From: Endobacter medicaginis
GTDB lineage: Bacteria > Pseudomonadota > Alphaproteobacteria > Acetobacterales > Acetobacteraceae
Direction: 5' to 3'
Length of the DNA stretch: 64,000 nucleotides
NCBI RefSeq assembly: GCF_014192375.1
Contig: NZ_JACHXV010000006.1
Span: 186,001-250,000 of the forward strand
Both the position numbers and the translations under genes were made by a program. Shown here piece after piece: positions 1-64,000 of the stretch. Numbering within the stretch: position 1 is the first letter of the stretch; each line of letters opens with the position of its first letter. The notes under the pieces were generated by a model, which was not told the origin of the DNA, did no database searches, and was given only the letters and a program-made list of their open reading frames with translations.

Positions 1-2057
<2,057 letters not shown>

Positions 2058-2061
<4 letters not shown>

Positions 2062-4067
2062 GTGCGCTGCCGGAAGCGTTGCGAACCCTGTGCGAGCGGG
2101 CCGGGGTCCAGATCGGCTGGCAGGACGTGTTTTCGCGACACCATGAGGTCGCGGAGTCCGATCTGCGTGCCATTCTGGGCCATCTCGGCCTCGATGCCGG
2201 CGATGACGACGCGATCGCTGCCTCGCTCGCCCGCCTCGACCGCGAGACCGCCTCCTCGCTGCCGCTGCTGACCGCCGATCCGGGCGGGCGGGTGGCGCTG
2301 GGGCGCGACGTCGATCCCGCCCGCCCCTGCCGCCTCACCCTCGAGGACGGCACCACCCTGGAAGCCACGCTCGAGCCCGGCCCCGACGGTGCGATCCTCA
2401 CCGCGCCCGGGGCGATCGGCTATCATGTCTGGGCCTGCGGCGAACATTCCGGCCAGCTCGCCGTCGCTCCGCATCGCTGCTTCGACATCGAGGACCTCGC
2501 CTCCGACCGCCACCGCCCCTGGGGCCTTGCCGTGCAGCTCTACAGCCTGCGCCGGACGGGCGATGGCGGGGTCGGCGACTATGCGGCCCTCGCCGGCTTC
2601 GCCCGCGAGGCGGCCGCCCACGGTGCGGATGCGCTGGCCATCTCGCCGGTGCACGCGCAGTTCAGCGCCGACCCCGACCGCTTCAGCCCCTACGCGCCGT
2701 CCAGCCGGGTGATGTTCAACGTCATCCACGTGGCCACGCAAACCGCCGCCCCCGCACTCGAGGCGCTCGACCTGATCGACTGGCCGGCGGTGGGGCTCGA
2801 CAGGATGGCGGCCCTCCGCAGTCAGTTCGCGCACGCCCGTCAGGCCCCCGACTTCATGGCCTGGCGTGAGAGCCAGGGCGTCGCCCTCGAACGCCATGCC
2901 ATTTTCGAGGCCCTGCACGAGCACCTCTGGCGCCAGCAGGGTGGCTCGTGGAACTGGCGCGACTGGCCAGAGCCCTTCCGCACCCCCGATTCCCCCGAAA
3001 TCGCCGCCTTCGCCACCGAGCACGCCGACGAAGTCAGTTTCCACGCCTGGGCGCAGTATCAGGCCGGGCTTGGCCTCGCCGCCGCCCAGGGTGCCGCGCG
3101 CGAGGCCGGCATGTCGATCGGCCTGATCTCCGATCTCGCCGTCGGCACCGATCCGGGCGGCAGCCATTGCTGGAGCCACCAGCAGGAGAGCCTGATCGGC
3201 CTGTCGATCGGCGCCCCGCCCGACCTGCTGCAACCCGACGGGCAGGACTGGGGCATCACCGCCTTCTCTCCGGTCGGCCTCAGGCGCACCGGCTACCGCG
3301 CCTTCATCGAGATGTTGCGGGCCGCGATGGCGCATGCCGGCGGCGTGCGCATCGACCATGCGATGGGGCTGTCGCGGCTGTGGGTGATCCCGCAGGGCGG
3401 CAAGTCGTCACAGGGCGCCTATCTGCATTTCCCCGAGACCGACATGCTGCGCCTGCTGCGGCTGGAATCGGTGCGCAATCGCGCCATCGTGGTCGGCGAG
3501 GATCTCGGCACCCTGCCGGACGGCTTCCAGGCGCGGATGGATGAGGGCGCGATCAACGGCATGCGCGTGCTCTGGTTCGAGCGCGACGCCGATGGGGGCG
3601 GCTTCCACGCACCCTCGATCTGGTCGCACGAGGCGGCGGCGATGACCTCCACGCACGACCTGCCGACCATCTGCGGCTGGTGGCTCGGCCATGACATCGA
3701 GTGGCGCGAGCGGCTCGGCGATGGCGGCGGCGACCACCAGCGCGCCGAGCGCGACCGCGACCGCGCCCAGCTCTGGTCGGCGATGCTGGCCTCCGGGGCC
3801 GCGAATGGACCCCGCCCCCCGGGATGGGACGCCTATCCGGTGGTGGCCGCCGCCATCGCCCATACCGCCCGCGCCGCCTGTCACCTGATGCTGCTTACGG
3901 TGGAGGATGCGCTGGCGCTGATCGAGCAGCCCAACCTGCCAGGCACCACCGACCAGCACCCGAACTGGCGCCGCAGGCTGCCGCGTCCGGTCGGCCACCT
4001 GCTCGATGAAAGCGCCACCGCCGCACGTCTGGCGGTGCTCGACGCGCTGCGGCGGGACGCACGCTGA
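2058..4067 (+). CDS. malQ: 4-alpha-glucanotransferase (amylomaltase)
   Basis: GH77 disproportionating enzyme of 669 residues; it moves maltodextrin segments between chains and works with GlgB on storage glucan. I chose the GTG overlapping the glgB stop; an open frame further upstream lies inside glgB and is a shadow. Family motifs are present in order: SPVHAQF then FSPYAPSSR near the N-terminal third, [21 protein letters not shown] with the catalytic Asp, VGEDLGTLP with a catalytic Glu, and [12 protein letters not shown]. The first ~80 residues are less conserved, as is common in proteobacterial MalQ. It is the second gene of a glg operon that begins outside the window. Confidence 0.96.
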
Positions 4068-4244
4068 GCCGTCGAAAATTTTTTTCCCGATTGTGGCGTT
4101 TGTGCAAACCCTTGCCGCCAATTCGGCGTAATCTCGGTTCTAAAGATACTCCGATCGCGCGCCGCCACGCCTGACACCTGCCCTTACGCAGTTCCGGACG
4201 ACCGCACGAGACTAGGGAGTGTCGTGTTGATGTGGGGATGGGGC

Positions 4245-5753
4245 ATGAACAGGCTGGTGGTGGTGTCCAATCGGGTGACGATCCCGAGCGCCGGCGCGAA
4301 GGCCGGCGGGCTCGCGGTCGCCCTCAACGAGCTGATGGAGCGCCAGGGCGGGCTGTGGTTCGGCTGGAGCGGCCGCGCCTCCGACGACGCCGCCAGCACG
4401 TCGAAGCCCGCCATCGTCGACCATGGCTCGGTGCAGTATGCGACGGTCGACCTCACCCATGAGGAATACCGCCGCTACTATACCGATTTTTCCAACGGCA
4501 CGCTGTGGCCGCTGATGCATTCGCTGACCGAGCAGATGCATTTCGACCGTCGCTCGCTCGCCGCCTACCGGGCCGTCAACGAGCGCCTGTCCGACATCCT
4601 GCTGCCTCTGCTGCGTCCGGACGATGCGATCTGGATCCATGACTACCACTTGCTGGCGATGCCGGCCGCCCTGCGCGCGCGCGGCGTCACCGCGCCGATC
4701 GGCTTCTTCCTGCACACCCCGTTCCCCTCGCCCGACATCCTCTCCTCGGTGCCGGATGCGGCGGTGATCATCCGCGACCTGCTCTCGGCGGATCTGATCG
4801 GGTTCCAGACCGCCAACGACGCAGAGAACTTCGCCGCCTCCGCCCATCGCATCGCCGGCGCCACCCGCCTTCCCGGCGGCTCCCTGCGCATCGCCGGCCG
4901 CGATATCCGCGTCGGCGCCTTTCCGGTGGAGATCGACCCGCAGGAGTTCGCCCGCACCGCCGAGACCGCTTCGCACAACTCCGACACACAGCGCCTGCGC
5001 CGCTCGCTCGACGGCCAGAGCCTGATCCTCGGCGTCGATCGCATGGACCCGACCAAGGGCCTGCGCCACCGCCTTGCCGGCTATCGCCGCCTGCTGGAGA
5101 CCCGCCCGGCCCTGCGCCGCGCGATGACGTTCGTGCAGATCGCCGCCGAGAGCCGGCAGGAAGTCGACAACTACCAGTATCTGCGCGAGGACCTCGACCG
5201 CATGAGCGGGTCGATCAACTCCACCTTCGGCGAGGCCGACTGGCTGCCGTTGCGGCTGACCGCGCGCGGCGGCTCGCGCGACACCATCGCGGGCTACATG
5301 CGCGAGGCCCGCATCGGCCTCGTGACGCCGCTGCGCGACGGCATGAACCTCGTCGCCAAGGAATACGTCGCCGCGCAGAATCCCGACGATCCGGGTGTGC
5401 TGATCCTGTCGAAGTTCGCCGGCGCCGCCCGCCAGCTCGGCGCGGCCCTGCTGGTCAATCCCGTCGATGCCGACGAGATCGCCGATGCGCTCGACAATGC
5501 GCTGCGGATGAGCCGACCCGAGCGCCAGGACCGCTGGATGGCGCTATGGGAGACCATCAAGGACACCTCTGCCCTCGGCTGGGGCCGCAGCTTCGTCAAC
5601 GCGCTCGCCGACAGCGGCGAGAGCCAGGGGGGTCGAGTGCAGCGTCCTGGCGATCTGAGCCCGGCGACCTTCCCCAATGTCGGCAGCAAGGCTGCCGACC
5701 GCCGCGGCGCCGAACTGCGCCTGGTGCCGCCGACCTCGCTGTCCGTGAACTGA
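4245..5753 (+). CDS. otsA: alpha,alpha-trehalose-6-phosphate synthase
   Basis: GT20 enzyme that joins UDP-glucose (or another NDP-glucose) to glucose-6-phosphate to make trehalose-6-phosphate. It has 502 residues from the ATG giving MNRLVVVSNRV, the usual family N-terminus; a GTG at 4224 and an ATG at 4230 upstream in frame are alternatives. Motifs seen: GGLAVAL, WFGWSG, WIHDYHLL, FFLHTPFPS, GVDRMDPTKGL and DGMNLVAKEYVA. About 40 residues after the catalytic core (GGRVQRPGDL onward) look unstructured. It stands 177 bp after malQ in the same direction, joining glycogen and trehalose metabolism. No trehalose-phosphatase (otsB) lies beside it in this window. Confidence 0.96.
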   Translation: MNRLVVVSNRVTIPSAGAKAGGLAVALNELMERQGGLWFGWSGRASDDAASTSKPAIVDHGSVQYATVDLTHEEYRRYYTDFSNGTLWPLMHSLTEQMHFDRRSLAAYRAVNERLSDILLPLLRPDDAIWIHDYHLLAMPAALRARGVTAPIGFFLHTPFPSPDILSSVPDAAVIIRDLLSADLIGFQTANDAENFAASAHRIAGATRLPGGSLRIAGRDIRVGAFPVEIDPQEFARTAETASHNSDTQRLRRSLDGQSLILGVDRMDPTKGLRHRLAGYRRLLETRPALRRAMTFVQIAAESRQEVDNYQYLREDLDRMSGSINSTFGEADWLPLRLTARGGSRDTIAGYMREARIGLVTPLRDGMNLVAKEYVAAQNPDDPGVLILSKFAGAARQLGAALLVNPVDADEIADALDNALRMSRPERQDRWMALWETIKDTSALGWGRSFVNALADSGESQGGRVQRPGDLSPATFPNVGSKAADRRGAELRLVPPTSLSVN

Positions 5754-5767
5754 ACGCCGGGGCGGGG

Positions 5768-6039
5768 TCAGCCCGCCATGGCGGGCTTTCGGGCCAGGAC
5801 CCAGAGAAAGGCGGCGTCCTCGTCGTCCTGTCGTTCGACCTGTGCGATGTCGATGGCCAACCCCGCCGATCCGATCAGTCGCAGGGTGTCGTCATCCGCG
5901 AGCTGTCCGCCTCGCACATATCAACCTCGATGAACGTCGCTTTGCGAACATGGCGCCGCGCCGCATCGATCCGCCGAAGAGAGGCCTCCGCCGCCGCATC
6001 GTAGCCGGAGGTCACCAGTCGCGGGAGTTCGTCGTCCAT
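5768..6039 (-). pseudogene. relic of a class I SAM-dependent methyltransferase
   Basis: Reading leftwards from the ATG at 6039, which has a good Shine-Dalgarno (GGAGGA), the N-terminus LPRLVTSGYDAAAEASLRR matches the start of a family of small SAM methyltransferases. That frame stops near 5880. In another frame, the stretch from about 5900 to the TGA at 5768 encodes DDTLRLIGSAGLAIDIAQV and ends FLWVLARKP, the usual C-terminus of the same family. All SAM-binding motifs between the two ends are missing and the ends are out of frame, so this is a deleted, frameshifted relic of about 270 bp instead of about 600. Family recognition is from memory of the termini. It fills the gap between otsA and the ABC-F gene. 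Confidence 0.6.
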
Positions 6040-6109
6040 CGCCGGTCCTCCTGTGCCACCGGCACCGCATGATTGCCTCGCGTCCATATCATCTGGCAGG
6101 AACAGCGCC

Positions 6110-7906
6110 ATGCCTCCCCTGCTCTCGCTGTCCGACATCACCTACTCCCTCGGCGGTCGCCCGTTGCTCGATGGCGCCGCTCTCGCCGTCGAGCCCGGCG
6201 AGCGCCTCTGCCTGGTCGGGCGCAACGGCTCGGGCAAGTCCACGATGCTGAAAATTGCCGCCGGGCAGCTCGAGGCTGATTCCGGCATCCGTTTCCTGCA
6301 GCCCGGCACCACCGTGCAGTATCTGCCCCAGGAGCCGGACCTGTCCGGCTTCGCCACCACGCGAGACTATGTGCTCGACGTGCTCGGCGAGGCGGACAGC
6401 CCGGCCCGCGGCGAGGCGCTGCTGGGACTGCTCGGCCTGACCGGCGCCGAGAACCCCGCCAATCTCTCTGGCGGCGAGGCCCGGCGCGCAGCACTGGCCC
6501 GCGCGCTGGCCCCCGAGCCCGACCTGCTGCTGCTGGACGAGCCGACCAATCATCTCGACCTGCCGGCGATCGAATGGCTCGAAGGCGAGCTCGCCTCGAT
6601 GCGCTGCGCGATGGTGCTGATCAGCCATGACCGTCGCCTGCTGGAAAAGCTCGCCCGCGGCATCGTCTGGCTCGATCGTGGCCGCACCCGACGGCTGGAG
6701 CGCGGCTTCGCGGCCTTCGAGGCGTGGCGCGAGGAGGTCGAGGCGCAGGAGGAGCGCGACGCCCACAAGCTCGACCGCCAGATCGCCCGCGAAGAGGACT
6801 GGATGCGCTATGGGGTGACCGCGCGGCGCAAGCGCAATGTGCGGCGCGTCGCCGAGCTCGCGGAACTGCGCCAGAAGCGTCGTGAGGCGGTGCGCACGGG
6901 CAGCGCGTCGGCGATGTCGGCCAGCGACGGCGGGACCTCCGGCAAGCTGGTCGCGGTCGCCGAGGGTCTGGCGAAGTCCTATGGCGATCAGGTCATCGTG
7001 CGCGATCTGGACCTGCGGCTGCTGCGCGGTGACCGGCTCGGCGTGGTCGGCGCCAACGGCGCGGGCAAGTCCACCCTGCTGCGCCTGCTGACCGGGGTGG
7101 AGGCGCCCGATCAGGGCCGCGTCACCATCGGCAGCGCCTTGCAGACCGTGACCCTCGACCAGCAGCGCCGCACGCTCGACCCGGGGGCCACCCTGGCCGA
7201 CACGCTGACCGGCGGGGGCGGCGACATGGTACAGGTCGGCGACGAGAAGCGTCATGTGATCGGCTACATGAAGGATTTCCTGTTCCGCCCCGAGCAGGCG
7301 CGCACCCCGGTCGGCGTGCTGTCGGGCGGCGAGCGCGGGCGGCTGATGCTGGCCTGCGCGCTGGCGCGGCCATCGAACCTGCTGGTGCTCGACGAGCCGA
7401 CCAACGACCTCGATCTCGAGACGCTCGACCTGCTCCAGGAGATGCTCGCGGCCTATGCGGGCACCGTGCTGGTGGTCAGCCACGACCGCGATTTCCTCGA
7501 CCGCGTGGCGACCTCGGTGCTGGTGGCCGAAGGGGATGGGCGATGGATCGAGTATGCCGGCGGTTATTCCGACATGCTGGCGCAGCGCCGTGCAGCACCC
7601 GCAGCCCGCGAGGCCCGCAGCGAGGCGAAGGCGGGCCGAGGGGGCGCGGGCGGCACCGCCGCGGCCGGGCGGGCGAAACTGTCGTTCAAGGACAAGCACG
7701 CGCTGGAGACGCTGCTCAAGCAGATCGAGGCGCTGACCGCACAGATCGAGGCCCTGCGTGCCACTCTGGCCGATCCCGGCCTGTACGGGCGCGATGCGGG
7801 TGCGTTCGCGCGCAGCAGTGCGGCCCTCGAACAGGCCGAAGCCGCGCGCGAAGCGGCCGAGGAACGGTGGCTGGAACTCGAGATCCAGCGCGAATCGCTG
7901 GGTTGA
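6110..7906 (+). CDS. uup: ABC-F family ATPase, Uup type
   Basis: Soluble tandem ABC ATPase of 598 residues without membrane segments. ABC-F proteins act on ribosomes or, for Uup, affect DNA recombination and transposon excision; the exact role here is inferred. Walker A motifs are GRNGSGKST and GANGAGKST, signatures LSGGEARRA and LSGGERGRL, Walker B motifs LLLLDEPTNHLDL and LLVLDEPTNDLDL. The inter-domain linker is charged and helical. A C-terminal extension (LSFKDKHALETLLKQIEAL onward) predicts the coiled coil typical of Uup. I chose the ATG giving MPPLLSLSDITYS, with AGGAA upstream, over a longer in-frame ORF. The gene runs towards the next, leftward pair and ends 13 bp from it. Confidence 0.93.
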   Translation: MPPLLSLSDITYSLGGRPLLDGAALAVEPGERLCLVGRNGSGKSTMLKIAAGQLEADSGIRFLQPGTTVQYLPQEPDLSGFATTRDYVLDVLGEADSPARGEALLGLLGLTGAENPANLSGGEARRAALARALAPEPDLLLLDEPTNHLDLPAIEWLEGELASMRCAMVLISHDRRLLEKLARGIVWLDRGRTRRLERGFAAFEAWREEVEAQEERDAHKLDRQIAREEDWMRYGVTARRKRNVRRVAELAELRQKRREAVRTGSASAMSASDGGTSGKLVAVAEGLAKSYGDQVIVRDLDLRLLRGDRLGVVGANGAGKSTLLRLLTGVEAPDQGRVTIGSALQTVTLDQQRRTLDPGATLADTLTGGGGDMVQVGDEKRHVIGYMKDFLFRPEQARTPVGVLSGGERGRLMLACALARPSNLLVLDEPTNDLDLETLDLLQEMLAAYAGTVLVVSHDRDFLDRVATSVLVAEGDGRWIEYAGGYSDMLAQRRAAPAAREARSEAKAGRGGAGGTAAAGRAKLSFKDKHALETLLKQIEALTAQIEALRATLADPGLYGRDAGAFARSSAALEQAEAAREAAEERWLELEIQRESLG

Positions 7907-7919
7907 GCCCGCCGGTGCG

Positions 7920-8147
7920 TCACCGCCCGCCGGGCCGGCCATAGGCTCGCAGAGGCGGCATGTCGGCAGGCGAGTCCTGCACGGGGTGGGTCCTGCGCAG
8001 CTCGGCGACGAACGCGTCCACGTCGATGGCGTGAGTGATGTAATAGGCCCGCCAGACCGGGGCGACGCGCGGATGCAGCCCGAGCCAGAGTGCATACAGA
8101 TCGAAGCCGAGCAGCCCCGCTGCCGCCAGCAGCTTCAGCGCCGTCAC
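7920..8147 (-). CDS. small one-helix membrane protein of unknown function
   Basis: A 75-residue protein starting with GTG, coupled by a GTGA overlap to the end of the upstream mannosyltransferase gene. The N-terminus (VTALKLLAAAGLLGFDLYALWLG) forms one membrane helix; the rest (AYYITHAIDVDAFVAELRR, then a Pro-rich tail) should lie in the cytoplasm or periplasm. I do not recognise the family. The tight coupling suggests it is made in step with the membrane enzyme and may assist it, which is inference. Confidence 0.6.
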   Translation of the reverse strand: MTALKLLAAAGLLGFDLYALWLGLHPRVAPVWRAYYITHAIDVDAFVAELRRTHPVQDSPADMPPLRAYGRPGGR

Positions 8148-9253
8148 GTCAGAATATCCGAGCCGGAGAACCACAGCTCGGTCGCAAGTACCTGCCCGAC
8201 CGCCATCGCCGCCAGCACCGCCCATCGGCGCCTGGGGTTGAGCTGCCAGGCCAGCGAGGCACCGACCTCGATCACCAGCGGATTGCTGAACACGAACCGC
8301 TCGATCGATGCGGCCCCGGTCGAGCCCGCCAGCAGGGCGGTGACGCCGACCACCAGCCCGACGAAGAGCCGACCGGTCCGGATCAGCCACACGATCAGCG
8401 CGATGCCGGCGATCGCGAACAGCCCCTGCGGCAGCCAGTGCCTGTGGCCGAGCGCATGCAGGATGGGCAGAATGAAGAAGCGGAACCGGCGGTGCCAGGC
8501 GATCTGCACGTGCATGAAGGCGAAGCCGTCGCCGGTGAGGTGATCAAGATAGACCACGAACACTCCGAGCCCCGCCCCGGCCGCGGCCACCAGCAGCACG
8601 CCGTCCGCCAGCCGGCGTGCAGGCGTCGATGCCGTCCGATCGCCGCCGATCCGGCCGGTGACGATGTCGTATCCTGCGATGCAGGCAGCCAGCACGAAGC
8701 CCGTCGGCCGCGCCATGCCGAGCAGGAAGAACGCCACCGCCGCCAGCCAGACCCGGCCCCGCCGCAGCGCCACCACGCCACCGATCAGCGCCACGCCGAA
8801 CGCGGTCTCGGAGTACTGGGAGACGTACCAGACATTGAAGGGATACAGCACGAAGAACGCAGCCAGGAACCACGCCCCGACCGCCCTGCCCTGCAGCTTG
8901 AGATCGTCTGCGCACAGCGTGATCAGACAGGGCAGCAGTGCGATGTTAAGCGTCAGGGCCGCCATCGGCACCGGCAGATGCGTCACCCGTGCCAGCAGGC
9001 CGGCAAGCAGCGGGAACAGCGGAAAGAACGCCCAGTCGGCCTGACCGAGACGGACCGGGTCACAGAGCTGCGGGAGCGCTGCATAGCCATGCGCGGCAAT
9101 GCGGTCATACCACACACAGTCCCACCGGCAGGACGCCGCCACCAGCCCGCCCCAGGGTCGGGCGAGGAGCGCGTGCAGGAGGATGGCGAGCCCGACGATC
9201 GCGACCGACGTCACGGTGGCGGCAAGCCGTTCGGCGCGGGCGTTCCTCTGCAT
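8144..9253 (-). CDS. polytopic membrane mannosyltransferase, PIG-V-like / GT-C
   Basis: A 369-residue integral membrane protein with about eight hydrophobic helices. The N-terminal loop WDCVWYDRIAAHGY carries the W-D-x-x-W/Y-Y-x-x-I-A-x-x-G-Y pattern of PIG-V-like mannosyltransferases, and QADWAFFPLFPLL follows, also typical. These GT-C enzymes move sugars from a lipid-phosphate donor on the far side of the inner membrane; donor and acceptor here are unknown. I chose the ATG giving MQRNARAERL, with GGCAGG upstream. The gene is followed at once by a small membrane protein (GTGA overlap) and is divergent from the DUF4870-like gene to its right. Confidence 0.8.
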   Translation of the reverse strand: MQRNARAERLAATVTSVAIVGLAILLHALLARPWGGLVAASCRWDCVWYDRIAAHGYAALPQLCDPVRLGQADWAFFPLFPLLAGLLARVTHLPVPMAALTLNIALLPCLITLCADDLKLQGRAVGAWFLAAFFVLYPFNVWYVSQYSETAFGVALIGGVVALRRGRVWLAAVAFFLLGMARPTGFVLAACIAGYDIVTGRIGGDRTASTPARRLADGVLLVAAAGAGLGVFVVYLDHLTGDGFAFMHVQIAWHRRFRFFILPILHALGHRHWLPQGLFAIAGIALIVWLIRTGRLFVGLVVGVTALLAGSTGAASIERFVFSNPLVIEVGASLAWQLNPRRRWAVLAAMAVGQVLATELWFSGSDILT

Positions 9254-9384
9254 CACGACCCTGCCACGTCCTTGATCCTCACCATGGGATCGACAGCACG
9301 GAGCCGGTCGATGCACCCTCGCAACCGTATCGCGGGCAATACCGTTTGCGACAAGTCCGCCCCCGAGCCGATGGAGCGCCTTTC

Positions 9385-9759
9385 ATGTCAGCCACCGACC
9401 CGTTCAGCCCTGCGCCGGCCCCGAGCAGCGGCATCACGCTCCGCGGCTGGACCTGGATCGTGCAGGCGCTCTACATCGCCACCTACTTCACCGGCATCAC
9501 CTGCATCATCGGGGTGGTGATCGCCTACGCCAAGCGTGCCGAGGCGGCGGGGACGGTCTATGAGAGCCACCTGATCTATGCGATCCGCAGCTTCTGGATC
9601 GGGCTGATCCTGACGGTGATCGGCACCGTGCTGATCTTTGTGGGCATCGGCGTGATCATCCTGATCCTGGCCGGCTTGTGGTGGCTGGTGCGTCTGGTGC
9701 GGCCGGTGATCGCGCTCGTCGACGACCGGCCGATCAGCAACCCGGAAGGATTCTTCTGA
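9385..9759 (+). CDS. DUF4870-like small membrane protein
   Basis: A 124-residue protein with three hydrophobic segments: near residues 20-45 (GWTWIVQALYIATYFTGITC), 65-90 and 85-110, the last two nearly continuous (LTVIGTVLIFVGIGVIIL). Layout and the ending RLVRPVIALVDDRPISNPEGFF resemble DUF4870/Tic20-like membrane proteins. A GGAG lies upstream of the ATG. Function is unknown. It is divergent from the mannosyltransferase with a 131-bp gap that probably holds both promoters. Confidence 0.8.
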   Translation: MSATDPFSPAPAPSSGITLRGWTWIVQALYIATYFTGITCIIGVVIAYAKRAEAAGTVYESHLIYAIRSFWIGLILTVIGTVLIFVGIGVIILILAGLWWLVRLVRPVIALVDDRPISNPEGFF

Positions 9760-9775
9760 TCGGGAGGGGTGCGCC

Positions 9776-10240
9776 CTATCGCGCGCAGCGGTGCAGCACC
9801 ACCATTCCCTGGCGCAGGGCCGGATGGCCGCCCGGGGCGACCACCGGCGCCACCATCGCCTCGATCCTCGGAAAGAACAGGTATCGCGGTGCCGGCTCGT
9901 CGTCGTGAGCGCCGCCGAAAGCCTCGACCATCCGGTCGTCGAACGCATAGAAGAAGTACGGCCCATCGCCGCCACCCGCCCCGACCCGGAAGGCCGACTG
10001 CGCCGCGTCATTGCCCGCATCCACGGCGAACCGCGCCACGGAGGCGGTGCCGGGCATCACGATGTCGAATCCGGGATAGTGATCGGGGATCGCGGTCGCA
10101 TGATGAAAGGCCACGCTGTAGGCCCCGTTCGGCGCTTCGTAGACGGCCGACCGCATTGGACAGCGCACTGCGTCCTGCGCCCAGGCCGGCACTGCGAGTG
10201 CCGTCAGAGCGGCTGCCAGCCCGATCACCGGCTTGATCAT
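9776..10240 (-). CDS. secreted protein of unknown function
   Basis: A 154-residue protein with a clear Sec signal peptide (MIKPVIGLAAALTALAVPAWA, cut before QDAVRC). The mature part contains two Cys residues (VRCPM near the start, LHRCAR at the end) that could form a disulfide in the periplasm. I do not recognise a family. It overlaps the end of the upstream small gene by ATGA, so both are on one transcript that runs from the promoter near 10711-10739. Confidence 0.75.
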   Translation of the reverse strand: MIKPVIGLAAALTALAVPAWAQDAVRCPMRSAVYEAPNGAYSVAFHHATAIPDHYPGFDIVMPGTASVARFAVDAGNDAAQSAFRVGAGGGDGPYFFYAFDDRMVEAFGGAHDDEPAPRYLFFPRIEAMVAPVVAPGGHPALRQGMVVLHRCAR

Positions 10241-10530
10241 TGCCCTTCCCCCGATCGTGAGGCCCCTGCGAACCGCTGCAGCGCGTAGGCCCGCGCCGCC
10301 ACCACATCGCGGCCCGAAAGGATCCGTTCGACGAACACCTCGCGCCCGAAGGTGGGCAGGCGCACCACCTGGGTGAAGGCGCCATCGATGGTCTCGACGA
10401 CGATCACATGCACCTCACCGCAACGACGGCGCCAGCCGCGCCCGGGATCGGTGATGTGGCAGACCAGGGTCTCGGGGCCGAAGCCTCGACACGCGTCATC
10501 CGTCGTCTCGAAACCGGCCGCGTCGAACAT
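10237..10530 (-). CDS. small protein of unknown function
   Basis: A 97-residue protein (MFDAAGFETTDDACRGF...) with no signal peptide or membrane helix. The ATG at 10530 follows a strong GGAGAGG; a GTG one codon earlier is also possible. It has three Cys residues and an amphipathic C-terminus. It heads a two-gene operon with the secreted protein and lies behind a ~175-nt structured leader. No family recognised. Confidence 0.65.
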   Translation of the reverse strand: MFDAAGFETTDDACRGFGPETLVCHITDPGRGWRRRCGEVHVIVVETIDGAFTQVVRLPTFGREVFVERILSGRDVVAARAYALQRFAGASRSGEGQ

Positions 10531-10593
10531 CACACCTCTCCTGCTCGGAGCGGGCGGTGTTCGAGATGCGGCGGATCAACCCGTCTGGTTGCC

Positions 10594-10692
10594 CCGTCCC
10601 GGTCATGGGACGGCAAGGCCGCATCCCCTCCGCTCTTGCGGAAGGCGCCACCTTGCCCGGGCAGGCAGGTTGGCGTCGGGCCACCGCCCAAC
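10594..10692 (-). ncRNA. candidate structured leader RNA or small RNA
   Basis: Read on the minus strand, this gap folds into three consecutive helices: GTTGGGCG with CGCCAAC (10692-10669), GGCAAGG with CCTTGCC (10657-10612) enclosing a CCGC-AAGA-GCGG hairpin (10641-10630), and CCGTCCC with GGGACGG (10613-10594). A plausible promoter stands just upstream, and the first ORF starts at 10530. I could not match it to a known riboswitch, so the class is open; a free small RNA is equally possible. Confidence 0.4.
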
Positions 10693-10710
10693 TCCTGATG
10701 CATGACGCTG

Positions 10711-10739
10711 CTCTAGGGCCAAGCTGCGCCCCGCGTCAA
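10711..10739 (-). promoter_or_regulatory. candidate sigma-70 promoter
   Basis: On the minus strand TTGACG (10739-10734) and CTAGAG (10716-10711) are 17 bp apart, a good housekeeping spacing. The -35 box overlaps the holC stop codon. Transcription would start near 10704 and read through the structured element into the 10530 ORF. Confidence 0.45.
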
Positions 10740-11194
10740 CCGCCGCGCAGCCAGCGACCACCCTCCTGGCGGAAATAGCTCAGCGCATGCCCCGCCGCGC
10801 GGCGCTCCGTCCAGCGGGCGCGGGCCGAGGCGAGCTGCACGTCGTCATTGCCGTCGAACAGGTCGAACACCCGCTCGAATCCGTCGAAGCCGCTTGCCTC
10901 CACGCCGTCGAGCAGGAACAGGAATCGCGCCCCGGCCGGGTTGTCGTCGGCTCCGACGGTCAGCCAGATCGGCTGGATCTCCGCATGACGGGCCGCCTCG
11001 GCGTCGGCTGCACTGCCATGCGGCAGGAACAGCTCCGGCGCCTGCCACAGCGCCATATCGATCACCTTCAGCCGCTCCGCATCGCGCAGCCGCACCACCG
11101 CGCGCTCGCCGCTCGCCAGCGTGCGGTCGAGCAGCAGCGGCAGCGCGGTCTCGGCGCTGTCGCGGGTGAGGTGATAGAAGCCGATCGCCGCCAC
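10736..11194 (-). CDS. holC: DNA polymerase III chi subunit
   Basis: A 152-residue HolC homologue. In the clamp-loader complex chi binds SSB and, with psi, links the replicase to single-stranded DNA; alphaproteobacteria usually have HolC without a recognisable psi. Features: IGFYHLTRDSAETALPLLLDR at the N-terminus, a central QAPELFLPHG, then IWLTV and FLFLLDG strands, ending in RWTERRAAGHALSYFRQEGGRW. The start is GTG, 12 bp after the pepA stop; pepA-holC is a common gene pair. Confidence 0.93.
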   Translation of the reverse strand: MAAIGFYHLTRDSAETALPLLLDRTLASGERAVVRLRDAERLKVIDMALWQAPELFLPHGSAADAEAARHAEIQPIWLTVGADDNPAGARFLFLLDGVEASGFDGFERVFDLFDGNDDVQLASARARWTERRAAGHALSYFRQEGGRWLRGG

Positions 11195-11206
11195 GACCGA
11201 GCCCGA

Positions 11207-12691
11207 TCAGCCCTCGTGATGATCGGCGACGAAGCGGTCGAGCAGGCGCACGCCGAAGCCGGTCGCACCCTTCGGCGCGGTGGCGACGTCCTTGTTGCCC
11301 CAGGCGGTGCCGGCGATGTCGAGATGCGCCCACGGCGTGCTGCGGACGAAGCGCTTGAGGAACTGGGCTGCGGTGATCGCACCGCCCGGCCGGCCGCCGA
11401 TGTTCTTCATGTCGGCGATGTCGGAGCGGATCTGCTTGTCATAGGCTTCGCCGAGCGGCATCCGCCACAGCTTCTCGCCCGTCGCGCGGCCGCTCGCGGC
11501 AAGCTGTTCGGCGAGCGTGTCGTCGGTGGCGAACAGTCCGGCATGCTCGTAGCCCAGGCTGACCACGATCGCGCCGGTCAATGTCGCGAGATCGACCATC
11601 AGCTTCGGCTTGAACCGCTCCTGCGCATACCACAGCACGTCGGCCAGCACGAGACGGCCCTCGGCATCGGTGTTGATCACCTCGATGGTCTGCCCCGAGG
11701 CGGAGGTCACCACATCGCCCGGGCGCTGCGCGTTGCCCGACAGCATGTTCTCGACCAGCCCGACCAGCCCGACCGCGTTGACCTTCGCACCGCGTCCGGC
11801 GAGTGCGGCCATCAGCCCGACCACCGCGCCCGCGCCGGCCATGTCGGTCTTCATCTCCTCCATGCCGCCGGCCGGCTTGATGCTGATGCCGCCGGAATCG
11901 AAGGTCACGCCCTTGCCGATGAAGGCGACAGGCGCCGCCTCCGGGTCCGGGCCGCCCCGATGGCGGATCACCACCAGCTTCGGCGGGTTGTCGCTGCCCT
12001 GGGCGACGCCGAGCAGGGCGCCGAAGCCGAGCTCGCGCATCGCCGCAGTGTCCAGCACCTCGATCTCGAGCCCGAGCTCGGAGAGTGCCGCGATACGTTC
12101 GGCGAACACCGCCGGGGTGAGGATGTTGGCCGGTTCGCTGACCAGGTCGCGGGTGATGAACGCGCCGCGCACCACCGCCTGCGCCGCTGCCCAGGCGGTG
12201 GTGGCGTGATCGGGTTCGGCGGTGTGGATGGTGATCGCGGCGAGGCGCGGCTTGTCCTCGGCACTCTCCCGCGTGCGGTAGCGGTCGAAGCGATAGTGAC
12301 GCAGTGCCGCACCGGTGGCGACCGACACCGCGAGCGCGCTCGGCACCGCCTCGGCGACGATCACGGCGCGGGCGGTGTCGGCGAGGCTGGCGGCCGCGAT
12401 GCCGCCGGCACGCTCCGCGGCGGCGGCATCGAGCTCGCCCTGCGCACCGAGCCCGACCGCGATCACCCTCGCCAGCCCCGGCGCCGGCGCGAGCAGAGAC
12501 AGCGTCTTGCCGGCGGTGCCCTTGAACTGGGCGGCGGCGATGGCGCGCGACAATGCGCCGCCGGTCGCGGCATCGAGGGCCTCGAAGCCGGGCGGCTTCG
12601 GACCGTCGGCGCTCAGCAGCAGGGCGACGCCATACGCCTCCTCGCCCTCGGCGGACGGCAGCGGCGGCGCGGCGAAACGGATGTCGAGCAA
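11207..12691 (-). CDS. pepA: leucyl aminopeptidase (M17)
   Basis: Hexameric two-metal aminopeptidase of 494 residues that removes N-terminal amino acids from peptides in the cytoplasm. It carries the family signature NTDAEGRLVLADVL and the metal-binding GKGVTFDSGGISIKP and MKTDMAGAGAV stretches. The best start is TTG at 12691, giving LLDIRFAAPPL with GGAG 8 bases upstream; no ATG or GTG lies nearby, and the longer open frame reaches into the divergent cysQ. In proteobacteria PepA can also bind DNA at carAB and recombination sites; whether it does so here cannot be seen. First gene of the pepA-holC operon. Confidence 0.95.
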   Translation of the reverse strand: MLDIRFAAPPLPSAEGEEAYGVALLLSADGPKPPGFEALDAATGGALSRAIAAAQFKGTAGKTLSLLAPAPGLARVIAVGLGAQGELDAAAAERAGGIAAASLADTARAVIVAEAVPSALAVSVATGAALRHYRFDRYRTRESAEDKPRLAAITIHTAEPDHATTAWAAAQAVVRGAFITRDLVSEPANILTPAVFAERIAALSELGLEIEVLDTAAMRELGFGALLGVAQGSDNPPKLVVIRHRGGPDPEAAPVAFIGKGVTFDSGGISIKPAGGMEEMKTDMAGAGAVVGLMAALAGRGAKVNAVGLVGLVENMLSGNAQRPGDVVTSASGQTIEVINTDAEGRLVLADVLWYAQERFKPKLMVDLATLTGAIVVSLGYEHAGLFATDDTLAEQLAASGRATGEKLWRMPLGEAYDKQIRSDIADMKNIGGRPGGAITAAQFLKRFVRSTPWAHLDIAGTAWGNKDVATAPKGATGFGVRLLDRFVADHHEG

Positions 12692-12867
12692 GGGGCAACT
12701 CCAGACCGGGATCGGATCACAGACCGAATGGAGCGTTATCCCCCTCGCCCACCGGCGAGGCAACCCGGCCGATCCGGAACAACCGGCGTTCACTTCTGCA
12801 CGGGCTGCCCTGAGCGGACACGGGATTGCCCTTTTCGCGGGCGGCGGCGCTCGGCTATCCAGAAGGG

Positions 12868-13725
12868 ATGAACTTCGTGCCGGCATCCGAGTCGCCATGT
12901 GACCCGCAGAACCCCTGGTCGCGGACCGCTCTCGCGCTCCCCGATATGGCCGCCGTCGGTGCGTCCGGCCGTGACGGCGAGCTGCTCGCCCTCGCCGGCC
13001 GCCTCGCGGCACGGGCGGCGGGCGAGATCATGCGCATCCGCAGCCGGGGCTTCACGACCGAGACCAAGGCCGATGACAGCCCGGTCACCGAGGCCGACCG
13101 TGCCGCGGAGACGCTGATCGTGGACGGGCTGCGCGCCCGCTTTCCGCAGATCGCGGTGATTGCCGAGGAGGAGGCCGCGGCCGGTATCTCGATCATTCCC
13201 GGCGACGAGTACTGGCTGGTCGATCCGCTCGACGGCACGCGCGAATTCGCCGCCGGGCGCGACACCTTCACCGTCAATATCGGCCTGGTCCGTGACGGCC
13301 GGGTGGTGCTTGGCGCCGTGGCCCTGCCGGCCTTCGGGCAGCTCTACACCGGCGGGACGATGGCCCCGGCGCGCCGCTTCGATGCGACGGGCATGCATCC
13401 GATCAGCGTGCGCGCCGCCCCCGAAGCCGGGCTGACCATCCTCGCGTCGCGTCATTATGCCGACGATCCCGCACTGGCCGCCTTCATCGCCGCGCGGCCG
13501 GTGGCCGAACGGCGCAATTTCGGCTCGGCGGCGAAGTTCATCCGCCTCGCGGAGGGTGAGGCCGATCTCTACCCGCGTCTGGGTCCGACCATGGAATGGG
13601 ACACCGCCGCCCCGCAGGCGATCGTGGAAGCCGCCGGCGGCCGGGTGCAGACCTTCGACGGCGACGTCCTCGCCTACGGCAAGCCGGAGTGGCGCAACCC
13701 GCCCTTCCTGTGCCTCGGCGCATGA
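12868..13725 (+). CDS. cysQ: 3'(2'),5'-bisphosphate nucleotidase CysQ
   Basis: Inositol-monophosphatase-fold enzyme of 285 residues; CysQ hydrolyses 3'-phosphoadenosine 5'-phosphate left by sulfate assimilation. The Mg/Li-sensitive motifs are visible: EEE in IAEEEAAAG, WLVDPLDGTREFAAG and the late PTMEWDTAAPQAIVEAAGG. I chose the ATG at 12868 with AGAAGG upstream; this gives about 26 residues before the conserved start, so the ATG at 12946 (MAAVGASGRDGE) is an alternative. It overlaps the next gene by ATGA and is divergent from pepA. Confidence 0.9.
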   Translation: MNFVPASESPCDPQNPWSRTALALPDMAAVGASGRDGELLALAGRLAARAAGEIMRIRSRGFTTETKADDSPVTEADRAAETLIVDGLRARFPQIAVIAEEEAAAGISIIPGDEYWLVDPLDGTREFAAGRDTFTVNIGLVRDGRVVLGAVALPAFGQLYTGGTMAPARRFDATGMHPISVRAAPEAGLTILASRHYADDPALAAFIAARPVAERRNFGSAAKFIRLAEGEADLYPRLGPTMEWDTAAPQAIVEAAGGRVQTFDGDVLAYGKPEWRNPPFLCLGA

Positions 13726-14723
13726 GATCGCGTCCGACCCTGCGCCTCGCGGCCGACACCGGCGGCATCGCGACCGCGGCAGCATTGCTGCGCGACGGCC
13801 GGCTGGTGGCGTTCGGCACCGAGACGGTCTACGGGCTGGGCGCGGATGCCAACAGCGGCGACGCGATCGCCGCCCTCTACGCCGCCAAGGGACGGCCGTC
13901 GCACAATCCGCTGATCGTGCACCTCGCCACCACGGAGGCGGCCTTCGCGCTCGTCCGTCCCGACCCGCGCGCGACCGCGCTGGCCGAGGCTTTCTGGCCC
14001 GGCCCGCTCACCCTGGTATTGCCGCGGCGCACCGACGTGCGGATCGCGCCGGCCGCCGCCTCCGGGCTCGACACGCTGGCGGTGCGCGTCCCCGGACCCG
14101 CCATCGCCCGCGCGCTGATCGAAGCCAGCGGATGCCCGATCGCTGCCCCGTCGGCCAACCGCTCCGGCCGCGTCAGCCCCAGCACGTCGGCGGACGTGAT
14201 CGAGGAACTCGACGGTCGCATCGATGCGGTGCTCGACAGCGGCCCCTGCCCGGTCGGGGTGGAAAGCACGGTGCTCGACCTCTCGGGCGCCACAGCTCGG
14301 CTGCTGCGGCCCGGCAGCATCACCGCCGGGGCGATCGAACGGGTCATCGGACCGATCGTCTCGGGCGCCGCCCCCGGCCCGCTGCGCGGCCCCGGAGGTC
14401 TTGCCTCGCATTACGCGCCCTCGCTGCCGGTGCGGCTGGCGGCGGACGGCGCGCGGCCCGACGAGGCGCTGCTGGCCTTCGGGCCGGTCCCTGAGGCCGC
14501 TCAGGGCGCCGCCCTGGTCTGGCAGCTCAGCGAGTGTGGCGATCTCGCCGAGGCGGCCGCACGGCTCTATGCCGGATTGCGCCATCTCGACCGCGAGGGC
14601 ACGCGGCTTGGCCTGCGCGGCATCGCGGCGATGGCGGTGCCGCCCGACGGGATCGGGGCCGCGATCAACGACCGCCTCAGCCGTGCGGCGACCCCGGCGA
14701 CGGCCGCGAGGGGGGCTGCATGA
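13722..14723 (+). CDS. tsaC: L-threonylcarbamoyladenylate synthase, long Sua5 form
   Basis: A 333-residue enzyme that makes threonylcarbamoyl-AMP from threonine, bicarbonate and ATP for the t6A modification of tRNA. The first ~200 residues are the YrdC fold (GRLVAFGTETVYGLGADA, KGRPSHNPLIVH, FWPGPLTLVLP, APSANRSGRVSPS, GVESTVLDL). A C-terminal Sua5 domain follows (PGGLASHYAPSLPVRL to AINDRLSRA), so this is the two-domain form. It overlaps cysQ and the next gene by ATGA on both sides, forming a tight three-gene unit. Confidence 0.95.
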   Translation: MRSRPTLRLAADTGGIATAAALLRDGRLVAFGTETVYGLGADANSGDAIAALYAAKGRPSHNPLIVHLATTEAAFALVRPDPRATALAEAFWPGPLTLVLPRRTDVRIAPAAASGLDTLAVRVPGPAIARALIEASGCPIAAPSANRSGRVSPSTSADVIEELDGRIDAVLDSGPCPVGVESTVLDLSGATARLLRPGSITAGAIERVIGPIVSGAAPGPLRGPGGLASHYAPSLPVRLAADGARPDEALLAFGPVPEAAQGAALVWQLSECGDLAEAAARLYAGLRHLDREGTRLGLRGIAAMAVPPDGIGAAINDRLSRAATPATAARGAA

Positions 14724-15283
14724 GCGAGTTCGACCCCAAGGAGCTCAAGGTCCTCTCCGACATCCTCGCGCTGGTGCTGGAAGATCAGCCCGGACAGTCC
14801 GCCGCCGCCCTCGATGCGCTGCGCGCACGGGCGCGGCGCAACGGGCAGACCGGCGGCGCGCTGAAGAACCTCTTCGTGGCCGTCGCCCGGGAGCCGGCGC
14901 GTGCCGCGACCACGCCCAAGCCACGCACGCGGCGCTCGACCGCCTCCACCGCGGCAGCCAGGGAGGCGCCGGCCGCCAACGAGATCCAGGCCGCCCGCAC
15001 CCGCATCGCCCAGCTCGCGGCGGATGTGAACAAGATGGACCTCGAGCTGCGCAACGCCTCCAGCCGAATCGACTCGCTGCGCCAGGAACTCCAGCTCACC
15101 CGCCAGTCGCGCGCCGAGCTGCAGCAGGCGCTCCAACTCGCCCACCGCACCACGCGGCCGCGCAACTATCTCTATGTGCTGGTGGGGCTGCTCGGCCTGA
15201 CCATCGGCATCGCCTGCACCATGGCCGTCACCCTGCTCGACCAGCGACCGGTGGCATCGGACAATCTGCGCTATCTGAGGTAG
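14720..15283 (+). CDS. coiled-coil protein with C-terminal membrane anchor
   Basis: A 187-residue protein of unknown function, translationally coupled to tsaC by ATGA. Residues ~1-50 form a small helical region (FDPKELKVLSDILALVLEDQ). A Thr/Arg/Ala-rich linker follows, then a coiled coil of about 55 residues (EIQAARTRIAQLAADVNKMD onward). One membrane helix (LYVLVGLLGLTIGIACTMAV) lies near residues 150-170 with a short tail, so it is tail-anchored with the bulk in the cytoplasm. No family recognised. Confidence 0.75.
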   Translation: MSEFDPKELKVLSDILALVLEDQPGQSAAALDALRARARRNGQTGGALKNLFVAVAREPARAATTPKPRTRRSTASTAAAREAPAANEIQAARTRIAQLAADVNKMDLELRNASSRIDSLRQELQLTRQSRAELQQALQLAHRTTRPRNYLYVLVGLLGLTIGIACTMAVTLLDQRPVASDNLRYLR

Positions 15284-15289
15284 AGGCCA

Positions 15290-15438
15290 CCTCCCGGTCC
15301 TTGCTCCGCAGGCCGTCGAGCCAGGTGAGGTCGCTCAGATCGCCCGCGGACCACGACGACGCCACGACCGCGGGCCTGACCGGCGATCATCAGGTGATGG
15401 CCGGGGTGATGACCGTTGCGCTTGAGAATGTCGCCTTG
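15290..15438 (-). pseudogene. relic of a VapC (PIN-domain) toxin gene
   Basis: On the minus strand the frame from 15438 reads DILKRNGHHPGHHLMIAGQA then RGRGVVVV, matching the last third of VapC toxins, where N-D-x-x-I-A-x-x-A precedes a V-V-T-N strand. A one-base shift near 15350 is needed to continue as GDLSDLTWLDGLRSKDREVA, the position of the family ending D-L-x-x-F-x-x-x-x-G-L-x-x-x-x-W. The Asp of the N-D motif is lost and the first ~90 residues and any antitoxin gene are absent, so it is a decayed fragment. Family identity is from memory of VapC sequences. Confidence 0.5.
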
Positions 15439-15500
15439 CGGCATCTGGACATGCGCGCGCCGTGACCATAACGCGGTAGCAACGCACCGGAAGACCGCCC

Positions 15501-16910
15501 ATGCCTCTGCTCGATCAGCTTGCCAGCCTCCTTGGCCCCTCCGGCCTTCTCACCGGTTCCGACATGACCGGCTTCGAGTCCGACTGGCGGGGGCTGTATC
15601 ATGGCCGGGCAGCGGCGGTGCTGCGGCCGGCGGATACGGCGCAGGTGGCGCAGGCCGTGCGGCTGTGTGCCGCGGCCGGGGCGTCGATCGTGCCTCAAGG
15701 CGGCAATACCTCGATGGTCGGCGGTGCCGCACCCGACGAGAGCGGGGCGCAGTTCGTGTTGTCGCTGTCGCGGATGAACCGGGTCCGCGAGCTCGACCGC
15801 GCCGACATGTCGATCACGCTGGAGGCCGGCATGACGCTGAAGGCCGGGCAGGAGGCGGCGGAGGCGGCCGGGCTGATGCTGCCGCTGTCGATCAACGCCG
15901 AGGGCTCGGCGACCATCGGCGGCGTGCTGGCCACCAATGCCGGCGGCAACCTCACCGTGCGCTACGGCAATGCGCGCGATCTGGTGCTCGGGCTCGAGGT
16001 GGTGCTGGCGGATGGCAGCGTGTTCGAGGGGCTGCGGCGGCTGCGAAAGGACAATACCGGCTACTGCCTGCGCCAGCTCTTCGTCGGCAGCGAGGGCACG
16101 CTCGGCATCATCACCGCCGCGGTGCTCAAGCTCGCCCCCCGCCCGCGTCAGCGCGAGGTGGCGCTGTGCGCGCTGCCCACGGCGGAGGCGGCGCTGGCAC
16201 TGTTCGGCCGCTTCCAGCAGCACGATCCGGGCGCGGTGCAGGCGTTCGAATACATGTCCGGCACCGGCATGGCGCTGGTCAACGCACTGATCCCCGGCGC
16301 AACGCTGCCGCTGGCCGAGCCGGCCGCGCATTACGTGCTGGTCGAGCTCGCCACCCCGCGCGAGGGCGGCGATCTGCGCGCCGGGCTGGAGAGCGTGCTG
16401 GAGGCGGCGATCGAGGCGGAGGAGGTGCTCGACGCGGTGCTCGCCGAGAGCGAGGCCCAGCGCCTGGGACTATGGATGCTGCGCGAGGAACATTCCGAGG
16501 CGCAGAAGCGCGCCGGCGCGTCGGTCAAGAACGACGTCTCGGTGCCGGTCTCGCGCATCCCGGCCTTTCTCGAGGAGGCGACCAGGGTCTGCGAGGCGAT
16601 GGTTCCCGGCATCCGCGTCGCACCGTTCGGCCATATCGGCGACGGCAACATCCACTTCAATCTGGTGCAGCCCGAAGGCGCCGACCCGGCCGGCTTCCTC
16701 GCCCGCGACCACGCGCTGATGGATGCGGTCGGCGCGGTGGTGCAGCGGCTCGATGGCAGCTTCTCCGCCGAGCACGGGGTGGGCCGGCTCAAGCCCTACA
16801 TGATGCCGCTGTGGCGTGGCGGAGCCGAGCTCGAGGCGATGCGGGCGATCAAGGCCGCCCTCGATCCGCAGCACCTGCTCAACCCGCTCGTGATGCTGCC
16901 TCGGCCGTGA
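15501..16910 (+). CDS. FAD-binding oxidoreductase, D-2-hydroxyacid dehydrogenase type (GlcD/D2HGDH family)
   Basis: A 469-residue flavoprotein of the vanillyl-alcohol-oxidase fold. The N-terminal FAD-binding half contains IVPQGGNTSMVGGAAPDE, SINAEGSATIGGVLATNAGG and LFVGSEGTLGIITAAVLKL; the C-terminal half ends with the metal/substrate motif APFGHIGDGNIHFNLVQP and SAEHGVGRLK. This points to oxidation of a D-2-hydroxyacid such as D-2-hydroxyglutarate or D-lactate, with an electron acceptor that cannot be read from sequence. No glcE or glcF partner lies nearby, favouring the single-subunit D2HGDH-like group. The next gene starts on the stop (TGATG). Confidence 0.9.
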   Translation: MPLLDQLASLLGPSGLLTGSDMTGFESDWRGLYHGRAAAVLRPADTAQVAQAVRLCAAAGASIVPQGGNTSMVGGAAPDESGAQFVLSLSRMNRVRELDRADMSITLEAGMTLKAGQEAAEAAGLMLPLSINAEGSATIGGVLATNAGGNLTVRYGNARDLVLGLEVVLADGSVFEGLRRLRKDNTGYCLRQLFVGSEGTLGIITAAVLKLAPRPRQREVALCALPTAEAALALFGRFQQHDPGAVQAFEYMSGTGMALVNALIPGATLPLAEPAAHYVLVELATPREGGDLRAGLESVLEAAIEAEEVLDAVLAESEAQRLGLWMLREEHSEAQKRAGASVKNDVSVPVSRIPAFLEEATRVCEAMVPGIRVAPFGHIGDGNIHFNLVQPEGADPAGFLARDHALMDAVGAVVQRLDGSFSAEHGVGRLKPYMMPLWRGGAELEAMRAIKAALDPQHLLNPLVMLPRP

Positions 16911-17740
16911 TGCGCCTTGCGGGCCTCGCCTGCTACCCGGTCAAGTCGCTGGGCGGGGTCATCGCGGATACGGTCACGCTGACCTCGCTCGGACTGGACG
17001 GCGACCGGCGCTGGGCGGTGATCGGTGCCGACGGCACCGTGCTGACCCAGCGCCAGTTCGCCCGCATGGCGGCGATCCGCGCCCTGCCGGGTGCCGGCGG
17101 CAGCCTCAGGCTGCACGCCCGCACCGGCATCATCGACATCGCCCCGCCCGTCGGCGAGCACGGCCGCGCGGAGGCGATCGTCTGGGGCACGCGGGTCGAT
17201 ACCGCCCTCGCCGCACCCGAGGCATCGGCGTTCCTCTCCGGGCTGCTGGACACGGAGGCGCGGCTGGTGCGTCTCGACCGCGAGGATGCGCGCCGTTGCG
17301 GCACCGCGCCGTCGGGGTCGACCGAATATACCAGCCTGGCCGACTCCCTGCCGGTGCTGGTCACCACCACCGGTTCGCTCGCCGCCCTCGGCTCGCTGCT
17401 GGCGCAGGCGGGGCTCGATGCGGTGCCGATGGACCGCTTCCGCGCCAATCTCATCGTCGAGCACGATACACCCTGGGCCGAGCACGGCTGGCGGGGCCTG
17501 CGCATCGGCGCGGCGGAGCTGCGCCTCGCCCACCCCTGCGAGCGCTGCCAGGTGCCGACCATCGACCAGCACACCGGCGAGGTGGACCCACGCAGCGCGG
17601 CGGCGCGCGGGCTGCTGCGGGTGCTGGCCGGCGCGGCGGGAATCGGCCGCAAGATGGTGTTCGGCGTCAATGCGGTGCCGGTGGCCTCGACCTGCCCCGC
17701 CACCCTGCATGTGGGCGAGCGGGTCACGGTCACCGGCTGA
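16910..17740 (+). CDS. MOSC domain protein, YcbX-like
   Basis: A 276-residue protein with an N-terminal MOSC beta-barrel (LACYPVKSLGGV, LTSLGLDGDRRWAVIG) and a C-terminal MOSC domain (RFRANLIVE, then CERCQVPTIDQHTGEVD with the conserved Cys). These proteins carry molybdenum cofactor and, in YcbX, reduce N-hydroxylated compounds with a flavin reductase partner. It is coupled to the FAD oxidoreductase gene by TGATG, but a shared role is only inference. The stop lies 59 bp before lptF. Confidence 0.9.
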   Translation: MRLAGLACYPVKSLGGVIADTVTLTSLGLDGDRRWAVIGADGTVLTQRQFARMAAIRALPGAGGSLRLHARTGIIDIAPPVGEHGRAEAIVWGTRVDTALAAPEASAFLSGLLDTEARLVRLDREDARRCGTAPSGSTEYTSLADSLPVLVTTTGSLAALGSLLAQAGLDAVPMDRFRANLIVEHDTPWAEHGWRGLRIGAAELRLAHPCERCQVPTIDQHTGEVDPRSAAARGLLRVLAGAAGIGRKMVFGVNAVPVASTCPATLHVGERVTVTG

Positions 17741-17799
17741 AACATCGTCTTCCAGGGCCCTGGGCTTTTGCCGCGACACGGCGGCGGCTAGATAGGGCC

Positions 17800-18957
17800 A
17801 TGACTGCGCCCCACCCCCTGCTCGCCTTGAGCCGGATCGACCGCTACCTGCTGCGGCAGCTGCTGCTGGCGCTGCTGGTGACCACCGGCGGTCTGGCAGC
17901 GCTGATCTGGCTGACGCAGTCGCTGCGCTTCGTGACGCTGGTGGTCGATCACGGCCTGTCGCTGCGGGTGTTCATCCAGCTCACCGGGCTGCTGATCCCG
18001 GGCTTCATCGCGGTGATCCTGCCGATCACCACCTTTGTCGTGGTGCAATTCATCTACCAGCGCCTGTCCGGCGACCGCGAGCTGACGGTGATGCGCGCGA
18101 CCGGCATGTCGCCGTTCGCACTGGCCCGCCCGGCGCTGATGACGGCGGCGGTCGCGGCGATCCTGTGTCTGATTCTCAATGTCTGGCTGGTGCCGGCCAG
18201 CTATCACCGCTTCCGCACCTATGAATTCGAGATCCGCAACCGCATGGCCGCCTTCCTGCTCCAGGAGGGCGTGTTCACCTCGATGTCGGACAACCTCACC
18301 GTCTATGTGCGCTCACGCGACCGCAGCGGGCTGCTGCACGGCATCCTGATCGAGGACGACCGCCAGCCCAATGCCCATGCCACCATCCTCGCCCAGACCG
18401 GCGCGCTGGTGACCACCGACGAGAACAGTGCGCCCCAGGTGGTGCTGTTCAACGGCTCGCGGCAGTCGCTCGATCACCGCACGGGCCGGCTCAACGTGCT
18501 GACCTTCCAGCGCAATACGATCGACCTCGCCTCCAACGGCAAGGGGTCCTCGCCCGAGCGCGACGCGGCCGAGATGTCGATCCCCGAGTTGCTGCACCCG
18601 CAGGGCATGAACTTCCACGACCGCGACCGCGGCAAGTTCGCCGTCGAGGCCAATCGCCGGCTGTCGAGCCCGTTCATGGCGCTCAGCTTCGCGCTGGTGG
18701 CACTGGTGGCGGTGCTCAGCGGCGGGTTTTCCCGGCATGGCAATATCTGGCGCCCACTCGGCGCGATCGGCATCGTCGTCGGGCTGCTCGCCGTCCAGCT
18801 CACCGTCCAGTCGATCGCCGCCGGTGCGATGGCGCTGATGCCGCTGGTCTGGGTGCAGGCGATCGCGCCGGGGCTGGTCTGTGCATGGTGGCTGTTCCGG
18901 CGCGACACGCCGGCCCCACGCCGCGCCGCCCGGCCGGCACACGCGGTGGCGGGTTGA
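17800..18957 (+). CDS. lptF: LPS export permease LptF
   Basis: Inner-membrane subunit of the LptB2FGC ABC transporter that extracts lipopolysaccharide from the inner membrane. It has 385 residues with the YjgP/YjgQ layout: three N-terminal helices (LLLALLVTTGGLAALIWLTQ, IPGFIAVILPITTFVVVQF, AAVAAILCLILNVWLVP), a periplasmic beta-jellyroll of about 150 residues, and three C-terminal helices. The coupling-helix region RLSGDRELTVMRATGMS is well conserved. lptG follows after 4 bp; the ATPase LptB is not in this window. An operon lptF-lptG-lptD-surA-rsmA is likely. Confidence 0.95.
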   Translation: MTAPHPLLALSRIDRYLLRQLLLALLVTTGGLAALIWLTQSLRFVTLVVDHGLSLRVFIQLTGLLIPGFIAVILPITTFVVVQFIYQRLSGDRELTVMRATGMSPFALARPALMTAAVAAILCLILNVWLVPASYHRFRTYEFEIRNRMAAFLLQEGVFTSMSDNLTVYVRSRDRSGLLHGILIEDDRQPNAHATILAQTGALVTTDENSAPQVVLFNGSRQSLDHRTGRLNVLTFQRNTIDLASNGKGSSPERDAAEMSIPELLHPQGMNFHDRDRGKFAVEANRRLSSPFMALSFALVALVAVLSGGFSRHGNIWRPLGAIGIVVGLLAVQLTVQSIAAGAMALMPLVWVQAIAPGLVCAWWLFRRDTPAPRRAARPAHAVAG

Positions 18958-18961
18958 GACG

Positions 18962-20074
18962 ATGGGCGTCGCCGTCACCCTGTCGCTCTACATCGCGCGC
19001 CTGTTCACGCTGTCGGTGCTGGGCATGATCGCGGCCCTGACCGGGCTGGTCGGGCTGTTCGACCTGATCGACCTGCTGCGCCGGGCGTCCACGCGCGAGG
19101 ATGTGGGTTTCGCGCTGGTCGCCCAGATCGCCGCCCTGCATGTGCCCTACTATGCGATCGAGATCATGCCGTTCGGCGTGCTGCTCGGTGGCATTGTCTG
19201 CTTCTGGCGGCTGACGCGCTCGTCGGAGCTCATCGTCGCGCGCGCCGCCGGTATCTCGGCATGGCAGTTCCTCGCCGCCCCGCTGGCCAGCGCGATGCTG
19301 CTCGGCATCATCTTCACCGGGGTGATCAGCCCGGTCTCCTCGGCAATGTACAGCCGCGCCGAACAGCTCGACCGCACCTGGCTGCGCTCCACCGGCGGCC
19401 CGCTCGCCACCAGCGGCGGGCAGCTCTGGCTGCGCCAGCTCGATCACGGGCTGGTGCCGGATGGGGTGGCGATCGTGCATGCGCGCCAGGTGCGGCTGGA
19501 GGGCAAGTCGCTCTACGTCACGGGCGCCAGCGTCTTCCGCCTCGATGGCGCCGACCGGCTGCTCAGCCGTATCGAATCGCCCCGGGCCGCCCTCGAAGGC
19601 GGGCAATGGGTGCTGCACGACGCCTCCACCATCGCCCCCGACAGCCTGCCGGTCCATGTGGGCACCATCGAGTTGCCGACCGACCTGACGGTCCGCCGCG
19701 TGCAGGAGAGCTTCGCCTCGCCGGATACGCTGTCGGTCTGGGCGCTGCCGGGCTTCATCCGTCTGCTCGACCGCTCGGGCTTTTCCTCGGTACGGCACCG
19801 GCTGCATTTCCAGTCGCTGCTCGCGCTGCCGCTGCTGGCCTCGACGATGTCGCTGGTGGCGGCGGGGTTCTCGATGCGGCCGGCGCGTCGCGGCGGTGTC
19901 GCACAGATGATCGGCAGCGGACTGGTCGCGGGCTTCGCCCTTTTCACGGTATCGAAGGTGGCCGAACAATTCGGCGAATCGGGTGCACTGCCGGCGATCA
20001 TGGCCGCCTGGGCGCCCACAGGCGCGGGACTGCTGCTTGCGGTCGCCCTGCTGCTGCATCTGGAGGACGGCTGA
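18962..20074 (+). CDS. lptG: LPS export permease LptG
   Basis: Partner permease of LptF, 370 residues, with six membrane helices and a central periplasmic jellyroll (residues ~115-260). The coupling segment FWRLTRSSELIVARAAGIS matches the LptG family, and helices such as ALPLLASTMSLVAAGFSMRP complete the C-terminal bundle. The ATG starts 4 bp after lptF ends, and 4 bp separate its stop from the lptD start, so all three are co-translated. Confidence 0.95.
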   Translation: MGVAVTLSLYIARLFTLSVLGMIAALTGLVGLFDLIDLLRRASTREDVGFALVAQIAALHVPYYAIEIMPFGVLLGGIVCFWRLTRSSELIVARAAGISAWQFLAAPLASAMLLGIIFTGVISPVSSAMYSRAEQLDRTWLRSTGGPLATSGGQLWLRQLDHGLVPDGVAIVHARQVRLEGKSLYVTGASVFRLDGADRLLSRIESPRAALEGGQWVLHDASTIAPDSLPVHVGTIELPTDLTVRRVQESFASPDTLSVWALPGFIRLLDRSGFSSVRHRLHFQSLLALPLLASTMSLVAAGFSMRPARRGGVAQMIGSGLVAGFALFTVSKVAEQFGESGALPAIMAAWAPTGAGLLLAVALLLHLEDG

Positions 20075-20078
20075 GACC

Positions 20079-22400
20079 ATGGCCCGCAAGCGACAGACGG
20101 CCATCCGCCGCAAGCCATTGCCCAAGCAGCGCCGGACCGCACCGCTTTGCACGCCTCCGGCCGAGGGCGTGCGTCGGGGCGTGCGTCTGCGACCCGCCCT
20201 GCTCGGCGGCGGCTACGCGCTCGGCGCTCTGGTCGCCCCCGGCGTGGCGCTGGCGCAGTTCGCCGTCCAGCACGGCCATGGCGGCGCGCCGGCGTCGCGC
20301 AGCGCACCCGTCACCTTTCGCGCCGACAATGTCGACTACGACAGCCATAACGGCCTCGTCACCTGGACCGGCCATGTCCAGATCTGGCAGAACGACCACA
20401 TCCTGCGTGCCGATCGCGTCACCTACGACCGCAACACCGACGTCGCCGCCGCCTCCGGCCACGTCGCCCTCGTCGAGCCCGACGGACAGGTGGTGTTCTC
20501 CGACTATGCCGAGCTGACGCAAGGCATGCGCCAGGGCGTGATGGACAACATGCGCGCGCTGATGACGCAGAACGGCAAGCTCGCCGCCAACGGCGCGCGA
20601 CGCACCGACGGGCAGATCAACGAGCTGTCACGTGTCGTCTACACTGCCTGCAAGGTCTGCGCGCAGCATCCCGAGACCCGGCCGTTCTGGCAGATCCGCG
20701 CCTATTCGGCGGTGCAGGACATCCCGCACAAGCGCATCGAGTACCAGGACGCCTATCTCGACATGTTCGGCGTGCCGGTGATGTATTTCCCGTTCTTCTC
20801 GGCGCCCGATCCGTCGGTACACCGGCAGAGCGGCTTCCTGATGGGCACGCTGTCGCCGCATGACGAACATCTCGGCACCTTCGCCACCCTGCCCTATTAC
20901 TGGGTGATCAACGACAGCTCCGATCTGACCATCGTGCCGTTGCTGGCCACCCGCAAGGACCCGCAGCTCACGCTGGACTACCGCAAATCCTTCAATGACG
21001 GCGTGCTGCACGCGATCGGCGCGGTGGCTGGCGACGAGGGTGCGGTGCAGGCCTATCTGCAGGCGCACGCGCTGTTCGCGCTCAACAGCGTCTGGCGGGC
21101 CGGTGCGGACATCTCGCTGTCGACCTCGGCCAACTACATGCGCGACTACCGCGTGCCGGGCTACGGTGCGGACGTGCTCGGCTCGACCGCCTATCTCGAA
21201 GGCTTCGGCGTCGGCTCCTATGCTCGGCTGGACGGCACCGTGTTCCAGGGCCTCAACAAGGTCACCGTCAACGATTCCACCCTGCCGCTGGTGCTGCCGC
21301 GCTTCACCTACAGCTATTTCAGCCAGCCCGACGCGCTTGGCGGGCGGTTCTCGCTCGATTCCACCAGCTTCAACATCTATCGCCCCAACGGCGTCAGCGA
21401 CGAGCGCTTCGCGGTCGGGCTGAACTGGGACCGGCCGTTTCACGACAGCCTCGGCCAGCAGTTCGTCTTCACCGCCCATGTCGACACGGGCGTCTGGAAC
21501 GCCCGCAAGCTCGACCTGATCCCGGTCTATGGCACCACCAATGCGGCGACCACCGCGCGTGCCCTGCCCACCGTGGCCTTGAAGATGAACTGGCCGTTCG
21601 TGCGCAGTCTGCACAGCGGCGGCAGCCAGACCATCGAGCCGATCGTGCAGCTCGTCGCCGCCCCGCAATCAGGCAACTCGGTCAATGACAACATCCCCAA
21701 CGAGGACAGTCTCGACTACGAGTTCACCGACGCGACCCTGTTCAACATCAACCGCCACCAGGGCGTCGACCGTCTCGACGGCGGCGCGCGCGCCAATGTC
21801 GGGCTGCACGGCAACTGGACGTTCAAGGGCGACCAGCAGCTCGACGCGCTGATCGGCCAGTCCTACCAGGCGCATGTGGACCGCAACCAGGTGCCCGACA
21901 GCGGCCTCGAGCACCCGATCTCCGATTTCGTCGGCCGGCTCAGCTACACCCCGGCGAGCTGGCTGGACATGACCGCGCGCGGCCGTTTCGATCCGAAGAA
22001 CGGCAACACCCATTTTGCCGACGGGCTGGTCAGCGTCGGCGTGCCGCTGCTGCGGGTGAGCGGCGGTTACACCTACAACAGCCACGACATCTATTATTAC
22101 TACGACAACAACTACCGGCTGAGCACGATCAACCCGAATTACTACGTTCCCCGCAACGAGATCACCCTCGGCACATCGTCGGTCTGGCGTGAATACAGCC
22201 TCAACACCTTCGCCCGTCGCGACATCGAGCGCGGCCGCATGGTCGCACTGGGCGCCAATGCCGGCTACACCAACGACTGCTTCAGCTTCCACATCAGCTA
22301 TGTGAAGCGCTACACGACCATCAACGGCGACACCGGCGACCAGTCGATCCTGTTCACCTTCACCTTCAAGACCCTGGGCATCTTCGCGGTGAACGGCTGA
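20079..22400 (+). CDS. lptD: LPS assembly outer-membrane protein LptD
   Basis: Outer-membrane translocon that receives LPS from the Lpt bridge and inserts it in the outer leaflet. A 773-residue protein: export signal, OstA jellyroll (VTFRADNVDYDSHNGLVTWTG), then the large beta-barrel (from about residue 270: FPFFSAPDPSVHRQSGFLMG) ending in an aromatic strand. With the first ATG the n-region is unusually long and basic (about 35 residues before LRPALLGGGYALGALVAPGVA), so GTGs at 20169 or 20181 are possible alternatives. A CxxC (YTACKVCAQHP) lies between jellyroll and barrel. Only one C-terminal Cys (NDCFSF) is visible, so disulfide pairing differs from E. coli. Confidence 0.94.
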   Translation: MARKRQTAIRRKPLPKQRRTAPLCTPPAEGVRRGVRLRPALLGGGYALGALVAPGVALAQFAVQHGHGGAPASRSAPVTFRADNVDYDSHNGLVTWTGHVQIWQNDHILRADRVTYDRNTDVAAASGHVALVEPDGQVVFSDYAELTQGMRQGVMDNMRALMTQNGKLAANGARRTDGQINELSRVVYTACKVCAQHPETRPFWQIRAYSAVQDIPHKRIEYQDAYLDMFGVPVMYFPFFSAPDPSVHRQSGFLMGTLSPHDEHLGTFATLPYYWVINDSSDLTIVPLLATRKDPQLTLDYRKSFNDGVLHAIGAVAGDEGAVQAYLQAHALFALNSVWRAGADISLSTSANYMRDYRVPGYGADVLGSTAYLEGFGVGSYARLDGTVFQGLNKVTVNDSTLPLVLPRFTYSYFSQPDALGGRFSLDSTSFNIYRPNGVSDERFAVGLNWDRPFHDSLGQQFVFTAHVDTGVWNARKLDLIPVYGTTNAATTARALPTVALKMNWPFVRSLHSGGSQTIEPIVQLVAAPQSGNSVNDNIPNEDSLDYEFTDATLFNINRHQGVDRLDGGARANVGLHGNWTFKGDQQLDALIGQSYQAHVDRNQVPDSGLEHPISDFVGRLSYTPASWLDMTARGRFDPKNGNTHFADGLVSVGVPLLRVSGGYTYNSHDIYYYYDNNYRLSTINPNYYVPRNEITLGTSSVWREYSLNTFARRDIERGRMVALGANAGYTNDCFSFHISYVKRYTTINGDTGDQSILFTFTFKTLGIFAVNG

Positions 22401-22522
22401 GGGGCCATCTCGAAGCTCCCGGCACCGTGCCGCGCAGACACATTCCCAAACCGGCCGCGAAGGACTATTCGGATGGGCGTTCGCGAGGCCGGCCTGGTTC
22501 CATGACTGAAAGACCCGTTTGC

Positions 22523-23923
22523 ATGTCCCTGTTCCGCTCCGCCACACGGCGCCCGACCCTGCTGGCGGCGACTGCGATCCTGGCCGGGTGGAGCGCGGGG
22601 GTGGCCTTCGCCCAGCCGGCGCACCATCACCATCACCAGCCTGCCGCCGCAGACGCAGCACCGGCGCCAGGCGATGCGATGCCGGACAGCGGCGGCAAGA
22701 CCGACACGGCCAAGCCGATGGTCGCCGACGACGAGATCGCGGCGGTCGTGGACGGCAACGTCATCACCAAGCGCGACGTCGACAATCGCGGCCGGCTGTT
22801 CGCGATGTCGACCGGGCTGCCGCTCAGCGAGGAGGTCCTGGCCCGTCTGCGCCCGCAGATCACCCGCCAGCTCATCGACGAGCGGCTGAAGATGCGCGAG
22901 ATCCTCAACCGCAAGATCATCATCTCCACCAAGGAGATCGCCGGCACGATCGACGACATCGAGAAGCGCAACGGCATGGAGCCGGGCTCGCTGCGCCGGC
23001 GCCTGAGCGGGCTCGGGGTCGATTTCAACACGCTGATCGACCAGGTACGCGTGCAGCTCGGCTGGTCGCACGTGCTGCGCCAGGAACTCGCCGACCGCGC
23101 CCGTATCAGCGAGGACGACATCGAGCAGCGCGAGGCCGCGCTCAAGACCGAGGACGGCCAGCCGGAGTGGAACATCGGCGAGATCTTCGTCCCGATCGAG
23201 GATCCCGCCCACCAGAACGACGCCCAGACCTTCGCCGCCACCGTCATCAAGCAGCTTCGCGCCGGCGCGCCCTTCGCCGTGGTCGCTGCCGAATTCAGCC
23301 AGGACCAGAGCGCGCTCGAGGGCGGCGCGCGCGGCTGGGTGGGGGCCGACAGCCTCGACCCGCAGGTGGTGTCGCTGCTCAACGAGATGCCGGTGGGGGC
23401 GATCTCCGATCCGGTCCGCGTCGCCGGCGGCTACGAGATCGTCACCCTGCGCGGCAAGCGCACGGTGGGTCACCAGATGGCCAACATCCTGTCGCTGCGC
23501 CAGGCCTTCTTCCCCTTCACCAGCGCGCTGAACCCGCAGGCGCCCACCCCTCAGCAGCGCGACACGCTGGTCAAGGCCGCAGCCCTGAGCAAGTCGGCGC
23601 ATGATTGCGGCGCCATCGAGGCCGCCAACGCGGCGAACGGCAACATCCGGCCCGCCAATCCCGGCGAGGTCGAGGCCGACCGGCTCAACCCGGCGATGCG
23701 CGCCGTGGTCGACAAGCTGGCCATCAACGAGGCCAGCCGGCCGCTGGTCTCCGGAGACGGCATCGCGGTGCTGATGGTGTGCGCGCGCGACCAGAAGAAC
23801 CTCGCCACCCAGTCGCGCGAGGAAATCGCCGACCAGCTCCTCGGCGAGCGTGTGGAAATGGCCTCGCGCCAGTTGCTGCGCGAGCTGCACCGGCGCTCGG
23901 TGATCGAGATCCGCAATTCCTGA
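22523..23923 (+). CDS. surA: periplasmic chaperone/prolyl isomerase SurA
   Basis: Periplasmic chaperone for outer-membrane barrels such as LptD. With the ATG giving MSLFRSATRR it has 466 residues and a Sec signal ending AFAQPA; an ATG at 22502 is an alternative. The mature N-terminus is His-rich (five His in a row), then the SurA N domain (EIAAVVDGNVITKRDVDNR to about residue 200), one parvulin domain (FAVVAAEFSQDQSALEGGARG, VRVAGGYEIVTLRGKR), and a C-terminal helical tail. E. coli SurA has two parvulin domains; here only one is clear. It follows lptD by 122 bp. Confidence 0.9.
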   Translation: MSLFRSATRRPTLLAATAILAGWSAGVAFAQPAHHHHHQPAAADAAPAPGDAMPDSGGKTDTAKPMVADDEIAAVVDGNVITKRDVDNRGRLFAMSTGLPLSEEVLARLRPQITRQLIDERLKMREILNRKIIISTKEIAGTIDDIEKRNGMEPGSLRRRLSGLGVDFNTLIDQVRVQLGWSHVLRQELADRARISEDDIEQREAALKTEDGQPEWNIGEIFVPIEDPAHQNDAQTFAATVIKQLRAGAPFAVVAAEFSQDQSALEGGARGWVGADSLDPQVVSLLNEMPVGAISDPVRVAGGYEIVTLRGKRTVGHQMANILSLRQAFFPFTSALNPQAPTPQQRDTLVKAAALSKSAHDCGAIEAANAANGNIRPANPGEVEADRLNPAMRAVVDKLAINEASRPLVSGDGIAVLMVCARDQKNLATQSREEIADQLLGERVEMASRQLLRELHRRSVIEIRNS

Positions 23924-24737
23924 GCGCCTCCGCCCGACGCTGGCGGAGGCGATCGCGCGGCACGGGCTCGACGCGCGCAAGTCGCTCGGCCAGCACTTCC
24001 TGCTCGACCCGTCGATCACCGGCCGCATCGCCGCCCTGCCCGGGCCGCTCGAGGGGCGTCACGTCGTCGAGGTCGGGCCCGGCCCGGGCGGTCTGACCCG
24101 CGCACTGCTCGATGCCGGCGCGGCCTCGGTCACCGCGATCGAGGTCGATCCCCGCGCGGCCGCGCTGATCGGCGAGCTGGCCGCGGGGGAGGACGGGCGG
24201 TTGCGGCTGATCGAGGCCGATGCGACCCGGCTCGATCTCGCCGGCCTGACCGGCACGCCGCGCCAGGTGGTGGCCAATCTGCCCTACAATGTCGGCACGC
24301 CGCTGCTGGTCGGCTGGCTGCGCCAGGCGGCGCTGTGGGAACGGCTGACGCTGATGTTCCAGCTCGAGGTCGCCGAACGGATCTGCGCCGCACCGGATAC
24401 CGATGCCTATGGGCGGCTGGCGGTGCTCGCCCAATGGGTATGCACCACGGATATCGTGCTGCGCGTGCCGCCGGGCGCCTTCGTGCCGCCACCGAAGGTC
24501 TGGTCGGCGGTGGTCAGGCTGACGCCCCGTGAGAAGCAGCCCGACCCGGTGCTGTTCGGCGCCATGGAGCGTCTGACGGCAGCCGCCTTCGGGCAGCGCC
24601 GCAAGATGCTGCGCGGCGCACTGGCGGGCCTGGGTGGCGAGGCGCTGCTGGAGCGCGCCGGGATCGATCCGCGGCGGCGGGCGGAGACGCTGTCGGTGGC
24701 GGAGTTCGAGCGCCTGGCAGGTTGTCTCGTGTCCTAA
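23916..24737 (+). CDS. rsmA: 16S rRNA dimethyladenosine transferase RsmA (KsgA), start uncertain
   Basis: Methyltransferase that dimethylates two adjacent adenines near the 3' end of 16S rRNA. Motifs: RKSLGQHFLLD, VVEVGPGPGGLTRALL (SAM), IEVDPRAAALI, VVANLPYNVGTPLL (catalytic NLPY) and FVPPPKVWSAVV. The protein is full length, but the frame holds no ATG, GTG or TTG between the in-frame TGA at 23901 and RKSLGQHF. The only possible starts are ATT at 23916, overlapping the surA end and giving the expected length (273 residues), or CTG at 23940. An undetected indel is the other explanation. It ends tail-to-tail with cfa, sharing bases 24734-24737. Confidence 0.92.
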   Translation: MPERLRPTLAEAIARHGLDARKSLGQHFLLDPSITGRIAALPGPLEGRHVVEVGPGPGGLTRALLDAGAASVTAIEVDPRAAALIGELAAGEDGRLRLIEADATRLDLAGLTGTPRQVVANLPYNVGTPLLVGWLRQAALWERLTLMFQLEVAERICAAPDTDAYGRLAVLAQWVCTTDIVLRVPPGAFVPPPKVWSAVVRLTPREKQPDPVLFGAMERLTAAAFGQRRKMLRGALAGLGGEALLERAGIDPRRRAETLSVAEFERLAGCLVS

Positions 24738-25984
24738 CCCAGCGAGGCGGCCTTGCTCTCGGCAACGCTGCGCCGCTCGGTGGCCGCACGCTCGGCCTCG
24801 AACAGATAGTCGCGGGTGAACGGCACGGCATCGATCCGGCGGGTGAGCTGGAGCTGGAAGTTCATGTGGCCCTGGCGGCGGAAGGCGAGTTCCGAGCCGC
24901 AGAGATAGAGTTCGAACATCCGGCAGAACCGCTCGTCGTGCATCGATGCGACGGTGTCGCGGTTGGCGGCGAAGCGCCGGCGCCAGTGCTCGATGGTGCG
25001 CGCATAGTGCAGCCGCAGCACCTCACAGTCGGTCATCCACAGGCCCGAGCGCTCGACGGCGGCCAGCGTTTCGCTCAGGGCGGGCGAGTAGCCGCCGGGG
25101 AAGATGTATTTCTCCAGCCAGGCGTTGGTCGCCCCCGGCCCGTCCATCCGCCCGATCGAATGCACCAGGGCGACGCCGTCGGGCACGAGCGCATCGCGGA
25201 TGGCACCGAAATATGTCTCGAAATGGCCAACCCCGACATGCTCGAACATGCCCACGGAGACCACGCGGTCGTAGGTCTCGGTCAGGGTGCGGTAGTCGCG
25301 GAGCTGGAACTCCACCTGGCCGGCCAGCCCGGCGCTCTCGGCGCGCGAGCGTGCCTCGTTGAGCTGCTCGGTCGACAGGGTGATGCCGGTGACGGTGACA
25401 CCGTAGTCGCGTGCCAGCGTCAGCGCCATGCCGCCCCAGCCGCAGCCGATGTCGAGCACGCGCAGACCGGGGCGATCGAGCTTCAGCTTGGCGGCGATGT
25501 GATGCTTCTTGGCTTCCTGCGCCTCCTCCAGCGTCTCGTCGCCGTGAACGAAGTAGGCGCAGGAATACTGGCGGTCGCGATCGAGGAACAGGGAGTACAG
25601 CCGCCCGTCGAGATCGTAGTGATGCGCGACATTCCGCCGCGAGCGTCGCTCGGGGTTGAACTGGGACACGCCGCGCTTGAGCCAGCGCCAGCCTCCTTCG
25701 AGGCGCATGCCGGGGTGGCCGCCGGCCACCGCGTTGATCATCAGCAGCTCGACCAGCTCGTAAAGCGGGCCGTCGAGCGGGACCAGGTCGTCGTCCATGT
25801 AGGCTTCCCCGAACGACAGGCCGGGGTTGACGAGCAGGGCACGCACCGCGCGTTCGTTGCGCAGGTGGACGCCGGCGGTCGGTGTGCCCGAACCATAGCT
25901 GCGATAGCTGCCGTCCGGCAGCCGCACCCGCAGCGTGCCGCGCCGGATGAACAGGCGAAGAAAGATGTCGAGCAACCTGATCAT
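24734..25984 (-). CDS. cfa: cyclopropane-fatty-acyl-phospholipid synthase
   Basis: A 416-residue SAM-dependent enzyme that adds a methylene bridge to unsaturated acyl chains of membrane lipids, usually at stationary phase or in acid. The start is the ATG giving MIRLLDIFLRLF, with GGAGG upstream, rather than a TTG five codons earlier. The N-terminal substrate domain ends in SRRNVAHHYDLDGRLYSLFLD. The methyltransferase core has VLDIGCGWGGMALTLA, then VVSVGMFEHVGVGHFETYF and the Cfa signature AWLEKYIFPGGYSPAL. Two features typical of Cfa, QYSCAYF and RRFAANRD, are intact. Confidence 0.95.
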   Translation of the reverse strand: MIRLLDIFLRLFIRRGTLRVRLPDGSYRSYGSGTPTAGVHLRNERAVRALLVNPGLSFGEAYMDDDLVPLDGPLYELVELLMINAVAGGHPGMRLEGGWRWLKRGVSQFNPERRSRRNVAHHYDLDGRLYSLFLDRDRQYSCAYFVHGDETLEEAQEAKKHHIAAKLKLDRPGLRVLDIGCGWGGMALTLARDYGVTVTGITLSTEQLNEARSRAESAGLAGQVEFQLRDYRTLTETYDRVVSVGMFEHVGVGHFETYFGAIRDALVPDGVALVHSIGRMDGPGATNAWLEKYIFPGGYSPALSETLAAVERSGLWMTDCEVLRLHYARTIEHWRRRFAANRDTVASMHDERFCRMFELYLCGSELAFRRQGHMNFQLQLTRRIDAVPFTRDYLFEAERAATERRSVAESKAASLG

Positions 25985-26063
25985 CCCGCGCGCCTCCAAG
26001 TCCGGGTCGGATCATGAGCGAGCCTGCCGGACGGGTCAAAACCCAACGATGGCGACGGACAAG

Positions 26064-26101
26064 AAAAAACCCCGCAAGGCCGGAGCCTTGCGGGGTTTTT
26101 T
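26064..26101. terminator. bidirectional rho-independent terminator
   Basis: Two perfectly complementary 17-base arms (26064-26080 and 26085-26101) are separated by the tetraloop CGGA. The GC-rich stem is flanked by six A on one side and six T on the other, so it works on both strands. It ends the rpsF-rpsR-rplI operon, whose last stop is at 26123, and insulates the cfa promoter region. Confidence 0.93.
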
Positions 26102-26122
26102 CTTCAGCGGATGACGCCGGGC

Positions 26123-26707
26123 TCAGCCGGCGGCAGCCTCCTCGCCCTGCGCCTGGGCACCGAAATCGTCGCCGAGCTGCTCGGCGACATAGGCGCGACC
26201 CTCGTCTTCCTCGACGGCGACGGTCTCGCCGCGCGCCTGGCGTTCGGCTTCCTCGACCGAGCGGGCGACGTTGACGGTGACCTTGATCACCACTTCCGGA
26301 TGCAGCACCACGCGGACCTCGGACAGGCCGAGGGTCTTGATGGGCTGGTCGAGCTGCACCTGGCCCCGGTGGATCGAGAGCCCCTCGCTGGTCGCCGCAT
26401 CGGCGATGTCGCGAGTGGTTACCGACCCGTAGAGGCTGCCGGAATCGCCAGCCTGACGGATGACGACGACGGAGAGCTCGCCGATGCGGGCGGCGACGGC
26501 CTCGGCCTCTTCGCGGCGCTGGAGGTTCTGCGCCTCGAGATTGGCACGCTCACGCTCGAAACGCTCCTTGTTGGCGGCGTTCGCACGGATCGCCTTGCCC
26601 TCGGGGAGCAGGAAATTGCGGGCATAGCCGGGCTTCACCTTCACGGTGTCGCCCATCTGGCCCAGCTTCTCGACGCGCTGGAGGAGAATGACTTCTACGG
26701 CGGACAT
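26123..26707 (-). CDS. rplI: 50S ribosomal protein L9
   Basis: A 194-residue L9. The N-terminal RNA-binding domain ([34 protein letters not shown]) and the long connecting helix ([20 protein letters not shown]) are clear, then the C-terminal domain ([32 protein letters not shown]). An acidic Glu/Ala tail of about 35 residues extends past the E. coli length, as in many alphaproteobacteria. Third gene of the rpsF operon, followed by a strong terminator. Confidence 0.97.
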
Positions 26708-26722
26708 GGTCTCTTTCTCCCC

Positions 26723-26998
26723 TCAGTTCAGAACATAGGGGAGCAGGGCGAGGAAGCGGGCGCGCTTGATCGCCTGCGCCAGCTCGCGCTGCTTCTTCGC
26801 CGACACCGCGGTGATGCGGCTCGGCACGATCTTGCCGCGCTCCGACAGGAAGCGCGACAGCAGGCGGACGTCCTTGTAATCGATCTTCGGCGCGTTCGGA
26901 CCCGAGAACGGGCACGACTTGCGGCGACGATAGAAGGGACGGCGCGCGCCGACCGCGGTGCGGCGGGCGGCGGGATTGATTTCGGTGGTCTCGGACAT
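26723..26998 (-). CDS. rpsR: 30S ribosomal protein S18
   Basis: A 91-residue S18 that pairs with S6 on the 30S platform. It contains [20 protein letters not shown], then [40 protein letters not shown] split by no gap. I chose the ATG giving MSETTEI with AGGGGCGAG upstream, although the open frame reaches 27013. It sits 11 bp behind rpsF. Confidence 0.97.
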
Positions 26999-27009
26999 CG
27001 TCTCGCCCC

Positions 27010-27480
27010 TCACTCGTCGTTCAGATCGCGGCCGCCGCGCGGACCTTCGTCACGGGCGCGGAATTCCTCGCGATCGTCATAGCCGCGCTTGCCGCCACGG
27101 CCGCTGTCGAAGCGCCCGGCGGGCTTGGGCCCGCGGAAGCCGCGCTCGCGATCGTCGCCCTTGCGCGCCAGGATGGCGGAGGGGGCATCGTCGATCTCGT
27201 CGACGCGGATGGTCATGAAGCGCAGGATGTCCTCGTTGAGGTTCAGCTGACGTTCCATCTCGACGATGGAGGCCGGCGGCGCCTCGAGGCCGAGCAGCAT
27301 GTAATGGCCCTTACGGTTCTTCTTGACCCGATAGGCCAAGCTGCGCAGGCCCCAGTATTCGCGCTTGCGGACTGCACCGCCATCGCCCTCGACCTGAGCG
27401 GCGACGAGGTCGGCGATCGCCTCGACCTGCTGCTGCGTGACATCGTTACGTGCGATCAGCACGTGTTCATAAAGCGGCAT
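27010..27480 (-). CDS. rpsF: 30S ribosomal protein S6
   Basis: A 156-residue S6, first gene of the rpsF-rpsR-rplI operon. The ATG giving [13 protein letters not shown] has AGGGAG upstream; the longer open frame is leader. The core fold is followed from about residue 105 by a charged, Gly/Arg-rich tail ([20 protein letters not shown]) longer than in E. coli, typical of alphaproteobacterial S6. Confidence 0.97.
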
Positions 27481-27562
27481 GTGTTCTCCCTTCGGCTGGT
27501 TCAACCCGATGCCGCGCGCGGGGATCCGGCGTGGTGCCTTCCTGAAGAAGGCGCGGGTATAG

Positions 27563-27585
27563 CCGCGGACGTGCCATGTCCGCGG
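27563..27585 (-). promoter_or_regulatory. hairpin in the rpsF leader
   Basis: An 8-bp perfect GC stem (CCGCGGAC / GTCCGCGG) with a 7-base loop lies about 83 bases before the rpsF start. Leaders of rpsF in many bacteria carry an S6:S18-binding hairpin for autoregulation; the known CCG loop signature is not obvious here, so that role is only a guess. Confidence 0.35.
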
Positions 27586-27744
27586 CAGGGAAGTCGGGGC
27601 TTCAATCACATCTGGTGGCGCCGTTCAAGTGGAATCCTCCCGAAATAGGCACCTTCCGGAGGTCTGGACGCTCGGGTAGACTGTCATGACTGCGGCGTCC
27701 GTGCCATCGGTGGCCGTGCCTCCGGTAGCACTCTGGGAGCATCA

Positions 27745-29235
27745 ATGACCGATTCTGGCACATGGTCTGAGGCGCACGATCCCCAGACCTATCTGACGCA
27801 GCGACATGCCAGCCCCAAGGGTGTCAGATACGGCTTCGTGCTGATCGCCTGCGCCCGTTGGGAAGAGGCCCACATCTGCGAGTGGCTGGACTATCACCGC
27901 TCGATCGGGTTCGACCATGTCTATCTGTACAGCAACGACGACAGCCCGGTGACACTTTACGAGCGCCTGCTTCCCTATCTCCAGGGCCCCGAACCGTTCG
28001 TCACCTACCGCCACTACGCGTATTCCGGGCAGCAGCTTGCGATCTACCGTGACGCCCTCCAGCGCTTCAGCAACGAAGCGGGATGGGTGATGATGCTCGA
28101 TATCGACGAGTTCCTCTGCCTGCCGGGCGTGGACAATATCGGCCGCTTCGTCGCCGATTTCGAGTCCAGGACCGATGCCATCTACTTCAACTGGAAGACC
28201 TTCGGCACCAGCGGCTTTGCCAGGCGGCCGGCCGGGAGCGTGCTGCTGAACTACACCGCGACGGAGGGCATCGTCTCGCCCTTCACGAAGGTGCTGATCC
28301 GCTCGTCGGCCATTCCTTACGCGGCGCTGCACGACAAACCACACGTCGCGATGATGCACGATTGGGCCGAGGCCGGGCCGGAACTGCGGCTGTGCAACGT
28401 GCTGGGTGATTCGATGACCCATTACTATCGGCAGTGGCCCGTCGATGCCTGGGCCTACCTGCGGGAGGGCGACACCAACGAGCGCATCCGCCAACGTGCC
28501 TATGTGGCGCATTTCTCCATGAAATCGGACGAGGACTTCGACCGGCGCGTGGCGCGCGGGCTGAAGGGCGAGTTCCTTGTCGAGAGCATGTGGGGCAAGC
28601 TGACCCAGGCGGAGCGGCAGGAATTCCACGACCGCACCAATGCGGTCACGGACACTTACCTGCGCGATTACTGGCAGTCATATCTCGACCAGGCGTATGC
28701 CTACAGCAGCTTCGAGGCGTCGCCCTGGCCGCTGGTGTCGGAAGGCTGCCAGGCCACGCAGAGTTCGATCATCGCCCCGCATGCCGAACGCCGCAGCATT
28801 GAACAAGATGCCGCCAGCGTGCTGAACGAGGCCCCCACCGGCCGGCCGCACAATCACACCGACCGGGAGGTCGATCCGTGGTGGCGCGTGGACCTCGGCA
28901 GGGTGGTCGAGCTGCGAGAGGTGCGCCTGTTCAACCGGCTCGACACGGCCCTCGAACGCGTCGCCAACATCCGCATCGAATACGCCCTCGACGACATCGA
29001 ATGGCAGACGCTGCTCGTCAAGACCGACGGCGAGATCTATGGCGGCCTCGATGGAACGCCCTTCAGGGTCCTCGTCGAGGGCCCGCTGGCGGTCCGTTTC
29101 GTGCGCGTGACGGTGCTGGGCGACACCTATCTTCATTTCGACCGTATCGAGATTTTCGGGACCGATGTTCCCGACGACCGGCTGGCGACACAGGATGCCG
29201 GCCGGTCGGAACATAAAGTGCATGTCGTTTCGTAA
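27745..29235 (+). CDS. GT92-like glycosyltransferase with C-terminal F5/8-type carbohydrate-binding domain
   Basis: A 496-residue protein with no signal peptide or membrane helix. The first ~300 residues match the GT92/DUF23-like group of GT-A enzymes: VLIACARWEEAHICEWLDYH, FDHVYLYSNDDSP and the metal-binding LDIDEFL in VMMLDIDEFLCLPG. Residues ~365-485 form a discoidin/F5-8 type C beta-sandwich (WWRVDLGRVVELREVRLFNR to VRFVRVTVLGDTYLHFDRIE). The domain pairing suggests the enzyme docks on the glycan it extends. First of a four-gene rightward island; good GGGAG before the ATG. Donor and acceptor are unknown. Confidence 0.75.
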   Translation: MTDSGTWSEAHDPQTYLTQRHASPKGVRYGFVLIACARWEEAHICEWLDYHRSIGFDHVYLYSNDDSPVTLYERLLPYLQGPEPFVTYRHYAYSGQQLAIYRDALQRFSNEAGWVMMLDIDEFLCLPGVDNIGRFVADFESRTDAIYFNWKTFGTSGFARRPAGSVLLNYTATEGIVSPFTKVLIRSSAIPYAALHDKPHVAMMHDWAEAGPELRLCNVLGDSMTHYYRQWPVDAWAYLREGDTNERIRQRAYVAHFSMKSDEDFDRRVARGLKGEFLVESMWGKLTQAERQEFHDRTNAVTDTYLRDYWQSYLDQAYAYSSFEASPWPLVSEGCQATQSSIIAPHAERRSIEQDAASVLNEAPTGRPHNHTDREVDPWWRVDLGRVVELREVRLFNRLDTALERVANIRIEYALDDIEWQTLLVKTDGEIYGGLDGTPFRVLVEGPLAVRFVRVTVLGDTYLHFDRIEIFGTDVPDDRLATQDAGRSEHKVHVVS

Positions 29236-29256
29236 TTTCGCCCGGGCCTTCTCTCA

Positions 29257-30471
29257 ATGACCTCGATCACGCCCACCATCCGCGTCAAGCTGCCCGGCAA
29301 CCCGGGCAACATGATGTTCATGTATCTTGCCGCACTGTCGATCCGGAACACGCTCGGGCGCGGACAGGTCCATAACGTCAGCATCCCGATGTTCGACATC
29401 TCGCTGCCCGACATCGACCTGCATGGTCGCGCGGGGCTGCATCTTCGCGAGGCCGGGGAATTCACGTCTCGGGGGTTGCTGCCTTTCGACACCATCTCGG
29501 CGCTGTGCAGGGCCAACCAGCCCGATTTCATCCAGATCGAAGGCTATTGCCAACACGTTGGCAACCTGCCCCGCCGCGACAGTGTCGATTATGCGGCCAT
29601 CTTTCCGCACCCTGCCCTGCCGGTCGCCGGAGGGGCCGACGACGAGCTGGTCATCAGCATCCGTGGCGGCGAGATTTTGCGCGACATCGCACATCCGGAC
29701 TATGTGCAGGTGCCGATCGACTTCTACGCCGACATCATCCGGCAATCAGGACTGAAGCCCGTCTTCTTCGGCCAGCTCGGCGACAATCCGTATTGCGACC
29801 GGCTGAGGAAGCGTTTTCCCGATGCGATCTTCCGGGCCGGCACGAACGCTGCCGCCGATTTCGATTTCATCCGGCGCTCCGTCAACATCATTCCGAGCGT
29901 CAGCACCTTCGCCTGGCTCGCGGCGTGGCTGTCGGATGCCCAGCGGATCTTCATGCCGGTGCTGGGCCTGCTGAATCCGTGCCAGCATCGACAGGGCATG
30001 TTCATCCCCTATGGGGACGAGCGCTTCCGCTACTTCCTGTTCCCCCACACCTACTGGACCGATATCGATCGCCAGGAGCACAGCGAGCGGGCGCTGGCCG
30101 GAAGCTGGCAGGCCGTCGACGAAACGACGATGCGGCTGATCACCGAGCGAAGCTGCACCACGCCGAGGCGCATCGATGACTACGCCAGGTGGCTGGATCT
30201 CGATTACTACGTATCGGCGAATCCCGGTCTGGCAGCGCTGCGAACGCAATATGGCGACTGCGCGGTCTACAACCACTATCTTGAACATGGCTTCGCGAGC
30301 GGCCACCCGCCATTGCGTCTCGACCCCGAGTGGTACTGCCTGGCCTATCCGTCCGCCGCCGCGGCACTTAGCCGCAACGAATTCCACGACGCGCTTCACC
30401 ACTTTGTCGCCAGCGGCGCGGCGCTGGGCTACCGTCCCGTCCGGTCCGGCGATCCGGGCAAGCGGGCATGA
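29257..30471 (+). CDS. putative glycosyltransferase (fucosyltransferase-like fold) with C-terminal repeat modules
   Basis: A 404-residue cytoplasmic protein. Its centre has ISIRGGEILRDIAHPDYVQV, which sits where GT11-type enzymes carry H-x-R-x-G-D, then FYADIIRQSGLKPVFFGQLG and FDFIRRSVNIIPSVSTFAWL, the usual late nucleotide-sugar site. From about residue 315 there are two copies of a module seen at the ends of polysaccharide glycosyltransferases: DLDYYVSANPGLAAL...VYNHYLEHGFASG, then DPEWYCLAYPSAAAAL...ALHHFVASGAALG. It overlaps the next gene by ATGA. The GT11 link is by motif resemblance only. Confidence 0.55.
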   Translation: MTSITPTIRVKLPGNPGNMMFMYLAALSIRNTLGRGQVHNVSIPMFDISLPDIDLHGRAGLHLREAGEFTSRGLLPFDTISALCRANQPDFIQIEGYCQHVGNLPRRDSVDYAAIFPHPALPVAGGADDELVISIRGGEILRDIAHPDYVQVPIDFYADIIRQSGLKPVFFGQLGDNPYCDRLRKRFPDAIFRAGTNAAADFDFIRRSVNIIPSVSTFAWLAAWLSDAQRIFMPVLGLLNPCQHRQGMFIPYGDERFRYFLFPHTYWTDIDRQEHSERALAGSWQAVDETTMRLITERSCTTPRRIDDYARWLDLDYYVSANPGLAALRTQYGDCAVYNHYLEHGFASGHPPLRLDPEWYCLAYPSAAAALSRNEFHDALHHFVASGAALGYRPVRSGDPGKRA

Positions 30472-31982
30472 GCCAGTCCGTCGCGCCGCACGGAACGGGC
30501 CGCATCGCCGTCGCCGTGATCGTCAAGAACGAGGCGACGGAACTCGCCTACTGGCTCGCCTGGTATCATCTGCTCGGCGCGGACACGATCTTCGTCTTCG
30601 ACGACGGCTCGACCGATGGCACGGCCGAGATTGCCGAGGATGCGGGCAGGATGTTCGACGTCCGGGTGCTGCGGCTGTCGCGGCGCTCCGAGCGCTACGA
30701 GCTACGCCAGCGCGACTGCTATCTGAACATGCTGCAAAACCACCGCGACGAGTTCGAGTGGATCGGGTTCTTCGATGCCGACGAGTATCTCGCGTTCTAC
30801 AAGGACGGAAAGATCTGCCTCGGCGGTCTTCGCGAGCGCCTCGACAGCGTCGATGCGGATGTCGGTGCGATGGCATTCCACTGGTGCAACTACGGCAGCA
30901 GCGGATGGGTCATCGCCAATGGCGGGCCATCCTTCGCCACCTATGTTCATCACGCCGATCCCGCAACGGGCATCAATCGGCACGTGAAGTCCTTCGTTCG
31001 GCCGGGACTGTGGTGCGGCGGCTGGATGAACGTCCACAAGTTCGATGTGGGCAACAGCCGTTACGTCTATCCCAATGGCCGCGACGTCCAGTGGGAACGC
31101 GACGGGATCACGCTGGCCGAGGTCGACTGGACCGATGCCCGGGTGATGCATTTCCAGCTCCGCAGCATGGAGCATTTCGTCGACAGGATGAAGAAGCGCA
31201 TGGACCTCGTGCCATCGCCCGCGCTCTTCGATGCGATGGACTACGCGGAGATGACCGACCTGCGTGCATCCGAGCTGGCGGCGAAGGTTCTCGAGCTGGT
31301 CCGGAGCATCGACCGGCTGACGGTGGAGCGCGTCATCGCCGGACTGTCGGTCGATACGGCCGCACAGCCATCAGCCGTGTCGGCCACGGCATCCGCAACG
31401 ATCGCAAGCGGGATCACGGTGCGCGAGGTGGTCAGCGATTTCGGTCATCTCGTAGCGCTCGATACGCATGACGGACTGGTATCGCGACGCGACGACCATC
31501 CGGCGTTTCCGCTTGCCTGCCTGACCCTGTCCTCGCTGCCCGACACCGCCTTCCTGCTCTGGGCGGAAGGACCGGGCGGCTGGCCCTATGTCGAGGGCGA
31601 TTTCCGCACCACCAGAATGCGGCGCTATCTCCTCGAGGATCATTACGACGATTTCTCGTTCCGCAATCCCGAAACCCGGCGCATCCTCGGCGTGAAGCCG
31701 CCGGAGAACGGCGGTGCCGTGATCGGCGATGTCGTGCGGGCCCAGGCGTGGGAACGCTTCAGGCTGCGACCGCCGGGCGAAGCGCTGGCGCGGTGGCTGG
31801 AATCGGACAACGGCATCGCGCTGCTGCGATCGATCACCGGCGAGGTGGCGCTGCCGTCGATCCTCCCCGAGGCCGCCCTGCCGCTGTTCGACATGCTGCC
31901 GATCATCGCAGCCAGCATGTCGCCGGCGCGGCGCGCGGCTCTGGTCTCCGCGCTTGGCGCGACGGCGCGCCGGGTGACCTGA
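30468..31982 (+). CDS. glycosyltransferase, GT2/GT92-like, with unassigned C-terminal half
   Basis: A 504-residue protein coupled to the preceding gene by ATGA. Residues ~10-280 are a GT-A fold of the type found in GT92/glyco_tranf_2_4: VAVIVKNEATELAYWLAWYH, IFVFDDGSTDGT and the metal motif FFDADEYLAF; HVKSFVRPGLW and ARVMHFQLRSMEHF follow. The C-terminal ~190 residues (from VREVVSDFGHLVALDTHDGL) match no family I know and may recognise acceptor or partner. It is probably the second chain-extending enzyme of the island. Confidence 0.7.
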   Translation: MSQSVAPHGTGRIAVAVIVKNEATELAYWLAWYHLLGADTIFVFDDGSTDGTAEIAEDAGRMFDVRVLRLSRRSERYELRQRDCYLNMLQNHRDEFEWIGFFDADEYLAFYKDGKICLGGLRERLDSVDADVGAMAFHWCNYGSSGWVIANGGPSFATYVHHADPATGINRHVKSFVRPGLWCGGWMNVHKFDVGNSRYVYPNGRDVQWERDGITLAEVDWTDARVMHFQLRSMEHFVDRMKKRMDLVPSPALFDAMDYAEMTDLRASELAAKVLELVRSIDRLTVERVIAGLSVDTAAQPSAVSATASATIASGITVREVVSDFGHLVALDTHDGLVSRRDDHPAFPLACLTLSSLPDTAFLLWAEGPGGWPYVEGDFRTTRMRRYLLEDHYDDFSFRNPETRRILGVKPPENGGAVIGDVVRAQAWERFRLRPPGEALARWLESDNGIALLRSITGEVALPSILPEAALPLFDMLPIIAASMSPARRAALVSALGATARRVT

Positions 31983-32117
31983 GCCGCGCGCCGCACCGGC
32001 GTCTCCGAGATCGGGGCGGCTAGGGTCGGCTATCATGCGGCTGACCTGCAATGCCGTCACGCCGTCAGGCCAGATCGCCATACGGCCGGGCGCGGACCAG
32101 CACCGGAAGGGTAAGCC

Positions 32118-34094
32118 GTGCGGCCTTCACTTTTGATGATCATCTCCCTCGCCGCGGCGGCCGGCCCGGCGCTCGGCCAGCCGGTGTTCTCGCGCGCCGG
32201 CGACGGACAGTTCAACACGATCACCGGCCGCTCGACGGCGGCGCTGCCGAATGCGGTGGCGCGGACACTCGCGGATCATTTTGCGGATGTGGTGAGCATA
32301 CGCGACTTTGGCGCCAGATGTGACGGTGTCACCGATGACAGCGCGGCCGTGCAGACCGCGCTCAATGTCGCGTCAGGCATGGGCTATGCCAAGGTCACCG
32401 TGCCGCGGGGAAGCTGCCTGATCGGAACGGCCATCAGCCTGTCGATCGGCGCGTCGAGCGGTGTCTTCCTCGAGGGCAGCAACGGATCGACACTTCTGTT
32501 TCCAGGCGGGGTCGACGGTCCCTCGATCGCCCTCAACGCAGGCACTGCCACGTTTTCCGCGGCAAACCTGCGGTTCATCCGGTTGTCCGACGGCAAGGGC
32601 GCGGTCGGCACAGGGCTGAGCATTCGCGCGGCATCCGGCGTGGTCAACTCCATACCGACCCATCTCACCAATCTGAGCTTCATGGGCCTCAACCGGGCCG
32701 ATACCTGGAATGTCGGGCTGTCGCTGGTCTCGCTGGTCAATCCGACCATCGATGCGCTGAACGTGCAGCAGCCCGATGCCACGATGCAGGCCAGCGGCCC
32801 GGTCGGCATGATCATCCAGGGCCTGTCGAACCAGCAGTTCGCGATCGACGCGAAGATCAGCAACTCGACCTTCCAGGGCGGCCATATCAACCTTCAGCTG
32901 ATCGGCTCGGTGCAGGGTGTGTTCATCACCAACAGCGAGGGCATCGGATCGGACTATGGCATCTATGGTGTCGATGACGGCACGCACTATGCAGAACTGG
33001 CGACGGTCAACAATTCACATTGGAACAACACCACCGCCGGCATCTACCTCAGCAACTGGAACGAGAACAACATCAGCAACAATCTCTTCCTGCATTTCAA
33101 TCCGGTCGCATCGGGCAACTATGGAGCCGTGCAGCTCCTCTCCAGCGGCTACAACACGCTGACCGCCAACACCACCAATGGCGGCGGCGTCGGCTCGGAG
33201 ACATTCGCCCGCATTACCAACGGTCAGTTCGAGGTGGTCAGCAACAACGCCGTGGTGTTCCTCAACGGACCGTGCTTCGATCTCGGGACTTCGATCAGAA
33301 ACGCCACCATCTCCGCCAACACCTGTTCGGGGGTGAGTGTCTCGACCCCGGCCGTACTGCCCACCGGCAGCGGAATCGTGATGAGCGGCAACGGCTATAA
33401 TGGCAACGTCGGCGACATGGGCCTCGACGGCAACGGCAACATGCAGATCGCGGGCTCGGCCGTATTCTCGCCGCAACTGGTGCTGACGAACGCCGGCAAT
33501 GCCAGCCTGAGCTTCCGCGACGGCAATGGCGCGCTCCGCTCGGCGATCAATGGCAACAAGGACGGGACGGTGAATTTCGGCGGCGGCAGCCCGGGCGTGA
33601 CGCTGGCCGCTGCCGGACAGGCGCTTGGCTTCTATGGCCACGCCACGGCCGCCCAGACCGTGGTGACGGGAGCGAGCACCAGCAGTTCCACCCTCAACCA
33701 GATCCTCACCGCACTCGCGGCGACCGGGCTGGTCGGAGATACCAGCACCCACAGCAACGACTTCACCTCGACGGGCAACCTGTTCTCCAGCGCCAACATC
33801 TATCCCGGCAACGGAGGCGCGCTGATCCTGCGCGACAGCGCCGGGTCCGCCGCCTATCTGTCGCCGGACAGCACCGGTGGCGCGATTCTGGGCAGTCTCA
33901 AAAGCGGCGGCACCGCACGACTCCAGACCAGCGTGATCACCGCCCAACAGCAGCTCAACCTGCCCACGACGGCCTCCGTGCCGAGCACCGCCAGCCCGAC
34001 TGTCACCGGCACCACCTCGCTGCTGGTCGACACCGCCGACAGCAAGCTCTGCGCCCTGATCGGATCGACCTGGAAATGCACGACCCTGCAATAG
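32118..34094 (+). CDS. secreted right-handed beta-helix protein with tailspike-like architecture
   Basis: A 658-residue protein starting with GTG behind GGAAGG; signal peptide to about residue 20 (cut after ALG-QP). Residues ~60-100 (VVSIRDFGARCDGVTDDSAAVQTALN) are the start of the pectate-lyase-superfamily beta-helix found in tailspikes and glycan lyases. Asn/Ser/Gly-rich helix turns follow to about residue 440. The C-terminal part has a module known from phage tail fibres (GFYGHATAAQTVVTGAS, then LNQILTALAATGLVGDTST) and a closing region with LCALIGSTWKCTTL. It probably cleaves or binds the surface polysaccharide made by the island; catalytic residues cannot be assigned. Confidence 0.7.
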   Translation: MRPSLLMIISLAAAAGPALGQPVFSRAGDGQFNTITGRSTAALPNAVARTLADHFADVVSIRDFGARCDGVTDDSAAVQTALNVASGMGYAKVTVPRGSCLIGTAISLSIGASSGVFLEGSNGSTLLFPGGVDGPSIALNAGTATFSAANLRFIRLSDGKGAVGTGLSIRAASGVVNSIPTHLTNLSFMGLNRADTWNVGLSLVSLVNPTIDALNVQQPDATMQASGPVGMIIQGLSNQQFAIDAKISNSTFQGGHINLQLIGSVQGVFITNSEGIGSDYGIYGVDDGTHYAELATVNNSHWNNTTAGIYLSNWNENNISNNLFLHFNPVASGNYGAVQLLSSGYNTLTANTTNGGGVGSETFARITNGQFEVVSNNAVVFLNGPCFDLGTSIRNATISANTCSGVSVSTPAVLPTGSGIVMSGNGYNGNVGDMGLDGNGNMQIAGSAVFSPQLVLTNAGNASLSFRDGNGALRSAINGNKDGTVNFGGGSPGVTLAAAGQALGFYGHATAAQTVVTGASTSSSTLNQILTALAATGLVGDTSTHSNDFTSTGNLFSSANIYPGNGGALILRDSAGSAAYLSPDSTGGAILGSLKSGGTARLQTSVITAQQQLNLPTTASVPSTASPTVTGTTSLLVDTADSKLCALIGSTWKCTTLQ

Positions 34095-34119
34095 CGCCGC
34101 ATCCGGCCGATACCAGCGA

Positions 34120-34650
34120 TCAGACCCGCAGCGAGGCGGGGATGCGCAACCCGAGACTGTCGGGAATGTCCCAGATCTCGCGCACCTGCCGGATCCTGCG
34201 GAAACCCGCCGCCTCGTAGAGCGGCAGCGCGCGGGGATGATCGGCGGTGCAGGTATTGACCCGCAGCGCCGACGGGTTCTGCCGCCAGGCGCTCTCGATC
34301 GCCGCCTCCAGCAGTGGCCGGCCGGCGCCGCGGCCGATCATCGACGGCATCAGACCGAAATAGGACAGGTTGATGTCCGCGCCGCGTCGCTCGAGTTCAT
34401 AGAACCCGGCCGGGCTGTCGCCGTTATAGAGGACGTGCAGCGACCAGCCCGGCGCTCGCATCACCGCCCTGATATCCTCGTCGGGCAGGATGCGACGCAG
34501 CCACCAGCAATAATCGGCACCGACCGCGTCGTAGAGATCGCGGTAGAACGCGACCGGAACCGCCTGCGCCACCTCGAGGCGAAGACCCTCGGGCAGAGGC
34601 GCCGCCGGGCGCGGGAGCGGGCGCGACATGCGCAGGAAAGTGACCTCCAC
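34120..34650 (-). CDS. GNAT family N-acetyltransferase
   Basis: A 176-residue acetyltransferase with the acetyl-CoA loop (YFGLMPSMIGRGAGRPLLEAA), preceding strand PAGFYELERRGADINLSYFG and late motif TADHPRALPLYEAAGFRRIR. The GTG at 34650 is chosen because family members begin with a V-E-V-T-x-L strand (VEVTFLRMSRPLP); the ATG at 34629 is the other choice. The substrate is unknown. It lies 61 bp downstream of rpoD in the same direction. Confidence 0.85.
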   Translation of the reverse strand: MEVTFLRMSRPLPRPAAPLPEGLRLEVAQAVPVAFYRDLYDAVGADYCWWLRRILPDEDIRAVMRAPGWSLHVLYNGDSPAGFYELERRGADINLSYFGLMPSMIGRGAGRPLLEAAIESAWRQNPSALRVNTCTADHPRALPLYEAAGFRRIRQVREIWDIPDSLGLRIPASLRV

Positions 34651-34711
34651 GACGATCCGGATCGTCCCGGACGGACCCTGCCGCGCCAGGCCACGCATTT
34701 CGCCCACCCGG

Positions 34712-36685
<1,974 letters not shown>

Positions 36686-36762
36686 CCCCGATCCTCAACC
36701 CTCAAATCCAACCCGGTGGCCGAAGGTTGCATCGACCACCGCGCCTACCGGCGCTCTTCGCC

Positions 36763-38613
36763 TCAGGCGTCCTCGCCCTGTTCGCCCCGTGCCAACGCCT
36801 CTCGCGCCGCGCAGAGTGCCACCAGCCGGCGCTCCGAAGCGGCGTCGAATGACGCGGACATGGCCGCGCGTGCCGCATCCACCTCCGCGTCGAGCCGGTG
36901 GCGGCTGACAAGCGCGAAGAAGTGCCACCACCCCGCCGCGGCCTCCGCCGGCATCGCCCCCTCCCGCGCCTCGCTCGGCAGTGGGTAGGGCGACGAGGCG
37001 AGAACATCGGTCGCGACCGGCGCTAATCCGGCTGAGTGCAGGTGGTCCATGAGGGCGTGCGAGTCAAGTTCCCGTGTCTCCGCCGCCCAGTCAAACAGTG
37101 CCGCGCGCAGCCGGGCGAGGCCTTCGGGCAACACCAGACCGGCGTACGCCTCCTCGAGATCGTGCAGCAGCGACGGATGGCGCAGCAGGATCGCGGTCAT
37201 CGCCCGCAGCCGCTCGGCATCGGAACCGCCGGGCCGCATCACCGGCCGCGTGCCGATCAACGCGGGCGCAAGGTCCGGATCGCCGCGACCGCCGCCCCGG
37301 CGCGGACGCGACGCGACCGGCGGCTGGCGGTCGGAGCGCTTGTGGAAGGTGGTCCAGAACCTGTCGCGCAGCAGGCTGCGCACTTCCTGGGCCAAAGCGC
37401 GGTCGCCGATCGCCGACGCCGCCGCATCGAGCCGGGCCCGAAACGCGGCGCGCCCCTCGGCACTGTCCTCGCCGCCCTCGCGCAGCAGGTCGAACAACGC
37501 CTCGGACACCGGACTCGCCGCGGCGAGCAACGGCTCGAACGCCGCCCGGCCGGAGGCGCGCAGCATGCTGTCGGGATCCTCGCCGGGGGGCAGCCGGATG
37601 ATGCGCAGGGAGCGTTCCGGGGTCAGCAGCGGCAGCGCGACCTCGACCGCGCGCCGCGCCGCGCGGGTTCCGGCGGCATCGCCGTCGAAGCACAGCACGG
37701 GCACCGCCGCCGCCCGCCACAACAGCTCGATCTGTTCGGATGTCAGCGCCGTACCGAGCGGTGCCACCGCCACCAGCCCGGCCTGGTGCAGGGCGATGAC
37801 ATCCATGTAGCCCTCGACCACCAGCAGCGCCGGTGGCCGCACCCCTGGCGGGCGTGGCGCCCGCAAGGCCGCGAGCGCACGATCGAGGCCGAACAGCGTG
37901 CGTCGCTTGGAGAACAGCGCCGTCTCCGGACCGTTGAGGTATTTCGGCTGGCCATCGCCCAGCAGGCGACCGCCGAAGCTGGTCAGCACGCCGCGCCGGT
38001 CATGGATCGGGAAGGTGACGCGGTTGAAGAACAGCTCGCCGCGTACCGATCCGTCCTCGCCCAGACGCATCAGTCCCGAACCGGCGATCATCTGCCGTGA
38101 GAATCCGGCCTTCTCCAGCAGTGCGACCAGTCCGCCGCGCCCGTCGCCGGACCAGCCGAGGCCGAAGCCGGCGATGGTGCCCTCCGACAGACCCCGCCGG
38201 CGCAGATACTCGCGCGCCGGCGCCCCCTCGGCCGTGTCCAGCCGGCGGCGATACTCGGTCTGGGCGGCGGCGAGCACGTCGGCGAGGCCGAGGCGTCGCT
38301 CTTCCGCCTCGCGGTCGCGCGGCGCCTGTTCGGGCACCTCCAGCCCCGCCTCCGCGGCCAGCGACTTCACCGCATCGACGAAGCTCGCCCCCTGGCTGTG
38401 CATGACGAAGCTGATCGCATCGCCATGCGCGCCGCAGCCGAAGCAGTGATAATGGTCGTCATAGACATAGAAGCTGGGCGATTTCTCGCCGTGAAAAGGG
38501 CAGCAGGCCTTCCAGTTGCGCCCGGAGCGCACCAGCCGCGTGCGCCGCCCGATCACCTGCGACAGCGGGGTGCGGGCGCGCAACTCGTCGAGGAAGGCGG
38601 GGTCGAAGGCCAC
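36763..38613 (-). CDS. dnaG: DNA primase
   Basis: Primase of 616 residues that makes RNA primers for replication. N-terminal CHC2 zinc finger (CCPFHGEKSPSFYVYDDHYH then CFGCGAHGD), the catalytic core with GRLLGDGQPKYLNGPET, and the TOPRIM domain with VVEGYMDVIALHQAG and the metal-binding FDGDAAGTRAARR. A C-terminal helicase-interaction region follows (RLDAEVDAARAAMSASFDAA). Start is GTG. The gene lies 18 bp behind yqeY and before rpoD. Confidence 0.97.
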   Translation of the reverse strand: MAFDPAFLDELRARTPLSQVIGRRTRLVRSGRNWKACCPFHGEKSPSFYVYDDHYHCFGCGAHGDAISFVMHSQGASFVDAVKSLAAEAGLEVPEQAPRDREAEERRLGLADVLAAAQTEYRRRLDTAEGAPAREYLRRRGLSEGTIAGFGLGWSGDGRGGLVALLEKAGFSRQMIAGSGLMRLGEDGSVRGELFFNRVTFPIHDRRGVLTSFGGRLLGDGQPKYLNGPETALFSKRRTLFGLDRALAALRAPRPPGVRPPALLVVEGYMDVIALHQAGLVAVAPLGTALTSEQIELLWRAAAVPVLCFDGDAAGTRAARRAVEVALPLLTPERSLRIIRLPPGEDPDSMLRASGRAAFEPLLAAASPVSEALFDLLREGGEDSAEGRAAFRARLDAAASAIGDRALAQEVRSLLRDRFWTTFHKRSDRQPPVASRPRRGGGRGDPDLAPALIGTRPVMRPGGSDAERLRAMTAILLRHPSLLHDLEEAYAGLVLPEGLARLRAALFDWAAETRELDSHALMDHLHSAGLAPVATDVLASSPYPLPSEAREGAMPAEAAAGWWHFFALVSRHRLDAEVDAARAAMSASFDAASERRLVALCAAREALARGEQGEDA

Positions 38614-38631
38614 CCGTCAGCCGGCCCTGTC

Positions 38632-39087
38632 TCAGGCCAGCTTCGATTTGACCAGCGGCGAGGCGCGGGCCATGTCGAGGGCGGCGCCGTGGCGCGACTT
38701 CAGTTCGGCCATCACCTTTCCCATGTCCCTGGCACTCGCAGCCCCGGTGGCGGCGATCGCCTGGTCGACGGCCTCGGCGAGGGCCGCCTCGTCCATCGCC
38801 TTGGGCAGGAAGCCCTCGATCACAGCGATCTCGGCCTCCTCCTTCTCGGCGAGTTCCGGCCGGCCGCCCTGACGGTACATGCCGGCCGATTCGGTGCGCG
38901 ACTTCACCATGCCGCGCAGCATGCCGATCACCTCGTCGTCGCCCACCTTGTCGATGCCCTTCGGCCGGGCGGCGATGTCGACGTCCTTCAGCCGGGCAGC
39001 GATCATGCGCAGCGTCGAGACGCGCGGCTGGTCGCCGGCCTTCATCGCCGTCTTGAGAGAATCGGTGAACTGGTCGCGCAGCGCCAT
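38632..39087 (-). CDS. yqeY: GatB/YqeY domain protein
   Basis: A 151-residue protein with the YqeY fold, related to the tRNA-binding tail of Gat[21 protein letters not shown] near the start, [19 protein letters not shown] in the middle and the ending [20 protein letters not shown]. Function is not settled; it is thought to act in amidotransferase or tRNA-linked reactions. It heads the operon with dnaG and rpoD. The ATG at 39087 faces the HTH-carA gene across a 130-bp region that holds twin palindromes. Confidence 0.93.
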
Positions 39088-39121
39088 GAGCGTCGTCTTC
39101 TTTCCTCTTGTGTGGCCGGAC

Positions 39122-39136
39122 GGGAAACCTTTTCCC
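39122..39136. promoter_or_regulatory. operator candidate, copy 1 of a 15-bp palindrome
   Basis: GGGAAACCTTTTCCC: 6-bp arms GGGAAA/TTTCCC around 3 bases. A second copy with the same geometry lies 38 bp to the right. Both are in the gap between yqeY and the HTH-carA gene, so the fused HTH domain is the obvious candidate ligand (inference). Confidence 0.5.
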
Positions 39137-39159
39137 AACCCAGCCATGCGTCGCAAACC

Positions 39160-39174
39160 GGGAAGAAATTTCCC
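39160..39174. promoter_or_regulatory. operator candidate, copy 2 of a 15-bp palindrome
   Basis: GGGAAGAAATTTCCC matches copy 1 at 39122 in both arms except one base. A further half site (TTTCCC, 39182-39187) lies in the region expected for the -35 box of the downstream promoter. Confidence 0.5.
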
Positions 39175-39205
39175 AATTTACTTTCCCGGCCATCGTTGTG
39201 GCCGC

Positions 39206-39211
39206 TATATA
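39206..39211 (+). promoter_or_regulatory. -10 box candidate for a near-leaderless carA transcript
   Basis: TATATA ends 6 bp before the ATG at 39218, so transcription from it would begin at or next to the start codon. No Shine-Dalgarno is visible before that ATG. No good -35 box is found; the half site TTTCCC at 39182-39187 is near that position. Confidence 0.4.
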
Positions 39212-39217
39212 GAGTGC

Positions 39218-40582
39218 ATGAGCGATGTCGACAGCATCATCGAACGGATCGGCGGCGCGGCCGCGGTGGCGTCTCTCACCGGCGTCGGGCTCGAGGCGAT
39301 CCGCAAATGGCGCCAGAGCCGGGCGATCCCGGCGAAGCACTGGCCGAAGCTGATCGAGGCCAGCGGCCTCGGGCTGGACGCCTTCACCCCTTCCCAACCC
39401 GCGCAGGAGCCCGGCATGACCGATCCCGAATCCTCTGTTCCGCCAGGGGCGACTGCCGCGCTGGTGCTCGCCGACGGATCGGTGTTCTGGGGCCGTGGCT
39501 TCGGTGCCCATACAGGTCCCGACGGCGAGGCGATCGGCGAGCTGTGCTTCTCCACCGGGCTGACCGGCTATCAGGAGACCCTCACCGACCCGTCCTTCGC
39601 CGGGCAGATCATTACCTTCACCTTCCCGCATATCGGCAATGTCGGCACCAACGAGGCCGATCTCGAGGCCGCCACGATCGCCGCACGCGGGCTGGTGGTG
39701 CGGGCCGACGTTACCGCGCCGTCGAACTGGCGCAGCACGCAGACGCTCGATGCGTGGCTCAAGCGCCAGCGTATCCCCGGCATCGCCGGCGTCGATACCC
39801 GCGCCGTCACCCTCGCCCTGCGCGAAGGCGGCCCGCAGACCGCGGTGCTGGCCTATCCGGCCGACGGACGCTTCGACCTCGCAGCCCTGCGCGCCCGCGC
39901 CGCCGCCTGGCCCGGGCTGGAGGGAATGGATCTAGCGAAGGAGGTCTCCTGCCGGCAGAGCTATCACTGGTCCGAGGCACGCTGGGACTTCAGTGGCGCT
40001 GCAGCCCCGGCACCGCGGCACAAGGTGGTGGCGGTGGATTATGGCGCAAAGCGCAACATCCTTCGCTCGCTGGTGACGGCGGGCTGCGACGTCACCGTGG
40101 TGCCGGCCACCGCCACCGCGGAGGATATCCTCGCCCATCAGCCGGACGGGGTGTTTCTCTCCAACGGCCCCGGTGATCCGGCGGCGACCGGCGCCTATGC
40201 GGTGCCGGCGATCCGCGGCGTGATCGACAGCGGCACGCCGGTGTTCGGCATCTGTCTCGGCCACCAGCTCCTCGCCCTCGCCCTTGGAGCGCGCACCTAC
40301 AAGCTGCCGCAGGGCCATCGCGGCGCGAACCAGCCGGTCAAGGATCTCGCCACCGGCAAGGTGGAGATCACCAGCCAGAATCACGGCTTCGCAGTCGATG
40401 GCGACAGCCTGCCGGACGGCGTCGAGGTCAGCCATGTGAGCCTGTTCGACGGCAGCAACGAGGGGCTGCGCTGCACCGACCGCCGCGTGTTCTCGGTGCA
40501 GTATCATCCGGAAGCGAGCCCCGGACCGTCCGACAGTGCGCATCTGTTCGACCGCTTCGTCGCCCTGATGGACGCGGATTGA
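39218..40582 (+). CDS. carA: carbamoyl-phosphate synthase small subunit with fused N-terminal HTH domain
   Basis: The C-terminal part, from Met67 (ATG at 39416 with AGGAG upstream), is a complete Car[41 protein letters not shown], and the class I glutamine amidotransferase domain with Cys346 ([10 protein letters not shown]) and [10 protein letters not shown] carrying His/Glu. It supplies ammonia to CarB for pyrimidine and arginine synthesis. In the same frame with no stop, residues 1-60 ([40 protein letters not shown]) form a Cro/YdaS-like helix-turn-helix. Two products are possible: the fusion from 39218 and plain CarA from 39416. I recall that RefSeq uses a domain name, carph-isopro, for such an HTH, but could not check. 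Confidence 0.9.
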
Positions 40583-40586
40583 GCAT

Positions 40587-40628
40587 GTTTACTGAAGTAT
40601 ATGACGCAGGTCGTATATTTCCGTAAAC
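40587..40628. promoter_or_regulatory. 42-bp inverted repeat with symmetrical promoter elements
   Basis: Left arm GTTTACTGAAGTATATGAC and right arm GTCGTATATTTCCGTAAAC agree at 16 of 19 positions when one is reversed, around the 4-base loop GCAG. Each arm holds a TATA element and a TTTAC element, so it may be a bidirectional promoter/operator. It begins 5 bp after the carA stop and ends 9 bp before the ATPase start; no Shine-Dalgarno is seen. Confidence 0.6.
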
Positions 40629-40637
40629 TTCATTCAC

Positions 40638-41807
40638 ATGGATCCGATCCGCAACCCCTTCGTGCCCGGCGCCGGGGCCGCACCGCCCGAAATCGCAGGG
40701 CGCGAGCGGTTGATCGGCCGTGCCGAGATCGCGCTGCGCCGCGCCCTGCAGGGACGCCCGGCGAAGAGTTTCATCGCCGTCGGCCTGCGCGGGGTCGGCA
40801 AGACGGTGGTACTCAACCGGGTCCGCAACCTCGCCGATGAGCTCGGATACCGCTCCTGCGCGATCGAGGCGCAGGAGGCGAAATCGCTGCCCGAGCTGCT
40901 GATCCCGCACCTGCGCCGGATGACGCTGGAACTCGACCGGATCGGCGCGCTGTCGGAACACGTCAAGCGCGCGCTGCGGGTGCTGAAAAGCTTCACCACC
41001 GGGCTGAAGGTGCGTTACGGCGACCTCCAGCTCGACGTGCAGGCCGAGGCCGGCGTGGCCGACAGCGGCGATCTCGAAGCCGACCTGCCGGAGCTGATCG
41101 CCGCCCTCGGCCGGGCTGCGAAGGCGCGCGAGACCGGCATCGCGCTGGTCATCGACGAGATCCAGTTCCTCGGCGAGCGCGACATGAGCGCACTGATCAT
41201 CGCCATGCACCGCGTGATGCAGGAGCAGCTTCCCGTGGTGATGGTCGCGGCCGGGCTGCCGCAGGTGGTCGCATTGTCGGGCCGGTCGAAATCCTATGCG
41301 GAGCGGCTGTTCGACTACCCCGCACTGGGCGCGCTGTCGGACGAGGATGCGCGCACCGCCCTGGTCGAGCCGGCGCGGCGCGAGGAGGTGGCATTCTCCG
41401 ACGCCGCACTGGACGCGATCCTGCGCATCACCGAGGGCTATCCTTATTTCCTCCAGGAATGGGCGTATCAGGCCTGGAACGTCGCCGAGGGTCCGGTGAT
41501 CGACGCGGCCGACGTCAGTGAGGCCACCGGTGCGGCGATCGAGCAGCTCGATGGCAGTTTCTTCCGCATGCGCTACGAGCGGCTGACGCCGCGCGAGCGC
41601 GCCTACTGCCAGGCGATGGCTGAACTCGGCCCCGGCCCGCACCGTTCCGGCGACATCGCGGCACGGCTCGGCCTGCGGGTGCAGACGGTCGGCCCGCTGC
41701 GCCAGAACCTGATCCGCAAGGGCATGGTCTACAGCCCGGCCCATGGCGATACCGCCTTCACCGTTCCGATGTTCGACCAGTACCTGCACCGTCTCCAAGG
41801 CCATTGA
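40638..41807 (+). CDS. orphan AAA+ ATPase with C-terminal winged helix (Orc1/Cdc6-like)
   Basis: A 389-residue protein. N-terminal [20 protein letters not shown] leads to Walker A ([14 protein letters not shown]), Walker B ([14 protein letters not shown]) and sensor 1 ([13 protein letters not shown]). [17 protein letters not shown] follows, and a C-terminal winged helix ([20 protein letters not shown]). The layout resembles archaeal Orc1/Cdc6 and the orphan ATPases scattered on bacterial chromosomes and plasmids, which have no established role. It sits between carA and carB, which are normally adjacent, behind its own inverted-repeat promoter. The stop is 13 bp before carB, so carB may depend partly on this promoter. 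Confidence 0.85.
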
Positions 41808-41820
41808 GGGGTTCCGACCG

Positions 41821-45081
<3,261 letters not shown>

Positions 45082-45095
45082 GGACGTTCGCGTCC
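45082..45095 (+). terminator. UUCG-loop hairpin after carB
   Basis: GGACG-TTCG-CGTCC directly follows the carB stop codon. The TTCG tetraloop is stabilising, but no T run follows, so it may protect the mRNA 3' end or assist rho rather than act as a full intrinsic terminator. Confidence 0.35.
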
Positions 45096-45177
45096 TTCCA
45101 GGCGTCCGCGGTCGGGCCTACGGGCCTGCCTTCGGGCGCCTGCAATGTCTTTAACTGGTGGTTTGGGGACCCGTTCG

Positions 45178-45651
45178 TTGCAGAAATTTCCGATGACCGC
45201 CCCCGGTCTGGCCCGGCTCGAGGCGGAACTGCGTCAGCTCAAGAGCGAGGAGCGGCCGTCGATCATCCGCGCCATCGCGGAAGCGCGCAGCCATGGCGAC
45301 CTGTCAGAGAACGCCGAGTATCACGCCGCCCGCGAACGCCAGTCCTTCATCGAGGGCCGGATCCAGGAGCTCGAGGAGATCGTCGGCGCCGTCGAGGTGA
45401 TCGACCCGGCGAGCCTGTCGGGCAGCTCGGTGATGTTCGGCGCCCATGTCAGCCTGGTCGATGAGGAAACCGACAAGGAAGCCACCTACCAGATCGTCGG
45501 CGTCTACGAGGCCGACATCAAGCAGGGGCTGCTGTCGGTGTCGTCGCCGCTGGCGAAGTCGTTGATCGGCAAGAAGAAGGGCGACAGCGTCTCCGTGCCC
45601 GCCCCCGGCGGCGACCGGACCTACGAGATTCTGGAAGTGAAATACGCCTGA
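45178..45651 (+). CDS. greA: transcription elongation factor GreA
   Basis: A 157-residue factor that rescues backtracked RNA polymerase by stimulating transcript cleavage. The N-terminal coiled coil (LEAELRQLKSEERPSIIRAI, then EARSHGDLSENAEYHAARER) bears the acidic tip residues; the FKBP-like C-terminal domain ends VSVPAPGGDRTYEILEVKYA. The start is most likely TTG at 45178, giving (M)QKFPMTAPG, the usual alphaproteobacterial GreA N-terminus and length; the ATG at 45145 would add 11 residues of no similarity. Confidence 0.94.
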   Translation: MQKFPMTAPGLARLEAELRQLKSEERPSIIRAIAEARSHGDLSENAEYHAARERQSFIEGRIQELEEIVGAVEVIDPASLSGSSVMFGAHVSLVDEETDKEATYQIVGVYEADIKQGLLSVSSPLAKSLIGKKKGDSVSVPAPGGDRTYEILEVKYA

Positions 45652-45664
45652 CGGCGCGGCTGCG

Positions 45665-46861
45665 ATGATCACGCTGTCCGACGTCGAGCGCGCCGCCGCG
45701 CGTATCGAAGGCAAGGTGCTGCGCACCCCGACCCTGCCTGCGGGCACGATCTCGCGCATCGTCGGCGCCGACGTCACGCTCAAGCTCGACAATCTCCAGG
45801 CGGTCGGCTCGTTCAAGGAGCGCGGGGCGGCAAATCGTCTCGCCATGCTCGGCAACGAGGAGCGGGTGCGCGGCGTGGTGGCGATGTCGGCCGGCAACCA
45901 TGCCCAGGGCGTCGCGCGCCATGCCAGCCTGCTCGGCATCGACGCCACCATCGTCATGCCGCGCTTCACCCCGGTGGCGAAGGTCACCCGCACCGAGGGC
46001 TGGGGCGCGCGGGTGGTGCTGCATGGCGCGACGCTGGCCGAGGCCGCCGCGCATGCACAGCACCTGTGCGAGGCGGAGGGACGGGTGTTTGTGCATCCGT
46101 TCGACGACGAGGCGGTGATGGCCGGCCAGGGCACGATGGCGCTGGAAATGCTCGCCGACGCCCCCGATCTCGACGTGCTGGTGATCCCGATCGGCGGCGG
46201 CGGGCTGATTTCGGGCTCGGCGGTGGCGGCGAAGGCGCTGAACCCGTCGATCGAGATCGTCGGCGTGCAGGTCGCCGGGCATGACAGCCTCGCCGCCCAT
46301 CCCGGCCCGGAACGCACCCCCACCGGCGGCTCGACCATCGCCGAGGGCATCGCCGTGATGCGCATCGGCCGCCTGCCGCTCGAGGTCGTGCGCGCGCATG
46401 TCAGCGACGTGCTGGTGGTGGACGAGGCAGAGGTTGAGAGCGCGATCGCCCTGCTTGCCGAGGGCGCGAAGCAGGTCGCCGAGGGTGCGGGTGCGGCCGC
46501 CCTGGCTGCGGTGATGGCCAACCCGGAACGCTTTGCCGGCCGCCGCGTCGGCCTGCCGGTCTGCGGCGGCAATATCGACAGCCGCATCCTCGCCAACGTG
46601 CTGCTGCGCAACCTGCTGCGCGACGGACGCCTGTTGCGGGTGCAGATGGAGATCCCCGACCGCCCCGGCGTGCTGGCCGACATCGCGACGAAGATCGGCA
46701 GCTCGGGGGGCAACATCATCGAGGTGTCGCACCAGCGCCTGTTCGCCTCGCCCTCGGTGCAGGCCGCCCAGCTCGAGGTGATGGCGGAAGCGCGCGATCC
46801 CGCGCATGCGGAGGCGATCCTGGCCGCGCTGCGCGAGAGCTATGTGGTGGCGCGGGTCTGA
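45665..46861 (+). CDS. ilvA: threonine ammonia-lyase with C-terminal ACT domain
   Basis: A 398-residue PLP enzyme that deaminates threonine to 2-oxobutanoate, first step of isoleucine synthesis. The PLP lysine is in VGSFKERGAANRLA; the phosphate-binding loop is IPIGGGGLISGSA. From about residue 320 an ACT domain (MEIPDRPGVLADIATKIGSS) gives the short, single-ACT form. This could be biosynthetic or degradative; no ilv or tdc genes are nearby to decide. It starts 13 bp after greA. Confidence 0.93.
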   Translation: MITLSDVERAAARIEGKVLRTPTLPAGTISRIVGADVTLKLDNLQAVGSFKERGAANRLAMLGNEERVRGVVAMSAGNHAQGVARHASLLGIDATIVMPRFTPVAKVTRTEGWGARVVLHGATLAEAAAHAQHLCEAEGRVFVHPFDDEAVMAGQGTMALEMLADAPDLDVLVIPIGGGGLISGSAVAAKALNPSIEIVGVQVAGHDSLAAHPGPERTPTGGSTIAEGIAVMRIGRLPLEVVRAHVSDVLVVDEAEVESAIALLAEGAKQVAEGAGAAALAAVMANPERFAGRRVGLPVCGGNIDSRILANVLLRNLLRDGRLLRVQMEIPDRPGVLADIATKIGSSGGNIIEVSHQRLFASPSVQAAQLEVMAEARDPAHAEAILAALRESYVVARV

Positions 46862-46864
46862 GGT

Positions 46865-47416
46865 CTACTTGCCAACGTCGATCACGGTCTGGGTCTTGAC
46901 CATCGGATCGACCGAATGCAGCAAGGTGCTGAGCCCCCATTGGCGCTGATCGAAGGTCGCGTCGCTGACGATCCGGGTCAGCGTGTTGCCCTTGAAGGCC
47001 ATCGTCACCGCGAACGTGACGGGATGGGTCTGGCCGCGCATGGTCAGATCGCCGACGAGATAGGTCTTGACCTGACCCTTGACGATCTTTGGCTGGCAAT
47101 GCCCGACATAGCGCATCGTCGGATGGGTATCGCCATCGAGCATCAGCCCTGACAGCATCAGGCTGCGCAGCACGGCGCTGCCGACCTTGAGCGAGTTCAC
47201 GTCCATCGTCAGATCGACGTGGCAGGCCTGGGTCGAGAGATCGTAGTTCAGCTTGCCTGACACCTGCTCGAACTGCCCGTCGACATCGGTAAGCGCGGAT
47301 TTCGCATGCAGCTCGGCACGGGTATTGGCCGGTGTCAGGGTCAGTTGCTGGGTCTCCGCCCGGGCAGGCAGCGCGGCCAGGCCAAGGACGACACACAGGG
47401 GCAGCAGGCGGTACAT
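46865..47416 (-). CDS. YceI family periplasmic protein
   Basis: A 183-residue protein with signal peptide (MYRLLPLCVVLGLAALPARA) and a YceI lipocalin-like barrel, which binds polyprenyl or lipid ligands in other members. Strands such as VDLTMDVNSLKVGSAVLRSL and VKTYLVGDLTMRGQTHPVTF are family-typical. The ATG at 47416 has GGGAG upstream; one four codons earlier is the alternative. It ends 3 bp from ilvA, tail to tail. Confidence 0.88.
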   Translation of the reverse strand: MYRLLPLCVVLGLAALPARAETQQLTLTPANTRAELHAKSALTDVDGQFEQVSGKLNYDLSTQACHVDLTMDVNSLKVGSAVLRSLMLSGLMLDGDTHPTMRYVGHCQPKIVKGQVKTYLVGDLTMRGQTHPVTFAVTMAFKGNTLTRIVSDATFDQRQWGLSTLLHSVDPMVKTQTVIDVGK

Positions 47417-47513
47417 CGGGTCTCCCACACGATCCGGATCACGCTTGCGTCAACATCCGACACGCTGGATGGTTTGCCCGGCAACCTGTGGACGGGCGGC
47501 TGGTTGTCGCGGG

Positions 47514-49061
47514 ATGACGACCTTTGCCTCCGTCGCCCGGCGCGACGACATCAAGCCCGGCCTGCCTTTGGCGGCGACACATGGCGAGCGCAAGCTGGTT
47601 CTGCTCGACGATCGCGGAACGCTGCGCGCCTTCGATGGGCAATGCCCACATGCCAAGGCGCCGCTGGCCAAAGGGGCGATCTGCAGTGGGAAGCTGATCT
47701 GCCCGTTCCACAAGGCGGAGTTCGACATCCATACCGGTGCCATGCTCGCGCCACCCGCCCTTGCGCCGCTGAAGCAGTATCCGGTGCGCCTCGAAGGCGA
47801 CGACGTTCTGGTCGGCGATACACCCCTCCCCGCCCCGTCCGGCTCGGAGGGCGGGATCGGTACGGGGCAGCATATCGTGCTCGCCGGCGCAGGCGCGGCC
47901 AGCCTGGTGGCGGCGCAGACCCTGAGGGAGAACGGATTTGCCGGCCGCATCACCATGATCGGACCGGAGGCCGCGCCGCCCTATGACCGCACCGCACTGA
48001 GCAAGGTGGTTCTGGCGGGCGACAAGCCGCTTGACGAACTTCCGCTGCTCAAGCCCGCGGCGTTCTTCGAGGACCATGCGATCGATCGGGTCACTGCGTC
48101 GATCACCCGGCTGGACGCGCGGCACAAACGGGTCGAGTTGGAGAACGGCGACGCACTGACCTACGATGCGGCCCTGCTCGCCACCGGTTCGCGCGCGGCC
48201 GAACTCGACGTCCCCGGCGCCGATCTCCCGGGCGTGCAGATGTTGCGCAACCGCGATGATGCGGCCGCGATCATCGATGCGATCGCCGCAAATCCCGAAA
48301 TCGCGATCGTCGGCGGCGGCTTTATCAGCATCGAGGCTGCCGCTTCGTTGCGTAAGCGCGGGCTGGAGGTCACGCTGATCTCCAGCAGTCCCCTGCCGCT
48401 GGCGAACCGTTTTGGTGACCAGGTGGCAGGCGGCATTCATCACCTGCTGGCCGACAAGGGCGTCCGTTTCGTCACCGGTGAGGTCATCGCGTTCACTGGC
48501 GCAGACCGGGTCGACGGCGTACGCGTCACCGGCGGGCATGAGGTGAAGGCGGGACTGGTGCTGGTGGCGACGGGAGCAAGGCCCGTCACAGAGTTTCTCG
48601 ACGGCGTCGAGCACGACGAACAGGGCGGTGTCGTGGTGTCCGATCGACTCCTGGCGGCAGACGGGCTGTATGCGGCCGGCGACGTTGCCACCGCGCCCCT
48701 GGCAGCGACCGGCAAGCTGGCGCGGATCGAGCATTGGCGGGTCGCCGAGCAGCATGGACGACTGGCGGCGCTGAACATGCTCGGCCGTGACCTGACACTC
48801 GAACTGGTGCCGTTCTTCTGGACGTTCGTCGCTGGCAAACGGTTCGAATATCTCGGTCAGGCGAAGGACTGGGACGAGATCATCGTCGACGGCACGCCCG
48901 AGGAGGCGAAATTCACTGCCCTGGTGGTCAAGGATGGGCATGTGGACGCGGTGATCGCCGCCGGCAACGATACCGCGACCGCACGACTGCTGCCGCACAT
49001 GAATACGCGGCCGGATGTCGCGACCGCGAGGGCGATCATGTCGGGCGATAGACCGCATTGA
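47514..49061 (+). CDS. NAD(P)H:flavin ferredoxin reductase with fused Rieske domain (AIFM3-like)
   Basis: A 515-residue fusion. Residues ~1-100 are a Rieske [2Fe-2S] domain with ligands in CPHAKAPLAKGAICSGKLIC then PFH. The rest is a class of FAD/NAD(P)-binding reductase: VLAGAGAASLVAAQTLRENG, IAIVGGGFISIEAAASLRKR and GLYAAGDVATAPL. The same fusion is found in animal AIFM3 and in many proteobacteria. It may pass electrons to monooxygenases or Rieske partners, none of which is next to it. Its last 26 bp overlap the end of the leftward aminotransferase gene. Confidence 0.88.
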   Translation: MTTFASVARRDDIKPGLPLAATHGERKLVLLDDRGTLRAFDGQCPHAKAPLAKGAICSGKLICPFHKAEFDIHTGAMLAPPALAPLKQYPVRLEGDDVLVGDTPLPAPSGSEGGIGTGQHIVLAGAGAASLVAAQTLRENGFAGRITMIGPEAAPPYDRTALSKVVLAGDKPLDELPLLKPAAFFEDHAIDRVTASITRLDARHKRVELENGDALTYDAALLATGSRAAELDVPGADLPGVQMLRNRDDAAAIIDAIAANPEIAIVGGGFISIEAAASLRKRGLEVTLISSSPLPLANRFGDQVAGGIHHLLADKGVRFVTGEVIAFTGADRVDGVRVTGGHEVKAGLVLVATGARPVTEFLDGVEHDEQGGVVVSDRLLAADGLYAAGDVATAPLAATGKLARIEHWRVAEQHGRLAALNMLGRDLTLELVPFFWTFVAGKRFEYLGQAKDWDEIIVDGTPEEAKFTALVVKDGHVDAVIAAGNDTATARLLPHMNTRPDVATARAIMSGDRPH

Positions 49062-50115
49062 GGGCGGCGATGGTGCGCTCGACCTCGCTCTCGGTGCCCA
49101 CGCTGATGCGGATCCATGCATCGAGCGGCGGAAACGGTCGGGCAACCTCGATGCCGTGGCCGGCAAGTGCGGTGCGCGCCTGAGCGACCGGAAGCGGGCT
49201 GCGGAAGAAGACGAAATTGGCCTTCGAATCCGAATGTTCGAGATGCAGCCTGTCGAGAGCGGCGGTCAGGCGCTGCCTGCCATCGATGACCCGCCGTCGC
49301 ACATCGGTAACCCAGTCCTGGTCGGCGAGTGCGGCGTTGGCGGCGGTGACGGCGAGGCGGCCGAGTTCATGTGGATCGCCGAAACCAGCTTTGTGCATGC
49401 TGTCGGCCAGGGATTTCGGCGCGAGCACGTAGCCGATCGGCAGCCCGGCAAGACCATAGATCTTGTCGAGCGTCCGGAACACCGCGACATTGAGCCCCTC
49501 GCGCGTGTAGCGGACTGCGCTGTGGGCGATATCATCATATTCGATATAGGCCTCGTCGACGATCACCAGCGTGCGGCGTGCGACGTCGCGGATGAAGGCG
49601 TCGAATTCCGCTGCACCATTGGTGGTGCCGCTGGGGTTGTGCGGATTGACCAGATACACCGCACGGGTGTCGCCGATCACCGCGCGTGACAGGGCTGGCA
49701 GGTCGTTGCCGAGCTTCGCGTTCAACGGAACGCCGATCGCGACCCCGCCCTCGGGGGCGGCAGCGTCGGCGACGAGCGGATAACCTGGCACCGAGAGTAC
49801 GAATCGTCCGCCCGCCGGCGGCCTGGCGGCGAGAAACACCCCGAGCGGGCCGAGGATCTCGCCGAGAACGATCTGTTCGCGCGGCAGGTTTTCCATCGCC
49901 GCGATCCGGTCGAGCAGTGCCTGCACCGGAGCGTCGTCACCATAGCGTCCGACCAGTGGAAGCTGGCTGCGCAATGCCGCAAGCACCTTGGGCGATGGGC
50001 CGAACGGGTTTTCATTCAGCGACAGACGCGCCGGCTTGGCCAGCGCGCGGCCGACCGGCGTGGCGAACGTGGCGGTCGCGCCGGCGGCCAGCAGATGTCG
50101 TCTCGTCAGTCCCAT
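49036..50115 (-). CDS. Tat-exported PLP aminotransferase, HisC-like
   Basis: A 359-residue class I/II aminotransferase. The N-terminus MGLTRRHLLAAGATATFATP is a Tat signal (RRHLL), so the enzyme would fold with PLP and act in the periplasm. Core features: RLSLNENPFGPSPKVLAALR (HisC-like), VYLVNPHNPSGTTNG, VIVDEAYIEYDD, and the PLP lysine in RTLDKIYGLAGLPIGYV. It lies 10 bp behind the TonB receptor gene. Substrate is unknown; HisC homologues act on histidinol-phosphate or aromatic amino acids. Confidence 0.85.
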   Translation of the reverse strand: MGLTRRHLLAAGATATFATPVGRALAKPARLSLNENPFGPSPKVLAALRSQLPLVGRYGDDAPVQALLDRIAAMENLPREQIVLGEILGPLGVFLAARPPAGGRFVLSVPGYPLVADAAAPEGGVAIGVPLNAKLGNDLPALSRAVIGDTRAVYLVNPHNPSGTTNGAAEFDAFIRDVARRTLVIVDEAYIEYDDIAHSAVRYTREGLNVAVFRTLDKIYGLAGLPIGYVLAPKSLADSMHKAGFGDPHELGRLAVTAANAALADQDWVTDVRRRVIDGRQRLTAALDRLHLEHSDSKANFVFFRSPLPVAQARTALAGHGIEVARPFPPLDAWIRISVGTESEVERTIAALNAVYRPT

Positions 50116-50125
50116 CGCGCGTGCC

Positions 50126-52471
50126 TCAGAAGGTCCAGTCCATGCGTGCATAGTAGAATCCGCCATTGATGCCGATCTGGCTGAGGCTGCTGTCGTATTT
50201 CTCCGACCCGTAATAGCCGTTCTCGGGCGGGATTCGGCTCGGAGTGGCGTCGAACAGGTTGTTGGCCCCCAGTGCGACGCGCAAGGTGGCGAGCGGCCGG
50301 TAGCCGAACTCCAGATTGGTCAGCCAGCGCGGGTGATTGACGAAACGGGCGAAGTCGGTGGTCGAGTAGGCGTTGGGGCCGGAGAAATAGGTCAGTTCGT
50401 CGACCGTCTGCCCATACCGTTGCTCGTGCAGCAGCACGTCCCAGCGGTCTCGGTGCCAGCGTCCCCCGAAAATGACGCGGTTCTTCGGGGTACTGGTGGT
50501 CAGATAAGCCGCCGATTGCGCCGACAGGTCGGCCTCGCCGTTGGCAAGCGTGTTGGTATGGGTGATGCGGGTGTAGGTGGCGTTCAGCGACGCATCCCAG
50601 TCGATCGCGCCGAGCCGGCCGAGGACGGTGACATAGGTTGCGGTGAGATCGACGCCGCGCGTTCGTGTGCTGGCGGCATTGGTGAAGAACGAGGCCGAGA
50701 CGTCCTGCGCATCGAGGCCGGGATCAACGGCGATTCCCTGCAGGCGAAGTGCTGCGATCGCCGCCTCGCCCGCGACTCCGGGACCGCTGACGATGCGGTC
50801 GCGGATGGCGATCTGGTAGGCGTCGAGTGTGAGGTGCAGGTCGCGCAACGGCGTGAACACCAGCCCGGCGGTGAGGTTGGTCGCATTCTCGGGCTTGAGC
50901 GCGTTGGCACCCAGCAGGGCGGCGGCGGCCGAGTTGGCCGGCAGCGTGCCCGACGCGCTGTCGGGGCCGACAGCAAGGGCGCTGTAGAATTCGTTGGCGA
51001 GGCTGGGCGCGCGGGTGCCGCTGCTGATCGTGGCGCGCAGGGCGAGTCTCGGCGTGAGGTCGTAGCGCGTGGAGAGCTTGCCGTTCCAGGTGTTGCCGAA
51101 ATCGGTGTAGTGCTCGTACCGTCCGGCCGCATCGACCTGCCAGGCACGGGTCAGATGACCCGAAAGGTCGAGATAGGCGCTGTAGACGACGCGCGAATGC
51201 GGGCCGGCATCGGTGGGCAGCAGACCCGCCTGCGCCTGCGAGCCGCCGTAGAGATACGAGGCCGGGCTGCCGGCGCCGGTCCCATAGGTTTCGAAACGGT
51301 GCTCGATGCCGCCGGCGACGTTGAGCGGAAACGCCCAGTGCGGAACGTGGAAGGCGCGGCTGAGATCGAGATCGTCGTTGAGCTGGGTGGCGGAGAAATC
51401 CGCCAGATGCACAAAGAGCGGCGTCGAGCCGGTCGCGGCAAGCAGGCCGGTATTGGCGGTGTTGCGCAGATTGTTGTCGAGGAAGTCGCCACCGTAGCTC
51501 GAGCTGAGATCCCAGCGCCAGCCGAGCAGATCATGGCCACGAACACCGAGGGCGGAGGAGAAATCGTTCTCGTGAGTGGTCTGGTGCGGGGTGAAGCCGC
51601 CAGGATAGATCGAAGGCAGGCGGCTCGGCAGCCGGTAGACCTGGGTGATGTCGGTGAAGCGGTAGGCGTAGGTGGCGCTGGCATAGAGTTCGGGGCCGTC
51701 GGCGAGGTCATAGCCGGCATTGGCTCCGGCCACGTAGCGGGTCGAGCCGGGGGTGCCGAGGATCTTGGTCACCACCGTCCCGGTGCGGCTGTCAGGGCCG
51801 TTGCGAACCGTGCGGTCGGCGTGGCGGTAGTCCAGGCTGAGGTCGAGGAACCCGCCCGAGCCCAGGGCGAACCCGCGCTCGGCGCCGGCACGGGCGGTGA
51901 AACCGTCGCCGGGGTAGAACTGCCCGGTCTCACCAGCGACATGTGTGCCGTGATCGCGGGCCTTGAGGATGACGTTGACCACGCCGGCGATCGCGTCCGA
52001 CCCATACTGCGCCGAGGCGCCGTCGCGCAGCACTTCGACGTGATCGATCAGCAGCGGCGGAACCAGATCGAGATCGACAGGCGTCGCCCCGTCGGCGAAG
52101 CCCTGGATGTAGATGAAGGCGGTCGAGTGCCGCCGCCGTCCGTTGACCAGGACCAGCGTCTGGTCCGGGTTCAGGCCGCGAAGCGAGATGAAATCGGTCG
52201 GCGCTCCATCGAAGATGCCGACGGCGGGACGCGTGACCGACGGCAGCAGCTGCGACAGCGCATCGGTGAGGTTGGTCTGGCCGGTGCCGGCGAGGTCGCG
52301 AGCGGTGAGGACGTCGATCGGGGAGAAGCTGTCACGGGCGAGCCGTCCGGGCTCGCGCGTGCCGGTGACGACGACGTTCTCGGTGGTGGTGGCCGGCGTG
52401 GTTTGCGCGTGCACCGCCGGCGGTAGCGCGACGAACGCCGAAACGACTGCGAGATTGCGCCACGCCGACAC
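50126..52471 (-). CDS. TonB-dependent outer-membrane receptor
   Basis: An outer-membrane active transporter of about 781 residues with signal peptide ending AVHA-QTT. A TonB box-like ENVVVTGTREPG is followed by the plug (LLPSVTRPAVGIFDG, FISLRGLNPDQTLVLVNGRR, VLRDGASAQYGSDAIAGVVN) and a barrel of 22 strands ending in aromatic WTF. Start is one of several in-frame GTGs (52489, 52474, 52471); the last has GGAG at about 8 bases. The substrate is unknown. A hairpin covers the ribosome-binding site. The Tat aminotransferase follows in the same operon. Confidence 0.92.
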   Translation of the reverse strand: MSAWRNLAVVSAFVALPPAVHAQTTPATTTENVVVTGTREPGRLARDSFSPIDVLTARDLAGTGQTNLTDALSQLLPSVTRPAVGIFDGAPTDFISLRGLNPDQTLVLVNGRRRHSTAFIYIQGFADGATPVDLDLVPPLLIDHVEVLRDGASAQYGSDAIAGVVNVILKARDHGTHVAGETGQFYPGDGFTARAGAERGFALGSGGFLDLSLDYRHADRTVRNGPDSRTGTVVTKILGTPGSTRYVAGANAGYDLADGPELYASATYAYRFTDITQVYRLPSRLPSIYPGGFTPHQTTHENDFSSALGVRGHDLLGWRWDLSSSYGGDFLDNNLRNTANTGLLAATGSTPLFVHLADFSATQLNDDLDLSRAFHVPHWAFPLNVAGGIEHRFETYGTGAGSPASYLYGGSQAQAGLLPTDAGPHSRVVYSAYLDLSGHLTRAWQVDAAGRYEHYTDFGNTWNGKLSTRYDLTPRLALRATISSGTRAPSLANEFYSALAVGPDSASGTLPANSAAAALLGANALKPENATNLTAGLVFTPLRDLHLTLDAYQIAIRDRIVSGPGVAGEAAIAALRLQGIAVDPGLDAQDVSASFFTNAASTRTRGVDLTATYVTVLGRLGAIDWDASLNATYTRITHTNTLANGEADLSAQSAAYLTTSTPKNRVIFGGRWHRDRWDVLLHEQRYGQTVDELTYFSGPNAYSTTDFARFVNHPRWLTNLEFGYRPLATLRVALGANNLFDATPSRIPPENGYYGSEKYDSSLSQIGINGGFYYARMDWTF

Positions 52472-52476
52472 CACAC

Positions 52477-52528
52477 GATCTCCCGACACGGTCGCGCGAC
52501 CACGTGGTTGCGGTCGCGCAAGGAGATC
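52477..52528 (-). promoter_or_regulatory. stem-loop that hides the ribosome-binding site of the TonB receptor gene
   Basis: In the minus-strand RNA, GATCTCC (52528-52522) can pair with GGAGATC (52483-52477), which contains the Shine-Dalgarno. Inside it a GC-rich 8-bp stem GCGCGACC/GGTCGCGC (52519-52494) closes a 10-base loop. The structure would block translation unless opened, as in a riboswitch or thermosensor; no class is recognised. Confidence 0.45.
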
Positions 52529-52598
52529 GACTCATCGCATGCAGTGGACCGATCTGCAAGCGTGCTGGTCTGTATGCACTATTGTTGGTCGTGTTGTA

Positions 52599-52829
52599 TT
52601 ATGGCTGCAGCTGCGCCGCCTCGTCCTCGACCGTGAAGCCCACCTTGAGCGTCACCTGCGTGTAGACGACCTTGCCGTCCTCGATCTGACCGCGGGTCTC
52701 GATCACCTGGAACCAGCGCAGGTGGCGGATGGTCTTCGACGCCTTGGCGATGGCGGCGGCGATGGCGGCGTCGACACCGGTCTCGGAGGACCCGACCAGT
52801 TCGACGACCCGGTAGACATGATCGCTCAT
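52599..52829 (-). CDS. dodecin family protein
   Basis: A 76-residue dodecin. These form hollow dodecamers that store or buffer flavins. [20 protein letters not shown], the flavin-stacking Trp in [16 protein letters not shown] and the closing strand [16 protein letters not shown] match the family. It starts with ATG at 52829, 37 bp after the DUF779 gene stop in the same direction. Confidence 0.93.
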
Positions 52830-52866
52830 GACGTTCTCCCTGATGAGAAACCGTCAACGAGGCAGG

Positions 52867-53253
52867 TCAGGCAGGGTTCGCCAGCGCCTCCTGTTCGGCG
52901 GCGGTGAAGACGCGACCGCGGGTGAGGAAGCGTCGTTCGCGGCCGTTGTCGAGGCTGAACATGCCGCCTCGACCCGGCACCACGTCGAGGATGAGTTGCG
53001 TGTGCGCCCAGGCACGTCCCTGGGCGGCGCCGATATAGACCGGCGCGCCGCCGACCTCGCCGAGCAGGATGTCGCCCTCGCCCAGGCGGAAGCCGCCGAG
53101 CGGATAGCACATCGGCGAGGAGCCGTCGCAGCAGCCGCCGGATTGATGGAACATCACCTCGCCGTGCTCCGCCCTGATCTCGTCGATCAGGGCGAGGGCG
53201 GCGTCGGTGGCGACGACGCGCGGGGGCCGCGTCGCCACCGCCGTGTCGGTCAC
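52867..53253 (-). CDS. DUF779 family protein
   Basis: A 128-residue protein of a family usually placed beside aldehyde and alcohol dehydrogenase genes, as here. Features: VMFHQSGGCCDGSSPMCYPL with three Cys that could bind a metal, VYIGAAQGRAWAHTQLILDV and REQ-type ending RRFLTRGRVFTAAEQEAL. Start is GTG, overlapping the adhP stop (GTGA), so the two are co-translated. Molecular role unknown. Confidence 0.88.
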   Translation of the reverse strand: MTDTAVATRPPRVVATDAALALIDEIRAEHGEVMFHQSGGCCDGSSPMCYPLGGFRLGEGDILLGEVGGAPVYIGAAQGRAWAHTQLILDVVPGRGGMFSLDNGRERRFLTRGRVFTAAEQEALANPA

Positions 53254-54284
53254 GAGGCCGTCAGGTCCATCACCACGCGGCCCTGGATCTTGCCCTTGTG
53301 CATGCGCTCGAAGATCGTGTTGATGTCGTCGAGCTTCGCCTTCTCGATATGGGCGCGGACCTTGCCCTGTGTCGCGAAGTCGATCGACTCCTGAAGATCG
53401 AGCCGGGTGCCGACGATCGAGCCGCGTACGGTGATGCCATTGAGCACCAGACCGAAGATGTTGAGCGGGAAGTCGCCCGGCGGCAGGCCGTTGAACGCCA
53501 CGGTGCCGCCGCGTGCGACCACGCCGATCGCCTGCTCGAACGCCTTCTCGCTCACCGCGGTGACCAGCACGCCGTTCACGCCGCCGCCGGTCTCGCGCTT
53601 GATGATTTCCGAGGGGTTCTCGTTGCGGGCATTGACGGTGATGCTCGCACCCAGCTTGCGGGCGAGATCGAGCTTGGCATCGTCGACGTCGATCGCCGCC
53701 ACGTTGAAGCCCATCGCCTTGGCATACTGCACGGCAAGATGGCCCAGGCCGCCGATGCCGCTGATCGCGACATAGTCGCCGGGCTTGGCGTCGGTCATCT
53801 TGAGGCCCTTGTAGACCGTCACACCGGCGCACAGGATCGGCGCGATCTCGTTGAAATCGACATTGCCCGGCAGATGGCCGACATAGTTCGGATCGGCGAC
53901 CACATAGTCGGCGAAACCGCCATTGACGGAGTAGCCGGTATTCTGCTGGCTCTCGCACAGCGTCTCCCAGCCGCCGAGGCAGTGTTTGCAGTAACCGCAG
54001 GCCGAATACAGCCACGGCACGCCGACCCGGTCGCCTTCCTTGACGTGCTTCACACCCGCGCCGACGGCGGAGACGAAACCGACGCCCTCATGGCCGGGGA
54101 TGAAGGGCGGATTCGGCTTGACCGGCCAATCGCCATCGGCCGCATGCAGGTCGGTATGGCACACGCCGGAAGCCTGCACGGCAACCTGGATCTGGCCCGG
54201 CCCGACTTCGGGGATCGGAACCTCATCAATGGTGAGCGGCTTGCCGAATTCGCGCACAACCGCAGCCTTCATGGTCTTTGCCAT
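53250..54284 (-). CDS. adhP: zinc-dependent alcohol dehydrogenase (AdhP type)
   Basis: A 344-residue medium-chain dehydrogenase that interconverts primary alcohols and aldehydes with NAD. The catalytic zinc site is in SGVCHTDLHAADGDW and FIPGHEGVG; the structural zinc site is CGYCKHCLGGWETLC; the cofactor loop is GIGGLGHLAVQYAKAMG. The ATG at 54284 has GAGGAGA upstream. It lies 74 bp behind the aldehyde dehydrogenase gene and before DUF779, making a compact alcohol/aldehyde cassette. Confidence 0.94.
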   Translation of the reverse strand: MAKTMKAAVVREFGKPLTIDEVPIPEVGPGQIQVAVQASGVCHTDLHAADGDWPVKPNPPFIPGHEGVGFVSAVGAGVKHVKEGDRVGVPWLYSACGYCKHCLGGWETLCESQQNTGYSVNGGFADYVVADPNYVGHLPGNVDFNEIAPILCAGVTVYKGLKMTDAKPGDYVAISGIGGLGHLAVQYAKAMGFNVAAIDVDDAKLDLARKLGASITVNARNENPSEIIKRETGGGVNGVLVTAVSEKAFEQAIGVVARGGTVAFNGLPPGDFPLNIFGLVLNGITVRGSIVGTRLDLQESIDFATQGKVRAHIEKAKLDDINTIFERMHKGKIQGRVVMDLTAS

Positions 54285-54357
54285 GGGACGTCTCCTCTGT
54301 CTTTGGTCTGATGGGCTCGAAGAAGGCCCGAAGGTCTGCAATCCTCCGGGCGGGCTT

Positions 54358-55878
54358 TCAGAAAAAGCCGAGTTTCTTCGGGGAGTAGCTGACCAGCATG
54401 TTCTTGGTCTGCTGGTAGTGATCGAGCATCATCTTGTGGGTCTCGCGACCGATGCCCGACTGCTTGTACCCGCCGAACGCCGCATGGGCGGGATAGGCGT
54501 GGTAGCAGTTGGTCCAGACACGCCCGGCCTTGATGTTGCGGCCGAAGCGGTAGCAGGTATTGACGTTGCGCGACCAGACGCCGGCGCCAAGTCCATAGAG
54601 CGTGTCGTTGGCGATGGCGAGCGCGTCGTCGTCGTCGCGGAAGGTGGTGACCGCCAGCACGGGGCCGAAGATCTCCTCCTGGAAGATCCGCATCTTGTTG
54701 TGGCCCCGAAACACCGTCGGCTGCACGTAGAAGCCACCGGCGAGATCACCGTCGAGCGAGGCCGCGCTGCCGCCGATCAGCAGGTCGGCACCCTCCTGTT
54801 TGCCAATATCGATGTAGGAGAGGATCTTCTCGCGCTGCTCCGACGACGCCTGCGCGCCGATCATCGTGGCAGGATCGAGAGGATTTCCCTGCCTGATCTC
54901 GGCGACGCGCCTGAGCGCGCGCTCGATGAAGCGCTCGTAGATGCTCTCATGAATGAGCGCGCGGCTCGGGCAGGTGCAGACCTCGCCCTGGTTGAGCGCG
55001 AACATCACGAAGCCCTCGATCGCCTTGTCGAGGAAATCGTCGTCATGATCCATCACGTCGGCGAAGAAGATGTTGGGCGACTTGCCGCCCAGCTCCAGCG
55101 TGACGGGGATCAGGTTTTCCGACGCATACTGCATGATCAGCCGGCCGGTGGTGGTCTCGCCGGTGAACGCGATCTTGGCGATGCGCGGCGACGAGGCCAG
55201 CGGCTTGCCGGCTTCCAGCCCGAATCCGTTGACGATGTTGAGCACGCCGGGTGGCAGGATGTCGCCGATGGTCTCCGCCAGCACCAGGATCGAGGCCGGC
55301 GTCTGCTCGGCCGGCTTGATGACCACGCAGTTGCCGGCGGCGATGGCGGGAGCGAGTTTCCAAGCGCCCATCAGGATCGGGAAGTTCCATGGAATGATCT
55401 GGCCGACCACGCCGAGCGGTTCATGGAAATGATAGGCGATCGTGTCGTCGTCGATTTCCGACAGCGAGCCTTCCTGCGCGCGGATGCAGGAAGCGAAATA
55501 GCGGAAATGGTCGATGGCGAGCGGAATGTCGGCGGCCATCGTCTCGCGGATCGGCTTGCCGTTGTCCCAGGTCTCGGCGGTCGCGATGCGCTCGAGGTTC
55601 GCCTCCATGCGGTCGGCGATCTTCAGCAGCAGATTGGCCCGCTCGGTCGGCGCGGTGCGCGCCCAGCCATCCTTGGCAGCATGGGCGGCATCGAGTGCCG
55701 CGTCGATATCGGCCGCATCGGAGCGGGCGATCTGACAGACGACCTTGCCCGTGATCGGCGAGGTATTGTCGAAATAGCGACCCGATTTCGGCGCCATCCA
55801 GGTGCCATTGATGAAGTTGTCGTAGCGCGCCTTGAACGGCGACTTGAGTTCCGTGAACTCCGAGACCTGCATGTCCAT
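54358..55878 (-). CDS. NAD-dependent aldehyde dehydrogenase (ExaC/AldB type)
   Basis: A 506-residue enzyme oxidising acetaldehyde or similar aldehydes to acids. The general base Glu is in [16 protein letters not shown] and the catalytic Cys in [17 protein letters not shown]; the NAD fold starts at [21 protein letters not shown]-terminal [20 protein letters not shown] is typical of ExaC/AldB. First gene of the leftward cassette, downstream of a palindromic site and the AcoR-like regulator. Confidence 0.95.
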
Positions 55879-55984
55879 TGGAGCCGATCCTTTCCCTCGA
55901 TGCGCCGTGTTGAAGCGCTTGAGAGGCAGTCAACTCCCGGGCGTGGGCAAAGGAAAGCAGTTGCGCAGCACTCCGGTCTGTTTG

Positions 55985-56002
55985 TGTCTCGCCCGCGAGA
56001 CA
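55985..56002. promoter_or_regulatory. palindromic activator site candidate upstream of the aldehyde dehydrogenase gene
   Basis: TGTCTCGCCCGCGAGACA has 8-bp arms and two central mismatches, about 107 bp upstream of the dehydrogenase start and 20 bp beyond the regulator stop. AcoR-type regulators bind such paired sites. No sigma-54 promoter (GG-N10-GC) was found in between; a TTGACT near 55930 could be a sigma-70 -35 box. Confidence 0.5.
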
Positions 56003-56021
56003 AGGCCCCCGAAGAGACCGT

Positions 56022-56987
56022 CTACTCGCCGGACGGCCGCAATCCGGCGCGTGCCATCCGCCGGTACAGGGTCGCACGGCCGATTCCGAGCAGTCTTGCC
56101 GCCTCGGAGGCATTGCCGTGCGCGCGGGCGAGAGCCTGACGCAGCACCGCACGGTCGCCATCACCGAATCTCGCCATCTCGTTGCCGCCAAGCAGTTGCG
56201 CGACCGGCATCGGGCTCACGAAGGTGTCGTCGTTGAGACCGAAGCGCGCTCTGGCCGCCCTCGTGGCGCCGATCACCAGATCGTCGCGATCGGCTGCCAG
56301 CAGAGCACTGCCGCCGGACGTATCGTCGGCGACCAGAACGATGCGGGCCTGGGCGAAGTGGCGGCAGAAATAGTCGCGCTCGATGCGGCGGGCGGCGTCA
56401 CGGACCAGGGCGGCGATCATCTCCGCCGTGACCGGCGAGTGATCGTCGCGGCAGCTTGAAACATCGAGTGCAGCGACCAGCCGGCCTTGCGGGTCATACA
56501 CAGGCGCGTCCATGCAGCTGATGCCGACGTTGCGGCTGGCGAAGTGCTGATCGCGATGGATGATCACCGTCTTGCCCTCGAACAGGCAGGTGCCGATCCC
56601 GTTGGTGCCCTCGCGCGCCTCGCTCCAGCAGGCCCCCTCGATCAGCCCGGCATCGGCGAACGCATGGATGTCGGCATCACCGATGCGCCGGTCGAGGATC
56701 ACGCCACCCGCCTCGCTGAGGATCACGCCGCAGCCCGCGCGGCCGACGGAACGGAACACCTGGTCGAGAACCGGGGCCGCGACATCGAGCAGGTCGCCAT
56801 GCAGTTCGCGCAACTGCTGCAGCTCGGAGCTTTGCGTGCACTCCCGAGGCGCCTCGCGCGAGGGGTCGAGGTGATGATGCAAGGCCGAGCGACGCCAGGA
56901 TGCCGCCACCGGCGAGACCGCGGCGCGGCTCGCCGACTGCACGGTGTCGAGGACGATTTCGGCGTGGTCATGAAGCAAGCGAGACAT
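56022..56987 (-). CDS. AcoR-like transcriptional regulator without AAA+ domain
   Basis: A 321-residue regulator. The N-terminal region (IVLDTVQSASRAAVSPVAAS) and GAF-type sensor (CWSEAREGTNGIGTCLFEGK, HFASRNVGISCMDAPVYDPQ) match AcoR-type activators of alcohol/acetoin metabolism. After ~60 linker residues there is a Fis-type HTH (LARAHGNASEAARLLGIGRA, then TLYRRMARAGL). The central sigma-54 AAA+ domain of AcoR is missing, so it cannot remodel a sigma-54 polymerase. Convergent use is inferred: it lies just upstream of the aldehyde/alcohol cassette. I chose the ATG at 56987; one five codons earlier is possible. Confidence 0.85.
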   Translation of the reverse strand: MSRLLHDHAEIVLDTVQSASRAAVSPVAASWRRSALHHHLDPSREAPRECTQSSELQQLRELHGDLLDVAAPVLDQVFRSVGRAGCGVILSEAGGVILDRRIGDADIHAFADAGLIEGACWSEAREGTNGIGTCLFEGKTVIIHRDQHFASRNVGISCMDAPVYDPQGRLVAALDVSSCRDDHSPVTAEMIAALVRDAARRIERDYFCRHFAQARIVLVADDTSGGSALLAADRDDLVIGATRAARARFGLNDDTFVSPMPVAQLLGGNEMARFGDGDRAVLRQALARAHGNASEAARLLGIGRATLYRRMARAGLRPSGE

Positions 56988-57034
56988 GGTTTCCGCCCAC
57001 AACGCCCCCGTTCGAGGCGGGAGCGCATCCTTGT

Positions 57035-57050
57035 GTCAGGTCAACCTGAC
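57035..57050. promoter_or_regulatory. palindrome upstream of the regulator gene
   Basis: GTCAGGT-CA-ACCTGAC: 7-bp perfect arms, 48-63 bp before the AcoR-like start. It could be an autoregulatory operator; it differs from the site at 55985. Confidence 0.35.
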
Positions 57051-57187
57051 GACTTGGCGACGCTTCGTCAAACAGCTTGTGACATGATGCGGCGCAGCAA
57101 ACTGCGAGAGCGAGTCAGCAGATTTGGCTCACCCATGCGTCAGTGCGGGCCCGGGAACGCCCGTTTCCGGAGCCTCCCGCCAGGCGT

Positions 57188-57868
57188 TCAGCGTGTGCCG
57201 AAGAGGCGGTCGCCGGCATCGCCCAGGCCGGGACGGATATAGCCGTGACCGTCGAGCTCGCGGTCGATCGAGGCGGTGACGATCTTCACGTCGGGATGCG
57301 CCGCACACAGCGTGCGCAGACCCTCCGGCACCGAGAGCAGGCAGACGAACACGATGGCGTTCGCACCCGAGCGCTTCAGCCGCTCGATGGCGGCGGCGGC
57401 GCTGTGGCCGGTGGCGAGCATCGGATCGACGGCGATGCAGACCCGCTCGGCCATGTCTTCGGGCAATTTGACGTAATACTCGACCGGCTGAAGCGTCTTG
57501 GGGTCGCGATACAGGCCGATATGGCCGACACGGGCGGCCGGCACCAGATCGAGCATGCCGTCGAGGATGCCGTTGCCGGCGCGCAGGATGGAGACGAAAC
57601 AGAGCTTCTTGCCCGACAGCTTGGGCGCGGTCATCGGCTCCAGCGGGGTCTCGATCTGCTCCATCTCCAGCGGCAGGTCGCGGGTCGCCTCGTAGGCGAG
57701 AAGCAGACTGAGTTCGCGGGTGAGGCGGCGGAAGCCGGCGGTGGAGGTCGCGGCCTCGCGCAGTCGGGTGAGCTTGTGCTGCACGAGCGGATGATCGACG
57801 ACCACGACATTGGCCGGGATGTCGAATCCGGAAGCGAGGACGGGGCGAGGCAGGGGGGCATCGGTCAT
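57188..57868 (-). CDS. upp: uracil phosphoribosyltransferase
   Basis: A 226-residue salvage enzyme making UMP from uracil and [24 protein letters not shown] leads into the family start; [20 protein letters not shown] and the PRPP loop [20 protein letters not shown] are clear, with the uracil-contacting [17 protein letters not shown] end. Start is ATG at 57868, 17 bp after msrB ends. Confidence 0.96.
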
Positions 57869-57885
57869 GGCACCGACGCTAACAC

Positions 57886-58299
57886 TCACGCCGCCGGGAT
57901 GAAATCCAGTGCCAGCCCGTTCATGCAGTAGCGCTCCCCGGTCGGACGCGGCCCGTCGGGAAAGACATGGCCGAGATGCCCCTGGCAGTTGGCGCAGTGC
58001 ACCTCGATGCGTCGCATGCCATGGCTGTCGTCCGCGCTGGTGGCGACACCGCCCGGGAGCGGGGCGAAGAAGCTCGGCCAGCCGGACCCGCTCTCGTATT
58101 TGGTGTCGGACGAGAACAGCGCATGTCCGCAGGCCGCACAGCGGAAGGTGCCGTCGCGCTTCTCGTAGTTCAGCGCGCTCGATCCCGGCCGCTCGGTGCC
58201 GTGCTCGCGCAGCACGCGATATTGCTGCGGGGTCAGGCGCGAGCGCCACTCGGCGTCGCTGCAGGTGGCACCCGCGGGGAGGTCGGTGTCATTGGCCAT
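57886..58299 (-). CDS. msrB: peptide-methionine (R)-S-oxide reductase
   Basis: A 137-residue MsrB that repairs methionine-R-sulfoxide. CxxC zinc pairs are in [12 protein letters not shown] and [14 protein letters not shown]; the catalytic Cys is in [13 protein letters not shown]. The ATG at 58297-58299 overlaps the end of the preceding small-protein gene by 11 bp. Cytoplasmic, no signal peptide. Confidence 0.96.
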
Positions 58300-58555
58300 T
58301 GGCGGGTGCCTGCTGGGTGGGGGCGGTCTGGGTCGGGGCGGTCTGGGTGGGGGCGGTCGTCGTCGGTGCCGTGGTGGCGGGTGCGGTCTGGGCGGTGGGC
58401 GTGCCGTTGAACAGCGCGATCGCCGAGCGCGGATCGACGCCGAAATACAGCGCGACCAGGGCCACGATGATGATCCCGATGATGCCCAGACGTCCGCCTG
58501 GACGGCCGCCCGGGCTGGTGCCGGTGGGTGTGCCACCGCTGGAATTGAATGCCAT
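58289..58555 (-). CDS. small membrane protein resembling the YpfJ-peptidase N-terminus
   Basis: An 88-residue protein: Gly/Pro/Ser-rich start, one helix ([20 protein letters not shown]) and a Thr/Ala/Pro/Gln tail of repeated TAPTQ units. The segment GGRLGIIG...[15 protein letters not shown] resembles GGRMRIGG...YFGIDPRLILGLLDG in the divergent metallopeptidase gene next to it. It therefore looks like a copied anchor without the protease domain. Function unknown. The stop overlaps the msrB start. Confidence 0.7.
58321..58365. repeat. three tandem 15-bp repeats
   Basis: Units at 58321, 58336 and 58351 share GGGCGGTC and differ by a few bases. They encode the [10 protein letters not shown] pentapeptide repeats in the tail of the small membrane protein. 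Confidence 0.7.
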
Positions 58556-58692
58556 CAGGCCTCCCGCGAAACTGCGATCCCTCGATCGGTAACGTGGCGA
58601 TGGTGCATCGGTTCTGCAACCGGCCGATTGACCGCCCCCCGCCCGAGGCGCCAGATCGGCCCACAAGCAGAACACTTCGCCGGAGGAACACC

Positions 58693-59598
58693 ATGCGGCT
58701 CGACGACCAGCGCGAAAGCTCCAATATCGACGACGAGCGCGGTGCGGATACCAGTGGCATCGGCGGCGCAGGCGGCGGATTTGGCGGCGGCCGGATGCGC
58801 ATCGGTGGCATCGGCGCGATCGCGGTGGTGCTGGTGGGGATGTATTTCGGCATCGATCCGCGGCTGATCCTCGGCCTGCTCGATGGCTCCGGCGGAAGCG
58901 TTCAGACCCAGCAGTCTCAGGCGCCTCATCCACAGCAGACCGCCCAGGAGGACAGCCAGCGCCGCTTCGTCGCGAAGGTTCTGGGTTCGACCGAGGATGT
59001 CTGGACGCAGCAGTTCCAGGCGATGGGCCGGACCTATCACCCGCCGCATCTGGTGCTGTTCACGGATGTGATCCAGTCGGGCTGCGGGGTGGCGCAGAGC
59101 GCGACCGGGCCGTTCTACTGCCCCGCCGACGGCCGCGTGTATCTCGACACCGCCTTCTTCCAGGAACTGCAGGGACGGCTGGGGGCGGGCGGCGATTTTG
59201 CCCGCGCCTACGTGATCGCGCACGAGATCGGCCATCACGTGCAGGACGAGCTCGGGCTGATGCAGCGCACCGACGAACTGCGCCAGCGCCTCGACGAGCG
59301 TGGACGCAACGCACTGTCGGTGCGCGTCGAGCTGCAGGCGGACTGCTATGCCGGGGTGTGGGCCAAGCAGGCCGACGATGCGAAGCACATCCTTGAGACC
59401 GGTGATGTGGAGCAGGGCATCACTGCCGCCGCCGCGGTGGGCGACGACCGGCTGCAACGGATGTCGCGCGGCACGGTGTCGCCCGACAGCTTCACCCATG
59501 GCAGCTCGGCGCAGCGGGTGGCGTGGTTCAAGCGCGGCTTCGCCGGCGGCGCGATCGGGGCCTGCGATACCTTCGCCCGGAACGCCGACGTGGAGTAG
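58693..59598 (+). CDS. ypfJ: neutral zinc metallopeptidase, YpfJ family
   Basis: A 301-residue single-pass membrane protein. The N-terminus is Asp/Gly-rich, with a helix near residues 38-58 (IGAIAVVLVGMYFGIDPRLI). The zinc site is HEIGHH at residues 177-182, with a late Glu in VELQADCYAGVWAKQA. GCGVAQSATGPFYCPADGRV carries a Cys pair that could form a disulfide outside. The ATG follows GGAGGAA. The peptidase domain faces the periplasm by topology; its substrate is unknown. Confidence 0.92.
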   Translation: MRLDDQRESSNIDDERGADTSGIGGAGGGFGGGRMRIGGIGAIAVVLVGMYFGIDPRLILGLLDGSGGSVQTQQSQAPHPQQTAQEDSQRRFVAKVLGSTEDVWTQQFQAMGRTYHPPHLVLFTDVIQSGCGVAQSATGPFYCPADGRVYLDTAFFQELQGRLGAGGDFARAYVIAHEIGHHVQDELGLMQRTDELRQRLDERGRNALSVRVELQADCYAGVWAKQADDAKHILETGDVEQGITAAAAVGDDRLQRMSRGTVSPDSFTHGSSAQRVAWFKRGFAGGAIGACDTFARNADVE

Positions 59599-59601
59599 CC
59601 G

Positions 59602-59745
59602 TCAGGCGTCGCCGGTCTTGGCGACGCCGTCCTCGGGACCGGTGACACCTCCGATCGCCGGCGGGTCGGAGGCCGGGAAAGTCTCTTCCAAGGCCTCATC
59701 GATCTCGCCATCCTCGACTTTCGGGTCGGGCTTGGGGTCGTTCAT
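59602..59745 (-). CDS. small acidic protein with EETFPASDPPA motif
   Basis: A 47-residue, very acidic protein (MNDPKPDPKVEDGEIDEALE, then ETFPASDPPAIGG). The motif E-E-T-F-P-A-S-D-P-P recurs in small alphaproteobacterial proteins of unknown role. AGGAGGA stands at ideal spacing before the ATG. Its stop lies 3 bp from the metallopeptidase stop, tail to tail; the start faces gpmI. Confidence 0.75.
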   Translation of the reverse strand: MNDPKPDPKVEDGEIDEALEETFPASDPPAIGGVTGPEDGVAKTGDA

Positions 59746-59845
59746 CTCGTGTCCTCCTGATCCACTGCACTCGGCAACGCGGTTCGCAGGCGGCGGGTTT
59801 GGTGGCATGCTCCGCGCCACCCGACGCTTCAGGAGACGATCGACC

Positions 59846-61366
59846 ATGCCGACCCCGAAACCCGTCATGCTGGTGATCCTCGACGGGTTCGGCTGGCGAG
59901 AGGACAGCGCCGACAACGCCGTCGCCCAGGCCCGCACGCCGAATTTCGACCGGATCTGGAGCAACGGCCCGCGCGCCTTCCTGCGCACCTGCGGCCGCGA
60001 TGTGGGCCTGCCGGACGGGCAGATGGGCAATTCGGAGGTGGGCCACCTCAATATCGGTGCCGGCCGGGTGGTGATGCAGGAACTGCCGCGGATCGACAGC
60101 GCGATCGAGGACGGCTCGATCGCCAGGACCGAGGCATTCACCGGGCTGGTCGCGGCGCTGAAAGCATCCGGCGGGCGCTGCCACCTGATGGGGCTGGTCT
60201 CCGATGGCGGCGTACACGCGCATCAGGACCATGCGCTGGGGCTGGCGAAGCTGCTCGACGCGGAGGGGATCGCCACGATCCTGCACATCTTCACCGATGG
60301 CCGCGACACCGCACCGCGCTCCGGGCGCGATTTCGTGGCGTCCCTAGTCGCGTCCCTGCCCGCCTCGGTCAGCGTCGGCACGGTGACGGGGCGATATTAC
60401 GCGATGGACCGCGACAATCGCTGGGAGCGCGTGCGGACCGCCTATGACGCGATCCGGTCGGCGCATGCGGAGCATCGCGCCGCCTCCGCCGATGCGGCGA
60501 TCGAGGCGGCCTATGACGCCGATGTCAGCGACGAATTCGTGCCGGCGACCGTGATCGGCGATTACGCCGGCATGCGCGATGGCGACGCCATCCTGAGCTT
60601 CAATTTCCGCGCCGACCGCATCCGCGAGTTGCTGGGGGCGTTCCTGCTGCCGGATTTCGACGGGTTTGCCGTCCAGCCCGTGCGCCTCGCCGCGGTCGCG
60701 ACGATGACGCGCTACTCGGACAAGCTGGCGCCGTTCATTTCGGTGATCTTCCCGCCGCAGCGTCTCGACAATCTGCTCGGCGACACGGTGGCAGCGGCCG
60801 GACGCCGCCAGTTGCGCATGGCGGAGACCGAGAAATACCCGCATGTGACCTATTTTCTCAACGGCGGCCGCGAGGTCACGCTCGACGGCGAGGACCGCAT
60901 CATGGTGCCCTCGCCGAAAGTGGCGACCTACGACCTCCAGCCCGAGATGTCGGCGCCCGAGCTGACCGACAAGGCGGTGGCGGCGATCGGGACCGGGCAA
61001 TACGACCTGATCGTGCTGAACTACGCCAATCCCGACATGGTTGGGCATACCGGCGATCTCGGGGCGGCGATCAGGGCGGTGGAGGCGGTCGATACCGGGC
61101 TCGGCCGGCTGGCCGAAGCGGTGACAGCCCAGGGGGGCGCATTGCTGGTCACCGCCGATCACGGCAATTGCGAGACGATGCGTGATCCGCAGACCGGCGG
61201 CCCGCACACCGCGCATACGCTCAACCTGGTGCCGGTGGCGCTGGCCGGCGGGCCCGAAGGCGCGACGCTGCATGACGGACGCCTGGCCGATCTCGCCCCG
61301 ACCCTGCTCGCGCTGATGGGGGTGGCGCAGCCGGACGACATGACGGGCCGTTCGCTGCTGGACTGA
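59846..61366 (+). CDS. gpmI: 2,3-bisphosphoglycerate-independent phosphoglycerate mutase
   Basis: A 506-residue Mn-dependent mutase interconverting 3- and 2-phosphoglycerate in glycolysis. The first metal site is VMLVILDGFGWRED; the phosphorylated Ser63 is in GQMGNSEVGHLNIGAG; FTDGRDTAPRSG, FNFRADRIRELL and the closing metal ligands LLVTADHGNCE and GPHTAHTLNLVPVAL are intact. The ATG has AGGAGA upstream. The EnvC-like gene starts 4 bp after its stop. Confidence 0.97.
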   Translation: MPTPKPVMLVILDGFGWREDSADNAVAQARTPNFDRIWSNGPRAFLRTCGRDVGLPDGQMGNSEVGHLNIGAGRVVMQELPRIDSAIEDGSIARTEAFTGLVAALKASGGRCHLMGLVSDGGVHAHQDHALGLAKLLDAEGIATILHIFTDGRDTAPRSGRDFVASLVASLPASVSVGTVTGRYYAMDRDNRWERVRTAYDAIRSAHAEHRAASADAAIEAAYDADVSDEFVPATVIGDYAGMRDGDAILSFNFRADRIRELLGAFLLPDFDGFAVQPVRLAAVATMTRYSDKLAPFISVIFPPQRLDNLLGDTVAAAGRRQLRMAETEKYPHVTYFLNGGREVTLDGEDRIMVPSPKVATYDLQPEMSAPELTDKAVAAIGTGQYDLIVLNYANPDMVGHTGDLGAAIRAVEAVDTGLGRLAEAVTAQGGALLVTADHGNCETMRDPQTGGPHTAHTLNLVPVALAGGPEGATLHDGRLADLAPTLLALMGVAQPDDMTGRSLLD

Positions 61367-61370
61367 CGCC

Positions 61371-62651
61371 GTGTTGCGCGCCGGCAGGGCGGTCCTCGCC
61401 GCGATCGCGCTGCTGCCGGGCTCTACCCTCGCCGCCCCGCATCACCCGCATCCTTCGGCAGAGGCGCGGCAGGCGGCGCATGCGGCCGCGGTGCGGCGCG
61501 AGGCGGAGGCGCGGGCGCGATTGCAGCGCGCCGAGACCGACCGGGCGGCACGCGAGGCGGCGCGGGCGGCGGCCGCGCGGGTTGCCGCCGCCGATGCCGC
61601 GCGGGCCGCGGCACTCGCCGCGGCGACGAAGGACGCCGCGGCCACGCTGCGCGCCACCGAGCGGCGCGCCGACGACGTGGCCGATCAGGTGGCCGACACT
61701 GCCCGGCGACGTGCGGACGCGCAGGCGAAGCTCGCTGCGGCGACGGCGCGCCTCGCACCGCTGCTGCCGCTGATGCAGCGCCTGTCGCTCTATCCCGACC
61801 AGACGCTGCTGGCGATCGGCGGCGATGCGGCGGAGGCGACCAGCGGCATCACCCTGCTGCACGGGATCAGTGCGAACATCGCCGCGCAGATCGCCGACAT
61901 CCGCGCCGACCAGCAGGCGATCGCGCGACTGGATGCGGAACTCGCCGCGCGGGCGCAGGCGCTGGAGGCGGCGCGAGCCGACCAACAGCAGGCGCGCGAC
62001 GCGCTGGCCAGCCGTACCCGGGCGGCGACGAAGGTGGCGACCACGGCGCAGGCCAATGCCGATGCCGCCGCACGCGCCGCCGCCGATGCCGCCCAGCGTA
62101 CCGCCTCGCTGCGCGACGCGATCGACGCGATCGCGCAGGCCGAGCGTACGGCGCAGGCACAATATGCGCGCGACCTCGCGGCCGCGGCGAAGGCAAGCGA
62201 TGCGGCGCGCATGCGACAGTTGCGGCAGTCGCATGCCGAGGTAAGCGCGCCCGCCGGGCCCGGCGTTGCGGCCGGCGGCAGTGCGCCGGTGACCGGCACG
62301 GTGCTGCATGGCTGGCACAGCCAGACCGAAGCGGGGCTGTCGGAAGGGATCACCTATGCGACGGCGTCACAATCGGTGGTGTCGGCGCCCTGTCAGGGAC
62401 GGGTGGAATTCGCCGCCCCGTTCCGCAGCTACGGACAGATGATGATCCTCGATTGCGGACGGAATTTCCGCTTCATCCTGGCCGGCTTCGACCATATCGA
62501 CGCTACGATCGGCACCCGGGTCAGCAAGGGTCAGGCGCTGGGACGGATGCCGGCCTGGAACCCGACCGGCGGGGCCGCGCGACCGACGCTCTACGTGCAG
62601 CTCCGCCAGGGCACGAACGTGATCGATCCGGGGCGCTATCTCGGCCAGTAG
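61371..62651 (+). CDS. EnvC-like murein hydrolase activator (LytM domain)
   Basis: A 426-residue periplasmic protein with signal peptide (VLAAIALLPGSTLA-APHH) and two long Ala/Arg-rich coiled coils (residues ~30-120 and ~165-280). The C-terminal LytM/M23 domain follows (TYATASQSVVSAPCQGRVEF, YGQMMILDCGRNFRFILAGF). Some catalytic His/Asp positions of active M23 enzymes are replaced, as in EnvC, which activates amidases at division instead of cutting itself. Start is GTG. Co-oriented with gpmI, a common pair with EnvC/ctpA genes in proteobacteria. Confidence 0.85.
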   Translation: MLRAGRAVLAAIALLPGSTLAAPHHPHPSAEARQAAHAAAVRREAEARARLQRAETDRAAREAARAAAARVAAADAARAAALAAATKDAAATLRATERRADDVADQVADTARRRADAQAKLAAATARLAPLLPLMQRLSLYPDQTLLAIGGDAAEATSGITLLHGISANIAAQIADIRADQQAIARLDAELAARAQALEAARADQQQARDALASRTRAATKVATTAQANADAAARAAADAAQRTASLRDAIDAIAQAERTAQAQYARDLAAAAKASDAARMRQLRQSHAEVSAPAGPGVAAGGSAPVTGTVLHGWHSQTEAGLSEGITYATASQSVVSAPCQGRVEFAAPFRSYGQMMILDCGRNFRFILAGFDHIDATIGTRVSKGQALGRMPAWNPTGGAARPTLYVQLRQGTNVIDPGRYLGQ

Positions 62652-62652
62652 G

Positions 62653-63462
62653 TCAGGGCGCGAAGTGTCGTGACGGGCCGAGAATCAGGGCGAAGGCGAG
62701 AGACACCGCAAGGCCCGCCGCGAGCATCGCGCGGCTGCGTGGCAGCGCGACCTGCCGTGCCTCGCCAGTCTCGCCGGTCGCGTAGCCGATCGAGATGAAG
62801 CCGGCCAGACCGCCCAGCGACGAGGCGGCGGCGGACATCAGCGTGATGACCAGTCCGAGCGGGTTGAGCAGCCCGACCAGCACCGCGGCGATGCCGGCGC
62901 TGAGATAATACAGATGGGCGAGCCGGCGTCGCGCCATGCGGGTCTGCGGACCGAGGCCGATGATGCGGTTCAGCGCGCGGATCGCGGCGACGACGAGAAG
63001 GGCATAGCTCGCTGCACCGATCGCGATCTCGACGAGGCGGAACCACCAGCCGAGACCCAGGCCCGACAGGCTGCCGCCCTCGCCGATGCCGAGATCGCCG
63101 AACCCGCTGACCCCGGAAAACAGTACGTAGCCGGAAGCGACGAAGGCCTCGCTGACCCAGATCCACCACAGCACGATGCGAGTCGGCCCCCCTGCCGGAC
63201 GATGGCCGAGCGACCAGGCGAGGATCGCCAGCGCGACGTTGGCCATTGGACCGGCACAGGCGACGACGACGTCACGCAAGGGCGACAGCCCCGTGCAATC
63301 GACATAGAAGGCGCCGATCGTTGCCACATGACCGCCAAGCGCGATGCAGGACGTCGCATGACCACCGATCTCGTGCCACATCGTCAGCAGCGGCATCAGC
63401 AGCAGACCCCAGCCGATGACGGTGACCGGTTCGATGACGGGCGCGCGTGTCTCGTTGTTCAC
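62653..63462 (-). CDS. polytopic membrane protein with HEIGGH motif
   Basis: A 269-residue protein with six or seven hydrophobic segments. In the first helix, MPLLTMWHEIGGHATSCIAL holds H-E-x-G-G-H, resembling the H-E-x-x-H zinc site of M50 site-2 proteases. A second metal ligand is not obvious (GPMANVALAILAW is N-P-D-G-like at best), so activity is uncertain. The start overlaps the next gene by ATGA. No family is certain. Confidence 0.7.
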   Translation of the reverse strand: MNNETRAPVIEPVTVIGWGLLLMPLLTMWHEIGGHATSCIALGGHVATIGAFYVDCTGLSPLRDVVVACAGPMANVALAILAWSLGHRPAGGPTRIVLWWIWVSEAFVASGYVLFSGVSGFGDLGIGEGGSLSGLGLGWWFRLVEIAIGAASYALLVVAAIRALNRIIGLGPQTRMARRRLAHLYYLSAGIAAVLVGLLNPLGLVITLMSAAASSLGGLAGFISIGYATGETGEARQVALPRSRAMLAAGLAVSLAFALILGPSRHFAP

Positions 63463-64000
63463 CCGAGGATCAACGCCAGAAAAGCGGCGGCCTGACGCAA
63501 CCCGTCGGGCGAGATCGTGTGGCCCAGCCCGGGCTCGGTCATGAAGCGCAGATCCGCGCCTGCCCCCTCGAGCATCGCGGCGGTGTGACGGCCGGCGGCG
63601 AGCGGGATCACCTCGTCGGCCTCACCGTTGACCATCAGCACCCTGGCTCCGCGAACGGCGGGCGAGATCGGGGTCACCAACGGCAGCAGGCCGGCGAACC
63701 CCACCACGCCGGCGCCGCGCCAGCGCCCGGTCGCGACCGCATCGAGCGACATGATCGCGCCCTGAGAGAAGCCGACCAGGGCGACGCGGTCGAGCCGGTC
63801 GGTGAAACCGGCCCCGGCGATGGCGTCGGCGACGGTGCGGTCGAACGCCGCGCGTGCCTCGGCGACCCGGCCACCGAGATTGTCGATGCCGATGCCGGCC
63901 AGGCTGAACCATTGCCGGCCGAATGGCGCCTGGTCGAACGGGAACGGGGCATCAGGGGCGACGAAGCGCGTCCGCGGCAGCACCGGTGCGGCCATCTGTC
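63459..64000 (-). CDS. alpha/beta hydrolase (carboxylesterase/phospholipase type), 5' end outside window
   Basis: The visible 178+ residues are the C-terminal part of an esterase: APDAPFPFDQ, the nucleophile elbow VALVGFSQGAIMSLDAVATG, VNGEADEVIP with the acid Asp, and GLGHTISPDG with the His. The oxyanion-side start (H-G-Y-G) must lie beyond base 64000, as the frame stays open there. Cytoplasmic, no membrane helix seen. It is coupled to the HEIGGH protein by ATGA. Confidence 0.88.
   Translation of the reverse strand, partial: QMAAPVLPRTRFVAPDAPFPFDQAPFGRQWFSLAGIGIDNLGGRVAEARAAFDRTVADAIAGAGFTDRLDRVALVGFSQGAIMSLDAVATGRWRGAGVVGFAGLLPLVTPISPAVRGARVLMVNGEADEVIPLAAGRHTAAMLEGAGADLRFMTEPGLGHTISPDGLRQAAAFLALILG

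Follow-up and report, generated by a model that had tools for sequence, protein, structure and literature searches.

The 64,000-nucleotide stretch of Endobacter medicaginis DNA analyzed here (the window) carries an AAA+ ATPase gene, preceded by an inverted repeat, between carA and carB. This arrangement raises the question of whether the intervening gene is a regulator of carB or a mobile gene lodged in the operon. The original prediction offered both readings and described an orphan ATPase with a 42-bp inverted repeat of its own at this place. The description is borne out by the coordinates of the features (Table 1), by the pairing of the two repeat arms and by the shuffled controls described below.

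Table 1. Coordinates of the carA-carB locus in the window and the basis of each assignment
Feature	Position	Strand	Basis
carA	39218..40582	+	ORF; CarA homologs at same place in relatives; start uncertain, 39218 or 39416
Dyad of the carAB clade, match to model R2	40573..40637	+	52.8 bits, sole match in own genome; window among the 17 training sequences
Left arm of inverted repeat	40587..40605	+	Arm pairing
Possible promoter, ATGACG-17-TAAACT, 8/12	40601..40629	+	By eye; under threshold of sigma-70 scan
Right arm of inverted repeat	40610..40628	+	Arm pairing
Orphan AAA+ ATPase, 389 aa, ATG start	40638..41807	+	AAA_16 at 1.5e-11, above cut-off; pLDDT 91.3
Walker A, GLRGVGKT, residues 49-56	40782..40805	+	7/8 residues invariant in 48 relatives
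Walker B, VIDEIQ, residues 171-176	41148..41165	+	D173, E174 and Q176 invariant in 48 relatives
C-terminal winged-helix-like domain, residues 318-386	41589..41795	+	Secondary structure of model; whole-length structure matches of Orc/Cdc6 and SSO1545 type
carB	41821..45081	+	ORF; same order in relatives

The gene, its repeat and its protein

The ATPase ORF of the window is unbroken and retains the ATPase motifs. It is the only copy in its genome, and 13 nt separate its stop codon from the start of carB. The inverted repeat, GTTTACTGAAGTATATGAC-GCAG-GTCGTATATTTCCGTAAAC, lies at positions 40587-40628 between carA and the ATPase gene and is 42 bp long, with a 4-nt spacer and 19-bp arms that are complementary at 16 of 19 positions. 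The palindrome score of the 80 upstream bases was reached by none of 60 dinucleotide shuffles. A half-site pattern derived from both arms (16 fixed bases, up to 3 mismatches) matched only the two arms in the window, where 0.01 matches were expected, and only the same two arms in the 3.6-Mb genome. A control pattern read backwards had 3 matches in the 3.6-Mb genome, and so the genome scan shows that there is no further copy of the half-site, not that so loose a match is rare. The repeat was not listed by a general repeat search of the window, presumably because the mismatches leave no exact seed of 9 bases. No direct repeats (at least 30 bp, 80% identity, within 700 bp) flank the repeat and gene together, hereafter called the unit. 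Promoter elements had been predicted in each arm of the repeat, but a sigma-70 scan of the upstream region gave no promoter pair at threshold. The candidate promoter picked out by eye (Table 1) would possibly yield a nearly leaderless mRNA.

The only curated cut-offs passed by the ATPase were those of the generic models AAA_16 (PF13191; 45.6 bits, cut-off 32.6) and AAA_22. The cut-offs were missed for ATPase_2 (PF01637; 18.3 bits against 33.2) and for Orc1/Cdc6 (TIGR02928), which matched residues 16-68 only with 27 bits against 181.3. PADLOC models gave only weak partial matches to Cas3 (best E 0.0023), and no toxin or antitoxin family was matched in the Pfam, curated orc1/cdc6-type and PADLOC profile searches. 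A single-sequence search of solved structures returned nothing useful; a profile of the family reached ORC4 at E 8.7e-6, over 46 residues only.

The predicted structure (pLDDT 91.3, pTM 0.88) most closely matched two archaeal proteins, PABY2304 (PDB 2qen; Z 24.1, rmsd 4.4, 322 residues aligned) and SSO1545 (PDB 2fna; Z 22.8, rmsd 4.2, 327 aligned), followed by Aeropyrum ORC2 (PDB 1w5t; Z 20.7, rmsd 5.6, 335 aligned). Next in the ranking came NLR and apoptosome proteins, other Orc proteins and TnsC. Foldseek ranked Orc1/Cdc6 (PDB 2qby) first, with RuvB also among the matches. The predicted likeness to Orc1/Cdc6 thus holds for the fold and for a short profile match but does not extend to the curated cut-off.

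Across 48 relatives the Walker A lysine, Asp-173 and Glu-174 of Walker B, Arg-223 and Arg-355 are invariant, as are most residues of one N-terminal stretch. Judged by its position Arg-223 is a possible arginine finger, and Arg-355 sits in the last long helix. The winged helix (residues 318-386) of the model is presumed to be the part that would bind the dyad. Residues 11-20 (positions 40668-40697) are among the most conserved of the family and yet the least confidently modeled; they may dock on a neighboring subunit or a partner. In nine close pairs of relatives dN/dS was 0.01-0.10 (NG86; 11 pairs tested), showing that these pairs are under purifying selection. Outside the close pairs the values were 0.115 (L093/L013) and 0.28 (window/L092), both at high dS.

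Dyad, boundaries and hosts of the unit

Matches to the ATPase were found in 23 of 200 genomes of the same family (20 full-length, three as pieces only) and in 24 of 289 genomes sampled from the class (14 full-length, including the window, and 10 either partial or below 36% identity). A search of a species-genome collection with six short peptides gave 81 loci, of which 80 were kept. Their titles name Proteobacteria, Planctomycetota, Chloroflexi, Gemmatimonadota, Bacteroidota, Chlamydiae, Actinobacteria and others, many of the loci being metagenome-assembled genomes (MAGs), so that some phylum labels may be wrong. Relatives were also present in 120 plasmid records and one phage record, and in a quick tree of 102 proteins the groups mix phyla.

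In most of 79 upstream regions inspected by eye an AT-rich element ends about 10 nt before the ATG, locus L075 being without one. A palindrome was detected at p ≤ 0.05 in 52 of 107 upstream regions and this level was not reached in the other 55; all eight regions of the Amycolatopsis group were without a simple palindrome at the same level. Across 106 regions, boxes of the TTAT type are most frequent around -66 and -45, and those of the ATAA type around -33, -22 and -14. The 31 upstream regions of one large clade share a symmetry axis with a mean complementarity of 0.63, compared with a median of 0.31 over 40 axes. For 24 pairs on this axis, which were picked on the same alignment as tested and are favored by that choice, 77.4% of cells pair (33-45% when slid), the covariation score is 0.216 (0.06-0.105 when slid) and 66 cells change on both sides (34.7 in shuffles). 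The dyad of the large clade therefore covaries as a DNA palindrome. An RNA hairpin as the source of the symmetry was rejected: RNAalifold predicted 0 pairs on the same alignment, and the dyad is strong as DNA.

At E ≤ 1, a covariance model of the large-clade dyad (R1) matched a single place, at the ATPase gene, in each of 12 genomes, 11 of the 12 dyads being training sequences of the model. It also matched on the reverse strand, as a palindrome must. In one genome (G496) there was an extra match, a weak one (E 0.6) immediately past the ATPase, that we read as the trace of a second copy. R1 was also applied to 53 loci and matched each of the 29 used for its training and 10 of the remaining 24; every match lay in the upstream region of the ATPase except for a site in L029, and the window was not matched. 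A second model (R2) was built from 17 training sequences of the carAB clade. In the window genome R2 matched only the window repeat, and it matched 15 of 16 carAB copies, all 15 of them training sequences, the exception being that of genome G140. In the scanned genomes the dyad thus stands at the promoter place and nowhere else, as seen by models largely built from those sequences. Most relatives of the ATPase have a dyad immediately upstream of the ATG, of which the window repeat is the carAB lineage's version, and the repeat proved to be paired with the ATPase among relatives, the carAB copy of G140 being without it.

The dyad and ORF behave as a portable unit of about 1.26 kb. Loci L033 and L036 have flanks that are 87-89% identical, and they are 94.8% identical from the dyad to 2 bases past the stop codon; the unit is edged by unrelated short stretches of 79 and 106 bp before it and 165 and 20 bp after it. 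That these loci are different genomic places was considered and rejected, since they are syntenic, and the pair is therefore counted as an exchange or a separate arrival of the unit at one place. L044 and L045 agree at 90% over a stretch that begins 88 bases upstream of the ATG and ends 33 bases beyond the stop codon, and outside these limits nothing is alike in the loci compared. The likeness of L058 and L064 (91%) ends 9 bases past the stop codon and continues leftward for about 940 bases.

The genomic settings of the unit are varied. On a plasmid of Vibrio sp. HDW18 (L194, 5700-7400) it is a cassette in an array, between two VCR-like repeats that we take to be VCR/attC sites, and its neighbors in the array are HigA, RelE and DUF3265-type genes. 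In this copy the unit thus lies between array repeats as an integron gene cassette does. On a plasmid of Sphingobium baderi SC-1 the unit stands where sister plasmids have an AbiEii toxin ORF. Here the flanks are 95.7% and 93.3% identical to those of the sisters, 31 bp of the toxin start are left and the DUF6088 gene ahead of the unit is kept; an AbiEii gene is listed at the matching stretch in 12 of 16 records. In Aromatoleum toluvorans a copy of a 373-bp gene end is present on either side of the unit, and a relative (G510) has the site uninterrupted. At both ends of the repeat the right copy is closer than the left to the empty site (3 versus 10 and 9 versus 13 differences); in the middle it is slightly more distant (6 versus 5 and 6 versus 4). 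This pattern points to recombination anchored in the homologous gene end. Transposition with target duplication is disfavored by these copies.

Under a strict test (at least 30 bp, at least 80% identity, within 700 bp of the unit) direct repeats flank 10 of 112 units and 8 of 692 control stretches (Fisher p 3e-5), a value that is rough because the integron is among the ten, some loci are near-duplicates and some control hits share a locus. A looser first test showed no excess (19 of 115 loci, 14 of 91 controls), and the strict limits of identity, length and distance were set after a look at its outcome. The direct repeats are 36-432 bp long and are pieces of neighboring genes. No terminal inverted repeats were seen by eye at the unit ends compared, and the terminal repeats with fixed-length target duplications of an insertion sequence were not found. 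The unit contains one ORF, for the AAA+ ATPase, and no transposase. The prediction of a mobile gene is upheld by the patchy presence, the plasmid copies, the ends of the unit close to dyad and stop codon, the cassette array, the gene replacement on a plasmid, the empty site and the flanking direct repeats.

In a Methylococcaceae MAG (L057, 1450-3377) the ATPase lies between a tRNA-Lys gene and a 47-bp copy of the tRNA 3' end, 1,850 bp apart, and this 1.85 kb looks like an integrated segment. A general rule of tRNA targets was judged too weak, with a tRNA within about 500 bp at 7 of 60 loci, partly near-duplicate pairs. In L022 tandem repeats with an 18-19-bp unit (GGGAAACCCAATAGGGGTCG type) occupy positions 5487-5598, just downstream of the ATPase.

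No partner gene emerged from the 25 largest clusters of neighbors, in which fixed positions were found only in actinobacterial loci and for carA; two of these clusters (12-13 loci, scattered positions) have the look of large superfamilies. From 306 neighboring ORFs listed, 105 were scanned against PADLOC and Pfam. The Pfam matches, in the 25 of 130 families listed, were mostly to housekeeping families, and among the 25 of 48 PADLOC families listed none occurred in more than 3 of the scanned ORFs. Defense islands as the home of the unit were rejected on these two grounds, in a comparison that had no matched control.

The carA-carB gap in Acetobacteraceae

The placement of the ATPase relative to carA and carB was examined by tblastn of CarA, CarB and the ATPase on the 23 matching loci of the family. 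The gap between carA and carB holds a full-length ATPase in 14 of the 23 genomes, including that of the window, and only a C-terminal remnant of it in two more (G162 and G155). The other seven have no carA-carB pair in their flanks, G202 giving a weak 54-residue match to CarB. Set against all 200 genomes of the family, the gap holds the ATPase in 14 intact copies and 2 remnants, and so not in all relatives. Two Roseomonas MAGs also have the ATPase between carA and carB, with extra genes alongside that are presumably SDR-like and LysE-like. In five of the 20 family regions inspected (G174, G017, G132, G131 and G171) carA and carB are 7-35 nt apart without the ATPase.

The 16 carAB copies form one group (SH-aLRT 96) and require one change on the quick tree. 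Apparently the unit entered the carA-carB gap once, in an ancestor within the Acetobacteraceae; the ATPase seems to have come early, to have been lost often and to have been regained sometimes. The insertion between carA and carB that had been predicted is real, and the arrangement is an old one, belonging to one Acetobacteraceae clade of 16 loci. The unit of the window is most likely an old passenger of the car operon. For carB, 13 nt downstream, only an indirect effect is plausible. The dyad may act as an internal promoter for carB; G176 and G219, which are of the same genus, have the dyad without a working ATPase.

Other carAB regions show how variable the gap is in detail. In G219 (L149, 651-850) the dyad is intact and is followed by a short in-frame fusion of the first and last residues of the ATPase, and then by another AT-rich ORF. 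In G176 (L148, 409-1357) the dyad is intact after carA and an unrelated AT-rich ORF replaces the ATPase before carB. A decayed copy of the ATPase adjoins an intact one in G122 and G222, and G187 has an identical 56-bp duplicate of the carB start ahead of the unit. The carAB copy that stands beside that of the window in the quick tree (L096, G140) is without the dyad altogether. Six loci (L152, L154, L155, L156, L095 and L097) have a gene of about 90 codons (FRHPISAPNIEAGYERF type) between carA and carB, which indicates that the gap collects other genes too.

Possible roles of the unit

We consider it rather probable that the repeat and ATPase form a self-contained, horizontally spread, autoregulated unit that is a passenger of the car operon in the window. 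Such a unit would comprise a palindromic operator that merges with a promoter immediately ahead of the start codon and, behind them, one gene only, for an AAA+ ATPase with a C-terminal winged helix. As an ATP-dependent oligomer, the ATPase would use this helix to bind the dyad of its own gene, and would limit or trigger its own transcription via that dyad. We infer both binding and autoregulation because the dyad occurs only in cis. Having no transposase, the unit would be carried by other mobile DNA (plasmids, an integron array, a tRNA-flanked segment) or be transferred when neighboring genes recombine homologously. Once in the carA-carB gap it would be inherited, lost and sometimes regained, and read-through or its own promoter may feed carB. 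As to cellular output, our preferred but weak guess is a single-gene defense or stability function. There are only two hints on the unit's action, namely the replacement of a toxin gene on a plasmid and the place among toxin-antitoxin cassettes.

The unit has points in common with several known systems. Proteins of the SSO1545, PABY2304 and Pfam ATPase_2 type provide the best whole-length structural matches, but the identity of the first two to the window ATPase is 14-16% and the ATPase_2 cut-off is missed. The archaeal and eukaryotic Orc/Cdc6 initiators share the AAA+ domain plus winged helix; the present unit differs from them in occurring in bacterial operons, cassette arrays and plasmids, with its dyad at the promoter place. 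The mycobacterial regulator IniR is described as having an AAA+ domain similar to SSO1545 and is reported to bind and activate a promoter (PMC5760070). IniR has 818 residues, with a MalT-like domain and a separate DNA-binding domain (PMC5760070), compared with 389 residues in the window ATPase, and the likeness is that of the AAA+ domain as described there. Toxin-antitoxin and other autoregulated modules resemble the unit in being self-contained with an upstream control region of their own, and the unit shares the Vibrio array with HigA and RelE and occupies the AbiEii place on a plasmid. However, it is one gene, for which no partner was found and no toxin or antitoxin family was matched. TnsC and MuB share the AAA+ fold (PDB 7mbw, Z 16.2) and the moving gene, whereas the unit has no adjoining transposase or visible terminal inverted repeats.

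These comparisons suggest that the unit is an autoregulated portable accessory gene, which is a known kind. It is possible, although we regard it as doubtful, that the dyad and ATPase instead represent an undescribed class of stand-alone mobile unit, in which an AAA+ winged-helix protein of Orc/Cdc6 type, together with the cis dyad on which it acts, would be a complete selfish, stability or defense module that crosses phyla without transposase, integrase or partner. None of the titles and opening lines of abstracts surveyed in the literature described the dyad-ATPase unit; this does not establish that the unit is unpublished. Gene and operator recur in uniform arrangement, with an Orc/Cdc6-like protein, in many bacterial groups, with no partner or recombinase found. 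The unit may point to a single-gene accessory module of a new kind, and the window provides an example of such a unit settling inside a core biosynthetic operon.

Four other explanations were weighed. The ATPase and repeat might have been recruited to regulate carB, either balancing CarA and CarB or sensing nucleotides. The 13 nt between the ATPase stop codon and carB would suit such a regulator, as would a place kept in 16 loci of one clade and the retention of the dyad beside carA in G176 and G219 after loss of most or all of the ATPase. However, in many phyla the dyad-ATPase pair has unrelated genes as neighbors, and a gap of 7-35 nt without the ATPase separates carA from carB in many Acetobacteraceae (5 of 20 regions inspected). 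This role, also proposed in the original prediction, found support in no result, and we hold it to be improbable. Somewhat less probable still, in our view, is an actively mobile element, with the ATPase participating in insertion of the unit as TnsC and MuB do. The sharp boundaries, the close direct repeats at 10 of 112 loci and the fold matches to TnsC and MuB would fit, but no transposase or integrase was found travelling with the unit, and the repeats vary in length (36-432 bp) and are pieces of neighboring genes. Moreover, the Aromatoleum copies fit anchored recombination better than target duplication, and proteins that do not transpose match the fold equally well or better.

Remnants and losses are frequent in the family, which would be expected if the ATPase were a decaying, functionless foreign gene and the repeat an accident of AT-rich DNA. 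To this explanation we give slightly less weight again, because the window ORF is intact with its ATPase motifs, close pairs are under purifying selection and the dyad symmetry is far above the slid and shuffled controls. Least probable of all is a replicator, with an Orc/Cdc6-type initiator and the dyad as its origin, as in archaea. The kinship of fold and profile with Orc/Cdc6 and the roughly helical-turn spacing of the upstream boxes are in its favor; on the other hand, the ATPase falls far short of the curated orc1/cdc6 cut-off (27 against 181.3 bits), the ORC4 profile match spans 46 residues only and the dyad stands just before the ATG, at the place expected of a promoter. The reading of the unit as an autoregulated passenger is accordingly the one we favor.

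Upstream of the operon's first gene, the window has a 66-residue in-frame stretch (39218-39415) ahead of the usual CarA start that is helix-turn-helix-like, and CarA of this family may have a DNA-binding extension. Comparable stretches precede CarA in relatives L003, L012, L013 and L014.
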